A stretch of 64,000 bases of DNA, taken from Marinobacter oulmenensis. Lineage in GTDB: Bacteria > Pseudomonadota > Gammaproteobacteria > Pseudomonadales > Oleiphilaceae. This document shows, piece by piece, positions 1 to 64,000 of the stretch. Position numbers and translations under genes: made by a program. The notes below the pieces were generated by a model. The model was not told the DNA's origin. It saw nothing but the letters and a program-made list of their open reading frames with translations, and searched no databases. The stretch is taken from contig NZ_JACHFE010000011.1 of NCBI RefSeq assembly GCF_014201735.1, forward strand, positions 1-64,000. Direction: 5' to 3'. Each line of letters opens with the position of its first letter. Position 1 is the stretch's first letter.

Positions 1-50
1 CCCACCTGGGCCATTCAAAAGTATCCGCCAACTACCCTCACTCTGCGGAA
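1..50 (-). mobile_element. Possible end of an IS21-like insertion sequence (cut by window edge)
   Basis: Read on the minus strand, this stretch contains GGCGGATACTTTTGAATGGC followed by CCAGGTGGG. I associate that wording with the repeated transposase-binding sites near the ends of IS21-family elements. No transposase gene is in the window, and the exact terminus (a TG dinucleotide around position 47 or further right) cannot be fixed. The assignment rests on recollection of a sequence pattern and is weak. It would explain why the attC-like site to its right lacks its second half. Confidence 0.28.
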
Positions 51-63
51 ATTCTCAGTCTCA

Positions 64-103
64 CCGCTACCGCGAAGCGGTTTAGTTCAACAGCTTGTTA
101 TAC
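64..103 (-). other. attC-like half-site (truncated integron recombination site)
   Basis: On the minus strand the sequence reads GTATAAC (core R'' site, 103-97), AAGC, TGTTGAAC (an L''-like box), then a short hairpin ACCGC-TTC-GCGGT. This order matches the left half of many chromosomal attC sites. The complementary right half, which should repeat the boxes in reverse and end in GTTATAC, is missing within the 64 bases left to the window edge. The site is therefore either truncated or has a very long loop. Its orientation, pointing away from intI, is the one expected for a cassette array lying left of the integrase gene. Confidence 0.42.
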
Positions 104-351
104 GAACCCGTTCGTATATCACGCATTCGTATAAATCCATAATTCCACGAAGGGGCAAGAGAAGAGTTCTCTCCAGAAAACAGATACCTAACTCCCCCAC
201 TCCACGGCTACCGCAGGAGTTATACGCCCTTTGTTGAGCCCCCCCTGCTAACGTTCTGGGGCGTATAATTCCGCCCGATTCCTTTCCCTTTCTAACACTA
301 TCAGAAGGTTAGCGCGATTTCCCGGGAGTTTTACGAATGCATTCGTATAAC
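97..351. repeat. Cluster of integron core-like repeats upstream of intI, including the candidate attI
   Basis: The heptamer GTTATAC or a one-base variant recurs in both orientations: 97-103 and 219-225 on plus; 129-135, 263-269 and 345-351 on minus. A 12-bp direct repeat, GCATTCGTATAA, occurs at 123-134 and 339-350. Perfect inverted repeats are TATACGAAC/GTTCGTATA (99-118), TTATACGCCC/GGGCGTATAA (220-229 and 259-268), TAACTCC/GGAGTTA (189-195 and 216-222) and the palindrome TACGAATGCATTCGTA (332-347). The minus-strand GTTATAC at 351-345, 80 bp from the intI start, is the best attI core candidate. No plausible gene lies between these sites. An eroded cassette junction region is the simplest reading, not a proven one. 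Confidence 0.4.
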
Positions 352-370
352 TCCGGCAGGAACACCAAAC

Positions 371-410
371 TTGACAATCCCACCAAGCCAGATACTGTAT
401 ATTAGTACAG
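371..410 (+). promoter_or_regulatory. LexA-controlled (SOS) promoter of intI
   Basis: A consensus -35 box TTGACA (371-376) is followed after 16 bp by TACTGT (393-398) as the -10 region. The -10 lies inside CTGTATATTAGTACAG (395-410), a perfect CTGT-N8-ACAG LexA operator of the gammaproteobacterial type. LexA control of integron integrases is known for class 1 and Vibrio integrons. The operator lies upstream of the ATG chosen at 431, so the longer reading frame that starts at 371 would begin inside the promoter and is unlikely. Confidence 0.85.
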
Positions 411-430
411 CAAAAACAGAGGCTCCGGAT

Positions 431-1366
431 ATGGATATCCGTACCCCCATTCCTTCGCAGTCTAACCGTTTCCTGGATCGCCTTCGCAATTTCATTCGTC
501 TGCGCGGGCTGGCCTACAAAACTGAAAAGACTTATATCTTCTGGATTAAGCGGTTCATCCGTTTTCACGGGCGTCGGCATCCGGAAACCATGGGCACTTC
601 GGAAGTAGAAGCTTTTCTGTCTGATCTGGTTCTACAAGCCAATGTCAGCGTTGGCACCCAACGGGTGGCACTCAACGCTCTGATCTTTCTATACCGTGAA
701 TTTCTAGCTACTCCCCTTGAGGATCTCCATTATGAAAAGGCTAGGAAACCCAAAAAGCTGCCGGTGGTATTCAGCCCGGAGGAAGCCGCCAGCGTGATTA
801 CCAACCTGGAGGACGAGCACAAACTGATTGCCATGCTGATGTACGGCTCGGGCTTACGAATTAATGAAGCCCTCCGGCTACGCGTGAAGGATGTGGACTT
901 TGGCATGCAACAGATCATCGTCCGGGATGGCAAAGGCGGTAAAGACCGAGTCACCTTATTGCCTGATCGTCTGGTGGAGCCATTGTGGCAACAAATCGAT
1001 TCCGCCCTTCACCTGCACAAGGCCGATTTGGCTCACGGCTTTGGTTCAGTCTATATGCCTGCAGGGCTAGCACGGAAATACCCCAGTGCCTGCCAGGAGC
1101 CAGACTGGCAATATGTATTCCCTGCTTCCGACTTGTCTGTTGATCCGCGCTCAGGCATTAAAAGACAAAAGGCAAGTATCCATAAACCTGCAGGTAGCCA
1201 TACATTCCGGCACAGCTTTGCCACTAGACTGCTTGAAGCAGGCTACGACATCAGAACCATCCAGAAACTACTCGGCCACTCCGACGTACGCACCACGGAG
1301 ATCTATACTCACGTGGTTCGCAAAGGCGGCTTTGGCGTCCGTAGCCCCGTAGACGATGGCTTCTAG
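431..1366 (+). CDS. intI: Integron integrase IntI (tyrosine recombinase) with an apparent internal deletion
   Basis: This is a site-specific tyrosine recombinase of the integron IntI family. It has an N-terminal SAM-like core-binding domain (about residues 10-95), the box I arginine in YGSGLRINEALRL, the integron-specific stretch HKADLAHGFGSVYMPAG...W-QYVFPAS, box II HTFRHSF, LGHSDVRTT and the catalytic tyrosine in EIYTHVV. The ATG at 431 follows an AGAGG site and the LexA box. At 311 residues it is shorter than usual (about 320-340). Between SVDPRSGIKR and KASIHKPAG about 17 residues, the helix that normally begins with an HH dipeptide, are absent without a frameshift. The catalytic residues remain, but that helix packs in the catalytic domain, so activity is doubtful. 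The gene converges on the next one with a 4-bp overlap. Confidence 0.92.
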   Translation: MDIRTPIPSQSNRFLDRLRNFIRLRGLAYKTEKTYIFWIKRFIRFHGRRHPETMGTSEVEAFLSDLVLQANVSVGTQRVALNALIFLYREFLATPLEDLHYEKARKPKKLPVVFSPEEAASVITNLEDEHKLIAMLMYGSGLRINEALRLRVKDVDFGMQQIIVRDGKGGKDRVTLLPDRLVEPLWQQIDSALHLHKADLAHGFGSVYMPAGLARKYPSACQEPDWQYVFPASDLSVDPRSGIKRQKASIHKPAGSHTFRHSFATRLLEAGYDIRTIQKLLGHSDVRTTEIYTHVVRKGGFGVRSPVDDGF

Positions 1367-1638
1367 GATTCCCAGTTACTCGACGGAATGCGCTGTATGT
1401 GGATATGGCTGACCAGCCGGATGGTGGGTCGGATCAGGAACTGGAAACTGCCGATGATAAACAGCCAGACGGCGGCGGTTTCGTATTCGGGGAAGAGGAA
1501 CAGGATACTGCCAATCAGAAACCAGACGGCGATGAAGAAGTCATTCACGATACTGACAAGTTCATAGCGCCGGCGGATGACCAGTTCTTCCTTGCCCAGT
1601 TTGACCGTCAGCGGGTTATCGGTCTGGTTTTCTACCAT
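1363..1638 (-). CDS. YrhK-like domain membrane protein
   Basis: This 91-residue protein matches what I know of the YrhK domain family. It has a short polar N-terminus, RRYELVSIVNDFFIA, a first hydrophobic segment (about residues 33-50, VWFLIGSILFLFPEY), a second (about 55-70, AVWLFIIGSFQFLIRP) and a polar tail. Two short transmembrane helices are predicted, so it probably sits in the inner membrane. The biochemical role of the family is not known to me. An AGGACA ribosome site precedes the ATG. Its stop overlaps the stop of intI, which may mark the edge of the integron region. Confidence 0.7.
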   Translation of the reverse strand: MVENQTDNPLTVKLGKEELVIRRRYELVSIVNDFFIAVWFLIGSILFLFPEYETAAVWLFIIGSFQFLIRPTIRLVSHIHIQRIPSSNWES

Positions 1639-1685
1639 GGGGTGTCCTGTTGCGGGGGTGCGGGGCAGTAAGGCCCGCCCGGGCC

Positions 1686-2033
1686 TTACTGCATCTCCTG
1701 ATAGGCAATGTCTGTACGGGCGGCCATCACGAAATCGTTTTTGTGAAGGCCTCCGATTTTATGGGTCCACCAGCGTACGGTGGTTTTACCATATTCCAGC
1801 AGGATGGCGGGGTGATGCCCCTCGGCTTCTGCCAGGTCGGCCACTTTGTTGGTGAATGCCTGAGCCTGTGCAAAGTTCTTGAACTTGAACACACGCTGTA
1901 ACTGTTCTTCGCCATCCAGAGTGACAAGGTCCCAGTCCGGCACGGACTGATGCAGCTCCTGCTTTTCAGATTCGGTGACTGTGGGGGCGTCTGCACTGCA
2001 GGCCGAGCAGGCCTGTTGGCTGAGATCACTCAT
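1686..2033 (-). CDS. phhB: Pterin-4a-carbinolamine dehydratase
   Basis: The enzyme dehydrates 4a-hydroxytetrahydrobiopterin so that the pterin cofactor of phenylalanine hydroxylase can be recycled. The small alpha/beta domain covers about residues 20-115. It carries the signature [20 protein letters not shown] (histidine pair near residues 72-73) and the trailing [14 protein letters not shown]. The length of 115 residues fits the bacterial family. The first 17 residues contain two Cys-Ser pairs and are less conserved. A GGAGG site 6 bases before the ATG supports the start. No phenylalanine hydroxylase gene is adjacent here. The gene is divergent from the SOS unit to its right. Confidence 0.9.
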
Positions 2034-2100
2034 GTTTTACCTCCCATTGTTCCGTGTACTTACCAAGGTGGGACCGACCGGCGGTTTTATCAACCCGTTC

Positions 2101-2150
2101 TTGCAATCCAGGCCCTCACAGAATACTGTATATTTAAACAGTATCGGAGG
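2101..2150 (+). promoter_or_regulatory. LexA-controlled (SOS) promoter of imuA-imuB-dnaE2
   Basis: The promoter has TTGCAA (-35, 2101-2106), a 17-bp spacer and TACTGT (-10, 2124-2129). The LexA operator CTGTATATTTAAACAG (2126-2141) overlaps the -10, so repressor would block polymerase. A CGGAGG ribosome site (about 2145-2150) lies just before the imuA ATG at 2156. The architecture and several bases resemble the intI promoter at 371-410. Confidence 0.87.
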
Positions 2151-2155
2151 TTTTC

Positions 2156-2848
2156 ATGAGCGAGTTGCTGACCACCCTGTTGCAGGATGCCCGCGTCTGG
2201 CAGGGCCACCGGCAACACACCACCATCACTCAGCCGGCAGAAGCCACAGGCTACCAGGCGCTGGATAACCAGTTGGGCGGCCTTGGCTGGCCCAGGGGCG
2301 CACTGAGCGAATGCCTGCTGGATGTCTGCGGCATCGGAGAGTTGCAACTGGTGCTGCCCCTGATGAAACGCATGGCCGGTTCCGGCCGGACGGTCTTCTG
2401 GCTGAACCCGCCCAGTACCCCCTACGCGCCGGCACTGGCGCGGGAAGGTGTCGAGCTGGACAACGTGGTGGTCATCCATACCAGCGATGCTGCTGACTTT
2501 CTGTGGACCCTGGAAAACTGCCTGCGCTCACCGGTCACCGGGCTGGTTCTGGCCTGGCCAGGCAAACTGGCCAGCCGTGATGTACGGCGCCTGCAACTGG
2601 CATCGGAAGCCGGGCATAACGTCTGTGTGCTGTTCCGTGAGAGACACCACGCCGAACAGAACTCACCGGCCGCTCTGCGCCTGGAGCTGATGCCGGCAGA
2701 TCAACAGGGACTGAGGATCAATATCCTCAAGCGCCGTGGCAGTTGGCCCGGCCAGCGCTGCACCCTGGCCATGGCCCACCGGGCTGACATCGGCGTCCAG
2801 GAATCGCCGCGGGTGGTTTCTGGCCCCTGGCCCGGCACGTCACGGTAG
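2156..2848 (+). CDS. imuA: ImuA, SulA/RecA-like translesion synthesis accessory protein
   Basis: ImuA is the first gene of the SOS mutasome cassette. It is a 230-residue RecA/SulA-like protein that in other bacteria works with ImuB and DnaE2 in damage-induced mutagenesis. Visible features are the family start with the WQGHR region, the loop GGLGWPRGALSECLLDVCGIG (residues about 43-63) at the position of a RecA P-loop but lacking a standard GxxGxGKT, and the C-terminal RINILKRRGSWPG. The lost Walker A residues fit a structural rather than ATPase role. The imuB gene begins 5 bp downstream, so the three genes form one operon under the LexA box. Confidence 0.88.
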   Translation: MSELLTTLLQDARVWQGHRQHTTITQPAEATGYQALDNQLGGLGWPRGALSECLLDVCGIGELQLVLPLMKRMAGSGRTVFWLNPPSTPYAPALAREGVELDNVVVIHTSDAADFLWTLENCLRSPVTGLVLAWPGKLASRDVRRLQLASEAGHNVCVLFRERHHAEQNSPAALRLELMPADQQGLRINILKRRGSWPGQRCTLAMAHRADIGVQESPRVVSGPWPGTSR

Positions 2849-2853
2849 TCGTC

Positions 2854-4272
2854 ATGCTCTGGCTTTATCTGCACTTCCCTCACCTGATGCTGGACCACGT
2901 CCGCCGCAACCAGCCCACCGACAAGCCTCTGGTGATTGCCGATGGTTCCGGGCAGGTCATCCTGCAGGCCTGCGCTCAGGCGCGGGATCTGGGCATTCAG
3001 CCCGGTATTCGCCTGAAAACCGCGCTGGGACTGGCACCGGAACTGAGCCTGTTGCAGGCAGACCAGGCCCAGGAAACCCGATTGCTGGAAGATCAGGCCC
3101 GCTGGCTGTACCGGTATGTGGCCCATATTACCCTGGCATCGCCAGACGGCCTCTGGGCGGAAGTCAGCAGTCTGCAGAGGCTTTACGGCGGCCTGGCGGC
3201 CATCTGGCAAACGGTGGAGCAGGCGCTGGCCGAGCACCAGTTGACCGCCTGGCCTGCCCTGGGCCACACGCCCCTGGCGGCCCGTCTTCTGGCCCGGGCC
3301 GGTAAAGGGGAATGCACGGCTGACAAGGGCCACATCAGCCATGCCCTGAATCAACTGCCCTTGCAGGCGGCAGAGTTTGAGCCGTCGGCCTGCACGCGGT
3401 TGAACCGTCTCGGCCTGAACACTCTGGGGGAAGTGTTTGCCCTGCCCCAAAAGGAACTGGCTCGCCGGTTGTCGCCGGAGCTGCTGGTGCATGCACAGAA
3501 AATCCAGGGCACCCGGCCGGATCCCCGCGCTCCCTGGCAACCGCCCCACCGGTTTCGCCAGCAGGCGGACTTCATTCAGGAGGTGGAGCACACCCAGGGA
3601 CTGCTGTTTGCCCTGCAACGCATTCTGGCGGAGCTGGAAGAGGATCTCTGCTGGCGCCAGCAGGACACCGACACCCTTCTGCTGATACTGAAGCACCGGC
3701 ACCTGGAGCCCACGCGCCTGCGCCTGCGCACCACCGGCCCGGAGCACCGGGCGGAGACCTTTTTAAAACTGATCCGCCTGAAGCTGGACCAGCAACCACT
3801 GCGCGCACCGGTCACCAGTCTGGTGCTGGCCGTGCGGCGGTTTACCGGCCGAGAAACGCCCGGCGGACAGGACCTGCTGGGGGAATCCCAGGATCTGAAC
3901 GAAGCCTGGCACACTCTGATCAGCCGCCTGCAGGCGCGCCTTGGGGAACAAGCCCTCACCCGCCTGTCACCCCAGGCGGACCACCGGCCGGAATTTGCCT
4001 GGTGCGCGAGTGATGTCCGGCAACGCACGCATTCAGCAGCCGGCAACTGGCAGGCACTGCCACGGCGCCCCCTGTGGCTGTTGCCCGGCCCCTGCCCACT
4101 GGAACAACAACCGGTTGCCTGGTTCTCCGGGCCTGAACGCATCAGTGCCGGCTGGTGGGACGGCCAGCGGGTACACCGGGATTACTACATTGCCCAGCTA
4201 CCAGGCGGGCAGGTGGCCTGGGTCTACCGGGATATCCGGGATGCCTGGTTTATCCATGGCTGGTTTGGCTAA
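2854..4272 (+). CDS. imuB: ImuB, catalytically inactive Y-family polymerase-like protein
   Basis: ImuB is a Y-family DNA polymerase homologue that bridges DnaE2 to the sliding clamp. The N-terminus MLWLYLHFPHLMLDHV stands where active DinB proteins have the metal-binding DxDxFF motif, and no acidic pair is seen there. That loss is typical of ImuB. Thumb and little-finger-like regions follow (about residues 170-360). The C-terminal part is rich in loops and ends with VAWVYRDIRDAWFIHGWFG, which I recognise as the family tail. The length of 472 residues is normal. The gene lies 5 bp after imuA and 3 bp before dnaE2, suggesting tight translational coupling. Confidence 0.9.
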   Translation: MLWLYLHFPHLMLDHVRRNQPTDKPLVIADGSGQVILQACAQARDLGIQPGIRLKTALGLAPELSLLQADQAQETRLLEDQARWLYRYVAHITLASPDGLWAEVSSLQRLYGGLAAIWQTVEQALAEHQLTAWPALGHTPLAARLLARAGKGECTADKGHISHALNQLPLQAAEFEPSACTRLNRLGLNTLGEVFALPQKELARRLSPELLVHAQKIQGTRPDPRAPWQPPHRFRQQADFIQEVEHTQGLLFALQRILAELEEDLCWRQQDTDTLLLILKHRHLEPTRLRLRTTGPEHRAETFLKLIRLKLDQQPLRAPVTSLVLAVRRFTGRETPGGQDLLGESQDLNEAWHTLISRLQARLGEQALTRLSPQADHRPEFAWCASDVRQRTHSAAGNWQALPRRPLWLLPGPCPLEQQPVAWFSGPERISAGWWDGQRVHRDYYIAQLPGGQVAWVYRDIRDAWFIHGWFG

Positions 4273-4275
4273 TCC

Positions 4276-7200
4276 ATGACTTACGCGGAACTCTGCTGCT
4301 TCAGCAATTTCACCTTCCTGACCGGCGCTTCCCACCCCCAGGAACTGGCCGAGCGCGCGGCCGAACTGGGTTACCGGGCGCTGGCCATTACCGATGCCTG
4401 TTCGGTAGCGGGCATTCCGCGCGCCTGGGCAGCCCTGAAAGACAGCCCGGTCAAACTGATCACCGGTAGCTGGTTTGCCCTGGCCGATGCCCCGGCAGGT
4501 GCCGTGCCCCCGGAATTTGTGTTGCTGGCCCGTACCCGGAAGGGCTATGGCCAGTTATGCCAGTTGATCACCACCGGCCGTCGGCGGGCCGAGAAGGGCC
4601 AGTACCGCCTGTTCGTTCAGGATCTGGAAACCCACGATCTGGGCGACTGCCTGTGCCTGTGGCAACCACCGGCGCCCCTCGATGCTGACGCAGACCAGGC
4701 TCTGGCCTGCGGGGAATGGCTGCTGCGCCTGTTTGAGCACCGCCTGCGCATAACCGCCAGCCGGACGCTGGAGGCTGGTGAAGACCAGCAACTGGCACGG
4801 GTTCGCTGGCTGGCCGACCATCTGCGTTGTGCTGTCGTCGCCAACGGGCAGGTCCATATGCACAGCCGGGAACGCCAGCCACTGCAGGATGTGCTCACCG
4901 CCCTGCGCCATCACCGTACGCTGGAAACTGCCGGTCACTACCTGTTCCAGAATGGCGAGCGTTACCTGCGGCCTATGCCGGTGTTACAGCGTCTGTTCCC
5001 CGAGCCCTGGCTAAAGGAAACCCTCAGCATTGCCGATGACTGCACCTTCGAGCCCGGTAGCCTGCGCTACGAATACCCGCCCGATCTGGTGCCAGAACAT
5101 GAAACTCCGGCCGCCTTCCTGCAGCGTCTGACCCGCGAGGGCGAACGCCGCCGTTACCCGGACGGCACACCCATGAAGGTTCAGGCACTGATCCGCAAGG
5201 AGCTGGCGCTGATCTCCGAGATGCGCTACGAGCACTATTTCCTCACCATCCAGGACATCGTCGCCTTTGCCCGCAGCCGGGGCATCCTGTGCCAGGGCCG
5301 GGGTTCGGCGGCCAACTCGGCGGTGTGTTACTGCCTGGGCATTACCGAGGTGAACCCGGCGAACGTGGAGCTGCTGTTCGAGCGTTTCATTTCCAAAGAC
5401 CGGGGCGAGCCGCCAGACATCGACGTGGACTTTGAACACCAGCGCCGCGAGGAAGTCATCCAGTACATCTACCAGCGTTACGGCCGGGAGCGCGCGGCCC
5501 TGGCCGCCACGGTGATCCGCTACCGGCCCCGCAGCGCCATCCGCGATGTGGGCAAGGCTCTGGGCTTTGATGCCGCCCTGGTGGAACAACTGCTGGATGG
5601 CATCGACTGGCGCGACCGGGCCACCAACTGGCGCCAGCAGATTCTGGACAAGGGCCTGACCCGCAACCCGAAAGTGGCTGACCAGTTCTTCACCCTGGTG
5701 AACACCCTCTTGGGCTTTCCCCGCCATCTTTCCCAGCATGTGGGCGGCTTTGTCATCAGCGCCGGACCACTGGCGAAACTGGTGCCCGTGGAAAACGCCG
5801 CCATGGAAGGGCGCACCGTGATCCAGTGGGACAAGGACGACCTGGAAAGCCTGGGGCTTATGAAAGTGGATGTGTTGGCGCTGGGCATGCTCACCGCCAT
5901 TCGCAAGGCGCTGGCACTGGTCAATGAACTGAAGGGCGAGCCCTTCGAGATTCAGGATATTCCCCAGGAAGATCCCGCCACCTACGCCATGCTGCAACAG
6001 GGCGATAGCATTGGCGTGTTTCAGGTGGAATCCCGTGCCCAGATCAACATGCTGCCCCGGCTGAAACCGGAGACGTATTACGACCTGGTGATTGAAGTGG
6101 CCATCGTACGGCCCGGCCCCATCCAGGGCGACATGGTGCATCCCTACCTGCAGCGCAAGCACGGTCTGGAGCCTGTGGACTACCCCAACGATGCCATCCG
6201 ACAGGTGCTGGAACGCACACTCGGTGTGCCCATTTTCCAGGAACAGGCCATCAAACTGGCGATGGTGGCCGCCGGTTTCAGCGCTGGCGAGGCCGACCAG
6301 TTACGCCGGGCCATGGCAGCCTGGAAATCCCACGGCGATCTTTCCCCATTCCGGGACAAGCTGATCCGGGGCATGAGAGAGCGCGGGCACAGCGAAGACT
6401 TTGCCGAACGGCTGTACAAGCAGATCTGCGGTTTCGGTGGCTACGGTTTTCCGGAATCCCACGCTGCCAGCTTTGCCCTGCTGGTGTATGTCTCCGCCTG
6501 GCTCAAACGCCATTATCCGGCAGCCTTCTACTGTGCCCTGCTCAACAGCCAGCCCATGGGCTTCTATTCCCCCTCCCAACTGGTGCAGGACGCCCGGCGC
6601 CATCAGGTCATCGTGCTGCCGCCAGACGTCAACCACAGCCAGTGGGAGCACAGCCTGGAAGGCGCCGACAACCGCCTGCGCCTGGGTTTGCGGCTGATTC
6701 AGGGTCTGTCGTCACCGGGCGCGCAGGGCATTGAGCGGAACCGGCCGGCCGGTGGCTACCGGTCGGCTGCCGAATTGCGCCGCCTGGCTCTGCTGGATCA
6801 AAGGGATATGGAGTTACTGGCCGGGGCCAATGCCATGCCGGCATTCACCGATAACCGCCACCAGGCCTACTGGCAGTTACTGGAACACGAAGAACCCGCG
6901 GCCCTGTTCGCAGGAGACAGCGCCGGCGACTACCAGTCCGAACCCGCGCCTTTCCTGCCCGAGCCCACCGAAGGGCAGAACATACTGGCCGATTACAGTA
7001 GCCAGGGGCTGAGCCTTCGGCGTCACCCTCTGGCGCTGCTGCGGGAACAGGGCCATCTGAAGCACTGTCACAGCGCCGAACAGCTCAAAAACCTGAAACC
7101 TGGCCTGCCGGTTCAGGTGGCCGGGCTGGTGACCGGCCGCCAGCGACCCGGGTCCGCCGCCGGGGTCACCTTTGTGACCCTGGAGGACGAAACCGGCAAC

Positions 7201-7386
7201 GTGAATGTGGTGGTCTGGCTGGAAACCGCCCGGCGCCAGCGCAAACCCCTGCTGACCGCCCGGCTGTTACACGTCAAAGGCGTACTGGAACGGGAAGGCG
7301 ATATTGTCCATGTGATGGCGGGCAAGCTGTCGGATCTCAGCCACCTGATCCACACCCTGCCCGTCAGTTCCCGGGATTTTCACTGA
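4276..7386 (+). CDS. dnaE2: Error-prone DNA polymerase DnaE2 (ImuC)
   Basis: This C-family polymerase alpha subunit acts in SOS-induced translesion synthesis. It has an N-terminal PHP domain (YAELCCFSNFTFLTGASHP onward, about residues 1-200). The palm follows, with PPDIDVDFEHQRREEV, where the paired aspartates bind metal, then the fingers region with VFQEQAIKLAMVAAGFS and ESHAASFALLVYVSAW. The C-terminal OB-fold (about residues 940-1010) contains VTFVTLEDETGNVNVVVW. The length of 1036 residues matches DnaE2, which is shorter than replicative DnaE (about 1160). It ends in a 7-bp tail-to-tail overlap with the regulator gene on the other strand. Confidence 0.94.
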   Translation: MTYAELCCFSNFTFLTGASHPQELAERAAELGYRALAITDACSVAGIPRAWAALKDSPVKLITGSWFALADAPAGAVPPEFVLLARTRKGYGQLCQLITTGRRRAEKGQYRLFVQDLETHDLGDCLCLWQPPAPLDADADQALACGEWLLRLFEHRLRITASRTLEAGEDQQLARVRWLADHLRCAVVANGQVHMHSRERQPLQDVLTALRHHRTLETAGHYLFQNGERYLRPMPVLQRLFPEPWLKETLSIADDCTFEPGSLRYEYPPDLVPEHETPAAFLQRLTREGERRRYPDGTPMKVQALIRKELALISEMRYEHYFLTIQDIVAFARSRGILCQGRGSAANSAVCYCLGITEVNPANVELLFERFISKDRGEPPDIDVDFEHQRREEVIQYIYQRYGRERAALAATVIRYRPRSAIRDVGKALGFDAALVEQLLDGIDWRDRATNWRQQILDKGLTRNPKVADQFFTLVNTLLGFPRHLSQHVGGFVISAGPLAKLVPVENAAMEGRTVIQWDKDDLESLGLMKVDVLALGMLTAIRKALALVNELKGEPFEIQDIPQEDPATYAMLQQGDSIGVFQVESRAQINMLPRLKPETYYDLVIEVAIVRPGPIQGDMVHPYLQRKHGLEPVDYPNDAIRQVLERTLGVPIFQEQAIKLAMVAAGFSAGEADQLRRAMAAWKSHGDLSPFRDKLIRGMRERGHSEDFAERLYKQICGFGGYGFPESHAASFALLVYVSAWLKRHYPAAFYCALLNSQPMGFYSPSQLVQDARRHQVIVLPPDVNHSQWEHSLEGADNRLRLGLRLIQGLSSPGAQGIERNRPAGGYRSAAELRRLALLDQRDMELLAGANAMPAFTDNRHQAYWQLLEHEEPAALFAGDSAGDYQSEPAPFLPEPTEGQNILADYSSQGLSLRRHPLALLREQGHLKHCHSAEQLKNLKPGLPVQVAGLVTGRQRPGSAAGVTFVTLEDETGNVNVVVWLETARRQRKPLLTARLLHVKGVLEREGDIVHVMAGKLSDLSHLIHTLPVSSRDFH

Positions 7387-9359
7387 CTGGCTGTCAGCTC
7401 TCGGGCTTGTCTGCCCTGCTGCTGATTGGCAGCGCTTGAACCAACCCAATCGCACTGATCACGATAGTCTCTGGCCCAAATGCCATGGCGTTTCAGCCTG
7501 GAGGCCAATGTGGTCGGTTTGATGCCGAGTAGCTCGGCAGCCCCGCCAGCCCCCGAAATCTTGCCATTGGTTCTCAAGAGCGCATTGACCATGTTCTGCC
7601 GTTCACTGCTTTGGCGTTCGTCCTCCGTGAGGGGGCGATTCACCGGGCGGTAGGGGGTGTCTCCCGCGGCCATGGTGACGCCCTCGGGAGCGTTGTCTCT
7701 GGGCAGGTCGAAACTGAGCTTGTGGCCACGAGTCACAATCACCTGCCTCTCGATCACGTTTTCCAGCTCCCGAACATTGCCCGGCCAGCTGTACTGTTTG
7801 AGTGCCTCTACGTTGGCACGGCTCAGCTCCAGGGGCTCGCGGTTGAATTTTCGACAGGCATTACGCAGAAAAAGCTGGGCGAGAGGCGGAATGTCTTCGG
7901 GCCGTTTACGCAGCGGTGCGGATTCGATGGGAAAGACATTCAGGCGGAAATAGAGGTCCTCCCGGAACCGACCAGCGCTGACTTCCGACTGCAGGTCGCG
8001 GTTTGTGGCCGCAATAAGCCGCACATCCACATTTCGCGTCGTGGTTTCACCAAGGCGCTCAAACGTCTGCTCCTGCAGAACCCTCAGCAGTTTGCTTTGA
8101 AGGGAGAGCGGAATTTCACCGACTTCGTCCAGAAACAGCGTACCGCCGTCAGCCAGTTCGAATCGGCCCACCCGATCACTGACGGCGCCCGTAAACGCGC
8201 CTTTGATGTGGCCGAAAAACTCGCTTTCAAACAGATCAGCAGGAATGGCAGCACAGTTCACTCGGATCATGGGGCGGCCGGACCGACCACTGGCATTATG
8301 AATGGCCCGTGCAACCAGCTCCTTGCCGGTGCCCGACTCGCCGCTGATCAGTACGTTGGCATCGGTCGGCGCCACCAACTCGATCCGCTCGGTCATGGCC
8401 GAAATCGCCGAACTGCAGCCAACGATTTCGTGCGAGTTGTGCCCGGCGCTGATTTCCTCCTGCAGGTAGGCATTTTCCATTTCGAGGCGATGTTTGAGGC
8501 TTTCGACTTCTTCGATGGCCTGCTTCAACTCGTCTTCGGCACGGCGACGTTCTGTCATGTCCCTGAACACCACCACCGCACCGATCAACTGGCCATTATC
8601 GAGAATCGGGGTGCTCGTGTACTCCACCGGAAAGCAGGTGCCATCGCGGCGCCAGAAGTAATCATCACTGACGCGATGGATAGCGCCATCGTGGAAGGCT
8701 CGGTAGATCGGGCAGCATTCCCGGTGGTGAGGGCTGCCATCGCGGTGGCTATGGTGAACCGCCTTGTGCATGCTCAGCCCCAGGAGGTCGTCCCGCTTCC
8801 ATCCCAGCATTCGCTCGGCGGCGGAATTCAGGAAAGTGGCACGACCTTCAGCGTCCACGCCATAGATGCCTTCGCCAACGGCTTCCAGAATCAGATGGTT
8901 CTTTCGCTCGATCTCCTGGAACAGGGTTTCGATTCGTTTCCAGTGCAGCAGCCCGTCCCGGTGATAGGTATTGATTTCATACCGTTCACGCCGCGCTTTC
9001 AGCTCATCCAGATCCCTTAGCAGCATCAACAGGCGGGGCTCACCGGCAACCATGAACACGGACAGCGACAGTTCCACGGCGATGGACCGCTCATCGCCGG
9101 TCACCAGACTCAAATCACGGCTCCAGGCCGTACCCCGTTCCAGCGCCTCGTCAGTGATGCTGACCAGTTGTGGCATTTGTCCCTTGAACAGGCTTGAAAG
9201 GCACGCGCCGGTAGCATCATCCCCGGCCTCGCTCAGCAATTTCAGCAGGCGCTGGTTGGCAGTCTCGATCAAGTCGCTCTTCGGATCCGCCACCAGGGCG
9301 GGATCGGGCAACGTTTCAATCCAGTCCCGGTTTGTTGAAGGAAATCCCAGGGCAGTCAA
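7380..9359 (-). CDS. Sigma-54-dependent transcriptional activator with PAS sensing domains
   Basis: This is a bacterial enhancer-binding protein. Two PAS-type sensor regions (about residues 15-120 and 155-270, the second with [15 protein letters not shown]) and a coiled-coil linker lead into the AAA+ domain. That domain has Walker A GESGTGKE, the sigma-54 contact motif GAFTGA, Walker [11 protein letters not shown] and the arginine-finger region. A Fis-type helix-turn-helix sits near the C-terminus ([20 protein letters not shown]). I chose TTG at 9359 because AGGAG lies 6 bases upstream. A TTG at 9401 is the alternative and adds 14 residues. The divergent cyanase-FNT operon with a -24/-12 promoter is its probable target, and the ligand is unknown. 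Confidence 0.88.
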
Positions 9360-9416
9360 AGCAGTCTCCTCTTGTCCGGCTACAGCCTTCCCGGGTTTCA
9401 ACCTTCATGCCAGTTT

Positions 9417-9451
9417 ACGAGAACTCGTGCCTCGCATTCACGAGAACTCGT
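9417..9451. promoter_or_regulatory. Twin palindromic upstream activator sites
   Basis: ACGAGAACTCGT occurs twice without mismatch, at 9417-9428 and 9440-9451. Each copy is an inverted repeat ACGAG-AA-CTCGT, and the copies are 23 bp apart, about two helical turns. They lie 86-120 bp upstream of the -24 element at 9537, the usual range for an enhancer-binding protein, and in the regulator's own leader. Binding by the adjacent activator is an inference from position. Confidence 0.72.
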
Positions 9452-9536
9452 TTTTTACGAAATATCGCAATCATCCTTCTTAGGCCATCCACCTTTAAAT
9501 CATTGAACATAAAGGATTTAAAAAACATGCCCAATC

Positions 9537-9552
9537 TGGCACGCCCCCTGCT
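9537..9552 (+). promoter_or_regulatory. Sigma-54 (-24/-12) promoter of cynS
   Basis: TGGCAC at 9537-9542 and CTGCT at 9548-9552 place the invariant GG (9538-9539) and GC (9550-9551) exactly 10 bp apart, as sigma-54 requires. The -12 element differs from consensus TTGC only at its first base. The cyanase ATG lies 120 bp downstream, leaving a leader of about 110 bases. Confidence 0.75.
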
Positions 9553-9672
9553 GTAACCAGGACAGGTCGCCGCACAACGGATACCAACGTCAATCGGTGC
9601 GGCGCACCAAAACAGATAACTGAACCGATAACGCACACGGATGACTCACCCGACTGACTGAGGAATGAGGCA

Positions 9673-10116
9673 ATGATGAATCACGAAACCATGACCGCCG
9701 CCATCCTGAACGCCAAAAATGACAAAGGCTATTCCTGGGAGACACTGGCAGAGGAAATCGGGATGTCCCCCGTCTGGACCGCCTCCTGCTGCTATGGCAT
9801 GAACACCATGCTCGAGGAACAGGCAGGCACCCTCTGTCGCCTGCTCGACCTGAGTGACGATGTAGAAAAGCTGTTGCAGACCAGTCCCCACAAACAATGG
9901 GGGCCTGCTGTACCAACCGATCCGCTCATCTACCGTCTGTACGAAGCAATGATGATCTACGGCCAGAGCGTCAAGGACGTCATCCATGAAAAGTTTGGCG
10001 ACGGCATCATGAGTGCCATCGACTACAAGATGTTCGTGGATCGCGTGGAAGACCCGAAGGGTGACCGTGTCGTGATCACGATGGATGGCAAATTCCTTCC
10101 CTACAAGCGCTGGTAA
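9673..10116 (+). CDS. cynS: Cyanate hydratase (cyanase)
   Basis: Cyanase converts cyanate and bicarbonate into carbamate and CO2, the carbamate then decaying to ammonia and CO2. This detoxifies cyanate and supplies nitrogen. The 147-residue length is typical. An N-terminal helical domain related to DNA-binding folds (SWETLAEEIGMSPVW) is followed by the small catalytic domain. The catalytic residues of the family are visible as R88 and E91 in IYRLYEAMMIYG and S114 in GDGIMSAIDYK. The first two codons are both ATG. The gene is followed 12 bp later by an FNT channel gene, and its promoter appears to be sigma-54 type, so nitrogen status or cyanate itself may control it. Confidence 0.96.
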   Translation: MMNHETMTAAILNAKNDKGYSWETLAEEIGMSPVWTASCCYGMNTMLEEQAGTLCRLLDLSDDVEKLLQTSPHKQWGPAVPTDPLIYRLYEAMMIYGQSVKDVIHEKFGDGIMSAIDYKMFVDRVEDPKGDRVVITMDGKFLPYKRW

Positions 10117-10128
10117 GAGGTAAATATC

Positions 10129-10941
10129 ATGTCTTACATTGCACCCAAAGAGTTCGTTACCAAACTGGTGGACGCCGGGGAAGCCAAAGTATACATGGGT
10201 ACGCGCGACACCCTGATTCGCGCCTTCATGGCGGGTGCCACGCTGGCACTCGCGGTCATCTTCGCTATCACCATCGCCGTTCAGACCGGCTCATTCCTGC
10301 TCGGTGCGCTGCTTTTCCCGGTCGGCTTTTCAATGCTCTACCTGATGGGCTATGACCTGCTCACTGGTGTGTTCACTCTTGTACCAATGGCTTTGCTGGA
10401 TAAACGCCCTGGCGTCACTTTCGGCCGCATGCTCAAGACCTGGGGTCTGGTCGCGCTTGGCAACCTGGGGGGCGCCCTGTTCATCGCCGTCTTTGGCTAT
10501 CTCAACTTCAGCATGGCGGGGTCCGAAGCCATCAATGACGTGGGGCAAAAGATCATGGCGGTCGGCGAAAGCCGTACGGTCGGTTATCAGGAAGCGGGAC
10601 TGGCGGGTTGGATCGTGCTGTTCCTGCGCGGCATGTTCTGTAACTGGATGGTTTCCATGGGCGTGGTCGGTGCGACGATCTCCACCAGTGTGTCAGGCAA
10701 GATCATGGCCATGTGGATGCCGATCATCGTGTTCTTCTATCTCGGCTTTGAGCACTCGGTGGTGAACATGTTCCTGTTCCCGATTGGCCTGATGATGGGC
10801 GCGGACTTCACCCTCTACCAGTACATCATGTGGAACGAGATTCCGACGGTCCTTGGTAATCTGGTTGGCGGTCTGACCCTGGTGGGTCTGGTGCTTTACA
10901 CCACTCACATCCGCACTCAGCCCAAGAAGCAGTTCGCTTAA
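10129..10941 (+). CDS. FNT-family anion channel (formate/nitrite transporter type) in the cyanase operon
   Basis: This 270-residue integral membrane protein of the FocA/NirC family has six hydrophobic helices between about residues 30 and 260. FNT hallmarks are the first broken helix with GSFLLGALLFPVGF, the central LRGMFCNWMVSMGV and the conserved pore histidine in FEHSVVNMFLFPIG. Family members form pentamers and pass small monovalent anions such as formate, nitrite and hydrosulfide. Because the gene is 12 bp after cynS, cyanate, bicarbonate or nitrite are reasonable substrates here, but the sequence does not decide this. The usual partner genes cynX and cynT are not present. Confidence 0.88.
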   Translation: MSYIAPKEFVTKLVDAGEAKVYMGTRDTLIRAFMAGATLALAVIFAITIAVQTGSFLLGALLFPVGFSMLYLMGYDLLTGVFTLVPMALLDKRPGVTFGRMLKTWGLVALGNLGGALFIAVFGYLNFSMAGSEAINDVGQKIMAVGESRTVGYQEAGLAGWIVLFLRGMFCNWMVSMGVVGATISTSVSGKIMAMWMPIIVFFYLGFEHSVVNMFLFPIGLMMGADFTLYQYIMWNEIPTVLGNLVGGLTLVGLVLYTTHIRTQPKKQFA

Positions 10942-10954
10942 TCCCCTCAACCAA

Positions 10955-10986
10955 AATGCCCCGAGAACTCCTGCTCCCGGGGCATT
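10955..10986. terminator. Bidirectional hairpin between the FNT gene and the esterase gene
   Basis: AATGCCCCG (10955-10963) pairs with CGGGGCATT (10978-10986) around a 14-base loop. On the minus strand the stem is followed by TTTTGG, so it can end transcription of the esterase gene. On plus the T-tract is weak. The site lies between the convergent stops at 10941 and 10994. Confidence 0.75.
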
Positions 10987-10993
10987 CCTTCAC

Positions 10994-11908
10994 TTACCGA
11001 TGAATAAACGTCATGGCCCGGCGGGCAGCCGGCCACATCACACTGCCGTGCCCTTCCCCCGGAAAAATTGCCGTTTCCATCGACCATTGGGGGCGTTGCC
11101 TACGCAACCAGCCAGACAGTTCCTCCACGTTATCCACCATGGCCCGGGCGCGAATCTTGTCCGCTTTGGGGGTGCCCTGCTCGGCGGCATCGGGCGTCTG
11201 TTCCTGGCCACCCACAGCCAGCAACAGGCTCGGCGCCCGGCCATCGCGGGTGGTTGGCTCCGGTAACGCTGACACCCGCTGCAACGGGTCGTCGCCATAC
11301 CACCACAGCGATGGGCTGATGGCGATGTAGCGCTCGAAGCTGTCCGGCTCGGTCAGCAGAACATGCAGGGTAAACAAGCCGCCCAGGGAGTGCCCCAGAA
11401 GCGCCTCCCGGCTTCGATCAATCGGGTACCGGCTGGCGATGTCGGGCTTGAGGGTCTGGTTGATGAAAGCCAGAAAGCGATCCGCTCCGCCGTGCCCCTG
11501 TTCCGGCTGGTTGTGTGCGGCGTCCGGTGGCGTGTAGTCCGCCGCACGGCGCTGGAAATCAAAGCGGTCGGCGTCGGGGTAGCCGATGGCCACAATCAGC
11601 AGTGGGCTACCTTCGCGGGGGCCGGAACGCATCAGGGTGTCACGGGCCACCTGGAGCAATGGCAGATAGGCATTGCCGTCCAGCAGGTAAAGCACCGGAT
11701 ACCCCTGTGCCGGTGGCGGGCCTTCCGGTTCGGCAACCTCGATCCGGTAATCGCGGCCCGTCTCCGGCGACGCCAGGTCGTAGCTCCGGGTACCCGGCAG
11801 GGCAACCTCGCCGGCTGTGGCGCTGAAAGAAAAGGCGGGAAACATAATGAGCAGGCACAGAACCCCGGCCATCCAGGCCGGGGTCTGAAAGGCGCGTTTA
11901 GAAGTCAT
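10994..11908 (-). CDS. Secreted alpha/beta hydrolase of the siderophore esterase type
   Basis: This is a predicted periplasmic esterase related to IroE/Fes-type enterobactin and salmochelin esterases, which hydrolyse ester siderophores to release iron. A signal peptide (residues 1 to about 33, ending FSFSATA) precedes the hydrolase fold. The nucleophile elbow is GHSLGGLF, preceded by YLLDGNAYLPLL, and the catalytic histidine is probably in FPGEGHGSVMW. The start at 11908 overlaps the end of the TonB receptor gene by 11 bp, indicating translational coupling. A start 7 codons upstream is possible but would lie deeper in the receptor gene. The substrate is inferred from the neighbouring receptor only. 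Confidence 0.82.
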   Translation of the reverse strand: MTSKRAFQTPAWMAGVLCLLIMFPAFSFSATAGEVALPGTRSYDLASPETGRDYRIEVAEPEGPPPAQGYPVLYLLDGNAYLPLLQVARDTLMRSGPREGSPLLIVAIGYPDADRFDFQRRAADYTPPDAAHNQPEQGHGGADRFLAFINQTLKPDIASRYPIDRSREALLGHSLGGLFTLHVLLTEPDSFERYIAISPSLWWYGDDPLQRVSALPEPTTRDGRAPSLLLAVGGQEQTPDAAEQGTPKADKIRARAMVDNVEELSGWLRRQRPQWSMETAIFPGEGHGSVMWPAARRAMTFIHR

Positions 11909-14072
11909 AGCGCACGGTGGCAACTGCATTGGCCGGGGCGCCCATCATGTTGAAGGTGCCCTCACCACCTACCCGGTTGTAGTACTCTCGGTCGAGCAGG
12001 TTGTTCAGGTTCAACTGGGCGCTCAGGTTCTCGCTGAAGTCGTAACCGATCATGGCATCCACAACGGCGTATCCCGGGGCATCGATACCGGCACTGGCTT
12101 CAAAGTGGCTCATGGCCGTTACACCACCGCCGATACGCAGGCCATGGAGCTGGCCACCGTTGAAGCCGTACTGGGTCCACAGTTTCACCTGGTTCTGGGG
12201 CATCAGCAGGAACACGCCGTCATTACGGGCACTGGACGCTTCCTGAACGTCAGTATCCATGTAGGTGTAGCCGGCGATCAGGTCCCATTGCTCGGTCAGG
12301 CTGCCGCTGATTTCCACTTCGCCACCCTCGATGCGCATTTCACCCACCGCTTCCGAGTAGCTCTCGCCGGTTACCGGCGCCGCCCGATTTTCGTCGTACA
12401 GGCGGAAAGCGCTCACACGGGCGTTCAGGTCGCCGCCGAAGTAGCTGCCTTTCACACCCACTTCATACTGGTCGCCTTCACGCGGGTCCAGCAGGTCGCC
12501 ATCAACATCCACGCTGGTCTGCGGCTTGAACACCTGCGAATAGCTGGCGTACAGCGAGTGCTGGCGATCCAGGTCGAACACCAGGCCGGCATAGGGCGTG
12601 ACTTCGGAATCGCTGCGATCCTGGCCGTCGCCGGAGGTGTTATCAATTTCTTCCACCTTGTAACGGCTGACCCGGCCGCCGGCAATCAGTGCCAGGCTTT
12701 CAACCGGGCGCAGGGTCAGTTTGGCGTACAGCCCGGTTTCCCGCAGCCGGGAGGTGGAGTCACTGAAACGGAACCCGCCGGTGCCGTCCCGGCCTGCCTG
12801 CAGAATGTCCACATACGCCAGGTTGTTCAGCTCTTTACGGGTAACGCCACTGGCCAGCCCGCGGGTACGGGTGGAGGCATTGTCGGTGTCGTACTTCTTG
12901 AAGTCGGTGCCCACCACGAATTCGCTGACGTTGCCAAATGCCTCAAACGGCTTGCTGTAACTGGCGTCCACAGCCAGCGCTTCCTGGTCCACTTCAGCAC
13001 CGATACCGGCGACACCCAGTGTCTGATTGGCATCCAGGGCGCTGCCACCGAAGGCGTAGTTGTAGTTCGCATGGCGGTCGGAATAACGGGCCGCCACGCG
13101 GCCGAAACCGCCACCAGCGAAGCTGTGAGTCAGCTCGGCAAACCAGTCGTTGGTCTCGCTTTCAAAGTTATTCCACTTGGCGCCGTAGAAATCAGACTGG
13201 GAGCTGTAAAACAGGTCGCCATTGCTGTCCAGGGGCCGGCCGTTATCCACCACGATGTCCTTGGTGTTGCGCAGCACACCCAGGCCCAGCGTGGTGTTGT
13301 CGGTCAGATCAATATCCACGGCTGCGTAGAGATCGCTCTGTTTGTTGTCGTTGTAATCCACGTAGCTGGCGTGGTCGGTGCGGTCCGCGACCACCCGGCC
13401 ACGTACACTGCCGCTCTCATTGAGCGGGCCGGCCACATCCATCTGGGCGCCGTACTGGTCTTCGGTACCAGCCGTGCCCTGGATGTGCGCCTGAAACTCA
13501 TCGGTCGGGCGCTTGCGTACCAGGTTCACGATACCGCCCATCTCGCTGGTGCTGTTGAACAGCCCGGAGGGGCCACGCATGATCTCCACCCGGTCAATGG
13601 CTGACAGCGATGGTACCGAGCCATTGATGCTCGCCATAGGCGCCGGCAGGCCATCGATGTTGTATTCGTCGTATTCGTAACCCCGGGCGTAAATAGACGA
13701 GCGCCCGTTATCGTTGCTCAGCACCCGCATACCCGGTGTTTTCCGGCCGAGTTCGTCCAGGGTGTTCAGGTTCTGGTCTTCAATTGCCTCGCGGGTAACC
13801 ACACTGACCGACTGGGGAATGTCACGCAGGGTCGCCGGGGTTTTGGTACCTACCGTAGCCGACTCGATGCCATAACCACCCGTCGCTTCCGAGGCATCCA
13901 TCTCGTAAAAGCGGTTACCTTCCACGGTAATGGCATCCAGCCGGGTGACCGGTTCATCGGACTGTGCCAGGGCATTCTGACCGAGGCCCAGCATGAGCAG
14001 CGCACTGCCTGCAGCCACCCGGGAAAACCGTCTGCCCTGGGTCTGAGTGAATACGTTGCGTGAATTCGCCAT
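11898..14072 (-). CDS. TonB-dependent siderophore receptor
   Basis: This 724-residue outer-membrane receptor has a signal peptide (residues 1-36, ending QNALAQ), a TonB-box-like LDAITVEG and a plug domain (about residues 65-170, with DIPQSVSVVTREAI and RVEIMRGPSGLF). A 22-strand barrel runs to the C-terminal aromatic YDF. The plug wording is that of TonB-siderophore receptors such as FpvA, FoxA and FhuE relatives. No N-terminal signalling domain is present, so no sigma-factor cascade is expected. The downstream esterase overlaps it, and a Fur-like box and an AraC regulator lie upstream. The exact siderophore cannot be read from sequence. Confidence 0.93.
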   Translation of the reverse strand: MANSRNVFTQTQGRRFSRVAAGSALLMLGLGQNALAQSDEPVTRLDAITVEGNRFYEMDASEATGGYGIESATVGTKTPATLRDIPQSVSVVTREAIEDQNLNTLDELGRKTPGMRVLSNDNGRSSIYARGYEYDEYNIDGLPAPMASINGSVPSLSAIDRVEIMRGPSGLFNSTSEMGGIVNLVRKRPTDEFQAHIQGTAGTEDQYGAQMDVAGPLNESGSVRGRVVADRTDHASYVDYNDNKQSDLYAAVDIDLTDNTTLGLGVLRNTKDIVVDNGRPLDSNGDLFYSSQSDFYGAKWNNFESETNDWFAELTHSFAGGGFGRVAARYSDRHANYNYAFGGSALDANQTLGVAGIGAEVDQEALAVDASYSKPFEAFGNVSEFVVGTDFKKYDTDNASTRTRGLASGVTRKELNNLAYVDILQAGRDGTGGFRFSDSTSRLRETGLYAKLTLRPVESLALIAGGRVSRYKVEEIDNTSGDGQDRSDSEVTPYAGLVFDLDRQHSLYASYSQVFKPQTSVDVDGDLLDPREGDQYEVGVKGSYFGGDLNARVSAFRLYDENRAAPVTGESYSEAVGEMRIEGGEVEISGSLTEQWDLIAGYTYMDTDVQEASSARNDGVFLLMPQNQVKLWTQYGFNGGQLHGLRIGGGVTAMSHFEASAGIDAPGYAVVDAMIGYDFSENLSAQLNLNNLLDREYYNRVGGEGTFNMMGAPANAVATVRYDF

Positions 14073-14114
14073 CTTGCGCTCCCTTGTTCAATACATCAGA
14101 CGCCGACATTTATT

Positions 14115-14133
14115 GCGAATGATAATGCGTTAC
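14115..14133. promoter_or_regulatory. Fur-box-like site between the siderophore receptor and AraC regulator genes
   Basis: GCGAATGATAATGCGTTAC matches the 19-bp Fur consensus at 12 of 19 positions by my count, with an unbroken AATGATAAT core. It lies 43 bp upstream of the receptor start on minus and about 130 bp upstream of the AraC gene on plus, so iron could control both. Confidence 0.62.
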
Positions 14134-14264
14134 AATATCGACTGTGGCGGCAGATTATGCCAGCCCGCCGTCTTCCCTGCCTTTGCGAATACGGCGAATC
14201 GCTTTGCCAAAGCACCAGATGCAAACCAACACGCTTTGCCCGGAACCCACACCAGGAGGGGTCA

Positions 14265-15254
14265 GTGACAGTATCGGTATCCACACACGGGATTGATGCC
14301 AGTGAACTGCGCAAACTATCCGCACCGCTGGTGAATCATCAGCAACTGGAGATACCACCGGCGCAACAGGCAACGCCCCTGCTGACCGGCTACATGAAGG
14401 TGACGGAACTGGAACCCGGCATGCGCCTTCGCCTGGCGGATGTGCAGGACCACTTCGGACTGACCAGCCGTGCGGAACTGCCCGCCGGGGTCAAGATTGC
14501 CCTGGTGGTGGATGGCGCAGCGCGGGTGCGCTATGGCCAGCAGGAAACCGAGCTCGGCCCGTCCGCGGGCAGTACCGGGCTGGTGGTTGTGATGCCCAGA
14601 GCTGACCACTTCGAGCGCCAGGGCCGGCCGGAAAGCTTCGAACGAACCCTGACCCTGTCACTGACGCCCCAGTGGCTGGTCCGTCACGGCCTCGGCCGTT
14701 TACTGGAGCCCACCGATGGTACCAAGCCGCATTTATGCCACTGGACACCGTCCACTCAGTTGCTATTCAACGCCTGGAAGCTGTTCAATCAACCTCCCGA
14801 GTACAGCAATCCGCTGTACCAGATGCAGTTGAACGGGTTTGCTCTTTCCCTGGCCAGTGAAGCCCTGAGTCATGTCCATAGCCGGTCCCAGCCCGCCTTT
14901 GAGCCTCTGCCGGATGCCGGCAACCTGCACGATCGCAGGCTGGTCCGGCTGATGAACCTGATTGACAGTGGCCGCGCCCGGCATGCCACCCAGGCCGATC
15001 TGGCCAGCCATCTGGGCATGAGCCTGAGCAACCTGCAGCGTCGTTTCCGGGCACAGTACGGCGAGGCCCTGGGGCATTATCTGCGCCGCCATTATCTGGG
15101 GGTTGCCCGGGAGGCCCTGATGCGTGACCGGGTCAGCGTCGAAACCGCCGCCGATCTGGCCGGCTACACCAGCGCCCCCAATTTCGCCACCGCCTTCCGT
15201 CGGGAATTCGGCATCACCCCCAGCGACTGCCGGGGCCCGGAGCCCAGACAATAA
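14265..15254 (+). CDS. AraC-family regulator of siderophore uptake (PchR-like)
   Basis: This 329-residue transcription factor has a C-terminal pair of helix-turn-helix motifs, with LASHLGMSLSNLQRRFRAQY and AADLAGYTSAPNFATAFRRE followed by FGITPSDCR, as in the AraC family. The N-terminal 220 residues are a poorly conserved ligand domain with a cupin-like stretch (IALVVDGAARVRYG). The GTG start at 14265 is preceded by AGGAGG with a 5-base spacer, which outweighs the longer frame beginning at 14157. Divergent placement next to a TonB receptor is typical of PchR-like regulators that sense the ferric siderophore. A strong terminator abuts the stop codon. Confidence 0.88.
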   Translation: MTVSVSTHGIDASELRKLSAPLVNHQQLEIPPAQQATPLLTGYMKVTELEPGMRLRLADVQDHFGLTSRAELPAGVKIALVVDGAARVRYGQQETELGPSAGSTGLVVVMPRADHFERQGRPESFERTLTLSLTPQWLVRHGLGRLLEPTDGTKPHLCHWTPSTQLLFNAWKLFNQPPEYSNPLYQMQLNGFALSLASEALSHVHSRSQPAFEPLPDAGNLHDRRLVRLMNLIDSGRARHATQADLASHLGMSLSNLQRRFRAQYGEALGHYLRRHYLGVAREALMRDRVSVETAADLAGYTSAPNFATAFRREFGITPSDCRGPEPRQ

Positions 15255-15288
15255 AAAACCCCGCCCGGCCGAAGCCGACGGGGTTTTT
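15254..15288. terminator. Bidirectional rho-independent terminator
   Basis: AAAAACCCCG (15254-15263) and CGGGGTTTTT (15279-15288) form a 10-bp stem ending in A and T tracts. It serves both the AraC gene on plus and oadB on minus, which converge here. Confidence 0.92.
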
Positions 15289-15303
15289 CCGGCAGTGTGC
15301 GGA

Positions 15304-16626
15304 TCAGCCCAGAAGCTTGATCATCACACCGGCCGCCACGGCAGAACCGATAACGCCGGCCACGTTCGGGCCCATGGCGTGCATCAGCAGGAAGTTCTGC
15401 GGGTTGGCTTCCAGGCCCACCTTGTTGGAGACCCGCGCCGCCATCGGCACCGCAGAGACACCGGCAGAGCCAATCAGCGGGTTGATCTGCTCCTTGGTGA
15501 ACCTGTTCATCAACTTCGCCATCAGCAGGCCACAGGCGGTACCGATACCGAACGCGACGATACCCAGCGCCAGGATACCCAGGGTCTGGGCATCCAGGAA
15601 CTTGTCCGCCATCAGCTTGGAACCCACCGACAGCCCCAGGAAGATGGTGACAATGTTGATCAGGGCGTTCTGGGCAGTATCGCTCAGACGCTCGACCACG
15701 CCACACTCACGCATCAGGTTACCGAAGCAGAACATGCCCAGCAGCGGTGCCGCATCCGGCAGGAACAGAACCACGGCGATCAGCACCACCAGCGGGAAGG
15801 CGATTTTCTCGCGCTTGCTCACCGGGCGCAGCTGGTTCATCTTGATCTGGCGCTCTTTCTCGGAGGTCAGCGCTTTCATGATCGGCGGCTGGATCATCGG
15901 CACCATGGCCATGTAGGCGTAGGCCGATACCGCAATGGCACCCAACAGGTGCGGCGCCAGAACACTGGACACGTAGATGGAGGTTGGGCCGTCAGCACCA
16001 CCGATGATGCCGATGGCAGCCGCTTCCATGATGTTGAAGTCCAGTACCCCGGTCCAGTCCAGCAGGGCCGCGCCAAGCACGGTGCCAAAGATGCCGAACT
16101 GGGCGGCCGCACCGAGCAGCAGCGTCTTCGGGTTGGCCAGCAGCGGACCGAAGTCGGTCATCGCGCCCACACCCATGAAGATCAGCAGCGGGCCGACGGT
16201 ACTGCCGATAACCACCTGGTAGAAGTTGTAAAGCATGCCGTGGCCGTAGCCATAGTCCGACGCCAGGCCGTTGGCCATGGCCACCTGGGCCGAGCTGGCT
16301 TCCTTGTAGGCGTGCTTGAAGGTGTCCATCACCTCCGGCGTCACCGCCTGGGTTGCCTGGTAGCCCACGTCGAGGGTGCCGGCCAGAGCGGCCAGCACTT
16401 CCGGTTTGGCCATATGGATGGCATTTTCCGCCGCAGACAGGGCCAGCCCTGCCTCCGGGATATTCGCCAGGATACCGCCGAACCCGATCGGGACCAGCAG
16501 CAGTGGCTCAAAGCCCTTGCGAATCGCAAGGAACAGCAGCAGAAGGCCAATGGCGATCATGATCACCTGGCCGATTTCTATGTTGAACAGGCCACTGCCT
16601 GTCCAGAGCGTCATTAATTTATCCAT
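15304..16626 (-). CDS. oadB: Oxaloacetate decarboxylase beta subunit (sodium pump)
   Basis: This multi-pass inner-membrane subunit decarboxylates carboxybiotin and uses the energy to export sodium ions. It has 440 residues with about nine hydrophobic segments. The family motif [17 protein letters not shown] carries the aspartate essential for sodium transport, and a second conserved block is [17 protein letters not shown]. The charged stretch [20 protein letters not shown] is a cytoplasmic loop. The gene is last in the oadG-oadA-oadB operon, 13 bp after oadA, and ends at a strong terminator. Methylmalonyl-CoA and glutaconyl-CoA decarboxylases share this subunit, and the partner oadA fixes the substrate as oxaloacetate. 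Confidence 0.94.
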
Positions 16627-16639
16627 GGAATGCTGGCCC

Positions 16640-18421
16640 TTATGCGATTGTCAGCATTTCATCGTCGGGAGAGACGGCGTCACCAACCTTGATGAAGACT
16701 TCGCCGATGGTACCGGCTTTGGGTGCACGAACCTCGGTTTCCATCTTCATGGCTTCGAGGATGATCAGAACATCGCCCTCTTCCACGGCGTCACCCGGGG
16801 AAACCAGGACCTTGAAGATGTTGCCGCCCAGCGGCGCCACCAGAGGTTCACCTTCGCCGGCAGCGGGTGCCGCAGCCGGTGCAGCGGAAGCATCCGCGCT
16901 ACCTTCACCCTGGATCTGGGAAATCTCCCCTCCCTCGGAAACAGCCACCACATACTTCTGGCCGTTCACTTCGACGGTGTAGGTTTCCGGACCACCGGCT
17001 TTCTTCGCCGGAGCGACGTCGTCGGCGCTCGGTACCGGCTCGAAGGCATCCGGGTTGTCCCGGTTTTCCAGGTACTTCAGGCCGATCTGCGGGAACAGCG
17101 CGTAGGTCAGCACGTCGTCCACGGAGTTCTCGGCGAGTTTGAAGCCTTTTTCGTCGGCCAGCTTCTGCAGTTCGTCGGTCAGCTTGTCCATTTCCGGCTC
17201 AAGCAGGTCCGCCGGACGACAGGTGATCGGCTCGGCACCATCCAGTACCCGCTCCTGCAGTTCCTTGTTGAACGGCGCCGGCGCGGAGCCGTATTCGCCT
17301 TTCAGGATGGCAGAGGTTTCCTTGGAGATGGACTTGTAACGCTCGCCGGTCAGAACGTTCAGTACCGCCTGGGTACCTACGATCTGGGAGGTCGGCGTGA
17401 CCAGCGGGATGTAGCCCAGGTCTTCGCGGACTTTCGGAATTTCAGCCAGCACGTCGTCAAATTTGTCGGCGGCGTTCTGCTCTTTGAGCTGGCTTTCCAT
17501 GTTGGTCAGCATGCCACCCGGCACCTGAGCCAGCAGGATGCGTGAATCCACGCCCCGCAGACTGCCTTCAAATTTCGCGTACTTCTTGCGCACTTCGCGG
17601 AAGTAGGCAGCGATTTCCTCAAGCAGGTGCAAGTCCAGACCGGTGTCCCGGTCAGTGCCTTCCAGAATGGCCACAACAGATTCTGTCGGTGAGTGGCCGT
17701 AGGTCATGCTCATGGAGGAAATGGCGGTATCGACGTTGTCGATGCCCGCTTCCGCCGCTTTCAGTGCTGTTGCGGTGGACATGCCGGTGGTCGCGTGGCA
17801 CTGCATGTGCACGGGCACACTCAGTTCTTTTTTCAGCCGGGTGACCAGTTCGTAGGCCACATACGGTTTAAGCAGACCGGCCATGTCCTTGATGGCGATG
17901 GACTCAGCACCCATGGACTCGATTTCCTTGGCCAGGTCCACCCACATGTCGATGGTGTGCACCGGGCTGGTGGTGTAGGAAATGGTGCCCTGGGCGTGTT
18001 TGCCGGTCTTGCGCACGGCCTTGATGGCGGTGTCCAGGTTACGGGGATCGTTCATCGCGTCGAAAATACGGAACACATCCACGCCGTTTTCAGCGGCACG
18101 ATCAACAAACCGCTCAACCACGTCATCCGCGTAATGGCGATAGCCCAGCAGGTTCTGGCCACGCAGCAGCATCTGCTGGGGCGTGTTGGGCATGGCTTTC
18201 TTGAGTTCGCGGATACGCTCCCAGGGGTCTTCGCCCAGGTAGCGGATGCAGGAATCAAACGTGGCACCGCCCCAGGATTCAAGCGACCAGAAGCCGACCT
18301 TGTCGAGCTTCTCGGCGATGGGCAGCATGTCATCAAGCCGCATCCGGGTGGCAAGCAGGGATTGGTGGGCGTCACGCAGAATTACGTCCGTAATCCCCAG
18401 CGGTTTCTTGGTGTCAGTCAT
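16640..18421 (-). CDS. oadA: Oxaloacetate decarboxylase alpha subunit, biotin carrier
   Basis: The alpha subunit transfers the carboxyl group of oxaloacetate to biotin. The carboxyltransferase TIM barrel (about residues 5-300) has [17 protein letters not shown] and [16 protein letters not shown] near its start and the metal-binding [19 protein letters not shown] domain follows (about 310-465). An Ala/Pro-rich linker (about 515-530) then leads to a biotinyl domain whose EAMKMETE places biotin on K559. The length of 593 residues is normal. Pyruvate carboxylase subunit B proteins look similar, but adjacent oadB and oadG decide in favour of the sodium-pumping decarboxylase. Confidence 0.94.
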
Positions 18422-18464
18422 CGTGTCAGCCTTCTGTTAAAAGGTTCTATTCTCTTGTTTCGGG

Positions 18465-18716
18465 TCACTTCTTGTGGCGTGCCCGATATTGTGCAATCGC
18501 CTTCTTTATGGCCTCGGCGGTATCGGGGTTAACCGACGTCGGCGCCTTGGGCTTGGCACGTGGCCTTGAGGCCGGGGTCGCCGGCTCTGGCGGGGCAAAC
18601 CGCAGAATAATCTTGGACATCAGGCCCGTTGCGAAGACCAGAACAACGAGGAACGCAAACACGAACCCCATGCCCGCAATCATCAGGTCGACGGCTTGTG
18701 ACATCAGATCTGTCAT
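18465..18716 (-). CDS. oadG: Oxaloacetate decarboxylase gamma subunit
   Basis: This small membrane anchor (83 residues) holds the alpha and beta subunits together and speeds the decarboxylation. One transmembrane helix (about residues 10-35, GMGFVFAFLVVLVFATGLM) is followed by a Pro/Lys-rich linker and the family tail AIKKAIAQYRARHKK. The gene is first in the oadGAB operon, 43 bp ahead of oadA. A palindromic region containing ACCAAAGTCCTATGG lies about 55-70 bp upstream of its start codon. Confidence 0.9.
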   Translation of the reverse strand: MTDLMSQAVDLMIAGMGFVFAFLVVLVFATGLMSKIILRFAPPEPATPASRPRAKPKAPTSVNPDTAEAIKKAIAQYRARHKK

Positions 18717-18760
18717 AGCGAACAGCTACCTGTATTGTTGGATGTTATTTACCCAATTTA

Positions 18761-18793
18761 CTGCGTAAGACCAAAGTCCTATGGCATACGCAG
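18761..18793. promoter_or_regulatory. Candidate operator upstream of oadGAB (ACCAAAGTCCTA motif)
   Basis: CTGCGTA (18761-18767) and TACGCAG (18787-18793) form an inverted repeat enclosing ACCAAAGTCCTATGG (18770-18784). On minus, a TAAATT that could serve as -10 follows the motif by about 13 bases. The same ACCAAAGTCnTA core occurs at 61550 upstream of another minus-strand gene at a similar distance. The protein that binds is unknown. A LuxR-type response regulator of two-carbon metabolism is one guess. Confidence 0.4.
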
Positions 18794-18930
18794 GCAAACC
18801 GGGTGGCAAAATCCCGCATAATTTACCGTTTTAGTCATGCCCCGGCAACCAAAAGGCAGTTTTCCATACGGGTTTTCCGAGGCTGAACACAGCCGTCAGA
18901 GCGCCCGCCTGGCAGCCTGCCGTGCGGGTT

Positions 18931-20301
18931 TCAGGCAAACCGGACCGGTATCCGCCGCCCTTTGATTTTTCCTTTTTCCAGACGCTTGAGCGCTTTACCG
19001 GCCTGGGACCGTTCCACCGCAACAAAGCTCTGGAACTCAAACCGGTCGATCTTGCCAACGGCATCGCCCGGCAGGCCCGCGTCTCCGGTCAGGGCGCCCA
19101 GAATATCACCGGGGCGCACCTTGTCCTTGCGCCCGCCGGCAATGCACAGCGTCTGCATGGCGGGTACTACCGGCTGCTCCGGCGTGGCCATCAGTTCATC
19201 ACTGTCACCCCAGGTGACCGTTTCACCCCGGGCTTTTTCCAGTTGAGTGATCTTGTGCCCCTTCGCCGGCGTGCAGAAGGTAATCGCCCGGCCCGGCTCT
19301 CCTGCCCGGCCGGTTCGCCCCACCCGGTGGGTATGGACTTCCGGGTCGCGGGCCGGCTCGGCGTTGATCACCAGCGGCAGCGCTTTGATGTCCAGCCCGC
19401 GGGCGGCCACGTCTGTCGCCACCAGCACTGCACAACTCTGGTTACCAAACCGTACCAGCACGCTGTCCCGCTCACGTTGTTCCAGATCACCATGCAGGGC
19501 CAATGCGGAAAAACCATGGGCGCGCAGGGTTTCCACGGTGTCATCACACTGCTGTTTGGTACTGCAGAACACGATGCAGGACGCCGGCTGCCACCGGGAC
19601 AGAGCGGCCATGATGCCCCGGTCGGTATCGCTGGCCGGAATCTCGTAGAACAGCTCCTCAATATCCGGACGATCATCACCCGCAGCCACCCGGACATCCA
19701 CCGGATCTTTCTGGTACCGGCCGCTGAGCTCCCGGATCGGCTGGGGCCAGGTGGCGGAAAACATCAGGGTCTGCCGGCCGTCCGGCGTGTGGCTGAGGAT
19801 ATCCTCGACCGCCTCCTGAAAGCCCATGTCCAGCATGCGGTCCGCCTCATCCAGGACCACCGTGGTTATCTTTTCCAGGGTCAGCGTGCCTTTGCGCAGA
19901 TGGTCCTGCACCCGCCCCGGCGTGCCCACCACGATGTGGGCTCCATGACTCAGGGAGCCAATCTGTGGTCCGATGGGAACACCGCCACACAGCGTCAGCA
20001 CTTTGATGTTGTCACGGGCACGCGCCAGCTCCCGCAGGGACTTGGTCACCTGGTCGGCCAGCTCCCGGGTGGGACACAGCACCACCGCCTGAACGGCAAA
20101 CAGTCGCGGCTTCAGAGCCTCAATCAGGCCAATACCGAAAGCCGCTGTCTTGCCGCTGCCGGTCCGCGCCATGGCAATGACGTCCTGCCCGGCAAGGCAG
20201 GGAGGCAAGGCTGCGGCCTGGATATCGGTGGGCTGGCTGAATCCCAGCTGGCTGAGGTTATGGAGCATGGAGGGCGAGAGCCCGAACGGCTTGAACGACA
20301 T
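18931..20301 (-). CDS. dbpA: ATP-dependent RNA helicase DbpA
   Basis: This DEAD-box helicase acts in large ribosomal subunit assembly, recruited by hairpin 92 of 23S rRNA. Motifs in order are the Q motif (GFSQPTDIQ), ARTGSGKT, PTRELADQ, TPGRV, DEAD (VVLDEADRMLDMGF), SAT, ARGLDIK and HRVGRTGRAG. The C-terminal RNA-recognition domain typical of DbpA (about residues 380-455) contains TLCIAGGRKDKVRPGDILGA. The ATG at 20301 gives 456 residues and starts at MSFKPFGLSP. The longer frame from 20379 has no support. It is divergent from the DUF2058 gene. Confidence 0.94.
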   Translation of the reverse strand: MSFKPFGLSPSMLHNLSQLGFSQPTDIQAAALPPCLAGQDVIAMARTGSGKTAAFGIGLIEALKPRLFAVQAVVLCPTRELADQVTKSLRELARARDNIKVLTLCGGVPIGPQIGSLSHGAHIVVGTPGRVQDHLRKGTLTLEKITTVVLDEADRMLDMGFQEAVEDILSHTPDGRQTLMFSATWPQPIRELSGRYQKDPVDVRVAAGDDRPDIEELFYEIPASDTDRGIMAALSRWQPASCIVFCSTKQQCDDTVETLRAHGFSALALHGDLEQRERDSVLVRFGNQSCAVLVATDVAARGLDIKALPLVINAEPARDPEVHTHRVGRTGRAGEPGRAITFCTPAKGHKITQLEKARGETVTWGDSDELMATPEQPVVPAMQTLCIAGGRKDKVRPGDILGALTGDAGLPGDAVGKIDRFEFQSFVAVERSQAGKALKRLEKGKIKGRRIPVRFA

Positions 20302-20407
20302 AAAGGAAATTCCCGGCAACCGTGGCAGACGGTTATAGAAGGTGTGAGTTCCGGCGTATACTACACCAAGCGAATTCATATGTTGGCATTTATGAACGGA
20401 GTGATTG

Positions 20408-20947
20408 ATGGCATCCCTGCAGGATCAGTTATTGAAGGCCGGACTGGCCGATGAAAAAAAGGCCAAGGCCATTCGCAGCGAAAAACGCAAAAAGCGCAAG
20501 CAGCAGCCCAAAGGCGCGGTCGAAGTCAGCGACGCTGAAATCCAGGCGCGCAAGGCCCGCGAGGATAAAGCCGAGCGGGACCGGCAACTGAACCTCCAGC
20601 GCCAGCAGGAGGCGGAAAAGAAAGCCATCCAGGCCCAGATCCGCCAGCTTGTCGAGACCAACCGCCTGGACCGGAGCCGGGGTGAAACCTCGTATCAGTT
20701 CGTGGACGGCAGGAAGATCAAGAAAATCCTGGTGGACGACACCATGGTGGATCAGCTCTCCCGCGGCCGGCTGGCCATTGTCTGCCTGGGCGATGAGAAC
20801 TACGAGGTGGTTCCGGACAAGGTGGCCCGCAAGATCATGGAGCGGGACGAAGCCGCCATCGTGGTGCTGCATGATCGTCAGCAGGACGACGCCGGCGAGG
20901 ACGACCCTTATGCAGGGTACGAGATTCCGGACGATTTGATGTGGTGA
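20408..20947 (+). CDS. DUF2058 family protein (YaiL-like)
   Basis: This 179-residue protein has an N-terminal, very basic and helical half. It contains the KKAKAIRSEKRKKRKQQ region and long charged repeats up to about residue 80, consistent with a coiled coil or nucleic-acid contact. A compact C-terminal half follows (YQFVDGRKIKKILVDDTMVD, LGDENYEVVPDKVARKI). It matches the DUF2058/YaiL family of supposed nucleoprotein-associated factors, whose role is not established. A GGAG site 8 bases upstream supports the ATG at 20408 over a TTG at 20405. It is followed directly by a tRNA-like repeat and a terminator. Confidence 0.82.
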   Translation: MASLQDQLLKAGLADEKKAKAIRSEKRKKRKQQPKGAVEVSDAEIQARKAREDKAERDRQLNLQRQQEAEKKAIQAQIRQLVETNRLDRSRGETSYQFVDGRKIKKILVDDTMVDQLSRGRLAIVCLGDENYEVVPDKVARKIMERDEAAIVVLHDRQQDDAGEDDPYAGYEIPDDLMW

Positions 20948-20949
20948 TC

Positions 20950-21025
20950 GGCCGCCTCCGCGTTGCTTCGGCGTTCCTCAGCCCGCTTTGCGGGCTGAGG
21001 TCGAACCTTTTATCGGTTCGAACCC
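20950..21025 (+). repeat. tRNA-mimicking repeat, copy A (5'-truncated)
   Basis: This segment aligns with copies B and C from GGCCGCCTCCGCG through GGCGTTCCTCAGC to a tail GGTTCGAACCC. The tail looks like the T-arm of a tRNA, but there is no anticodon arm or acceptor partner. An internal hairpin CAGCCCGC-TTT-GCGGGCTG replaces the CTTCGCG hairpin of the other copies. It begins three bases after the DUF2058 stop codon. Confidence 0.6.
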
Positions 21026-21050
21026 TGTCAGAATGCGAGATCTGTAAATA

Positions 21051-21078
21051 AAAAGCCCCGCACAAGGCGGGGCTTTTT
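21051..21078. terminator. Rho-independent terminator after the DUF2058 gene
   Basis: AAAAGCCCCGC (21051-21061) pairs with GCGGGGCTTTT (21067-21077) around a 5-base loop, with a T-tract on plus and an A-tract before the stem. It ends transcription from the DUF2058 gene and could also work on minus. Confidence 0.92.
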
Positions 21079-21086
21079 ATTTAATA

Positions 21087-21218
21087 TGGCGCGGCTGGGA
21101 GGATTAGGCGGGCCTACGGCCCTTCCCCCTTCGGGGCCGCCGTCGCATCGCGCCGGCGTTCCTACGCACACTTCGTGCGCTACGGTCGAACCTCTTTCGG
21201 TTCAAATCCTCCCAGCCA
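21087..21218. repeat. tRNA-mimicking repeat, copy B, with both ends matching the tRNA-Arg 3' end
   Basis: The left end (21087-21105) is identical to the last 19 bases of the minus-strand tRNA-Arg genes, including CCA. The right end, GGTTCAAATCCTCCCAGCCA (21199-21218), imitates the T-arm and acceptor end on plus. GGCTGGGAGGATT (21093-21105) and AATCCTCCCAGCC (21205-21217) are 13-bp perfect inverted repeats. The interior is a chain of short GC hairpins (GGGCC-GGCCC, CCCC-TTCG-GGGG, GCAC-ACTTC-GTGC) shared with copy C. No tRNA body is present. Confidence 0.72.
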
Positions 21219-21230
21219 TACAAAGCAAAA

Positions 21231-21263
21231 CGCCTCAGCCTGTGGGGAACACAAACTGAGGCG
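21231..21263 (-). terminator. Terminator of the tRNA operon
   Basis: CGCCTCAG (21231-21238) pairs with CTGAGGCG (21256-21263). On minus the stem is followed by TTTTGCTTTG. It lies 16 bp downstream of the last tRNA-Arg gene. Confidence 0.78.
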
Positions 21264-21278
21264 CTTCGACTTCAATTA

Positions 21279-21355
21279 TGGCGCGGCTGGGAGGATTCGA
21301 ACCTCCGACCGCCTGGTTCGTAGCCAGGTACTCTATCCAGCTGAGCTACAGCCGC
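21279..21355 (-). tRNA. tRNA-Arg (anticodon ACG), copy 2
   Basis: A 77-base cloverleaf with encoded CCA. The acceptor stem GCGGCTG pairs with CAGCCGC and the discriminator is G. The anticodon stem CCTGG/CCAGG holds loop CTACGAA (anticodon ACG, read as ICG after deamination). The T-arm is GGAGG-TTCGAAT-CCTCC. It differs from the copy at 21570-21646 little or not at all. It is the last tRNA before the operon terminator. Confidence 0.97.
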
Positions 21356-21396
21356 TTGAAACTTTTTCATCCTTTCCAATTTGGCAGTTAGCCTTT

Positions 21397-21511
21397 TGGG
21401 AGGATTATTCGGGCCTTCGGCCCTCACCCCTTCGGGGTCGCCTTCGCTTCGCTCCGGCGTTCCTCAGCACTCTTCGCGTGCTTCGGTCGAACCTCTTTCG
21501 GTTCAAATCCC
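21397..21511. repeat. tRNA-mimicking repeat, copy C, between the two tRNA-Arg genes
   Basis: It opens with TGGGAGGATT, the sequence found in the tRNA-Arg T-arm, continues through the same hairpin series as copy B (CGGGCC-TTCGGCCC, CCCC-TTCG-GGGT, GGCGTTCCTCAGC), and closes with CGGTTCAAATCCC (21499-21511). Acceptor-stem sequence is absent at both ends, unlike copy B. It sits wholly in the spacer between the two tRNA-Arg genes and would be transcribed in their precursor. Confidence 0.7.
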
Positions 21512-21569
21512 ATCTGACTTTAGAGAAAGTCTCAATGTCAGCGGGTTACGAAAGAGCGTTCCAAAATAG

Positions 21570-21646
21570 TGGCGCGGCTGGGAGGATTCGAACCTCCGAC
21601 CGCCTGGTTCGTAGCCAGGTACTCTATCCAGCTGAGCTACAGCCGC
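21570..21646 (-). tRNA. tRNA-Arg (anticodon ACG), copy 1
   Basis: A 77-base tRNA with CCA. The anticodon loop CTACGAA in stem CCTGG/CCAGG gives anticodon ACG. The D-arm contains AGCTCAGCTGGATAGAGT, and the T-arm carries GGTTCGAATCC. It is 40 bp downstream of tRNA-Ser in the same transcript. Confidence 0.97.
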
Positions 21647-21684
21647 GCATCTTATTGCCCGCTGTCTTTTTCCATAAAAGGAAA

Positions 21685-21776
<92 letters not shown>

Positions 21777-21790
21777 GTGACAACGGCGCG

Positions 21791-21820
21791 TATACTACCA
21801 TAATTTTTCTGTTTTCATAG
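21791..21820 (-). promoter_or_regulatory. Possible promoter of the tRNA-Ser/tRNA-Arg operon
   Basis: On minus, TAGTAT (21797-21792) is followed by the GC-rich discriminator ACGCGCC, usual for stable RNA promoters under stringent control. I see no good -35 box at 16-18 bp, so the call is tentative. Confidence 0.35.
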
Positions 21821-21861
21821 GGTTGACACGAGATTTTTCGAATCGATTTTCCTCTGAAAAC

Positions 21862-21891
21862 AAAAAAGCCGTCCGGGTCGCCCCGCACGGC
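21862..21891 (-). terminator. Terminator downstream of csrA
   Basis: GCCGT (21868-21872) and ACGGC (21887-21891) form the stem. On minus it is followed by six T residues, 12 bp after the csrA stop codon. Confidence 0.8.
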
Positions 21892-21903
21892 CTTGTCAGC
21901 TGA

Positions 21904-22101
21904 TCAGCTATTACCCGGTTCCGGCTCGTCGCCGTCTTTTTCGGTCTGAATCCGCTGATAGATTTCTTCACGGTGCACCGCTACGTCTTTGGGTGCGTTC
22001 ACACCGATGCGTACCTGGTTGCCCTTCACCCCCAGAACAGTGACGGTAATCTCGTCACCGATCATCAGGGTCTCGCCGACTCGGCGGGTCAAAATCAACA
22101 T
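21904..22101 (-). CDS. csrA: Carbon storage regulator CsrA (RsmA)
   Basis: This dimeric RNA-binding protein represses or stabilises mRNAs with GGA motifs in their leaders, and controls carbon flow, motility and biofilm. It has 65 residues. The N-terminal strand [16 protein letters not shown] holds the conserved RNA-contacting L4 and R6, and [13 protein letters not shown] contains R44. The acidic tail varies between species. It lies 155 bp after lysC and ahead of tRNA-Ser, an arrangement common in Pseudomonas and relatives. Confidence 0.96.
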
Positions 22102-22256
22102 ATCCCTTACTCCCTATCCAAAGCTACCTGTTCCGACAACATTATTATGTACCGGTTGTTTTTATAATGGGATCACCGGTCACGTTGAAGCCGCAATAAT
22201 ACTTATATAAGAAAGTTTTTCCATAGATTTCTTCAATGGGTGTCATGGGGCGGCGT

Positions 22257-23501
22257 TCAGCCCCAGGCACTTTCCTGTACCGGCGGCTTATCCAGCTCAA
22301 ACGCAGCGTGCAGCGCACGAACGGCCAGCTCCAGATACTTTTCATCGATCACTACGGACACTTTGATCTCCGAGGTGGAGATCATCTGGATGTTAATGCC
22401 TTCGTCAGACAGGGCTTCAAACATCCGGGTGGCAACACCGGCGTGGGAACGCATGCCCACACCCACAATGCTCACTTTGGCAATACGGGTATCGCCAGCC
22501 ACTTCACCGGCGCCGATGCCAGCGGCGATCTTCTCCAGCACTTCCTGCGCCCGGTTGAAGTCGTTGCGATGCACGGTAAACGTAAACGCGGTCTTGTTAT
22601 CCTGGCCCACGTTCTGGACGATCATGTCCACTTCAATATTGGCATCACTGACCGGCTTGAGAATGCGCAGTGCACTGCCCGGAGTGTCAGGAACTCCGGA
22701 AATGGTGAGCTTCGCTTCATCACGGTTGAAAGCAATGCCGGAGACAACCGGTTGTTCCATGGCGTTATCATCCTCAAAAGTAATCAGGGTTCCCTCGCCT
22801 TCCTCAAAGGAAGACAGCACCCGTAACGGAACATTGTATTTACCCGCAAACTCGACCGCGCGAATCTGCAGCACCTTGGACCCGAGGCTGGCCATTTCCA
22901 GCATTTCCTCGAAGGTGATTCTTTCCAGGCGGCGGGCCCCATCCACTACCCGCGGATCGGTGGTGTACACGCCATCCACGTCGGTATAGATCTGGCACTC
23001 ATCGGCTTTCAGGGCGGCGGCCAGCGCCACCGCCGTGGTATCGGAGCCGCCACGACCGAGCGTGGTGATATTCCCCAGTTCGTCGATGCCCTGGAATCCG
23101 GCCACCACAACCACCCGGCCACCGTCGAGATCCTCGCGCATGCGCTGCTCGTCGATCTGCTTGATCCGGGCCTTGGTGTGGCTGCTGTCGGTCAGGATCC
23201 GAACCTGGCCACCGGTATAGGAACGGGCATCGCAGCCGCGCTTCTGCAGCGCCATCGACAAGAGCGCGATGGTGACCTGCTCACCGGTGGACACCAGCAC
23301 GTCCATTTCACGGGGCGTGGGCTGGGGCATGATCTCATTGGCCAGCCCGATCAGGCGGTTGGTTTCGCCACTCATGGCGGAGACCACCACCACCACATCG
23401 TGCCCTTCCTTGCGGAACCGGCACACTTTCTCGGCCACCGCTTCAATCCGTTCGGTTGTGCCGACGGACGTACCACCAAATTTCTGAACCAGCAGAGCCA
23501 T
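22257..23501 (-). CDS. lysC: Aspartate kinase
   Basis: Aspartate kinase phosphorylates aspartate in the first step of lysine, threonine, methionine and, in marine relatives, ectoine synthesis. The N-terminal kinase domain (about residues 1-245) has [19 protein letters not shown] and [20 protein letters not shown]. Two C-terminal ACT domains carry feedback binding of amino acids, with [19 protein letters not shown] and [18 protein letters not shown]. The length of 414 residues is the stand-alone type, without homoserine dehydrogenase. The gene follows alaS with a terminator between them, so it may have its own promoter. Confidence 0.95.
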
Positions 23502-23554
23502 GTTTCCCTAACTCCGAAACGGGTATTCACAGCAGGCGTCTTCGCCCGCCATCC

Positions 23555-23586
23555 AAAAAAACGGGCGGCATTATAAACTGCCGCCC
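23555..23586 (-). terminator. Terminator downstream of alaS
   Basis: GGGCGGC (23563-23569) pairs with GCCGCCC (23580-23586). On minus the stem is followed by GTTTTTTT. It separates alaS from lysC. Confidence 0.88.
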
Positions 23587-23603
23587 AGTCCCGAAAACAG
23601 CTT

Positions 23604-26234
<2,631 letters not shown>

Positions 26235-26375
26235 AGCCCTTTGATACCCTCTCAGAAACCCGGCGGAGACGCCGCCCGGTCCGCGATTGAACATGATTAC
26301 TTACATGCGTGTGCAAATCCGCTACTCTAGCACACGCCGAGAACGGGAAAAACGTGAAACCCCACAGGAGAACCA

Positions 26376-26915
26376 ATGCCCCGACGCTTTCATGACGCCG
26401 AGGAACTGCTTCCGCCAGCCACTGCTCTCAAGCGCGCGTTGGCCATTATCTACGACGGTCTGATCAGCATTGCCGTGCTGCTGGTCTGCACCTGGATCTA
26501 CACCATGATTGCCGGCTGGATGACGGGCTGGGACAAATACGAACAGATGGCCGAAGCCGGTCAGATCTCCGGGGACCCGGGCCTGACCTTCGTGCTGTTT
26601 CTGGTGCTTTACCTGTTCTTCGCCTACTTCTGGACGCGCATCGGCCAGACTCTGGGCATGCAGGTATGGAAGATCCGCATCGAAAATCTGGATGGCAGTT
26701 CAGTGAGCTGGACCCAGTCCCTGTTCCGCTATGGCACTGCGGCCCTGGTGGTTTTCCTGACCATGCTCGGCGCGCACTACCTGGGCGCCGTGACACTGCT
26801 GCTTACGATCCCCGCCATCATCGCCCTGTTCTACCCGATCAATGGCCTGTCCCTGACCGACCGGGCCTCAAACAGCGTGGTCGTGCAGCTTCCAAAGGCA
26901 CCGAAGAAAGCCTGA
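26376..26915 (+). CDS. RDD family membrane protein
   Basis: This 179-residue protein has the RDD-type arrangement: a first helix preceded by LKRALAIIYDGLISIAVL (with the R and D the family is named for), a second at about residues 65-85 (FVLFLVLYLFFAYFWT), and GQTLGMQVWKIRI. Two further hydrophobic segments lie at 117-150. The family's role is unclear, with proposals that include ion transport. AGGAG precedes the ATG. It is divergent from alaS and converges on lptG. Confidence 0.85.
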   Translation: MPRRFHDAEELLPPATALKRALAIIYDGLISIAVLLVCTWIYTMIAGWMTGWDKYEQMAEAGQISGDPGLTFVLFLVLYLFFAYFWTRIGQTLGMQVWKIRIENLDGSSVSWTQSLFRYGTAALVVFLTMLGAHYLGAVTLLLTIPAIIALFYPINGLSLTDRASNSVVVQLPKAPKKA

Positions 26916-26932
26916 CAGCAACTCCGGGCCGG

Positions 26933-27994
26933 CTAACCGGCCCGGCGCATCAGCGCAGCACCCACCAGACCGTTGATCACGATCGGCGCCAGCACCGCCA
27001 GTACCGGATTGAAGCCGTAGACCATACTCATCGGCCCGAGCAGATCCTGCATGTATTTGAACAGCAGCCCCACCAGCAGGCCGGTAAACACCCGGAATCC
27101 CATGGTGACGGATCGCAGCGGGCCGAACACGAACGAAATCGCCACCAGCACCATCACCGCCGTACCCAGCGGCATCAGTGCCTTCTTCCAGAACGCCAGC
27201 CAGTAGCGGGAGGCACTGAGGCCCTGTTCACCCAGGTACGTCGCGTACGTATACAGCCCGGACATCGACAGGTTTTCCGGTTTCACAATCAGCACACTCA
27301 GCACGTCCGGCGACAGCCCGGTTTCCCAACGGAGCTGACTGCTGGTCTCACGCTCCGTGCGTTCCTCGCCGATACGGGTGGTGGTGACATTCTGCAGCAG
27401 CCAGTAATCGCCCTGGTAAATAGCCCGGCGGGCGAAACTCGCGGACTGCAACTGGCGCTCGTCATCAAACCGGAACAGAGAAATCCCGTGCAGGACACCG
27501 TTGGGCTGCACCGCGTTCAGGTGCATGAAGGTATTGCCCTCCCGGTGCCAGACACCCTGGGCAGACGCCACATTGCGCCCGGCCCCCAGGGCCACGGCCT
27601 TTTCACTCTGGGCAATGCGCTCGGTGACCGGTGCCACATATTCCCCGATACCGACGCCCAGCAGGACCACAATCAGTGCCGGCTTCATGGCTGACCAGAC
27701 AATGCGCCGGAGCGACACCCCGGCGGCCCGGATCACCGTCAGTTCGGAGGAGCTGGCCATGGTGCCCAGCCCCACCAGACAGCCCATGAAGGCGCCCAGC
27801 GGCAGGTAATCATAGATTCGCCTCGGCAGCGTCAGCGCCACATACCAGAGCGCCTGCAGGGTCTGGTAACCGCGCTCGGTGTCTTCCAGTTCGCCAATAA
27901 ACGCAAAGATCACATCCAGCGACAGCACCACCAGCATGACCAGCAGCATGGCGCCGCCGACGGTGCGCATGATGTAACCATCAATCTTATGCAT
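26933..27994 (-). CDS. lptG: LPS export permease LptG
   Basis: LptG is one of two membrane subunits of the LptB2FG transporter that pulls lipopolysaccharide out of the inner membrane. It has 353 residues. Three hydrophobic segments lie near the N-terminus (MLLVMLVVLSLDVIFAFI onward), followed by a periplasmic beta-jellyroll of about 180 residues and three helices near the C-terminus ending NGLVGAALMRRAG. The start MHKIDGYIMRTV at 27994 overlaps the lptF stop by 8 bp. The ATPase gene lptB is not in the window, as usual. Confidence 0.93.
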   Translation of the reverse strand: MHKIDGYIMRTVGGAMLLVMLVVLSLDVIFAFIGELEDTERGYQTLQALWYVALTLPRRIYDYLPLGAFMGCLVGLGTMASSSELTVIRAAGVSLRRIVWSAMKPALIVVLLGVGIGEYVAPVTERIAQSEKAVALGAGRNVASAQGVWHREGNTFMHLNAVQPNGVLHGISLFRFDDERQLQSASFARRAIYQGDYWLLQNVTTTRIGEERTERETSSQLRWETGLSPDVLSVLIVKPENLSMSGLYTYATYLGEQGLSASRYWLAFWKKALMPLGTAVMVLVAISFVFGPLRSVTMGFRVFTGLLVGLLFKYMQDLLGPMSMVYGFNPVLAVLAPIVINGLVGAALMRRAG

Positions 27995-29090
27995 GGGCGG
28001 CCCCCTCTTTTTCCAGGCGCCGCCGGCGCAGCCAGGGCGGCCCGAACTGAAGCCAAAGCGCCAGCGCCAGGAACAGGGCGTGCACCCAGAGCATGCCGAT
28101 CCACTCGGGCACCTTGCCGTCAGCCAGAAGGTCCCGGGCAACAATCAGCAGCCCCAGATAGGTGATGTACACCAGCATCGCCGGCAACAGATGGAAGAAC
28201 CGTCCCTGGCGCGGGTTCACCCGGCTCAGGCGCACTGCCAGCAGGGTCACGATGGGGACAATCAGCGGCAGGGAAATCCGCCAGTGCAACAGCGCACGAT
28301 CCTCGGGGTCGTCGGAATGCCACAGATCCAGGGTGCTGACGCCCTCCTCCAGCTCGTCGTCCTCGCCTTCGCCGCCACGAATCTTCAGGCCATAGGCATC
28401 AAAACGGGTTTCGCTGTATTCCAGTTGCCCCGGCTTGACCTGGAAACGGCCACCCTCTTCCAGCACCAGAAACCGGCTGCCGGTTTTCTCGTCTACCAGC
28501 TGGGAGCCGGACTCCGCGGTAATCAGGGTCACCCCTTCCTCGTTTTTGGCGTACTCGGCAATGAACACGCCCTGAAGCTGACGTTTGTCGTCGCTGAGGG
28601 ATTCGGTGTAGGTCACCCGCTGGCCCGATGTCAGATCCTGGAAACGCCCGGGCGCCAGCATCTCGAACTCGGTGGCCTGGCTCTGCTCGTTGAAGATCCG
28701 CTCCACCTGCTTCATGCCCCAGGGCGACACCACCAGACTCATGGCACCGACCACCACCATGACCACCAGGGACCCGGCCAGGGTTTTGGTCACCAGCTGG
28801 CGGTCACTCACACCGCAGGCAAACAGCACCGTCATCTCGCTTTCCAGGTACATGCGCCCATAGGCCAGCAGGATGCCAATAAACAGCCCCAGCGGCAGGA
28901 TCAGCTCCAGAAACCCGGGAAAACGATAGGCCATGATCGAGAACAGGACACCGGCGGCGATGTCGCCCTCGGCGGCCTGGCCCAGGTACTTGATGAAGCG
29001 TCCGCTCATGAACACCAGCAGCAGAATGCCGGAGACAGCGAGCATGCTGACCATGATCTGGCGGATTAGATAACGGAAAACGATAGTCAA
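27987..29090 (-). CDS. lptF: LPS export permease LptF
   Basis: LptF is the partner of LptG in lipopolysaccharide export. It has 367 residues from a TTG at 29090 (MTIVFRYLIRQIM), which has GGAG 8 bases upstream. The first membrane segments include MLAVSGILLLVFMSGRFIKYL, and the conserved cytoplasmic coupling region includes YGRMYLESEMTVLFACG. The periplasmic jellyroll runs from about residue 125 to 265, and C-terminal helices begin at ISLPLIVPIVTLLAVRLSR. It heads the lptFG operon, divergent from pepA, the same layout as in E. coli and Pseudomonas. Confidence 0.92.
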   Translation of the reverse strand: MTIVFRYLIRQIMVSMLAVSGILLLVFMSGRFIKYLGQAAEGDIAAGVLFSIMAYRFPGFLELILPLGLFIGILLAYGRMYLESEMTVLFACGVSDRQLVTKTLAGSLVVMVVVGAMSLVVSPWGMKQVERIFNEQSQATEFEMLAPGRFQDLTSGQRVTYTESLSDDKRQLQGVFIAEYAKNEEGVTLITAESGSQLVDEKTGSRFLVLEEGGRFQVKPGQLEYSETRFDAYGLKIRGGEGEDDELEEGVSTLDLWHSDDPEDRALLHWRISLPLIVPIVTLLAVRLSRVNPRQGRFFHLLPAMLVYITYLGLLIVARDLLADGKVPEWIGMLWVHALFLALALWLQFGPPWLRRRRLEKEGAAHA

Positions 29091-29305
29091 GTCAGCTTCT
29101 CCGGCGGTACGCCAACGAAACATGAAGGATTGCGGAAAACTGCGCGTATTCTATGTAACCTTGCCCCTGAATGACAGCCACCCGCGCAATACCGTAAAGC
29201 GATGGTAACCATAGGCAGCCGAGGCTTGATTATTCCGGCCCTAGCCCCAATCCTAGACAGCACCATCGCCAGAGCGCGAACCCCTATTCGAGAAAAGGAG
29301 TTGCC

Positions 29306-30796
29306 ATGAACGTCACTCTGACCAGCAAAGACATCAGCGCCACAAAGGCCGACTGTCTGGTTATCGGCCTGCCTGAGAAAGGCGACTGGCCCGAATCCAC
29401 CCGCCAGGCGGATGAGGCTCTTGGAGGGCTGATAAAGCAACTCGAAAAAGCGGGCGACGTCTCCGGCAAGAACGCGACCGTGCGGCAACTGCCACTGACC
29501 GATCAGCCCTGGCACCGCCTGCTGATCGTCGGTACCGGCAAGAATGACGAGCGCACCGCCGCCCACTACCGTAAAGCGGTCACCGCTGCGGCCGGTGCCC
29601 TGAAAACCGGGCCGTCCCGCAATGCCCTGCTTGCACTCACCGATACCACCTTCTCCGGTGACGAAGCGGTGACGTCCGAAACCGCACGCCTGAACGTGAT
29701 CGGCCGGATTCTGGAAGAGCAGTTCTACACCTTTACCGACTTCAAGAGTGACAAGCCCGAGTCCGCAAAACTCAAAAAAGTGTCGGTACAGGCCTCCGGC
29801 GCGGGCAAGGCGCTCAAAGACGCGCTCAAGCTGGGCGTTGCCACCGGCCGCGGCATGAACTACACCCGTGACCTGGGCAACACCCCGCCCAACGTCTGCC
29901 ATCCGTCCTGGCTGGCCGATCAGGCCAAAAAGCTGGCCAAGGATCACGACTGCATCAAGACCGAAGTGCTTGATGAAAAGCAGATGGAAAAAATGGGCAT
30001 GAACACCATTCTCGCCGTCGGCAAGGGCAGCAAGCAGCCGCCACGCCTGATCGTGATGGAATACCGGGGCGGCAAGGCCAAAGACAAGCCCTACGTGCTG
30101 GTTGGCAAAGGCATCACCTTTGACAGTGGCGGTATCAGCCTCAAGCCGGGCGAAGCCATGGATGAAATGAAGTACGACATGGGTGGCTCCGCCTCCGTGT
30201 TCGGCACCATGCAGGTACTGGCGGAAACCAAACCGAAGATCAACGTGGTCGCCGTTGTCGCGGCTGCCGAAAACATGCCGGACGGCGCAGCCACTCGCCC
30301 GGGCGACATCGTGGAAACCCTCAGCGGCATGACCGTCGAAATCCTCAACACCGACGCCGAAGGGCGCCTGGTGCTGTGTGATGCCCTCACCTACGTGAAG
30401 AAATTCGACCCGGCAGCCGTGGTGGACATGGCCACCCTCACCGGCGCCTGCATCATTGCCCTGGGCAACCACGCCACCGGCCTGCTGTCCAACAACGACG
30501 ACCTGGCCAACGAACTGCTGGCCGCGGGCGAACGCACCGGCGACCGGGCCTGGCGTCTGCCGCTCTGGGACGAATACCAGAGCCAACTGGACAGCAACTT
30601 CGCCGACATGCAGAACATTGGCGGCCGCCCGGCAGGCACCATCACTGCTGCCTGCTTCCTCAGCCGGTTTGCCAAAGACTACCGCTGGGCTCACCTGGAC
30701 ATCGCCGGCACCGCCTGGAACTCCGGCAAGGCCAAAGGCGCCACCGGACGCCCGGTACCGCTGCTGGTCGACTACCTGATGTCCCATGCAGGGTAA
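29306..30796 (+). CDS. pepA: Leucyl aminopeptidase (PepA)
   Basis: PepA is a hexameric, two-metal M17 aminopeptidase that removes N-terminal residues and, in E. coli, also binds DNA in Xer recombination and carAB control. The N-terminal domain (about residues 1-170) is variable. The C-terminal catalytic domain carries VGKGITFDSGGISLKPG and the M17 signature NTDAEGRLVL (about residue 350). The length of 496 residues is typical. The last 11 bp overlap the start of holC, so the two are probably translated as a coupled pair. Confidence 0.95.
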   Translation: MNVTLTSKDISATKADCLVIGLPEKGDWPESTRQADEALGGLIKQLEKAGDVSGKNATVRQLPLTDQPWHRLLIVGTGKNDERTAAHYRKAVTAAAGALKTGPSRNALLALTDTTFSGDEAVTSETARLNVIGRILEEQFYTFTDFKSDKPESAKLKKVSVQASGAGKALKDALKLGVATGRGMNYTRDLGNTPPNVCHPSWLADQAKKLAKDHDCIKTEVLDEKQMEKMGMNTILAVGKGSKQPPRLIVMEYRGGKAKDKPYVLVGKGITFDSGGISLKPGEAMDEMKYDMGGSASVFGTMQVLAETKPKINVVAVVAAAENMPDGAATRPGDIVETLSGMTVEILNTDAEGRLVLCDALTYVKKFDPAAVVDMATLTGACIIALGNHATGLLSNNDDLANELLAAGERTGDRAWRLPLWDEYQSQLDSNFADMQNIGGRPAGTITAACFLSRFAKDYRWAHLDIAGTAWNSGKAKGATGRPVPLLVDYLMSHAG

Positions 30797-31301
30797 CCAG
30801 CCCTCCTCACCGGAATCCGGCAGCCCCGCTGCCGGCTCCTCCGGCCAGGGCCAGCAGTCCCGGAACCAGCGTTACTGGTTCCACATTCTGGCCCAGAACA
30901 CCCCCGCCGCCAGGAACCTCCACGCCGCAAAACTCGTGGACAAGGCCTGGCGACAGGGTGATCGTGTCTGCATCGTCTGTGATTCCGAAGAACACGCCCG
31001 GGAACTGGATGACCTGCTGTGGAACTTCACCCCGGAAGCCTTCATCCCCCATACCGTATCCACCGCCCCGGCCACACCCGGCCCGGACCCGGTCGGCGTT
31101 CTCACCCACGCGCCGGTCAGCGATGACTGGGACACCGTCATCGTACTGTCTGCCACCCTCCCGGAAGACGCCCACCAGTACCGCCGCCTGGCCCTGATCG
31201 CCCACAACGACCCGAACGTGCTGAACCAGGCCCGGGGACACTACAAGCAACTGCGGGCCATGGGAATTGAAGCGCAGGTTCACGACATGCGGCGGCGGTG
31301 A
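30786..31301 (+). CDS. holC: DNA polymerase III subunit chi
   Basis: Chi links the clamp loader to SSB at the replication fork. Family features are RYWFHILAQNTPAARNLHAA, KLVDKAWRQGDRVCIVCDS, the short WNFTPEAFIPH and a C-terminal region ending HDMRRR. It has 171 residues against about 147 in E. coli. The excess is a Ser/Gly/Gln-rich N-terminal stretch of about 28 residues encoded partly within the end of pepA, and no later start codon gives a complete fold. The gene order pepA-holC-valS is conserved in gammaproteobacteria. Confidence 0.9.
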   Translation: MQGNQPSSPESGSPAAGSSGQGQQSRNQRYWFHILAQNTPAARNLHAAKLVDKAWRQGDRVCIVCDSEEHARELDDLLWNFTPEAFIPHTVSTAPATPGPDPVGVLTHAPVSDDWDTVIVLSATLPEDAHQYRRLALIAHNDPNVLNQARGHYKQLRAMGIEAQVHDMRRR

Positions 31302-31378
31302 GTTGGCGGTCCTGCCCACCAGTTACGAAGACTGTCCCAAGAGTAGCGATCAAAGCGAATAGCACTCCTATCAGACCT

Positions 31379-31566
31379 GCGGGTTTGGAGATGGCTTTCC
31401 AAAAATTTCGAAGGCCAGGGATGGCCTGAGAGAAGCGCACATGGGTGAGGCAAGTGTTTATGAAGCGAAGCTTCATGCGCAGCCGAACGACAGCAATCTA
31501 TGATTGCTGGCCGGACCCGCTTGCGGGGGCTCGTAGCGGTTTTTGGAAAGCCATCTCCAAACCCGC
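31379..31566. repeat. 188-bp element with 27-bp perfect inverted ends, MITE-like
   Basis: The arms 31379-31405 and 31540-31566 are perfect reverse complements (left arm begins GCGGGTTTGGAGATGGCTTT). The interior holds several smaller hairpins: GGCCA-GGGA-TGGCC (31413-31425), ATGAAGC-GAA-GCTTCAT (about 31458-31474), GCAATC-TAT-GATTGC and CCCGC-TT-GCGGG. No coding capacity is evident and no clear target duplication was seen. It fills most of the 390-bp gap between holC and valS. It could be a non-autonomous mobile element, a REP-like structure or a structured RNA. Confidence 0.7.
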
Positions 31567-31692
31567 TATCCCCACACTCCCAGTCCTGATATCAAGAGCA
31601 ACCCCACAGTTAGCTGCACCAGCAGCGACCATGTATAATCGGCCTTTTCAAAATTTCGTCCAGAGCATCAACAACGGTCACTGCAGAAACCC

Positions 31693-34545
31693 ATGGAAAA
31701 AACCTACCAGCCAGAAAACATCGAGCGCCAGTGGTACGAAAACTGGGAATCCAAAGGCTATTTCCGCCCCAGCGGAGAAGGCGATTCCTACAGCATCGCC
31801 ATCCCGCCACCCAACGTGACCGGCAGCCTCCACATGGGCCACGCCTTCCAGCACACCATCATGGACACCCTCACCCGCTTCAAGCGCATGCAGGGCCGTA
31901 ACGCATTGTGGACCGTGGGCACCGACCACGCCGGCATCGCCACCCAGATGGTCGTCGAGCGCAAACTGGCCGCCGAGGAAGGCAAAACCCGTCACGACCT
32001 CGGCCGGGAAGAATTCATTAAACGCATCTACGAGTGGAAGGAACATTCCGGCGGCACCATCACCCGCCAGATGCGCCGGCTCGGCAACTCCGTGGACTGG
32101 GACAACGAACGCTTCACCATGGACGAAGGCTTTTACAAAGCCGTGCAGGAAGTCTTCATCCGCCTGTATGAGGAAGACCTGGTCTACCGCGGCAAGCGTC
32201 TGGTGAACTGGGACCCGAAACTGCACACCGCCATTTCCGACCTGGAAGTGGAAAACAAGGAAGAGAAGGGCTTTTTCTGGCACCTGCGCTACCCGCTGGC
32301 CGACGGCGAGAAAACCCGGGATGGCAAAGACCATGTCATCGTCGCCACCACCCGCCCGGAAACCATGCTGGGCGATACCGCCGTGGCCGTACACCCGGAC
32401 GACGAGCGCTATCAACACCTGATTGGCAAGCACGTACTGCTGCCACTGGTGAACCGCCGCATCCCCGTGATTGCCGACCACCACGCCGACCCAGAAAAAG
32501 GCTCCGGCTGCGTGAAGATCACCCCGGCCCACGATTTCAACGACTACGCCGTAGGCAAGCGCAACAACCTGCCAATGATCAACGTGATGACCCAGGATGC
32601 CAATATCCGGGCCGTGGCCGAAGTGTTCAATGCCGACGGCACCGAAAACACCGAGATTGACGGCACCATGCCCGCCACCTACGCCGGCCTGACCCGCGAG
32701 GACGCGCGCAAACAGATCGTCGCCGACATGGACGCCGAAGGCCTGGTGGAGCAGATCGAAGACCACGTACTGTCTGTGCCCCGTGGCGACCGCTCCGGGC
32801 TGATCATCGAGCCCATGCTCACCGACCAGTGGTTCGCCGACGCCAAGACCCTGGCCAAGCCGGCCATCGAAGCCGTGGAAGACGGCCGCATCCAGTTCGT
32901 GCCCAAGCAGTACGACAATATGTACTTCGCCTGGATGCGCGACATCCAGGACTGGTGCATCTCCCGTCAGCTGTGGTGGGGCCATCGCATTCCGGCCTGG
33001 TACGACGCCGAGGGCAACATCTACGTGGGTCGCAGCGAAGATGAAGTCCGCCAGAAGCACAACCTGGCCGCCGACATCGAACTGAGCCAGGACGAAGACG
33101 TACTGGACACCTGGTTCAGCTCTGCCCTGTGGACCTTCGGTACCCTGGGCTGGCCGGAAATCACCGAGCGCCTGAAAACCTTCCATCCCACCGATGTGCT
33201 GGTCACCGGTTTTGACATCATCTTCTTCTGGGTCGCCCGGATGATCATGATGACCATGCATTTCATGAAGGACGAGGACGGCAAGCCTCAGGTGCCTTTC
33301 CACACCGTCTATGTGACCGGTCTGATCCGGGACGAGCACGGCGACAAGATGTCCAAGTCCAAGGGCAACGTGATTGACCCGCTGGACATGATTGATGGCA
33401 TCAGCCTGGACGACCTCCTGGAAAAACGCACCGGCAACCTGATGCAGCCCAAGCTGGCTGAAAAGATCGGCAAGCGCACCAGGAAGGAATTCCCGGAAGG
33501 CATCACCGCCCACGGCACCGATGCACTGCGCTTCACCCTGGCGGCCATGGCCACCACAGGCCGTGACATCAACTGGGACATGAAGCGCCTGGAAGGCTAC
33601 CGCAATTTCTGCAACAAACTCTGGAACGCGGCCCGCTATGTGCTGATGAACACCGAAGGGGAAGACTGCGGCGTCAACGACGAGCCGGTCACCCTGTCCC
33701 TGGCGGACCGCTGGATCATCAGTGAACTGCAGCACTGCGAACAGCAGGTCATTCATCACCTGGACCAGTACCGCTTCGACCTCGCCGCCTACGCCCTGTA
33801 TGAGTTCATCTGGAACGAATACTGCGACTGGTACCTGGAGCTGTCCAAGCCGGCACTGAACGACGACAGCGCCAGTGCCGAAGCCAAGCGCGGCACCCGC
33901 CGCACCCTGGTCCGGGTACTGGAGGCGGTGCTGCGCCTGGCACACCCGATCATGCCGTTCATTACCGAGGAAATCTGGCAGCGCATCGCGCCCCTGGCCG
34001 GCAAGGAAGGCGACAGCATCATGCTGCAGCCGTTCCCGCAGCCGGACGAGAGCAAGCAGGATGCGGCACTGACCGCCGACATCGAATGGCTCAAGGGCGT
34101 GATCATGGCGGTACGGAACATCCGCGGCGAAATGAACATCTCGCCGGCCAAACAGATTCCGGTACTGCTCAAGGGCGGCAGCGCCGAGGACCAGCGCCGC
34201 CTGGACGACAACCGTCAGTTCCTGATCTCCCTGGCCAAGCTGGAGAAACTGGAGTGGTTCGAGGGCGGCAAGGCCCCCATGAGCGCCACCCAGCTGGTGG
34301 GCGAGATGGAAGTGCTGGTGCCCATGGCCGGCCTGATCGACAAGGACGCCGAACTCAAGCGCCTGGACAAGGAACTGGAGCGCCTGAACAAGGAAATCGC
34401 CCGTGTCGAAGGCAAACTGAACAACGAGAAGTTCACCGCCAAGGCCCCGGCGGACGTGGTCGAGAAAGAGCGTGACAAGCTGCGCGATGCCCAGGGCAGT
34501 CTGGAACGCCTGAGCAGCCAGCGGGCCGAAATCGAGGCCATGTAA
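31693..34545 (+). CDS. valS: Valine--tRNA ligase
   Basis: This class I synthetase charges tRNA-Val and edits threonine. The HIGH-type motif is in [15 protein letters not shown] (about residues 38-52). The large CP1 editing domain spans about residues 195-345, with [17 protein letters not shown]. The KMSKS loop is DKMSKSKGN (about 553-561). An anticodon-binding helix bundle follows, and the C-terminal 65 residues form the coiled-coil arm ([20 protein letters not shown]). The length of 950 residues is standard. Its stop is 5 bp before the next gene. Confidence 0.97.
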
Positions 34546-34550
34546 CACCG

Positions 34551-35459
34551 ATGATGGCCATTCTCGGAGCCGGCTCTATGGGTCGGCTGTGGGCAGCACG
34601 ACTGGCCGGGCGGTCAGTCGTGTTCCTGCCCCGCCCGGGCCGGCGTCCGGACCACCCTCTGAGTTACCGCTTCCAGCCGTTTCAGGGCGAAGCCTTCACG
34701 GTCCGCATTCCCTGGCTTGCCGCGAACGAAACCCCGGACCTGCTTCTGGTCACCACCAAGGCCGGCGACACCCTGCCGGCCCTGACCGCCGCGCTTCCCC
34801 AACTGCCGGAAACCACCCCGGTGGTCCTGTTCCAGAACGGCCTGGGCAGCCAGCAACAGGTAGCGGATACCTGGCCCGAACGCCCCATTCTGGCCGCCAC
34901 CACCACCGAAGGCGCCAACCGTCCGGAACCCGACCTGACCATCCACGCCGGCACCGGTGAAACCCACGTTGGCGCGCTGACCCGCAGAGGCGGCGAGGCG
35001 CTGGCCGAGGTGGTGGCACAGTTGCAAGGCAGCGGCCTGACGGTGCACGCGGAAACGGATATTCTGGCGCGCCTGTGGCGCAAGCTGGTGATCAACGCCG
35101 GAATCAATCCCTTCACGGCCCTGCTCGACTGCCCCAATGGCGACCTGCTCCGCCAGCCCATGTTCCTGCAATGGATTGGTCCACTGTGCCGGGAAACCGC
35201 CACCCTGATGGCGGCTGCGGGCCAGTCGACACCGTCGCCGGAATCGCTGCGCCAGAGTATCGAGCAGGTTGCCCGGGCCACTGCCGGCAACACTTCGTCC
35301 ATGCGCGCAGACGTTCTGGCCGGACGCCCAACCGAGATCGACTACATCAATGGCTACCTGACCGCACTGGGGCAGCAATTGGGTATCGCCACACCGGTGA
35401 ACCAAATGCTCACCGAACAGGTAAAACAACTGGACGGATCACTGACCAACGGGAGTTAA
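34551..35459 (+). CDS. Ketopantoate reductase family protein (PanE/ApbA)
   Basis: This is an NADPH-dependent reductase of the family that turns 2-dehydropantoate into pantoate for coenzyme A. The nucleotide-binding loop MMAILGAGSMGRLWAARLA lies at the N-terminus, the family segment LLLVTTKAGDTLPAL at about residues 62-76, LFQNGLGSQQQV at about 95, and the C-terminal helical domain has WRKLVINAGINPFTALL with the catalytic lysine. It has 302 residues. Many genomes hold several paralogues of uncertain substrate, so the gene symbol panE is not asserted. ATG codons at 34551 and 34554 are both possible starts. Confidence 0.83.
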   Translation: MMAILGAGSMGRLWAARLAGRSVVFLPRPGRRPDHPLSYRFQPFQGEAFTVRIPWLAANETPDLLLVTTKAGDTLPALTAALPQLPETTPVVLFQNGLGSQQQVADTWPERPILAATTTEGANRPEPDLTIHAGTGETHVGALTRRGGEALAEVVAQLQGSGLTVHAETDILARLWRKLVINAGINPFTALLDCPNGDLLRQPMFLQWIGPLCRETATLMAAAGQSTPSPESLRQSIEQVARATAGNTSSMRADVLAGRPTEIDYINGYLTALGQQLGIATPVNQMLTEQVKQLDGSLTNGS

Positions 35460-35461
35460 CC

Positions 35462-36019
35462 ATGGGCAACCGCCTGTCAAAGATCTATACCCGCACCGGC
35501 GATGACGGCTCCACCGGCCTCGCCGATGGCAACCGCATTGCCAAGAATGCCCAGCGAGTGGAAGCCATGGGCACCGCCGATGAGCTCAACTGCCACATTG
35601 GCCTGCTGATTGAGACCCTGGACGACACGGATCCGCTGGTCGAGGCCCTGCGACGGGTTCAGCACCACCTGTTTGATCTGGGTGGGGAATTTGCCATCCC
35701 CGGCAGCCAGGTGATCGGCGAAGCACATACCGACTGGCTCGAACAGACACTGGACGAATACAACGAGGGCCTGCCACCGCTTAAGAACTTCATCCTGCCC
35801 GGCGGCTCTCCCGCTGCCGCCCAGTGCCATCTGGCCCGGGCAGTCTGTCGCCGTGCAGAACGGGTGGTGGTGGCACTCGGCCACGAGGATTCTATCAATA
35901 CCGCCTCCCGGCACTACCTGAACCGGCTGTCCGACCTGCTGTTTGTGGTCGCCCGGGTTCTGGCCCGCCGCGAGGGTTCCGGAGAAATTCTCTGGGAGCA
36001 AAAAAAATCCGGCCTCTGA
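35462..36019 (+). CDS. Cob(I)alamin adenosyltransferase, PduO type
   Basis: This enzyme transfers the adenosyl group of ATP to cob(I)alamin, making coenzyme B12. It has 185 residues, almost all helical. The N-terminal ATP-binding motif is KIYTRTGDDGSTGLADGNR, followed by EAMGTADELNCHIGLL. The active-site block FILPGGSPAAAQCHLARAVCRRAER and the later LNRLSDLLFVVARVLARR complete the family signature. The start at 35462 is 2 bp after the upstream stop and is preceded by GGAG. It is unrelated in fold to the CobA/BtuR class. Confidence 0.93.
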   Translation: MGNRLSKIYTRTGDDGSTGLADGNRIAKNAQRVEAMGTADELNCHIGLLIETLDDTDPLVEALRRVQHHLFDLGGEFAIPGSQVIGEAHTDWLEQTLDEYNEGLPPLKNFILPGGSPAAAQCHLARAVCRRAERVVVALGHEDSINTASRHYLNRLSDLLFVVARVLARREGSGEILWEQKKSGL

Positions 36020-36028
36020 GGGCCGGAT
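36000..36028. terminator. Terminator between the adenosyltransferase and chemoreceptor genes
   Basis: ATCCGGCC (36007-36014) and GGCCGGAT (36021-36028) form the stem. On minus it runs into seven or eight T residues, so it mainly serves the chemoreceptor gene. It overlaps the last codons of the plus-strand gene. Confidence 0.85.
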
Positions 36029-36046
36029 CAGGTTACCGGGGGCGGT

Positions 36047-38077
36047 TCAGACCTTGAAGGCCTCCACCAGCCTCTGGAGTGACGCCGTCAGGGACGACAT
36101 GCGCTTGGAGGACTCCAGGGCTTCATTGGCATTGTCGGCGGTTTCCTGGCCCAGCTGGCCAATCCGCTCAACGTTCTCGTCCACGTTTTTCGATACCGCC
36201 GACTGCTCCTCCGCCGCCTGAGCGATCTGGTGACTCATATCCACGATGCCGGAAATGCCCTCGGCAATCCGGTCCAGAGCCTCGGTTACCTCGCTGGATT
36301 TGGTCACCGTGCGTTCGGTACTGTCGTGACTGCTGGTCATCGCCTGCACCGCCTCTTTCACACCACCCTGAAGTCGGGAAATCATGCCCTCGATCTCTTC
36401 GGTGGATTTATGCGTTCGCTGTGACAGTGAGCGGACTTCATCAGCGACCACGGCAAAACCACGCCCCTGTTCACCCGCCCGGGCAGCCTCAATAGCAGCA
36501 TTCAATGCCAGCAGGTTGGTCTGTTCGGCAATGGCCTTGATTTCAACCAGTACCTGGCTGATGTTGTCGCTGTCGGTGCTGACCCGGTTAATCACATCCA
36601 CAGCCCCGGCAATTTCGGTGGCCAGCCGGTGAATGGTATCCACGGTTTCGGCCACCACCTGGCGACCGGTCTCGGTGTTCTGCTCGGCGCTGCCGGCACT
36701 TTCCGCGACCCGATGAGCGCTTTCGGTCACCTCATCCACCGCAGACACCATCTGTCCCATGGCTTCGCGGATCTGGTCGTTTTCCTCTTTCTGACGGGCC
36801 ACCGCGTCGCTGTTGATGGCAGCCGTATCGTTGACCTGGCTGGCCTGATGGTCCACATCCGTCGCGGTATCGCGCACCGACCGGATCAGCTCGGCGATCC
36901 GGTCGGTCATGTTGTTGAACTCGGAGGTCAGCTCGCCCAGCTCGTCGCGATTGTCCAGATGGATATGGGTGGTCATGTCACCGGCCGCCACGTTACGGGC
37001 GGCTTTGGAGAAGCGATTGATGGCACCTCGCATGGACATGAAAAAACCGATGTAGAGATAGACCACCACCAGCATCACCGCCACCAGGGAGGCAATCAGC
37101 AGGGTTCGCTGGGCGGTTTCGTCATCCAGACGGGTTTTCAGGTTGGAGCCGACCACATCGAAGATGTCCGTCGCCAGCGTGTCGAAGCCTGCCATGCGTT
37201 CCGACACCAGGGCATCAAACTCCTGCCAGGGCATTTCCAGGCGCATCGGCATGATGATGTTGGTATCCAGCGAATCCCGTACTTCAATCAGGCTGGTATC
37301 CACAGCGGCCATGACTGAACCAGACCGCCGAGCCAGTGCCGGCGAGGCTTCTCCGGCAACCGTCAGGGCCGGAGACAGCAACGAGCTCCGGTTGGTAAGA
37401 CCGTCATAGAGCCCATTGAGAATCTCGCTCAGATTGTAGCCCACCTGCCCCCCCACCAGGGCATGGATACCATAGGACCGGGCCCGGCCCAGATCAGAAC
37501 GGGCCTGCGGCAGGCTTGTCCGGATCAGCCCGAGCAATGCGCGGTTTTCACCGGAAGCGCTCTGGGTCAGCCCGGAGATTTCGATAGTCGCGGGTATCAA
37601 CGCCAGGACTTTCTGGACAAATTCCTGATAAAGCCGGAACTGGGGATCAATGCTGCCCTGGTAGTTGTCGGCGCCGCTCAGGGTCTGCCATTCGCCCTGG
37701 AGATCCTGCACCTGCTGCTGCCAGGAACCGGAGGTATCAAACGAGCGCCGGGGTTCCGCCAGCGCCGCCAGCAGGTTACTGACCTCGTTGGCGGCCTCTT
37801 CGGCCTGGCTCAACAGGGCGGGCTCATCATTGACGATGCCGGGCGCCTGGTAGTCGCGGTACCTCAGGCTCGCGGCCAGCAGGTTCTCAACCGTCCGGAG
37901 CTCTTCCAGGCCATCCATGCCGCGATCCAGCGTCTGGACAGACTGGTTCAGCCCGGAGATTACCAGCCAGGCCAGGACAAGAATCGGCCCCAGAAAAAGA
38001 ATGCTGATAAGACTGAACTTGTAAACCAGCGGGAGCCGGTTCATCAGAGTAACAGCGGGTTTGATCAGATAGTTCAC
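36047..38077 (-). CDS. Methyl-accepting chemotaxis protein
   Basis: This chemoreceptor has 676 residues from a GTG at 38077, which has GAGGG just upstream. Transmembrane segment 1 ([20 protein letters not shown]) is followed by a mostly helical periplasmic domain of about 290 residues. Transmembrane segment 2 ([20 protein letters not shown]) leads to a HAMP domain with [20 protein letters not shown]. The cytoplasmic signalling tip has [20 protein letters not shown]. It ends in VEAFKV, without the CheR-binding pentapeptide. The ligand is unknown. It stands alone on the minus strand. Confidence 0.94.
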
Positions 38078-38220
38078 AGTGCCCTCGCGCTGACCCAAAT
38101 CCTGATTATTATTATGAAGTCCCCGGATTCATCCGGAATCCCGGGCTTCTTTAGGATTATCGTCCAAAGTCGCGAAAGCTGAATCACTACTAAGTGTTAT
38201 TCTCGGTGTTTTTTCAGGGA

Positions 38221-39108
38221 TCAGGCGACGCCGGCAATCACCAGAAGCGCGATCACACAGATCCAGACCAGCATACTCCGGTTAAGCAGATCCCGGACCG
38301 CCGCAAGGCTGCGGCCACCGAAATCCGGCCACTGCTCCGGATGCACTTCGGAAAACCGAGCAGGGTCCAGGGCATAGCCAGTCAGCGAACCGTTGGCCGC
38401 TGTGATCAGCACCTCATCGGTGCTGCGCCCGAAGCCGGGCAGGACCCGGCGGATATCCCGTGACCAGCCGGCGAAATCCCCCGCCACGCCAAAGGTACAG
38501 GACAGCAGCCGAGCCGGTATCCAGGCCAGCCATTGGGCCGCGCGGCGGTAGCGTTCCCGGGCAGGAGCTGCCGGCCAATGATCTGCCAGCGCCACCAGCC
38601 CACGAGCCAACAGGGCCACTGGCAGACCACCGATGAGGTACCAGAAGACCACGAGGAAATAACGGTTGAACACCGATGTCATCAGCGCCCGCGACAGGGC
38701 CAGATGCATGGCTTCCGGCGAGAGTGCGGCCCCCCGCTCACTGGCGGGCAGCCGCTCCTGAATGTGGTGCCAGGCAGCCTGGGTGTCGCCACGGGCCCAG
38801 GCGTCTGCGTAATCATTCAGTACCCTGCGCCAGCCCGGCGCGCCCATCAGGGCGACCAGCACCACAAGATCCAAAGGCGCCAGAAGAATCCCCAGCCCTG
38901 CTCCCCGGACGAGCCAGGCGATGAGTATCAACAGCAGTACCGGCACCAGTATTGCCATCAGCCCCCGTCCGATGGCGTCTTCACGCCCTGCCTCAACCGA
39001 CACACCCCGGCCAAACCAGCGGCGCCAGGCCGCATCGCCATTCCAGCGGTCGTGATTATCCAGGCGGCGGCGCAGCATGTAGGCCAGCAAAAGGATGACC
39101 AGCTTCAT
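38221..39108 (-). CDS. ampE: AmpE-like inner-membrane protein
   Basis: This 295-residue membrane protein matches AmpE, encoded next to AmpD and linked to beta-lactamase regulation, though its biochemical role is unsettled. Hydrophobic segments lie at about residues 50-90 (AILVPVLLLILIAWLV, LVVLVALMGAP), 148-170 (RYFLVVFWYLIGGLPVALLARG) and at the extreme C-terminus (MLVWICVIALLVIAGVA). The start ATG directly abuts the TGA of ampD, so the pair is co-translated. Confidence 0.85.
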   Translation of the reverse strand: MKLVILLLAYMLRRRLDNHDRWNGDAAWRRWFGRGVSVEAGREDAIGRGLMAILVPVLLLILIAWLVRGAGLGILLAPLDLVVLVALMGAPGWRRVLNDYADAWARGDTQAAWHHIQERLPASERGAALSPEAMHLALSRALMTSVFNRYFLVVFWYLIGGLPVALLARGLVALADHWPAAPARERYRRAAQWLAWIPARLLSCTFGVAGDFAGWSRDIRRVLPGFGRSTDEVLITAANGSLTGYALDPARFSEVHPEQWPDFGGRSLAAVRDLLNRSMLVWICVIALLVIAGVA

Positions 39109-39729
39109 TCAGGCAATCTCCCGTGTCGACAGACAGGCCCGGAAACGGGACCAGTCAAATGCCGGGCCCGGATCGGTTTTCCTGCCCGGAGCAATATCAC
39201 TGTGGCCGGTGATCCGGTCCGGCGTGATCTCCGGCCAGGCCGCCATGATCAGTTCCGCCAGCCGGGCCAGGGTTCGGTACTGTGTATCGGTGTAGGGCAC
39301 CTCATCGGCACCTTCCAGTTCAATACCAATACCAAAATCGTTGCACTCTTCCTGTCCCTGGAAGCAGGACCGCCCGGCGTGCCAGGCCCGGTCCAGGCAA
39401 CTGACAAACTGGACCACCTCACCATCCCGGCGGATCAGCGCGTGGGCGGAGACCTGTACCCCGGCAATGGTTTCAAAATAGGGATGAACATCCGGCTGGA
39501 GGCGGTTGCGGAAAAAATCTTCAATATAGGGGCCACCAAACTGGCCGGGCGGCAGGCTGATGTTATGCACAACCAGCAGGGAGATATCCGCGTTGTCCGG
39601 CCGGGCACCAAAGTTGGGTGAAGGTGACCAGCGAGCGTCGGGAAAGCGACCGGTCCGGCGCAGTGCGTCCGCGTCAGCGGCCAGGGGCCGGGCCCGGCTA
39701 TCGGAGGGAGGGAGGTCAGCAGTGGTCAA
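39109..39729 (-). CDS. ampD: 1,6-anhydro-N-acetylmuramyl-L-alanine amidase AmpD
   Basis: AmpD is a cytoplasmic zinc amidase that removes the peptide from anhydro-muropeptides during cell-wall recycling. Its loss derepresses AmpC beta-lactamase in other species. The amidase_2 fold contains LLVVHNISLPPGQFG (first zinc histidine), VSAHALIRRDGEVVQFV, and the second zinc ligands in GHSDIAPGRKTDPGPAFDW. I chose TTG at 39729 with GGAG 5 bases upstream (206 residues). The frame to 39864 adds sequence unlike the family. The start region carries a short proline- and alanine-containing extension. Confidence 0.92.
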   Translation of the reverse strand: MTTADLPPSDSRARPLAADADALRRTGRFPDARWSPSPNFGARPDNADISLLVVHNISLPPGQFGGPYIEDFFRNRLQPDVHPYFETIAGVQVSAHALIRRDGEVVQFVSCLDRAWHAGRSCFQGQEECNDFGIGIELEGADEVPYTDTQYRTLARLAELIMAAWPEITPDRITGHSDIAPGRKTDPGPAFDWSRFRACLSTREIA

Positions 39730-39808
39730 ATTGGCTCCACGGGCACGGAAATTCAATGGCCTGATTGAATCACAAAGTGCCCGGGGATGCCATGTCCAGG
39801 CCGGGCGG

Positions 39809-42118
39809 TCAGTCCCGGCGGTTGTGGCGCAGGTTATCGATAATGGATTCCAGCGCCCGGTCAAAGATCAGACCATCATCCAGGAGGGTGATGTCGCCTT
39901 CCGCCAGGGCCTGGGCCAGATCCTCGCGGTGGTATTCCGCCACTTTCGCGCCACTGCGATTGACGAAAATGTACTTGCCGGTAGCCTTGATGAAAGCCGC
40001 CAGTTTGCAGCGCGAACGCTGGTCGTCACGGAGCAGTTCCACCCAGGAGCCAACCCGCAGACGGTCAGCCTGATTCAGCCACTTCTCGTCGATCGCCGGT
40101 GCCGCCTCTTCCGGTTCGGCCATCTTGGCTGTCGGAGCCTCTGCCACGACCTTGGCCGGTTCCGGTGCCTCCGGCAACTCCGCCGGAGCGGCATCCAGTT
40201 GCGGCACATCCAGGTCGGGCTCCTCGTCGGCCGGGGCCGTAACGGGCTCCTCCAACGGGGCCAGTGCTTCAGCTTCGGTCTCGGCTTCCGGTGCCACCAC
40301 TGGCTCAACGGGTGCCGGCTCAACCGGGGCGGTCACCAGTTTCTGGAACACGTCCACATGGGCCAGTTCAAGATCCCGAACGGCGGCATCCGTGGCGAAC
40401 GGATCCCAGGAAATTTCCTGTAGCGCTGCGCGAAACTCCTCGACGATCTCCGGAATGGAGCGCAGCAACTGCTGCCGGGTTTCATCAGACACCGGTGACG
40501 GATCAACACTCCAGACCAGCCGGCCGGTTTTTGCACAGGCTTCCTGCCATTGCTCGGTGCCCTCACCCCAGCGCAGCGCCACCCACTGGAGATAGCGGGT
40601 CCAGGGTTCGTTCAGTATCTGCTGGACGGTCTCCGGCACATCCCGGCCGGCGATGTGGTCAGTGATCACCTCTGCTGCCGCCTGGCTCGCCCGTTCCTGC
40701 TTGGCCCGGCCCTCTTCGGCGTCTTTCAGGCGCTGCTCCACCAGTTCCCGGCGACGGCGATCGAGGTCCATGAAATGGGTAAAGTCTTCAAGCAGTTCCT
40801 GGAACAGCTCGGTCCCTTCGGTAAACTCGTTCAGGATACGATCGACCACCTGCTCGATTTTCTCACGCAGGGGGTCCCGGGCACCGGCCCGCTTCTCCGA
40901 CCAGCCAATCGCGGCCAGCGCCAGCTCGTTCAGCAGCTTGCGTACCGGATGGCCGCCCCGGTTAAAGAAGTTGGCATCCTTGAGAGCGACTTTGAGGACC
41001 GGAATCTGAAGCCGGCCAATCAGGGATTTCATGACCGGGTGCAGTTGCCGGTCTTCGAGAATGAAGTCGAACAGCATGGCCACCAGATTAATGACATCAC
41101 TGTCAGCCTGGCCGACCGACACATCACCGCTGGAGGCAGCACCAAGCAACGGCTGGAGTTGCTCCCGCAGAGGAACAGCCCCGGCGGTTTCGGTATTGCT
41201 TGCTGCTACCTGAAGCTCGTCGAGCTGGCTCAGCAGATCACTTGTGGCCAGTGCTTTACCACGGGCGTTGCTTTCAACCACTGGACCACCCTGTTGATGC
41301 AGAAGCGCACTGAGTTCGTTAAATGTAAGCGATTGGCCGCCTTCCTCGTCATCACTGCTTTCCGCTGGCCGGGCGGCAGCTGGACGTGACGGACGGGGAC
41401 GGGCAGACACAGGCGGCGCACCAGCCACGGGCGGCCGTTTCATATCCGGCAGGACACCGGCCGATACCAGCAGCTTGTTGCAGTCCCGGTAGAGTCGGTC
41501 CAGCTTGTCCACCAGCAGGCGCTCAAACAGTTTGAGAACCACCAGCTTGGAGCGGATATCAATGTCCAGATCAGAGCTGGCTTCGGCCAGCCCACCACAG
41601 ATCACTTCCGGGCTGAGCGGCATCTGCTCATCGGCCAGATCCAGATCCGGAGCCAGATGGCGCACCCGGGCTGCCAGCATCCGCACCGATTCCTGATATT
41701 GATTGCGCAGGCGGTTGGTGAGGTTGTCGATGGCTACCTGCTGCTCCAGGTCGGCGTTGTCCACCAGCCCCAGGGAATCCTGGTCAACCTCCTCAAGCGA
41801 CCCGGCCGACCCGGAGGGGCGGAAGCGACCCAGTTCGTTGAATGCCTGGCTGACATACTGGAGCACGGACACGGTCATGGACTTGCGGCGCAGTCGGAGC
41901 TCGCGCATGGCATCGAAATAGGCCGTCTGATCCTGATTGGACGCGGCCCGATCTGCCAGCGAAAACAGGGTGTCGTCGGCCTGGTCGAAAAACTCGCCCA
42001 GAACGGTTTTCAGCAACTGCCCCGAGGTGTCGCGAAGACGAACCAGCTCGGATGGAAGCGAAAATCGTTGCGGCACTCCCTGGCCTGAAAACTGAACAAC
42101 CTTACTGTCGTGTGCCAT
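39809..42118 (-). CDS. DUF1631 family protein
   Basis: This large cytoplasmic-looking protein of 769 residues has no signal or membrane segment. The N-terminal two thirds are helical and match the DUF1631 family as I know it. A Pro/Glu/Ala-rich low-complexity linker (about residues 620-690) follows, then a compact C-terminal module of about 80 residues with DRLRVGSWVELLRDDQRSRC and KYIFVNRSGAKVAEYHRED, reminiscent of a PilZ-like beta fold. The function is not established. It is transcribed away from nadC, with a 219-bp shared upstream region containing paired GTCACCT repeats. Confidence 0.78.
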   Translation of the reverse strand: MAHDSKVVQFSGQGVPQRFSLPSELVRLRDTSGQLLKTVLGEFFDQADDTLFSLADRAASNQDQTAYFDAMRELRLRRKSMTVSVLQYVSQAFNELGRFRPSGSAGSLEEVDQDSLGLVDNADLEQQVAIDNLTNRLRNQYQESVRMLAARVRHLAPDLDLADEQMPLSPEVICGGLAEASSDLDIDIRSKLVVLKLFERLLVDKLDRLYRDCNKLLVSAGVLPDMKRPPVAGAPPVSARPRPSRPAAARPAESSDDEEGGQSLTFNELSALLHQQGGPVVESNARGKALATSDLLSQLDELQVAASNTETAGAVPLREQLQPLLGAASSGDVSVGQADSDVINLVAMLFDFILEDRQLHPVMKSLIGRLQIPVLKVALKDANFFNRGGHPVRKLLNELALAAIGWSEKRAGARDPLREKIEQVVDRILNEFTEGTELFQELLEDFTHFMDLDRRRRELVEQRLKDAEEGRAKQERASQAAAEVITDHIAGRDVPETVQQILNEPWTRYLQWVALRWGEGTEQWQEACAKTGRLVWSVDPSPVSDETRQQLLRSIPEIVEEFRAALQEISWDPFATDAAVRDLELAHVDVFQKLVTAPVEPAPVEPVVAPEAETEAEALAPLEEPVTAPADEEPDLDVPQLDAAPAELPEAPEPAKVVAEAPTAKMAEPEEAAPAIDEKWLNQADRLRVGSWVELLRDDQRSRCKLAAFIKATGKYIFVNRSGAKVAEYHREDLAQALAEGDITLLDDGLIFDRALESIIDNLRHNRRD

Positions 42119-42337
42119 GGGATAGCTCCGGAATGAAATCAGCCAAGAGATTTCGGTACTGATACATCATACGGTCGTATCACGTCACCTTGTGTCAACG
42201 TTTGTCACCTTTTGTGTAAGCGGGAACTGCGTCACAGTCTACCACTACCCGGGATCCGGTTTTGCGAAAGCCGGGCGCGGGGGTAGAATTGCCGTCTTTC
42301 CACGCTATCCCATGCCAGAGGTGTCTGTTAAACCGCC

Positions 42338-43177
42338 ATGATGAGTCCCGAACTGCTTCGCCAGTCCCGAGTTGAGACCGTTGCCCACAGCCTGCGCGAG
42401 GACATTGGCGACGGCGACATCACCGCCCGACTGATCCCGGCGGATCGGAGCGCCCGCGGCCAGGTGATCACCCGCGAGCCGGCCCGGCTGGCCGGCCGTG
42501 CGTGGGTGGAAGAAGTCTTCCGTCAGATAGACCCGGCCGTCACCCTGGAATGGGCCTTTGAAGATGGCCAGGACATGCCGGCGGATTCGGTCATCTTTAC
42601 CATGCAGGGGCCCGCCCGCTCCCTGCTGACGGCCGAGCGTAGCGCCCTGAACTGGTTGCAGACCCTGTCCGGCGTGGCCACCCGCTGTGCCGGCTACGCC
42701 GCCCGGGTCGCCCATACCGGCGTGCGCCTTCTGGACACCCGTAAAACCCTGCCGGGCCTGCGTCTGGCAGAGAAATATGCGGTCACCTGCGGCGGCTGCC
42801 ACAACCACCGGGTAGGCCTCTGGGACGCGTTCCTGATCAAGGAAAACCACATCCTCGCCTGCGGCTCCATTGCCAACGCCGTGGCCGAAGCCCGACGGAT
42901 CGCACCGGGCAAACCCGTGGAAGTGGAAACCGAAACCATGGCAGAGCTGCAGCAGGCACTGGAGGCCGGCGCAGACGTGATCATGCTGGACGAATTCCCG
43001 CTGGAGGATATGGCCGCGGCGGTGCGCGATCTTGGCGGCCGGGCAAAACTGGAAGCCTCTGGAGGGATCAACGAGGAGACACTGGTACCGGTCGCGGAAA
43101 CGGGAGTGGATTACATTTCCATCGGCGCACTGACCAAAGACGTCACCGCCGTTGACCTGTCCATGCGCCTGCTCTGA
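42338..43177 (+). CDS. nadC: Nicotinate-nucleotide pyrophosphorylase, carboxylating
   Basis: NadC is the third enzyme of de novo NAD synthesis and joins quinolinate to PRPP with loss of CO2. It has 279 residues. Visible blocks are the N-terminal [50 protein letters not shown] with its PRPP/quinolinate-binding arginines and lysine, KENHI and the barrel loop [19 protein letters not shown] hexamer at about 42284-42289 could be the -10. The start codon ATG is doubled. Confidence 0.96.
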
Positions 43178-43189
43178 GCGGCGCGCAAC

Positions 43190-43525
43190 TCAGTTCGAAA
43201 GCAGCCGGTCCATCTGCTCCAGGGCACTGACCAGGGCATCGCCGGATTCTTCACGGCCCCGGAAATGCTCTTCGGCCATTGGAGCCATTCCAGACACGGT
43301 GGGTAGCGGGTGACCATTCTCGACCAGTATTTTCATCCGGAAGAGAAAGACAAACTGCAGCCACTGCGGGAACTCCATGGTATCAATGCAGAACGGTTTG
43401 TCGCTCTGGAAAGCCTCATCGGGCGGCGGCGTCCCTTGCCACAGACCGAGTTCACGCAACTCCACCTCAATGGTCAGCAGAACATCCGTAACCTGGTCCA
43501 GTTGTTCATTGTCCTGGGATTTCAT
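43190..43525 (-). CDS. YqcC family protein (DUF446)
   Basis: This 111-residue helical protein resembles E. coli YqcC: VTDVLLTIEVELRELGLWQG near the start, then FCIDTMEFPQWLQFVFLFRM and FRGREESGDALVSALEQMDRLL at the end. In other species it is encoded near tRNA-modification or central metabolic genes, but its function is not known. The ATG at 43525 is preferred because it begins the conserved helix. A frame from 43546 adds seven residues. It converges on nadC with a 12-bp gap and lies just downstream of hda. Confidence 0.78.
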   Translation of the reverse strand: MKSQDNEQLDQVTDVLLTIEVELRELGLWQGTPPPDEAFQSDKPFCIDTMEFPQWLQFVFLFRMKILVENGHPLPTVSGMAPMAEEHFRGREESGDALVSALEQMDRLLSN

Positions 43526-43551
43526 AACAACACCTGATCTCCGCACGGGCC

Positions 43552-44250
43552 TTACCAGCCCATCACGGTTTTGACAAAAGGAATGGTCAGGCGACGCTGG
43601 GCCTGCAGGGAATTTTCATCGAGGGTATCCAGCATTGCCAGCAGGTCACCCAGCCGGCGTGGCGCCCGCCGCATGATAAAACCGGCGACCTCATCGGTCA
43701 TCACCATGCCCCGCTGCTCCGCCCGGGCCATCAGTATCCGGGTGCGGTCCTCGTCCCGATAGACACGGAGCTGAATAACCAGACCGTGCGCCAGGCGGGA
43801 GCCCAGGTCGGCAAGGCCGAAGGGAAACGCGGCCGGCACATCCGAGAGGGAAACGACCAGAAGGCCGCCTCGGTCGAGAATGCGGTTGTAAAGGTGGAAC
43901 ACCGCCTCTTCCCACTGGGGCTGGCCGGCGATACGGTCCAGATCATCCAGGCAGACAATGTCATGGGTATCCAGTCCGGACAACGCCTCCGGACCGAAGG
44001 GCAGCAATTCCTCAATACTGATACACACCACCGAGCGCCCCAGCTGGTCGCCCTTGTGGCAGACAGCCTGCAGCAGATGGCTCTTGCCGGTATCGGCATC
44101 GCCGCAGACCACCACGACCGGCAGACCTCCGGGTTCGGCGCAGACACTGGCCAGCCGCTCGGCCGCGTCCTGATTGCGGTTGCCATGGAAATTATCGAAG
44201 CGGGCATCGTCCCGGAGTTTGACTCCCAGGGCCATTTGCGCAGCCGTCAT
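43552..44250 (-). CDS. hda: DnaA regulatory inactivator Hda
   Basis: Hda is a DnaA-like AAA+ protein that, with the sliding clamp, stimulates ATP hydrolysis by DnaA after initiation and so prevents re-initiation. It has 232 residues. The N-terminal clamp-binding stretch is MTAAQMALGVKLRD, the Walker A region is CGDADTGKSHLLQA, Walker B is DIVCLDDLDRI, and the sensor region includes RDEDRTRILMARAEQRG. The start at 44250 overlaps the stop of the upstream phosphatidyltransferase gene by 4 bp (ATGA), so the two are coupled. Confidence 0.93.
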   Translation of the reverse strand: MTAAQMALGVKLRDDARFDNFHGNRNQDAAERLASVCAEPGGLPVVVVCGDADTGKSHLLQAVCHKGDQLGRSVVCISIEELLPFGPEALSGLDTHDIVCLDDLDRIAGQPQWEEAVFHLYNRILDRGGLLVVSLSDVPAAFPFGLADLGSRLAHGLVIQLRVYRDEDRTRILMARAEQRGMVMTDEVAGFIMRRAPRRLGDLLAMLDTLDENSLQAQRRLTIPFVKTVMGW

Positions 44251-44807
44251 AACCGTTTTGCCCTCCAGGCCCTGACACTCCAAACAAACACATAGTGACC
44301 ACCGCTGACCAGAGCAGACGCAGCCACCAGCCAGACACCGCCGGTCATGACCCAGGCCGGCATGGGCCAGCCCGCCAGGAATACCATCATGGCCAGCACA
44401 ATCACCACCTGGATCAGCGTATTGAGCTTGCCCACCGGACTGGGCGCCATCTCATAGCGGCCCACACCATAATGATAAGCCAGGGCGCCGGCAACTATGA
44501 CCAGGTCCCGCCCCAGCACCAGCGCAAACAGCCAGACCGGGATAACGCCGGTGATCGTCAGCATGAGGTAGGCAACGATCAGCAGGGATTTATCCGCGAG
44601 AGGATCCGCGATGGCGCCCAGACGTGAGCGCCAGTTGAAGAAACGGGCCAGAAAACCATCCAGTGCGTCAGTGACGGCAGCCACGAGGAAAATCAGCAGA
44701 GACAACCGGTAGCTGCCCTGCAGAAGTGCGCCGGCGAAGGGAACAACCAACGCAATTCTCAGAAACGTCAGCGCATTGGGAAGCCATCGCAGCTGTTCGG
44801 ATTTCAC
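44247..44807 (-). CDS. CDP-alcohol phosphatidyltransferase family protein
   Basis: This inner-membrane enzyme of 186 residues carries the CDP-alcohol phosphatidyltransferase signature spread over TDALDGFLARFFNWRSRLGAIADPLADK, that is D-G-x2-A-R-x8-G-x3-D-x3-D. Five or six hydrophobic helices surround it. The closest wording is that of phosphatidylglycerophosphate synthase, but a main pgsA gene usually lies elsewhere (near uvrC), so the substrate is left open. The GTG start has GGAGG 7 bases upstream. It forms an operon with hda. Confidence 0.86.
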   Translation of the reverse strand: MKSEQLRWLPNALTFLRIALVVPFAGALLQGSYRLSLLIFLVAAVTDALDGFLARFFNWRSRLGAIADPLADKSLLIVAYLMLTITGVIPVWLFALVLGRDLVIVAGALAYHYGVGRYEMAPSPVGKLNTLIQVVIVLAMMVFLAGWPMPAWVMTGGVWLVAASALVSGGHYVFVWSVRAWRAKRL

Positions 44808-44830
44808 CTGGCTGCCTCCATCGCAGAGAG

Positions 44831-46135
44831 TTAGCCCTCTGCGTTATCGTCAACCACCCGTCCGGATGGCTGCCAGCGATAGTGCAAGACCTGGTAGAGC
44901 GACTCGAACGCCTGCTCGGCGTCTGCCTCATCCCCTTCCACAATCGGCTCATACGCCACCGGACTCTCGCTGGCGGGCTCACTGCCAGCATCGGTTCCGC
45001 CGGATTGCGACTCCGCTGGTTCCGGGGCCGCTGGCGCGTCATTACCCTGCGCGCCGACCTGCTGAGCCGGACCGTTATCCGGTGTCTTGGCGGCTTCCGT
45101 CACTGGTGCTTCCATGACCACGAACCGGGGATCCAGCGCAATGTATTCCTTGAGCTGACCCAGTTCACCGGAGAATGTCACCTGCACGGTCAACCGGCTC
45201 CCGCGCACCCGCAACGGATGCACCGACTCCACCGGCGTCAGATTCTCCAGCGCATCACCGACCTTGCCGTAATCGGCCAGTGACGACACACCGTCCAGAA
45301 CAATGTCCACTTTCGGGGATTCCCCGACATCACCGGCGGACACGGCGTAGCGACTGGCATAACCTTCAGCCCAGCGGGAAATCACCGCATCGGCCAACTC
45401 TGCCGGGCTGGAGGCAGTGACTGAATCGTCAGCCCGGGCCTCACCCATGCCGTCATGAGTCCAGTCGGCCCGCCACTGATCACCGGAACGGCGAACCCGC
45501 ACCATGGCCAGCGCACCGTAGGAGATGGTTTCCGAGGCATCCCGAATGCGGCCCGTGAACTGCCCCCAGAGATCAGATAGCAGCCCCCGATCAGACGCAA
45601 CCTGTTCCGGCGGGAAAGCAACCGGCAGGCCTCGCGAGGCCGCTGCCCATTTGAACGCACGCTGCCACTGGCTGGCACGCTCACTGGCGCCCGCTTCAGT
45701 TAGCAGGTAGCGCCCACCCCGCTCCTGGACCGCCACCCAGGCCAGGGTAAGCGGCCGGTTGGCGCCCCACACGGGCGCCTCAATGGAGGCCAGCGCGCGG
45801 TTGACGCCGACCGCGCCGAAACTCATCTCCAGGCGGTTACCGCCGTTGGCGCTGCGAACCTGGTAGGAGAGCAACAGCGACTCGGCCTCGTCCAGAACGC
45901 CCTCGATGCCGTCCATTCCAAGGACCTCTGCCGTACCCGAGACCCTGACCATGACCCGGCGCAGACCTTCCTCATAGCCGGCCTGCAGGTCGTCACCCGC
46001 GGTTCCGCCGATGGCCACACTGGCATCGTAAAGGCCGGAAACCGTGACAGCCTGGGCCGGTGCGACCACTGTCATGATCGCAAACAGTGTGGCGCCAATC
46101 AGGCATCGGAGAATGCTGCGTCCTGGTCCAGTCAT
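44831..46135 (-). CDS. DUF2066 domain secreted protein
   Basis: This 434-residue protein has a signal peptide (residues 1-29, ending APAQA). A DUF2066 region (about residues 30-340) includes VRVSGTAEVLGMDGIEGVLDEA and LSYQVRSANGGNRLEMSFGAVG. The C-terminal 90 residues are low-complexity, rich in Ala, Glu, Pro and Gly, with a short conserved-looking end YQVLHYRWQPSGRVV. The family lies upstream of hda and beside purM in pseudomonads too, and its function is not known. It is divergent from purM. Confidence 0.82.
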   Translation of the reverse strand: MTGPGRSILRCLIGATLFAIMTVVAPAQAVTVSGLYDASVAIGGTAGDDLQAGYEEGLRRVMVRVSGTAEVLGMDGIEGVLDEAESLLLSYQVRSANGGNRLEMSFGAVGVNRALASIEAPVWGANRPLTLAWVAVQERGGRYLLTEAGASERASQWQRAFKWAAASRGLPVAFPPEQVASDRGLLSDLWGQFTGRIRDASETISYGALAMVRVRRSGDQWRADWTHDGMGEARADDSVTASSPAELADAVISRWAEGYASRYAVSAGDVGESPKVDIVLDGVSSLADYGKVGDALENLTPVESVHPLRVRGSRLTVQVTFSGELGQLKEYIALDPRFVVMEAPVTEAAKTPDNGPAQQVGAQGNDAPAAPEPAESQSGGTDAGSEPASESPVAYEPIVEGDEADAEQAFESLYQVLHYRWQPSGRVVDDNAEG

Positions 46136-46259
46136 GTATCACCCTGCGGTTGTCGAGAATCGCGCACAGGATACACCATCACTCCCTGCCAGAGTAGCAA
46201 GCGGGGGTGCGCACTGTTAAAATCCGCCGCCTGACCCATTGGCCAACGGTTACTATCCC

Positions 46260-47324
46260 ATGAGCGAACAGAAACCCTCCCTTACCTATCGCGATGCTGG
46301 CGTTGATATTGACGCCGGCAATGAGCTGGTTGATCGCATCAAGAACACTGCGGTCCGTACCCGGCGCCCGGAAGTACTGGGCGGGCTCGGTGGCTTCGGC
46401 GCGATGGTATCGATTCCCGCAGGCTACCGGGAACCGGTGCTGGTATCCGGCACCGATGGCGTAGGGACAAAGCTGCGTCTGGCCATGCAACTGCAGAAAC
46501 ACGACAGCATTGGTATCGACCTGGTCGCCATGTGCGTGAATGACCTGGTCGTTGGCGGCGCGGAGCCGCTGTTCTTCCTGGACTACTACGCCACCGGCAA
46601 ACTCAATGTCGACGTGGCCGCCCAGGTCGTGGAGGGCATTGGCGAGGGTTGCTCACAGGCGGGCTGCGCCCTGGTCGGTGGCGAAACCGCCGAGATGCCG
46701 GGCATGTACGAGGGTGACGACTATGACCTGGCCGGGTTCTGCGTCGGCGTTGTTGAACGCAGTGAGGTCATTGATGGCAGCCGCGCCCGGCCCGGCGATG
46801 CCCTGCTGGCCCTCGGCTCCTCCGGCCCGCACTCCAACGGTTACTCACTGATCCGCAAGATCATTGAGGTGAGCGAGGCGGATCTGGAACAGCCCATGGG
46901 CGACACCACCCTGGCCAACGCCCTGATGGCGCCGACCCGCATCTACGTGAAAAACCTGCTGCAACTGATGCGCGAGGTCGACGTCCGGGCCATGTCGCAC
47001 ATTACCGGTGGCGGCTTGCCGGAAAACATTCCCCGGGTTCTCCCGGATGGCACCGTGGCCACCATTGATACCGAAAGCTGGCAACTGCCACCGGTGTTCC
47101 AGTGGCTGCAGGAGGCCGGCGGCGTGGCTTCGGAAGAGATGTACCGCACCTTCAACTGCGGTGCAGGTATGATTGTCTGCGTGCCCGAGGAACAGAAACA
47201 GCTGGCCATGGACACGCTGAACGCCATGGGCGAGACCGTCTGGCAGATTGGCGTTCTGGAAGCCGCTGACAGCGCCGACAGCAAACCGGCCGTGCGTTAC
47301 GCACCGGGGATGCTGTCGTCATGA
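46260..47324 (+). CDS. purM: Phosphoribosylformylglycinamidine cyclo-ligase
   Basis: PurM closes the imidazole ring to AIR, the fifth step of purine synthesis. It has 354 residues from the ATG at 46260. The N-terminal [23 protein letters not shown]-binding [38 protein letters not shown] and [11 protein letters not shown] are all diagnostic. The C-terminal part has [23 protein letters not shown] hexamer at about 46218 may be the -10. The last 4 bp overlap purN (ATGA). The longer frame from a TTG at 46239 is not supported. Confidence 0.96.
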
Positions 47325-47983
47325 AGGCAGATCCAGCGCCGCTTCCAACCATCGTTGTTCTGGCCTCAGGCACCGGCAGCAACCTGCAGGCCCTGATTGA
47401 TGCCAGCCGTGAACGGGATTTTCCGGGCGAGATCATCGCCGTCGGCAGCAATCGCCCCAAGGCCTTTGCCCTCGAGCGGGCAGCCCAGGCACACATCAAG
47501 ACGTTCGTGGTCGACCACACCCAGCACGGGTCCCGGGAGGAGTTCGACGCCCACCTGATGGCCGAACTGCGCCGCCTGGACCCGGACCTGATCGTGCTGG
47601 CCGGCTTTATGCGCATCCTGACCGAGGATTTCGTCCGCGCCTTCCGCGGCAAGTTGCTGAACGTACACCCGTCCCTGTTGCCGGCTTACACCGGCTTGAA
47701 CACCCACCAACGTGTACTTGATGCCGGCGACAGCCTGCACGGCGTGTCCATTCACTTCGTGACCGAAGAACTGGACGGCGGCCCGGTTATCGCTCAGGCC
47801 GAAGTTCCGGTGCTAGCGGACGATACGCCGGACACCCTTGCCGAACGTGTCCAGCAGCAGGAACATCTGCTATACCCGATTGTGGTGCGCTGGTTCTGCG
47901 AGGGCCGTATCCGCCTTGGCGCACAGGACGTGCTGTTTGACGGTGCCGCCCTGGCCGAACCCATGAAGCTGGCGGCCAACTGA
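47321..47983 (+). CDS. purN: Phosphoribosylglycinamide formyltransferase
   Basis: PurN uses 10-formyltetrahydrofolate to formylate GAR in purine synthesis. It has 220 residues. The N-terminal phosphate loop is [17 protein letters not shown]. The catalytic Asn-His-Asp set is present as [12 protein letters not shown] (N and H), [19 protein letters not shown] (second H and D) and the folate-binding LAGFMRIL. It is translationally coupled to purM through a 4-bp overlap. A strong hairpin follows about 45 bp downstream. Confidence 0.96.
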
Positions 47984-48026
47984 ACGTATTGTCATCCTGC
48001 TACTTTCCCGGAATCGCTACACTGGC

Positions 48027-48056
48027 CGGGTGCCAGCGTTCTTATGCTGGCACCCG
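48027..48056. terminator. Perfect 11-bp hairpin between purN and the DUF3108 gene
   Basis: CGGGTGCCAGC (48027-48037) and GCTGGCACCCG (48046-48056) enclose GTTCTTAT. No T-tract follows on either strand, so it is either a weak or factor-assisted terminator or a regulatory or RNA-stability hairpin in the purMN-DUF3108 transcript. The DUF3108 ATG is 31 bp downstream. Confidence 0.6.
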
Positions 48057-48086
48057 ACGGATTTGACGGTCACACGAGGTCTCCGG

Positions 48087-48812
48087 ATGAAACGCCCCTC
48101 CCTTGTTTTCAGGCATCTGGGCTGCGGCCTGACCGCGCTGCTGATGACGCTGGCCTCCGTAACAGCCCACGGCCAGGACGCCGCAGGCCCGGACACTCTG
48201 ACGCCCTTTTCAGCAACCTATTCGGCCTCCATGTCCAAAGGCATCAGCCTCAGCGGTGCAGGCCGACGCTCCCTCCGACGCCAGGAGGACAACACCTGGC
48301 TGTACCGCACCCGGGTGGACTCCTTCATTGCCGACATCGATGAGTCTCTGGTGTTTCGCTGGGACAACGGCCGGGTTATTCCGCTCAGGTACCGCTACGA
48401 ACTGTCCGGACTGATGATCCGTGACCGCAGCGAGTCCATCGATTTTGACTGGCAGGCCGGCACCGCGACCGGCGACCACGAAGGGGATCCCTTCACCCTG
48501 ACACTGAAAGCCGGCACGCTGGACCCACTGGGCTACCAGTTACAACTGCGGCAGGATCTGAAGTCCGGAAAGCGGGAGGTTACCTACCCGGTCATCGACA
48601 AGGGTGACTATGACGAGGACCGGTTCGCGGTTGTCGACCAGCCGGAAGGCCAGCCGCTGAAGGTGGAGAAAGTCCGGGATGCGGATTCAAAACGCCAGAC
48701 GTTGCTATGGCTGGACCCCGACCAGGACTACCTGCTGGTCCGGTTACGTCAGGTGGAGCCGGATGGCAGCGAATACGAGCTGAAACTCAAAGAGGCCCGG
48801 CTTCAGGACTGA
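48087..48812 (+). CDS. DUF3108 secreted protein
   Basis: This 241-residue protein has a signal peptide (residues 1 to about 29, LTALLMTLASVTAHGQ). The mature part is beta-rich: FSATYSASMSKGISLSGAGRR, then WLYRTRVDSFIADIDESLVFRW, and a C-terminal LLVRLRQVEPDGSEYELKL. It belongs to the DUF3108 family of periplasmic proteins found after purMN in many gammaproteobacteria. The role is not known. The start MKRPSLVF at 48087 begins a normal signal peptide. The frame from 48030 reads through the hairpin and is rejected. Its end overlaps the convergent avtA by 10 bp. Confidence 0.85.
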   Translation: MKRPSLVFRHLGCGLTALLMTLASVTAHGQDAAGPDTLTPFSATYSASMSKGISLSGAGRRSLRRQEDNTWLYRTRVDSFIADIDESLVFRWDNGRVIPLRYRYELSGLMIRDRSESIDFDWQAGTATGDHEGDPFTLTLKAGTLDPLGYQLQLRQDLKSGKREVTYPVIDKGDYDEDRFAVVDQPEGQPLKVEKVRDADSKRQTLLWLDPDQDYLLVRLRQVEPDGSEYELKLKEARLQD

Positions 48813-50080
48813 GTGCCGACCTCTGCCCATACCGCTTTCACCTCATCGGCGATGATCCGCAGCCCCTCGGCCACCCGGTCGTCGTCCTGGGAGTAGGTCA
48901 CCCGCAGGCATTCATGCCGGTGGCGCCAGCCATCCTCGGGCAGACCCGGGAAGAAATAGTGCCCGGACACCACCAGCACGCCCCTCGCCTTCAGGCGCTG
49001 GTATAGCTCCAGGCTGGAGATCGGCAGGTCCGGGAACCAGAGCCAGAGAAACATCGCCCCTTCCGGCTTGTGGATGTACCACCGACAACCGTCCTCGCCC
49101 ATGGCGTCATGGAAGGTGGCCACCGCCCGCTCCATCTTGGCCTTGTAGAACGGACAGACCACATCGCGGCTGAGACTGAGGATTTCTCCCGAACGCACCA
49201 GCGGCTCGGCCAGCATGGCACCAAAGCTGCCAGTGGCCAGATTCATGATGGCGTTAATGCCGGACAGCGCCTTGATGATTGATTCCTCGGCAATCACGAT
49301 ACCGGTCCGCGCGGCGGGCAGGCCCAGCTTGGAGAGGCTCAGGCACAGGATGATCTGGTCGTTCCAGGTCGGATTGGCGTCGGTGAACAGCAGGCTCGGA
49401 AACGGTGTGCCGTAGGCTCCATCGACGATCAGAGGCACATCGTGCTGACGGGCCAGGGCTTCCAGGCGCACCAGTTCCTCGTCCGTGACCACATTGCCGG
49501 TGGGGTTGGTGGGCCGCGAGACGCAGATGGCGCCGGTTTCACCGGTCACTTCCACCGCGTCGAAATCCACCCGGTACTTGAACTCGTGGGCGTCGGTAAA
49601 GGAAATATCCGGACGCACTGCGTGGAACAGGTCCGGCTCGATACCGGCATCGGCATAACCGATGTATTCCGGTGCCAGCGGCAGCAGGATGTGCTTGCGC
49701 TGGCCGTCACCATAGTCGCCGCCGAACATGTTGAAGAGCATGAAAAACGCCGCCTGACTGCCGTTGGTCAGCGCGATATTTTCAGGTTTCAGCCCCCAGT
49801 CATACTCCCGGTTGAGCATGTCTGCCAGCGACGCAATAAACTGCTTCTCACCCTGGGGCGGATCGTAAATCCCCACCAGACGGCGAACGTCACCCTCGTT
49901 CTGACTCATTTCCGCCAGGATCTGCTGCACCCGCTGCTGGATTTCGGGAATGTGCCCCGGGTTTCCCCCGCCCATCATGATCATGTCTTCGCCCGACGCC
50001 ATGGCATTTCCCAGATCATCCATCAGGGAGGTGATGCCGGCATCGGCAGTGAACTTGCGACCAAAGGCAGAGAGTTTCAT
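48803..50080 (-). CDS. avtA: Valine--pyruvate aminotransferase AvtA
   Basis: This PLP-dependent class I aminotransferase exchanges amino groups between valine and pyruvate, making alanine. It has 425 residues. The AvtA-specific start MKLSAFGRKFTADAGITSLM and the GGGNPGHIPEIQ loop are clear. The PLP site follows with SRPTNPTGNVV, DGAYGTPFPSLLF and the lysine in CLSLSKLGLPAARTG. The C-terminal domain has VVSGHYFFPGLPED and RVTYSQDD. It is an isolated gene on the minus strand. Confidence 0.94.
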   Translation of the reverse strand: MKLSAFGRKFTADAGITSLMDDLGNAMASGEDMIMMGGGNPGHIPEIQQRVQQILAEMSQNEGDVRRLVGIYDPPQGEKQFIASLADMLNREYDWGLKPENIALTNGSQAAFFMLFNMFGGDYGDGQRKHILLPLAPEYIGYADAGIEPDLFHAVRPDISFTDAHEFKYRVDFDAVEVTGETGAICVSRPTNPTGNVVTDEELVRLEALARQHDVPLIVDGAYGTPFPSLLFTDANPTWNDQIILCLSLSKLGLPAARTGIVIAEESIIKALSGINAIMNLATGSFGAMLAEPLVRSGEILSLSRDVVCPFYKAKMERAVATFHDAMGEDGCRWYIHKPEGAMFLWLWFPDLPISSLELYQRLKARGVLVVSGHYFFPGLPEDGWRHRHECLRVTYSQDDDRVAEGLRIIADEVKAVWAEVGTQS

Positions 50081-50151
50081 GACACTATCCAGTCAATGCG
50101 TGTTTCGGTTCTATTCCATTGTAGCCTGCGCGGGCAGCGCGGGTTGAGTCA

Positions 50152-50751
50152 TCAGTTGTCCAGGCCGATGCCCAGGTTACTGACGCCGCCGTTGGCTGCC
50201 TGCTCGCGCAGCTCGGCGATGAAGTCTTCGCGGGGAACCCGCTGGCGTTTGAGGGCGAGCACAAGGTCCCGCTGGAACAGCTTGTCTTCCTTGAGCAGCG
50301 GATGATGCTCGAACAGGGTGACCAGCTCGTTCTCGTCCAGACCTTCGCCTTCGGACAGCTCAACAAAATCCATCACGGTTCGCGTGGCCAGCTGAGAGGC
50401 TTCGGTGGCCCGGTGCCGGTCCGGGTTCAGCCGGTTGAGCAGCGCCTGCTCCAGCAACTGACAGAAGTCGAACGCCGGGTAAACACCGTAGGCGTCGTAG
50501 TCATCCACATTGGGAGACAGGCTTTCCAGCTTGCCCAGAAGCTGGGGGATGGAGGATTCCGAGACGTCCTTCTGCAGCAGGTCCCAACCGAGGTCCAGAA
50601 CCTGGCGCATCTTGGCGCCGGTTTTCAGGCCAACGGCGTCTGCGAACAGGGCGTAATTGGGAAAGGAACGTTCAGCCAGGGCCAGCAGGAAGGCGCATTC
50701 GCGCCAGCCCTGCAATTGTGCCACGGCCTTGAGGAACTGATTGGCGTTCAT
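50152..50751 (-). CDS. YjaG/DUF416 family protein
   Basis: This 199-residue, mostly helical, acidic protein matches the DUF416 (YjaG) family. It starts with [31 protein letters not shown] and has [22 protein letters not shown] in the middle. A C-terminal helix region with [21 protein letters not shown] is followed by a Gly/Asn-rich tail. No enzymatic motif is recognised and the function is not known. It overlaps the end of dcd by 4 bp, so both are likely made from one message. Confidence 0.82.
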
Positions 50752-51314
50752 GTCCTTGGCAGGGTCACGCCTGTTTGCCCCAGGTATTTACCGCCCCGGT
50801 CCTTGTAGCTGGTTTCACACTGCTCGTCAGACTCGAGGAAGAGCATCTGCGCCACGCCTTCGTTGGCGTAAATTTTCGCCGGAAGGTTGGTGGTGTTGGA
50901 GAATTCCAGGGTCACCTGGCCTTCCCACTCCGGCTCCAGCGGGGTGACGTTGACGATGATACCGCAGCGGGCATAGGTGCTTTTGCCCAGACAGATGGTC
51001 AGCACGTTACGCGGGATGCGGAAATACTCGACAGTGCGCGCCAGCGCGAAGCTGTTCGGCGGGATGATGCAGGTGTCGCCGGTATAATTGACGAAGCTGT
51101 TTTCGTCAAAGTTCTTGGGGTCGACGGTGGCGCTGTGGACATTGGTGAAAATCTTGAATTCGTCACTGCAGCGGACGTCATAGCCGTAGCTTGAGGTGCC
51201 GTAGGAGATGATGCGGCCCTTTTCGGATTCACGAACCTGTCCGGCTTCGAAGGGCTCGATCATGCCCTGCTCGGCGGCCATCCGCCGGATCCACTTGTCG
51301 GATTTGATGCTCAT
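50748..51314 (-). CDS. dcd: dCTP deaminase
   Basis: Dcd deaminates dCTP to dUTP, the main source of dUMP for thymidylate in proteobacteria. It is a trimeric beta-barrel protein of 188 residues from the ATG at 51314. The start [13 protein letters not shown], the nucleotide-binding [15 protein letters not shown] and the catalytic glutamate region [20 protein letters not shown] are all conserved. The frame from 51371 adds 19 unsupported residues. It is the first gene of a pair with yjaG. Confidence 0.96.
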
Positions 51315-51367
51315 CGATGGATTCTCGTTTCCAGCTGGGAAAAGTGGGGCGTAGTTTACCTCAGCAA

Positions 51368-52468
51368 TCAATGCTCAGTCACGGACACACTGGAAATCGT
51401 GCCGCCCAGGTTCCGTTCGCGGGTGGACAGTTCCGCCCCGACCCGGCGGGCGATATCCCGGTAGCGACGGGCCACCTCCGAATCCGGCTCGGCGATCACC
51501 GACGGCATGCCGCTGTCAGTCTGCTCACGGATGGTCATGTGCAGGGGCAACTGGCCCAGCAGCGTGGTGTCGTAGTCCTCGGCGATGCGTTCGCCACCGC
51601 CCTCACCAAACAGAGGCTCCTCGTGGCCACAGTTGCTGCAGATGTGAACACTCATGTTCTCGATCACGCCCAGTACCGGAATGTCTACCTTGCGGAACAG
51701 CTCGATGCCTTTCTTGCCATCGAGCAACGCGATGTCCTGTGGCGTAGTGACAATCACGGCACCGGTCACCGGGACCTTCTGGGCCAGGGTCAGCTGGATA
51801 TCACCGGTGCCCGGGGGCATGTCCACAATCAGGTAATCCAGTTCGTCCCACAGGGTCTGTTGCAGCAGTTGCATGACCGCGCCGCTAACCATCGGCCCGC
51901 GCCAGGCCATGGGCGTCTTGTCGGTGGTGACGAAGGCCATGGAATTGGCCTGCAGGCCGTGGGCCTGCATCGGGACAAAGTACTTGTTTTCCCGAACGTC
52001 CGGGCGTTTGCCCTCGGGCACCCCAAGCATCATGCCGATGGACGGACCGTAGATATCGGCATCGAGAATGCCCACGCGGGCACCCTCGGCATGCAGGGCC
52101 AGAGCCAGATTAACGGCGGTGGTGGACTTGCCAACGCCACCCTTGCCCGAGGCAACAGCAATGATGTTCTTGACTCCGGGAACCGGAGAGATGTCTTTCT
52201 CAATCTTGCAGGCGTGAATCTTCTGACCAACATGGACATCGGCACCGGACACACCCTCCACGCCTTCCAGCGCGTTGGCGACTATCTGCCGGAGCCCGCC
52301 GGCGATGCCCTCGGACGGATAAGGCAGCTCAACCAGCAGGGTGACCCGGCCGTTTTTGTCCGCCTCCAGCGACTTGACCGCATTGAGCTGGTACAGATCC
52401 TTGCCCAGATAGGGGTCGCGGTAGTCTCGAATGGCTGCTTCAAGGGCCTGTCTGGAAATCTCGCTCAT
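51368..52468 (-). CDS. apbC: Iron-sulfur cluster carrier ATPase (Mrp/ApbC)
   Basis: This P-loop ATPase binds and transfers 4Fe-4S clusters. It has 366 residues. An N-terminal DUF59/MIP18-like domain (about residues 1-90) is followed by the deviant Walker [19 protein letters not shown], then [27 protein letters not shown] and the cysteine pair in HICSNCG that holds the cluster between monomers. The ATG at 52468 has CCGGAGAA upstream. The frame from 52576 is not supported. It is divergent from metG, as in E. coli. Confidence 0.95.
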
Positions 52469-52650
52469 GGGGTTCTCCGGAATATGCTCATAAACACGGA
52501 TGCAGGTGAAAAATCGCGCTGTGGAAGGTATCATCTGTGCCCGTTTCTGACCATATGGGGTCTTTACCCGGGGCAATCAATGCCGGTTGTACCCCGCACC
52601 CCGTTTTTTAGACATTCCAACCCTTACTGACAGAAGGTTCGGACATCACC

Positions 52651-54690
52651 ATGACGCAAGCGAGCAAGCAACAGCGCGACATTCTGGTTACCAGCGCCCT
52701 GCCCTACGCCAACGGGCCAATTCACCTGGGGCATCTGCTGGAGTACATTCAGACCGACATCTGGACGCGCTACCAGAAAATGCGTGGTCACAACTGCTAC
52801 TACGTTTGCGCCGACGATGCCCACGGCACCGCGATCATGCTCCGGGCCGAGCGCGAAGGCATCACGCCGGAGCAGCTGATCGCCCGCATCAGCGAGGAAC
52901 ACCAGCAGGATTTTGCCGGTTTCCACATCCGCTTTGACAACTACTACTCGACTCACTCCGAGGAGAACCAGTTCTTCTCCGAGTATATCTATCGCCAGTT
53001 GCAGGAAAACGGCCACATCGCGACCCGCAACATCACCCAGTTCTTCGATCCGGAAAAGGAAATGTTCCTGGCGGACCGCTTCATCAAGGGCACCTGCCCG
53101 AAATGCAAGGCGGAAGACCAGTACGGCGACAACTGCGAAGCCTGTGGCGCCACCTATACCCCGGCTGAACTGATCAATCCCCGGTCTGCTGTCTCCGGTG
53201 CCACACCGGTGGAAAAACAGTCCGAGCACTACTTCTTCACCCTGCCGGATTTCCAGGACTTCCTGAGCCAGTGGACCCGCAGTGGCGCGCTTCAGCCCCA
53301 GGTGGCCAACAAGCTGGCCGAATGGCTCGAAGCCGGGCTGCAGGAGTGGGACATCAGCCGCGATGCCCCCTACTTCGGGTTCGAGATCCCGGACGCACCG
53401 GGCAAGTACTTCTATGTCTGGCTGGACGCGCCAATCGGCTACCTGGCCAGCTTCAAGAACCTGTGCAACCGGGAAGACATCAATTTCGAGCACTTCTGGA
53501 AGGCCGATTCCGACGCCGAGGTCTATCACTTCATCGGCAAGGACATCATCAACTTCCACGCCCTGTTCTGGCCGTCCATGCTGCATGACGCCGGGTTCCG
53601 CACGCCAACGGCGGTCTGGGCCCATGGCTTTGTCACCGTTAACGGCAAGAAGATGTCCAAGTCCCGTGGCACCTTCATCATGGCGCGCACCTATCTCGAT
53701 CACCTGAACCCGGAATATTTGCGCTATTACTTCGCCGCCAAGCTGACCGGCGGTGTCGACGACATGGACCTCAACCTTGAGGACTTCGCGGCCCGGGTCA
53801 ATTCGGACCTGATCGGCAAGGTGGTCAATATCGCCAGCCGCAGCGCCGGGTTCATCACCAAGCGGTTCGACGGCAAGCTCGGACAGGTCACCGAAACCGC
53901 CAAGCTGAAGGCCTTCATCGATGCCGGCAAGGACATTGAGGAATACTACGAAGCCCGGGAATTCGGCCGCGCCATGCGCCGGATCATGGAACTGGCGGAC
54001 ATTGCCAACCAGTACGTCAATGACGAACAGCCATGGGTCATCGCCAAGCAGGAAGGCCAGGATGACAACCTCCAGGCCATCTGCACCAACGCCATCAACA
54101 TGTTCCGCCTGCTGATCACCTATCTGGCTCCGGTTCTGCCGAAGATGGCTGAAGCGTCGGAAGCCTTCCTGAACAGCCGTCTGGACTGGAACCATCGCGC
54201 CGAACTGCTGGAAGATCACGCCATCAGCAAGTTCAAGGCGCTGATGAACCGGGTGGATATGGCCCAGATCGAGAAAATGCTGGACGCCTCCAAGGAAGAG
54301 CTGCCGGCCGCCACCGGCGAACAGTCCGGCCAGAGCGACAACACAGACCTTGACCCCATCGCCGGGGAAATCGAGTTTCCCGATTTCGCCAAAGTGGATC
54401 TGAGGGTGGTCAAAATCCTCAAAGCGGAGCATGTGGAAGGCGCCGACAAGCTTCTTCGCCTGACTCTTGACGTGGGGCATGGCGAACGCAACGTGTTTGC
54501 TGGTATCAAGTCAGCCTACAAACCGGAAGATCTTGAGGGGCGCCTGACCGTGATGGTCGCCAACCTGAAGCCCCGCAAGATGAAGTTCGGCATGTCGGAA
54601 GGCATGGTCCTGGCAGCGGGCCCGGGCGGCAAGGAGATCTTCATCCTGTCGCCGGATTCCGGCGCCACTCCCGGCATGCGGGTCATGTAA
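52651..54690 (+). CDS. metG: Methionine--tRNA ligase
   Basis: This class I synthetase charges initiator and elongator tRNA-Met. It has 679 residues. The HIGH motif is in [19 protein letters not shown] zinc knuckle [18 protein letters not shown] lies at about residues 149-166, and the KMSKS loop is [11 protein letters not shown] (about 333-343). The anticodon-binding helix bundle extends to about 550, and a C-terminal EMAP/OB-type tRNA-binding domain follows ([15 protein letters not shown] onward). It precedes rnfA by 24 bp and may share its transcript. Confidence 0.97.
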
Positions 54691-54714
54691 ACACAGCGAG
54701 GCAGTGCAGCTCCG

Positions 54715-55296
54715 ATGGCAGAGTATTTGCTGATTCTGGTCAGCACCATCCTGGTGAACAACTTTGTTCTGGTCCAGTTCCTGGGCCTGTGCCCTTTCAT
54801 GGGGGTTTCCGGCAAGCTGGAAACCGCCATGGGGATGTCGCTGGCCACCACCTTCGTACTGACCCTGTCCTCGGTCTGCAGCTACCTGGCCTATACCTAC
54901 CTGCTGGCACCACTGGACCTGGCCTTCCTGAAAACCATCACCTTCATTCTGGTGATTGCGGTAGTGGTCCAGTTCACGGAAATGGTGGTCCACAAGACCA
55001 GCCCGCTGCTGTACCGGGTTCTGGGGATTTTCCTGCCACTGATCACCACCAACTGCGCGGTGCTCGGTGTCGCCCTACTGAACCTGAACAAGAACAACAA
55101 CTTTGTCGAATCCGTGCTCTACGGCTTCGGGGCTGCGGTGGGTTTTTCGCTGGTTCTGGTGCTCTTCGCCGCCATGCGTGAGCGCATCGCAGTGGCCGAT
55201 GTGCCCGTTGCTTTCCGGGGTGCCGCCATCGGTATGGTGACGGCCGGACTCATGGCTTTGGCGTTCCTGGGCTTTACCGGCCTGGTTGCAGTCTGA
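54715..55296 (+). CDS. rnfA: Rnf/Rsx electron transport complex subunit A
   Basis: RnfA is one of the membrane subunits of the Rnf ferredoxin:NAD+ oxidoreductase, which couples redox to sodium or proton transport. In E. coli the same complex (Rsx) keeps SoxR reduced. It has 193 residues and six hydrophobic helices. Family text includes [18 protein letters not shown] and the cysteine near [14 protein letters not shown], which with its RnfE counterpart is thought to hold an intramembrane iron centre. It opens the complete rnfABCDGE-nth operon. Confidence 0.95.
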
Positions 55297-55312
55297 CGGA
55301 GCGGTTGTTGTT

Positions 55313-55891
55313 ATGTGGACAGGTATCCTCATCGCAGTTTTGGCATTGCTGGCACTGGCCATGGTCTTTGGCGGTCTGCTGGGATTTGCCGCCGAGCGCT
55401 TCAAAGTGGAAGGCAACCCGCTGGTTGACCAGATCGATGCCCTGCTGCCCCAGACCCAATGCGGCCAGTGCGGCTTCCCGGGCTGCCGCCCCTACGCCGA
55501 GGCGATTGCAAGTGGCGAAGCCATCAACAAGTGCCCGCCCGGTGGTGAAGCCACTATCAAGTCCCTGGCGGACCTCCTCGACGTTGAACCCCAGCCCCTG
55601 GACGCCGAGCATGGCGTGGAACAGGTCAAGCGGGTGGCCGTTATCCGGGAAGACGAGTGTATCGGCTGTACCAAGTGCATCCAGGCCTGCCCGGTGGACG
55701 CCATCCTCGGAGCCGCCAAGCACATGCACACAGTCATAGAGAGCGAATGCACCGGCTGTGACCTCTGCGTCGAACCCTGCCCGGTGGACTGCATTGATAT
55801 GATCACCGTGGAACCCGATATCCGCACCTGGACCTGGACGCCACCGAAGCCCAGCATCATCACCACCGATCGCCAGGGAGCCAGCGCCTGA
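55313..55891 (+). CDS. rnfB: Rnf/Rsx complex subunit B (iron-sulfur protein)
   Basis: RnfB is an electron-input subunit, anchored by one N-terminal helix ([20 protein letters not shown]). The Fe-S domain begins with a four-cysteine cluster motif, [17 protein letters not shown] with C at NKCPPGG. Two ferredoxin 4Fe-4S motifs follow: [16 protein letters not shown] and [16 protein letters not shown]. It has 192 residues from the ATG at 55313. The stop overlaps the rnfC ATG by one base. Confidence 0.95.
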
Positions 55892-57720
55892 TGACACAAC
55901 TGTGGGATTTCTCCGGCGGCATTCACCCTCCCGAGAACAAGCATCAATCCACCTCAGTGCCCATCCGGACCGCCACTCTGCCGGAGCAACTGGTGCTGCC
56001 GGTACAGCAGCATATCGGTGAGCCGGCCACCCCGGTGGTGGCGGTCGGTGACCGGGTTCTCAAAGGCCAGAAAATTGCCGATGTCACCACGGGCATGGGC
56101 GTGCCGGTACACGCTCCGACGTCCGGGACCATCGAGGCCATTGAGCAGCGTCCCGTTCCCCATCCCTCGGGAATGCCGGATCAGTGTATTGTGCTGCGCC
56201 CTGACGGCCAGGACGAATGGTGCGAGCTTCACCCTGTCGGTGATTACAAGCAGTCCGGGCGTGAGCTGGTCCTTCAGGCCATCCGCAACGCCGGCATTTC
56301 CGGCATGGGTGGTGCCGGATTTCCGACCGACATCAAACTGCACCCTCCCCGCGACCGCAAGGTGGACACGCTCATCCTCAATGGCGCGGAATGCGAGCCA
56401 TACATCACCGCCGATGACATGACCATGCGGGAGCGGTCGTCTGACGTGGTGGCTGGCCTGCAGGTGATGGCCTGGATCCTGCGCCCGGAACGCTGCGTGA
56501 TCGCGGTGGAAGACAACAAGCCCGAGGCCATCGCGGCGCTGCGCGAAGCGGTGAATGCTACTCAGATCGAAATTGCCGTCATCCCCACAAAATACCCTTC
56601 CGGTGGCGAAAAACAGCTGATCCGGGTAATTACTGGCCTGGAGGTCCCCAGCGGCGGCATCCCGGCGGATATTGGCGTTATGTGCCAGAACATCGGCACA
56701 GCGGTTGCGGTTGCCGGGGCCGTCTTCGATGGCCGGCCCCTGATCTCCCGGGTGGTGACCATTACCGGCGACGCGGTTGCCGAGCCGGGCAACTTTGTCG
56801 CCCTGATTGGCACACCCTTCCGGGACCTGCTGCGCCAGGCCGGGGTTGATCAGAGCGTCCTGGATCGCCTGGTTCTGGGTGGCCCGATGATGGGCTACAC
56901 CCTGGCTTCGGATTCGGTGCCGGTGATCAAAACCGCCAACTGCCTGATAGCGGCGACCGGGCAAGAGCTGCCATTACCGCCGCCCGAGCAACCGTGCATC
57001 CGCTGCGGCCAGTGCGCGGAAGCCTGCCCGATGGAACTGCTGCCGCAGCAACTGTTCTGGTACTCCAAATCGGCGGAATTTGAAAAGGCCGAACACCTGA
57101 ACCTGTTCGACTGCATCGAGTGCGGTGCCTGCTCCTATGTCTGCCCCAGTTCCATCCCGCTGGTTCAGTACTATCGCTTTGCCAAGGGAGAAATCCGCAC
57201 CCAGCGGGCAGAGAAACTCAAGGCGGACCGAGCCCGGGAACGCTTTGAAGCCCGTCAGGCCCGTCTTGAACGGGAACAGGAAGAGAAAGAGCTGCGCCGC
57301 AAGCAGCGTGCGAAAGCTGCCGCAGATGCCCAGGCCAAGAAAAAGGCCGAAGCGGAGAAGGCCGCCGCAGACGGTGAAGCGGTCGACGAGCGTGCGGCCA
57401 AGGCGGCCCTGGTTCAGCAGGCCCTGGACCGCAAGAAAGCGAACGCCGGCCAGACGCCGAAGCCCGAGGCGACGGCTTCCGATGCTCCCGGCGAACCAAC
57501 GGACATCGCCACGCTGGAAAAACAGCTCACCCAGGCTGAGGCCAAGCTGAACACGATGCAGGGCATGCTGGATGACGCCAAGGCCCAGCAGGCCGACAAC
57601 GTGGAAAAACTCGAACGGGCCGTGGCCAAGAACCACGACCGGGTCGAGCGCGCCCGGCGTGCCCTGAAAGAGGCCCAGGATAAGGCGCAGGCCCAGTCCG
57701 AGCCCCAGTCCTCCGAGTAA
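55891..57720 (+). CDS. rnfC: Rnf/Rsx complex subunit C
   Basis: RnfC is the peripheral subunit holding the NADH site and two 4Fe-4S clusters. It has 609 residues. An N-terminal GIHPPENKH segment opens the protein. The FMN/NADH-binding Rossmann-like part contains [13 protein letters not shown] and [15 protein letters not shown]. The cluster motifs are [17 protein letters not shown] and [17 protein letters not shown] (about residues 370-420). The last 180 residues are a charged, Ala/Lys/Glu-rich helical extension ([20 protein letters not shown] onward), common in gammaproteobacterial RnfC and variable in length. Confidence 0.95.
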
Positions 57721-57742
57721 CCCTATTGCAGGCTTGATGTAC

Positions 57743-58798
57743 ATGGCACTTATTCAGCAATCATCGCCCCATGCCCATAACGCGCGGCCGACCTCGAAGG
57801 TCATGCTGTGGGTGATGCTGGCCACCCTGCCCGGGCTGCTGGCCCAGACCCTGTTCTTTGGCTGGGGCAACCTGATCAACGTGATCTGGTGCATCGGCCT
57901 CGCGCTGGCGTCGGAAGCCGCCATTCTCCGGCTGCGTGGCAAGCCCGTCGGCTTTTTTCTCCGGGACAACACCGCGGCGGTAACCGGCCTGCTTCTGGGG
58001 CTTTCCCTGCCCCAGTTCGCCCCCTGGTGGGTCTCGGGCATTGCAGTGATTTCAGCCATTGTCGTCGCCAAACAGCTCTATGGCGGGCTGGGCTCCAACC
58101 CGTTCAACCCGGCGATGGTCGGCTATGCCCTGGTGCTGATTTCCTTCCCGGTGGCCATGACCACCAACTGGGCGGAAGCCGCTGGCCTCGGCACTGGCAC
58201 ACCGGGATTCGGGGAGACCCTCGCCCGCATCTTTTCCAATGCCCAGGCCACCGCCGTCGATGGCTGGACCATGGCAACACCGCTTGATGAATACAAGCAC
58301 AAGATCGCCAGTCACACCGCCAGCGAGGTGCTGGTTCATCCCACCTTCGGGGACCTGGTAGCCCGGGGCTGGGAATGGGTTAACCTGGGCTTCCTGGCCG
58401 GCGGCCTGCTGCTGGTCTGGCTGCGTATCATCACCTGGCACATCCCGGCCGCCTTCCTGGCTGCCATTGCCGCCATGAGCCTGATGTTCGGCAGCAATGC
58501 TGATCTGTACGCGCCCCTCCAGTTGCACCTGCTGGCCGGTGGCACCATGCTCGGCGCCTTCTTTATTGCCACCGATCCGGTATCGGCAGCGACCAGCCAT
58601 CAGGGCAAACTGATCTACGGGGCCGGGGTCGGCATCCTGATTTACCTGATCCGTACCTGGGGTAATTACCCGGACGCGGTTGCCTTCAGCGTACTGCTGA
58701 TGAACTTCGCTGTCCCGTTTATCGACTACTACACGCCCCCCAGAAGTTATGGCCATCACAAGGCCCGTCGGGGCCTTCCCGGCAGGAATGGAGGCTGA
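57743..58798 (+). CDS. rnfD: Rnf/Rsx complex subunit D
   Basis: RnfD is a membrane subunit that carries covalently bound FMN. It has 351 residues and about nine hydrophobic helices, starting [20 protein letters not shown]. The [19 protein letters not shown] loop is diagnostic, and DGWTMATPL has the threonine expected to bear FMN. I chose the ATG at 57743 by family start. The ATG at 57737 adds two residues and is equally possible from the ribosome site. Confidence 0.94.
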
Positions 58799-58801
58799 AC
58801 C

Positions 58802-59470
58802 ATGAGCGCACTGATCACCTCCATCCGTCGTAATGCCATCGGCCTGGGTCTGTTTGCCGTCATCACCGGTGGTACCATCGCCGTCACCCAGGCGTTAACC
58901 AAGGACCGGATACAGGAGCAGGCGGCCCGGGCCGAAGCCAGCGCCCTGTTCGAGATCATTCCACAAAGCATGCATGACAACGACCTGCTGAAGGACGTGG
59001 TCACCTTGCCGGCAAGCCAGAGGCTACCCTCCTCAGGGCCGGTGAAGGCCTGGGTGGCCCGGAAGAACGGCCAGCCGGTGGGCATGATCCTGCCGACCGT
59101 AGCCCCTGACGGTTACTCGGGCAATATCCGCCTGCTCGTTGGCCTGGATCTTCAGGGTACGGTACTCGGTGTCCGGGTGACCCAGCACAAGGAAACACCG
59201 GGACTGGGTGACCGGGTGGAAACCCGCAAATCGAACTGGGTCGAAGGTTTCGAAAACCGGTCACTGAGCAACACACCGCCCAAGCAGTGGAACGTCAAGA
59301 AAAACGGCGGTGTCTTTGACCAGTTTACCGGCGCCACCATCACGCCAAGGGCAATTGTGAAAGCGGTGAAGACAACCCTGATCTATTTTCGTCACAACCG
59401 GGAGGCAATCCGACAGCGCCTGCTGCAGTCTTCCGGACCTGAGACATCCAACTCGACGGAGCGCTCCTGA
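58802..59470 (+). CDS. rnfG: Rnf/Rsx complex subunit G
   Basis: RnfG is a periplasm-facing subunit with one N-terminal anchor helix ([20 protein letters not shown]) and an FMN-binding domain. The flavin threonine lies in [12 protein letters not shown] (about residue 178), preceded by [16 protein letters not shown]. It has 222 residues. It follows rnfD by 3 bp and precedes rnfE by 2 bp. Confidence 0.95.
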
Positions 59471-59472
59471 TC

Positions 59473-60189
59473 ATGGCGACCAAAACCTCCAGCGAAATCA
59501 TCAAGGACGGTCTGTGGAACAACAACCCGGCCCTGGTGCAGGTGCTGGGCCTGTGCCCCCTGCTGGCCGTCACCAGTACGGTGGTCAACGCCATCGGGCT
59601 GGGCCTGGCAACCCTGCTGGTGCTGGTGGGTTCTAACCTTTCAGTCTCGCTGATCCGTAATTTTGTCGGGGAGTCGGTGCGCCTGCCGGCGTTCGTGATG
59701 ATCATCGCCTCGTTTGTAACCTGCGCCGAACTCCTGATGCAGGCCTTCACCTATGAGTTGTACCAGATTCTGGGCATTTTCATCCCGCTGATCGTTACCA
59801 ACTGCGCCATTCTCGGGCGTGCCGATGCCTTCGCCTCAAAAAATCCCCCACTTCCCGCGGTGCTGGACGGCGCCATGATGGGGCTCGGTTTCCTGGCGGT
59901 ACTGATCACCCTGGGCGGTCTGCGGGAACTGATCGGACAGGGCACCCTGTTTTCCGACATGCACCTGCTGTTTGGGCCCATGGCAGCGGACTGGACCGTC
60001 CGGCCTTTCGAGGCCTACCCCAACGTCCTGTTCATGGTTCTGCCACCCGGGGCCTTCATCGGTCTGGGGCTGTTGATCGCCCTGAAGAACAGTATTGATA
60101 CCCGGCTGGAAGAGCGCAGGAAATCCGCCGAGCAGGCGCCCGCGGCGACCGGCAGCAAGCGCGTCCGGGTCACCGGCAACATTTCCTGA
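59473..60189 (+). CDS. rnfE: Rnf/Rsx complex subunit E
   Basis: RnfE is a paralogue of RnfA with opposite membrane topology. It has 238 residues and six hydrophobic segments. The start [28 protein letters not shown] and ITPLIV-like [20 protein letters not shown] contain the paired conserved cysteines. A short charged tail ends the protein. It completes the Rnf membrane core and is followed 17 bp later by nth. Confidence 0.95.
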
Positions 60190-60206
60190 CATCCGCACGG
60201 ACCGGC

Positions 60207-60845
60207 ATGAACAAACAGAAACGAACCGAGATTTTCACACGGCTGCGGGACGCCAATCCGGAGCCCACCACCGAGCTTAACTACAGCTCGCCGTTTGAAC
60301 TGCTGATCGCGGTGATCCTTTCGGCCCAGGCAACAGATGTAGGCGTCAACAAGGCCACGGCCAAGCTGTTCCCGGTGGCCAATACACCGGAGGCCGTCCT
60401 GGCGCTGGGCGTCGATGGCCTCAAGGAATACATCAAGACCATTGGCCTGTTTAACAGCAAGGCGGAAAACGTGATAAAGACGTGCCGCATGCTGATCGAG
60501 AAGCACGGCGGAGAGGTTCCCGACAATCGCAAGGACCTGGAAGCCCTGCCCGGTGTCGGACGAAAAACGGCAAACGTGGTACTCAATACGGCATTCCGCC
60601 AGCCCGCCATGGCGGTGGATACGCATATTTTCCGGGTCTCAAACCGGACAGGGATTGCCCCGGGCAAAAATGTGGTTGAGGTCGAGCAGCGCCTGATGCG
60701 GCTGGTACCCAGGGAGTTTCTGATGGACGCCCATCACTGGCTGATCCTCCATGGCCGCTACACCTGCACGGCCCGCAAGCCGAAGTGCGGTGCCTGTATC
60801 ATCGAAGATCTCTGCGAGTTCAAGCAGAAGCGGGACTATCAGTAA
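60207..60845 (+). CDS. nth: Endonuclease III
   Basis: Endonuclease III is a DNA glycosylase and AP lyase that removes oxidised pyrimidines. It has 212 residues. The helix-hairpin-helix is LEALPGVGRKTANVVL with the catalytic lysine, and the catalytic aspartate lies in AVDTHIFRVSNRTG. The 4Fe-4S ligands are the cysteines of CTARKPKCGACIIEDLC. Its position after rnfE is the standard gammaproteobacterial order. A GC-rich hairpin follows the stop codon. Confidence 0.97.
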   Translation: MNKQKRTEIFTRLRDANPEPTTELNYSSPFELLIAVILSAQATDVGVNKATAKLFPVANTPEAVLALGVDGLKEYIKTIGLFNSKAENVIKTCRMLIEKHGGEVPDNRKDLEALPGVGRKTANVVLNTAFRQPAMAVDTHIFRVSNRTGIAPGKNVVEVEQRLMRLVPREFLMDAHHWLILHGRYTCTARKPKCGACIIEDLCEFKQKRDYQ

Positions 60846-60851
60846 CCTGCA

Positions 60852-60880
60852 GCGCCGGCGGGCATTCACCCTGCCGGCGC
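60852..60880. terminator. GC-rich hairpin between nth and the chalcone-isomerase-like gene
   Basis: GCGCCGGC (60852-60859) and GCCGGCGC (60873-60880) form an 8-bp stem between convergent genes. There is no T-tract, so its efficiency as a terminator is uncertain. Confidence 0.55.
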
Positions 60881-60902
60881 CATCAACGGTCGAAGACGGC
60901 CA

Positions 60903-61478
60903 TTACAGCCCGAGCATGTCCTCTTTCAGGTCATCCTGGGCGGGATCATCAGACAACCAGATACCAAACAGAGCCTTTTTGAACTGCAGGTCTCCGATGG
61001 TGTCCTTCAGTTCACCGTTCTTGAGAACCCGGACCCCCTCTCCAGGCAGGTAAACCAGATCGAACACATCGCCTTCGGTGATCTCATCCTGGAAAACCGC
61101 CATGAAACGATCAATCTCATCCTGAACCGGCTCCACGTTGCCATCCGTGGAGGCTTCGAAGCCCTCCAGTGTGGCATCGGTCATACGCTCACTGGTGATC
61201 ATGCCGGAGACAATATGCAGGGTGATCGCCTGGGGTTCATCGGCCGCCAGAACGCTCTCTCCAGAGGCGCCCTCCGGGGTCAGGTACAGGCTGCCCACAT
61301 AGAGGTCCATGAAAAACTTGGATCGGGTGCCGGCCCCACTGAGTTCCAGACCCGTCGTGTCCGCCTGGTAGCTTTCAGGCACATCCACACCTTCAACGGT
61401 CATAGCGGCAGCGGGCGCTGACAGCACCGTGGTCAGCAGCAGCGTTGCCAGGCCTGCAGACAGAGCATGTTTCATCAT
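60903..61478 (-). CDS. Chalcone-isomerase-like secreted protein
   Basis: This 191-residue protein has a signal peptide (residues 1-25, ending SAPAAA). The mature domain resembles the bacterial chalcone-isomerase-like family: VEGVDVPESYQADTTGLELSG, then FFMDLYVGSLYLTPEG, MITSERMTDATLEGF and a C-terminal KKALFGIWLSDDPAQDDLKE. The bacterial members probably bind a ligand rather than isomerise flavonoids, and the role is unknown. GGAGG precedes two ATG codons (61478 and 61475). An ACCAAAGTCGTAGG motif lies 72-85 bp upstream of the start. Confidence 0.8.
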   Translation of the reverse strand: MMKHALSAGLATLLLTTVLSAPAAAMTVEGVDVPESYQADTTGLELSGAGTRSKFFMDLYVGSLYLTPEGASGESVLAADEPQAITLHIVSGMITSERMTDATLEGFEASTDGNVEPVQDEIDRFMAVFQDEITEGDVFDLVYLPGEGVRVLKNGELKDTIGDLQFKKALFGIWLSDDPAQDDLKEDMLGL

Positions 61479-61549
61479 TGTTGGTTTTCCTCCACCTATT
61501 CATTGAACGCCGAGGTCCGACACCCTATAACAACCGACGCCGAAACTCT

Positions 61550-61563
61550 ACCAAAGTCGTAGG
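61550..61563. promoter_or_regulatory. Candidate operator upstream of the chalcone-isomerase-like gene
   Basis: ACCAAAGTCGTAGG matches the oadG upstream motif at 18770 (ACCAAAGTCCTATGG) over its first nine bases and the following TA. On minus, TTATAG about 18 bases downstream could be the -10, so the motif would lie at the -35 position. Confidence 0.38.
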
Positions 61564-61592
61564 CCTCCGCCTGCTTCCCAACATACAGACAC

Positions 61593-61618
61593 AAAAAAAC
61601 CGGCCTCGTGGCCGGTTT
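61593..61618 (-). terminator. Terminator of rpoS
   Basis: AAACCGGCC (61597-61605) pairs with GGCCGGTTT (61610-61618) around TCGT. On minus the stem is followed by a run of seven T residues, 24 bp after the rpoS stop codon. Confidence 0.93.
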
Positions 61619-61641
61619 CCGGATCGGAACGGGTCCCCTGC

Positions 61642-62640
61642 TTACTTGAACAGCAGGTTACCCGAAAGCCCCTCCTTTTCGAGGATCTCCCGAAGCCTGC
61701 GCAGGGCTTCCACCTGGATCTGGCGGACCCTTTCGCGGGTCAGACCGATTTCCTGCCCGACCTCTTCCAGGGTACTGACAGGATAGCCCCGAAGACCAAA
61801 GCGGCGCGACAGAACCTCCCGCTGTTTCTCACTGAGCTGGTCAATCCATTTGGCAAGACACGAGGACATATTATTGTCCTGCAGCAGGTCCGCCGGATCA
61901 GCGGCACCTTCGTCTGCCACCGTATCCAGCAGGGACTTGTCGCCACCCGTGCCGATGGGCGTATCCATGGAGGCCACGCGTTCATTCAGCCCCAGCATCC
62001 GCTTTACGTCATCAACCGGCTTGTCCACCATGCGCGCGATTTCCTCGGCGCTGGGTTCATGGTCCAGTTTCTGGGTCAGCTCCCGGGCTGCGCGCAGGTA
62101 GAGATTGAGTTCCTTGACCACATGAATCGGCAGACGAATGGTGCGCGTCTGATTCATGATGGCCCGCTCAATGGTCTGACGGATCCACCAGGTGGCATAG
62201 GTGGAGAAGCGGAATCCCCGCTCAGGGTCAAACTTCTCGACCGCACGGATCAGGCCCAGATTACCTTCTTCAATCAGGTCAAGGAGGGTCAGACCGCGAT
62301 TAACGTAACGCCGTGCGATTTTGACAACCAGCCGGAGGTTGCTTTCGATCATCCGCTTGCGACCGGCATCATCGCCCTTGCGGGCCAGGCGCGCGAAATA
62401 GACTTCCTCTTCCGGCGTCAGTAGTGGGGAGAACCCGATTTCGTTGAGGTAAAGCTGAGTGGCATCCAGCTGTTTCTGGCTGGCGTAGTATTTTCCCTTG
62501 GCGGAAAAGCCGTCTTCCGTTTCAGCCTGGGCGGTGTCCGCCGCGGCCTTCTCCGTACGTTCCTCCGCTAGCAGTTGATCGTCTGCGTCGTCCAGATCTG
62601 CAACGCGATCAACGATGAGGTCTTCTTGCTCTGCTGACAT
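61642..62640 (-). CDS. rpoS: RNA polymerase sigma factor RpoS
   Basis: RpoS is the stationary-phase and general stress sigma factor. It has 332 residues. An acidic N-terminus is followed by region 1.2 ([21 protein letters not shown]), region 2 with [20 protein letters not shown] and [20 protein letters not shown], region 3 and region 4.2 with [20 protein letters not shown]. The wording [17 protein letters not shown] is RpoS-type rather than RpoD. The gene lies downstream of nlpD on the same strand, the usual arrangement, where its main promoter is often within nlpD. Confidence 0.96.
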
Positions 62641-62819
62641 TGTACACCCCGCCTCTAATAATCCTGCATCGCCCGGCTGGTTTCGATTCGACCGGGCGTG
62701 TTCCGGTTTTGTCTCAGGACACAGTTTTTCCGGCTGTTGTCATACAGCCTTTTTTATTCTTTCTGCGGATTTTCAGTCAGCCTGCAGGCAATCAGTTAAA
62801 GCATTGGCTTCCCTGTGCT

Positions 62820-63665
62820 CTATCGCCCCGGAAGATATCGGGATGGATCCACCGGATTACCGTTTTTACGGATCTCGAAATGCAACACCGGTCTGTCTGT
62901 CCCTGTACTCCCGAGTTCTGCGATTACCTGTCCGGCTTTTACGTCCTCCCCTTCCTGCACCAGAATTTTTCGGTTATGTGCGTAAGCACTGAGATAGTGC
63001 TCATTGTGGTTCACGATAATGAGGTTGCCGTAACCCAACAACCCGTTCCCGGCATAAACCACACTGCCGTCGGCGGCTGCCTTGACAGCGTCGCCGGGGC
63101 TCCCGGCTATATCAATACCCTTATTGACTTTTCCGGATGTTGAATAACCTGCAATTACGGTGCCACCGTGGGGCCAATGCCAGTTCACATTGGCGACCGT
63201 CTGGCTACCCTGGCTCGACCGGGAACTGGAACGGGCCCGGGACGGCTGGGTCGAGCGACTGCGGCTGACGCTGTCCGAGCTCTGGCTCCGGGAGGCAGTA
63301 CGGGTCTGAGTGGGCACCGAGCCCCGCCGGTCAAGCCGTATCACCTGGCCTGGCTTGATGGTCCAGGGCGGACTGAGGCCATTGGCCCGGCCCAGCTCCC
63401 GATAATCCCGGCCATAGCGCCAGGCAATGCGGTAAAGGGTTTCGCCTTTTTTGACAACATGCGTTCCCCAATGCACCGGTGGGTTATAAAGATGGTCGTT
63501 GAATATGGCGCTGGTATTACAGCCTGGAAGCACCAGAATAAGGAGAAGGGGCCAGAAAAGCGCCAGGCTGGTGCGTACCCTGGACGAGTGACGATGCGAA
63601 CCGGCTCCGGAAACCGATGGGGTCCCATGAGTCAAAAATATTTTACGGCCGCTTGAATGAGTCAC
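62820..63665 (-). CDS. nlpD: NlpD, LysM and LytM domain lipoprotein activating cell-wall amidase
   Basis: This 281-residue outer-membrane lipoprotein helps activate the AmiC amidase at the division site. The lipobox is LVLPGC (cysteine at about residue 49). A LysM domain is at about 67-113 (VVKKGETLYRIAWRYGRDYR), then comes a Ser/Arg-rich linker, and a C-terminal LytM/M23 domain runs from about 165. Two zinc ligands are lost: NKGIDIAG stands for the usual HxGxD, and VLHFEI for HLHFEI. The domain is therefore degenerate, as in activator proteins. The GTG start at 63665 makes a long pre-lipobox region; a TTG 11 codons in would shorten it. Confidence 0.9.
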   Translation of the reverse strand: MTHSSGRKIFLTHGTPSVSGAGSHRHSSRVRTSLALFWPLLLILVLPGCNTSAIFNDHLYNPPVHWGTHVVKKGETLYRIAWRYGRDYRELGRANGLSPPWTIKPGQVIRLDRRGSVPTQTRTASRSQSSDSVSRSRSTQPSRARSSSRSSQGSQTVANVNWHWPHGGTVIAGYSTSGKVNKGIDIAGSPGDAVKAAADGSVVYAGNGLLGYGNLIIVNHNEHYLSAYAHNRKILVQEGEDVKAGQVIAELGSTGTDRPVLHFEIRKNGNPVDPSRYLPGR

Positions 63666-63871
63666 GTATAAAAATTGCCTGACTATGCTAAATCTATCTA
63701 AGAAATCGACCCGACTCGATGCAATTTCTCATGTTTCAGGACTAACTTACTAATATATTGCACAAATAATAGACGATTCCAAGTTACTGGCAGGTCGCCC
63801 TGTTACTTTCAGAAACAGTCCATCAGCGATCAGGGTAACACTCTGATCCCGATGACTTTCTGGTTAGCCAC

Positions 63872-64000
63872 CTACCTTCCTGAGGCTTTCCGGCGCTGGT
63901 TCCAGTTGCCTGCGTAATCCAGCCCAAGCACCAGAGCGAAGCCAATCACAGCCATCAGAATCGCCAGCAGGAGCTGGGGATCCTGCCCCTGCAGCGACTG
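63872..64000 (-). CDS. C-terminal fragment of a membrane protein gene (cut by window edge)
   Basis: An open frame enters from the right edge on minus and ends at TAG (63874-63872). The 42 visible residues include one hydrophobic helix (LLLAILMAVIGFALVLGLDY) and a basic tail NWNQRRKASGR. Codon use and GC content fit a real gene, and its position upstream of nlpD on the same strand suggests membership of the nlpD-rpoS neighbourhood. I do not recognise the family from this much. The 206 bp between it and nlpD hold an imperfect hairpin (about 63818-63838) and AT-rich DNA that may be the nlpD promoter, but no gene. Confidence 0.6.
   Translation of the reverse strand, partial: QSLQGQDPQLLLAILMAVIGFALVLGLDYAGNWNQRRKASGR

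Follow-up and report, generated by a model that had tools for sequence, protein, structure and literature searches.

Organisation of the locus

The window, the 64,000-nucleotide stretch of Marinobacter oulmenensis DNA analysed here, contains a csrA gene, recognised by its sequence (21904-22101, minus strand), on the same strand as tRNA-Ser(GCT), the first tRNA of its cluster (21687..21776), and two tRNA-Arg(ACG) genes (21570..21646 and 21279..21355), all three tRNAs being located with ARAGORN. E. coli has the same gene order (csrA-serV-argV...). Read in the sense of the tRNAs, the locus consists of tRNA-Ser, tRNA-Arg, a repeat copy (C), the second tRNA-Arg, a terminator-like hairpin (T1), a further copy (B), a terminator (T2), a last copy (A) and, adjoining A directly with its stop, a gene that converges on the cluster (20405-20947, plus strand). 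An open frame of 188 amino acids runs antisense to both tRNA-Arg genes and copy C (window 21175-21741, plus strand); it is of a type that gets annotated and is almost certainly spurious.

The three copies of a hairpin-rich repeat described in the original prediction were recovered at its positions, with repeat boundaries at 20950-21011 (A), 21096-21209 (B) and 21397-21510 (C), and C does lie between the two tRNA-Arg genes. All three are read on the minus strand, and similar DNA is present in many related genomes. Over 114 nt, B and C share 87% identity. T1 (21231..21263, minus strand), recognised by sequence between tRNA-Arg and B, consists of CGCCTCAG...CTGAGGCG followed by TTTT, and T2 (21045..21083, minus strand) is an inverted repeat behind the CCA of B that was also recognised by comparison with loci lacking the element.

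Sequence and fold of the copies

Copy B (21087..21228), whose host is the tRNA-Arg gene at 21279..21355, comprises from 5' to 3' one strand of a terminal helix, P1 (GGCTGGGAGGATT, 21205..21217), a hairpin P2 (GAACC...GGTTC) that merges into the word GGTTCGA (21186-21192), a core of about 80 nt with four hairpins, P3-P6 (21106..21185), which across the elements are in many cases capped by GNA loops, and a tRNA 3' end running from AATCC to CCA. This tail (AATCCTCCCAGCCGCGCCA, 21087..21105) is identical at 19 of 19 positions to the 3' ends of both tRNA-Arg genes (21279-21297 and 21570-21588), and its stretch 21093-21105 is complementary to the 5' strand of P1, giving the 13-bp inverted ends noted previously. 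The predicted fold of B is more stable than chance on both strands (z = -5.3 and -5.9), reaching -76.1 kcal/mol (z -5.85) on the minus strand.

The copies had been described as alike in ending with the T-arm wording of tRNAs (GGTTCAAATCC). That wording is present, but once the element is read on its functional minus strand it corresponds to the 5' end in antisense; the genuine tRNA piece is the tail of B, and the copies are not equivalent, since only B has this tail complete. Copy C (21397..21510) has the full core but keeps only AATCCTCCCA of the tail (21397-21406) and diverges beyond it, as the decayed tails of several relatives do, and copy A (20950..21025) is truncated, retaining the 5' part, P2, P3 and part of P4 and lacking the 3' half. 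The resemblance to a tRNA is thus confined to the 3' tail, which in B means the 13-bp terminal helix and CCA; a T-loop cannot form because the core occupies its place. An anticodon arm is missing from every copy in the window, as had been observed, and a cloverleaf containing one is absent; a tRNA pseudogene was rejected as an identity for A, B and C, none of which gave a match with ARAGORN or the tRNA model RF00005.

Assignment to the RtT family

The original prediction knew of no described element that fits, a view overturned by the RtT RNA model (RF00391). Rfam at its gathering cut-offs reported only tRNAs in the window, and an RtT match requires relaxed thresholds, at which B, searched alone, aligned to all 130 model positions with 35.3 bits (E=1e-5), below the curated cut-off of 45 bits; C scored 20.6 bits (E=0.24). 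Scores above the cut-off were obtained for a further copy in the same genome, behind tRNA-Ser(GGA) (48.4 bits; G000:C2:258672-258813), which is 86% identical to C over 96 nt, and for an Arg-tailed Marinobacter relative (54.4 bits; L149, genome G408). E. coli K-12 rttR has the plan AAGGTTCGA-core-ATCCTTCCCCCACCACCA behind tRNA-Tyr, and its annotated 3' end falls exactly at CCA. Because of these matches, full-length for B and above the cut-off for the Ser copy and the relative, and because of the plan shared with rttR, it is very probable that all three copies belong to the RtT family, as kin of RF00391 and of E. coli rttR. Judged by sequence, they are new members of this known family, B being intact and C and A decayed. 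Identity to a named family, which had been set out earlier as grounds for discarding the proposal, is therefore found in substance, although RtT is neither a REP nor an IS family.

The likeness to E. coli rttR extends to the same-strand placement behind a tRNA, the GGTTCGA-core-ATCC plan, the terminal helix, the last 19 nt of the host tRNA with CCA as 3' end (19/19 in B, missing in C and A) and tandem units of ~180-190 bp. In contrast, the host is tRNA-Arg (and tRNA-Ser) here and tRNA-Tyr in E. coli, the P3 and P4 sequences differ, B and the Ser copy stand behind terminator-like hairpins, B scores under the curated cut-off, and C and A are decayed. REP or BIME elements likewise place GC hairpins between genes, and PMC2965389 describes one BIME-type attenuator cluster that resembles rtT; however, such repeats disperse between genes irrespective of tRNAs, whereas the core copies in this genome stand only beside tRNA genes and in one orientation to them. 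A MITE or IS remnant was rejected as well, as the inverted ends are tRNA-derived and vary with the host tRNA and the flanking repeat is a tRNA tail. Elements that integrate at tRNA 3' ends, with these serving as att sites, also have a tRNA 3' end as the direct repeat that flanks the added unit and leave the tRNA intact, but the unit here is 192 bp long, has no gene, carries a structured core and occurs with many tRNA types.

Covariation of the hairpins

RNAalifold applied to a class-wide MAFFT alignment returned only 10 pairs because the stems differ in length, and covariation was therefore assessed in a genus alignment of 48 sequences with a named structure. In this alignment 92.8% of cells were paired, compared with 32-45% for slid structures, and 127 cells showed double changes against 37.5 +/- 9.2 in shuffled alignments, none of 500 shuffles reaching as high; in P3, five of the six pairs had double changes. 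The sense-strand fold was stabler than the antisense fold, beyond shuffles, in 65 of 91 cases (p=2e-6). A strand preference for G-U pairs was absent both in the genus (8 G-U versus 10 A-C cells) and among class pairs (100/2228 versus 103/2191). A crude scan placed a terminator-like hairpin between the tRNA and the RtT element in 29 of 70 cases, the Ser copy of this genome included.

Compensatory changes in the core helices pass almost entirely from one Watson-Crick pair to another, and the G-U (8) and A-C (10) intermediates are few, which is unusual for an RNA under selection. This pattern, like the missing G-U strand preference, may reflect hairpin correction or selection at the DNA level.

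Distribution and host-specific tails

RF00391 was scanned across 274 genomes of the class (E<=1e-3) and 120 Marinobacter genomes (E<=0.01). Matches were present in 51 of the 274 class genomes, at 107 places, and in 54 of the Marinobacter genomes, with none detected in the other 66, which argues that the element is dispensable; a match was also found in family f210, which belongs to a different class within the phylum. At 86 of the 107 places a tRNA lay upstream on the same strand and at none on the opposite strand, and the 21 places without a tRNA in the fetched stretch are explained partly by contig ends. The association with tRNAs proposed from the window is therefore real and general, extending to all 86 matches that have a tRNA in reach.

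The last 19 nt of the element agreed with those of its own host tRNA at >=18 of 19 positions in 66 of the 86 cases, with Gln, Tyr, Ser, Glu, Arg and Val tRNAs as hosts, compared with 0 of 1720 comparisons with the tails of other hosts at the same threshold. The model favours a CCA tail and not the host's own tail, so it is the share of elements with any tRNA tail that is biased. The 5' strand of P1 was complementary to the tail of its own host at 8 of 8 positions in 18% of cases versus 1.4% for other hosts, the fit being clearest for Gln, Tyr and Glu. The 5' side of the T-stem adjoining GGTTCGA was only weakly host-specific (2.5 of 5 positions versus 2.0), and for this reason 'insertion into the T-loop' describes a layout rather than a proven event. 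The sequences thus appear to follow a class-wide rule, in which the element lies on the same strand behind a tRNA and wears the tail of that tRNA while its core changes host. A literature search that took in few subscription journals found no paper stating a host-tail or host-switching rule.

At several loci with Ser and Arg hosts (L098, L125, L130 and L134), the 5' flank resembles an inverted copy of the host tRNA (e.g. GGATTCGAAGCCTCGGT, TTTCGAACCCTCGAT) that extends into the variable arm, beyond what the terminal helix requires.

Core history, added unit and empty sites

The core does not track the host tRNA, with mean identities across genomes of 0.621 for the same host and 0.616 for different hosts, but identity was higher (0.661) within a genome across hosts. 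Core identity reached 95% between copies behind Gln and Val tRNAs in one genome (G072) and between two Ser copies in another (G190).

In Marinobacter, the locus is occupied in some species and empty in many others. At 14 of 19 empty loci a terminator of the type AAAAACCCCGC...GCGGGGTTTTT directly follows tRNA-Arg, and in the window this type stands behind RtT copy B, as T2; the window tRNA-Arg (21279..21355) is instead followed by T1, a type not found behind tRNA-Arg in those 14 loci. Because the T2 type follows tRNA-Arg at the empty loci, the added unit can be delimited as tRNA tail-T1-RtT, with a period of 192 bp, and the tail of B together with T2 corresponds to the old end of the tRNA gene. 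The earlier alternative of a mobile repeat agrees with this at the level of pattern, in that the unit acts like DNA that joins a tRNA gene at its 3' end. The T1 type occurs at three empty loci (L033, L193 and L215), where it could be a deletion remnant. Tandem arrays were found with periods of ~150-215 bp, mostly 180-190 (including L021 and L032). In two relatives (L016 and L019) a tRNA-Arg body passes by way of GGAGGTTCGA directly to an RtT core; this chimaera has the layout of a T-loop insertion, yet recombination at the shared word could also have produced it.

Copy B had no copy in the phage or plasmid records searched, and an E. coli query against a phage collection returned, among the matches listed, mostly tRNA-Tyr genes and contigs of bacteria.

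The distance from the convergent gene to tRNA-Arg (window 20947-21279) is variable, ranging from ~50 bp to ~2.4 kb between species in the loci read (the window, L196, L204, L210, L213, L230 and L232). Bodies of tRNA-Arg pseudogenes were also observed in relatives, at L016:1026-1200 (plus strand), L019:1782-1930 (minus strand) and L021:620-690 and 1085-1165 (plus strand), some of them entering RtT sequence at GGTTCGA, and those of L016 and L021 have an insertion of ~15 nt in the D-loop region (CCCGGAGCGCCGGCC).

A probable structured RNA with a tRNA-type 3' end

The elements are probably best understood as a structured RNA, tRNA-like at its 3' end, that is freed from tRNA transcripts and is encoded by a module spreading at tRNA 3' ends. 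Read together with the tRNAs, B would be a series of consecutive hairpins, and the helix that closes it has the tRNA-Arg 3' end with CCA as its 3' strand. The tRNA transcript would run into the element, C lying within the Ser-Arg-Arg unit and B, because a terminator-like hairpin precedes it, being reached by read-through only. Processing enzymes for tRNAs would then mature the 3' end of B into that of a folded RNA ending in CCA, as is reported to happen with E. coli RtT, and 3' maturation of this tRNA type is likely. The released RNA may have a role of its own, on which our confidence is low. At the DNA level, the module appears as a unit of ~180-190 bp added at tRNA 3' ends, with the 3' end of the host tRNA as flanking direct repeats, and it takes on the tail of the tRNA upstream; both are observed as patterns, for which recombination is the proposed mechanism. 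In E. coli, rttR lies in the tyrT operon (Bosl and Kersten 1991, cited in PMC2965389 and PMC4986893), and the two citing papers report release of RtT from the tyrT transcript and a link to the stringent response, the latter paper also describing Northern signals from two RtT homologues in Actinobacillus.

An alternative is that the repeat is DNA with no function as RNA, a passenger recombining at the 3' ends of tRNA genes through the 19-bp identity and multiplying by tandem duplication, its perfect hairpins arising from palindrome correction at the DNA level or serving as a recombination substrate. Such a passenger would suit the tandem arrays, the 192-bp unit relative to empty sites, the shift of the core between tRNA types and the occupation of one locus in some species and not others. 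It would also suit the lack of G-U strand bias and the copies behind terminators, both of which weigh against the RNA reading or are neutral to it. However, the element always points the same way as the tRNA and has CCA at its 3' end in the sense reading, the terminal helix is partly fitted to each host tail, and the sense-strand fold exceeds shuffled expectation, features that, together with the covariation, point to an RNA. RNA has moreover been reported in E. coli and Actinobacillus, and phage and plasmid records held no DNA match; we regard a passenger of this kind as unlikely.

Two other readings fare less well. The original prediction saw in the transcript a possible tRNA-like decoy for processing enzymes, which would titrate RNase P, RNase Z or the CCA-adding enzyme, and the 3' end of B, which is that of a tRNA, carries CCA and sits on a 13-bp helix, does suit such a mimic. 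Yet the element lacks a T-loop, D-arm and anticodon arm, the copy named as the decoy inside the tRNA unit (C) has lost its tail, and one or a few copies per genome would presumably be too little to titrate abundant enzymes, making this function very improbable. Debris left at tRNA-Arg when a phage or island integrated, with the 19-bp repeat as a duplicated att site and the hairpins as remnants of att arms, would account for the tRNA 3' end being directly repeated on either side of the unit and for the variable interval behind tRNA-Arg in relatives; but the same covarying core follows many kinds of tRNA across dozens of families, which would not be expected from independent debris, and no phage record matched, so that we give this explanation hardly any credence.

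RtT has been known since 1991, and the papers found consider it either a tRNA-operon by-product or a small RNA of single species. Seen across the class, it is a widespread family with a strict rule of placement, on the same strand behind a tRNA whose tail it wears, and the interesting part is this combination of host-specific tails with host-switching cores. It raises the questions of how an RNA module acquires the end of a new tRNA and whether the tail is kept for processing, and Marinobacter, in which related species have one and the same locus either occupied or empty, is convenient for testing both. Returning to the released RNA, we tentatively suggest that it may be a mobile module whose core moves between tRNA genes, each time gaining the 3' end of the new host and an inverted copy of it with which to form the terminal helix, and whose RNA would in consequence always mature as that tRNA does; this is possible rather than probable.

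A further observation concerns the hairpin loops. With csrA next door, copies B and C had no GGA in a hairpin loop. Outside Marinobacter, the P3 and P6 loops of several relatives (L089, L091, L115 and L128) are of the AGGGA or CGGGA type in many RtT hairpins, in place of the GNA triloops, and a GGA presented in a hairpin loop in this way is suggestive of CsrA sites.
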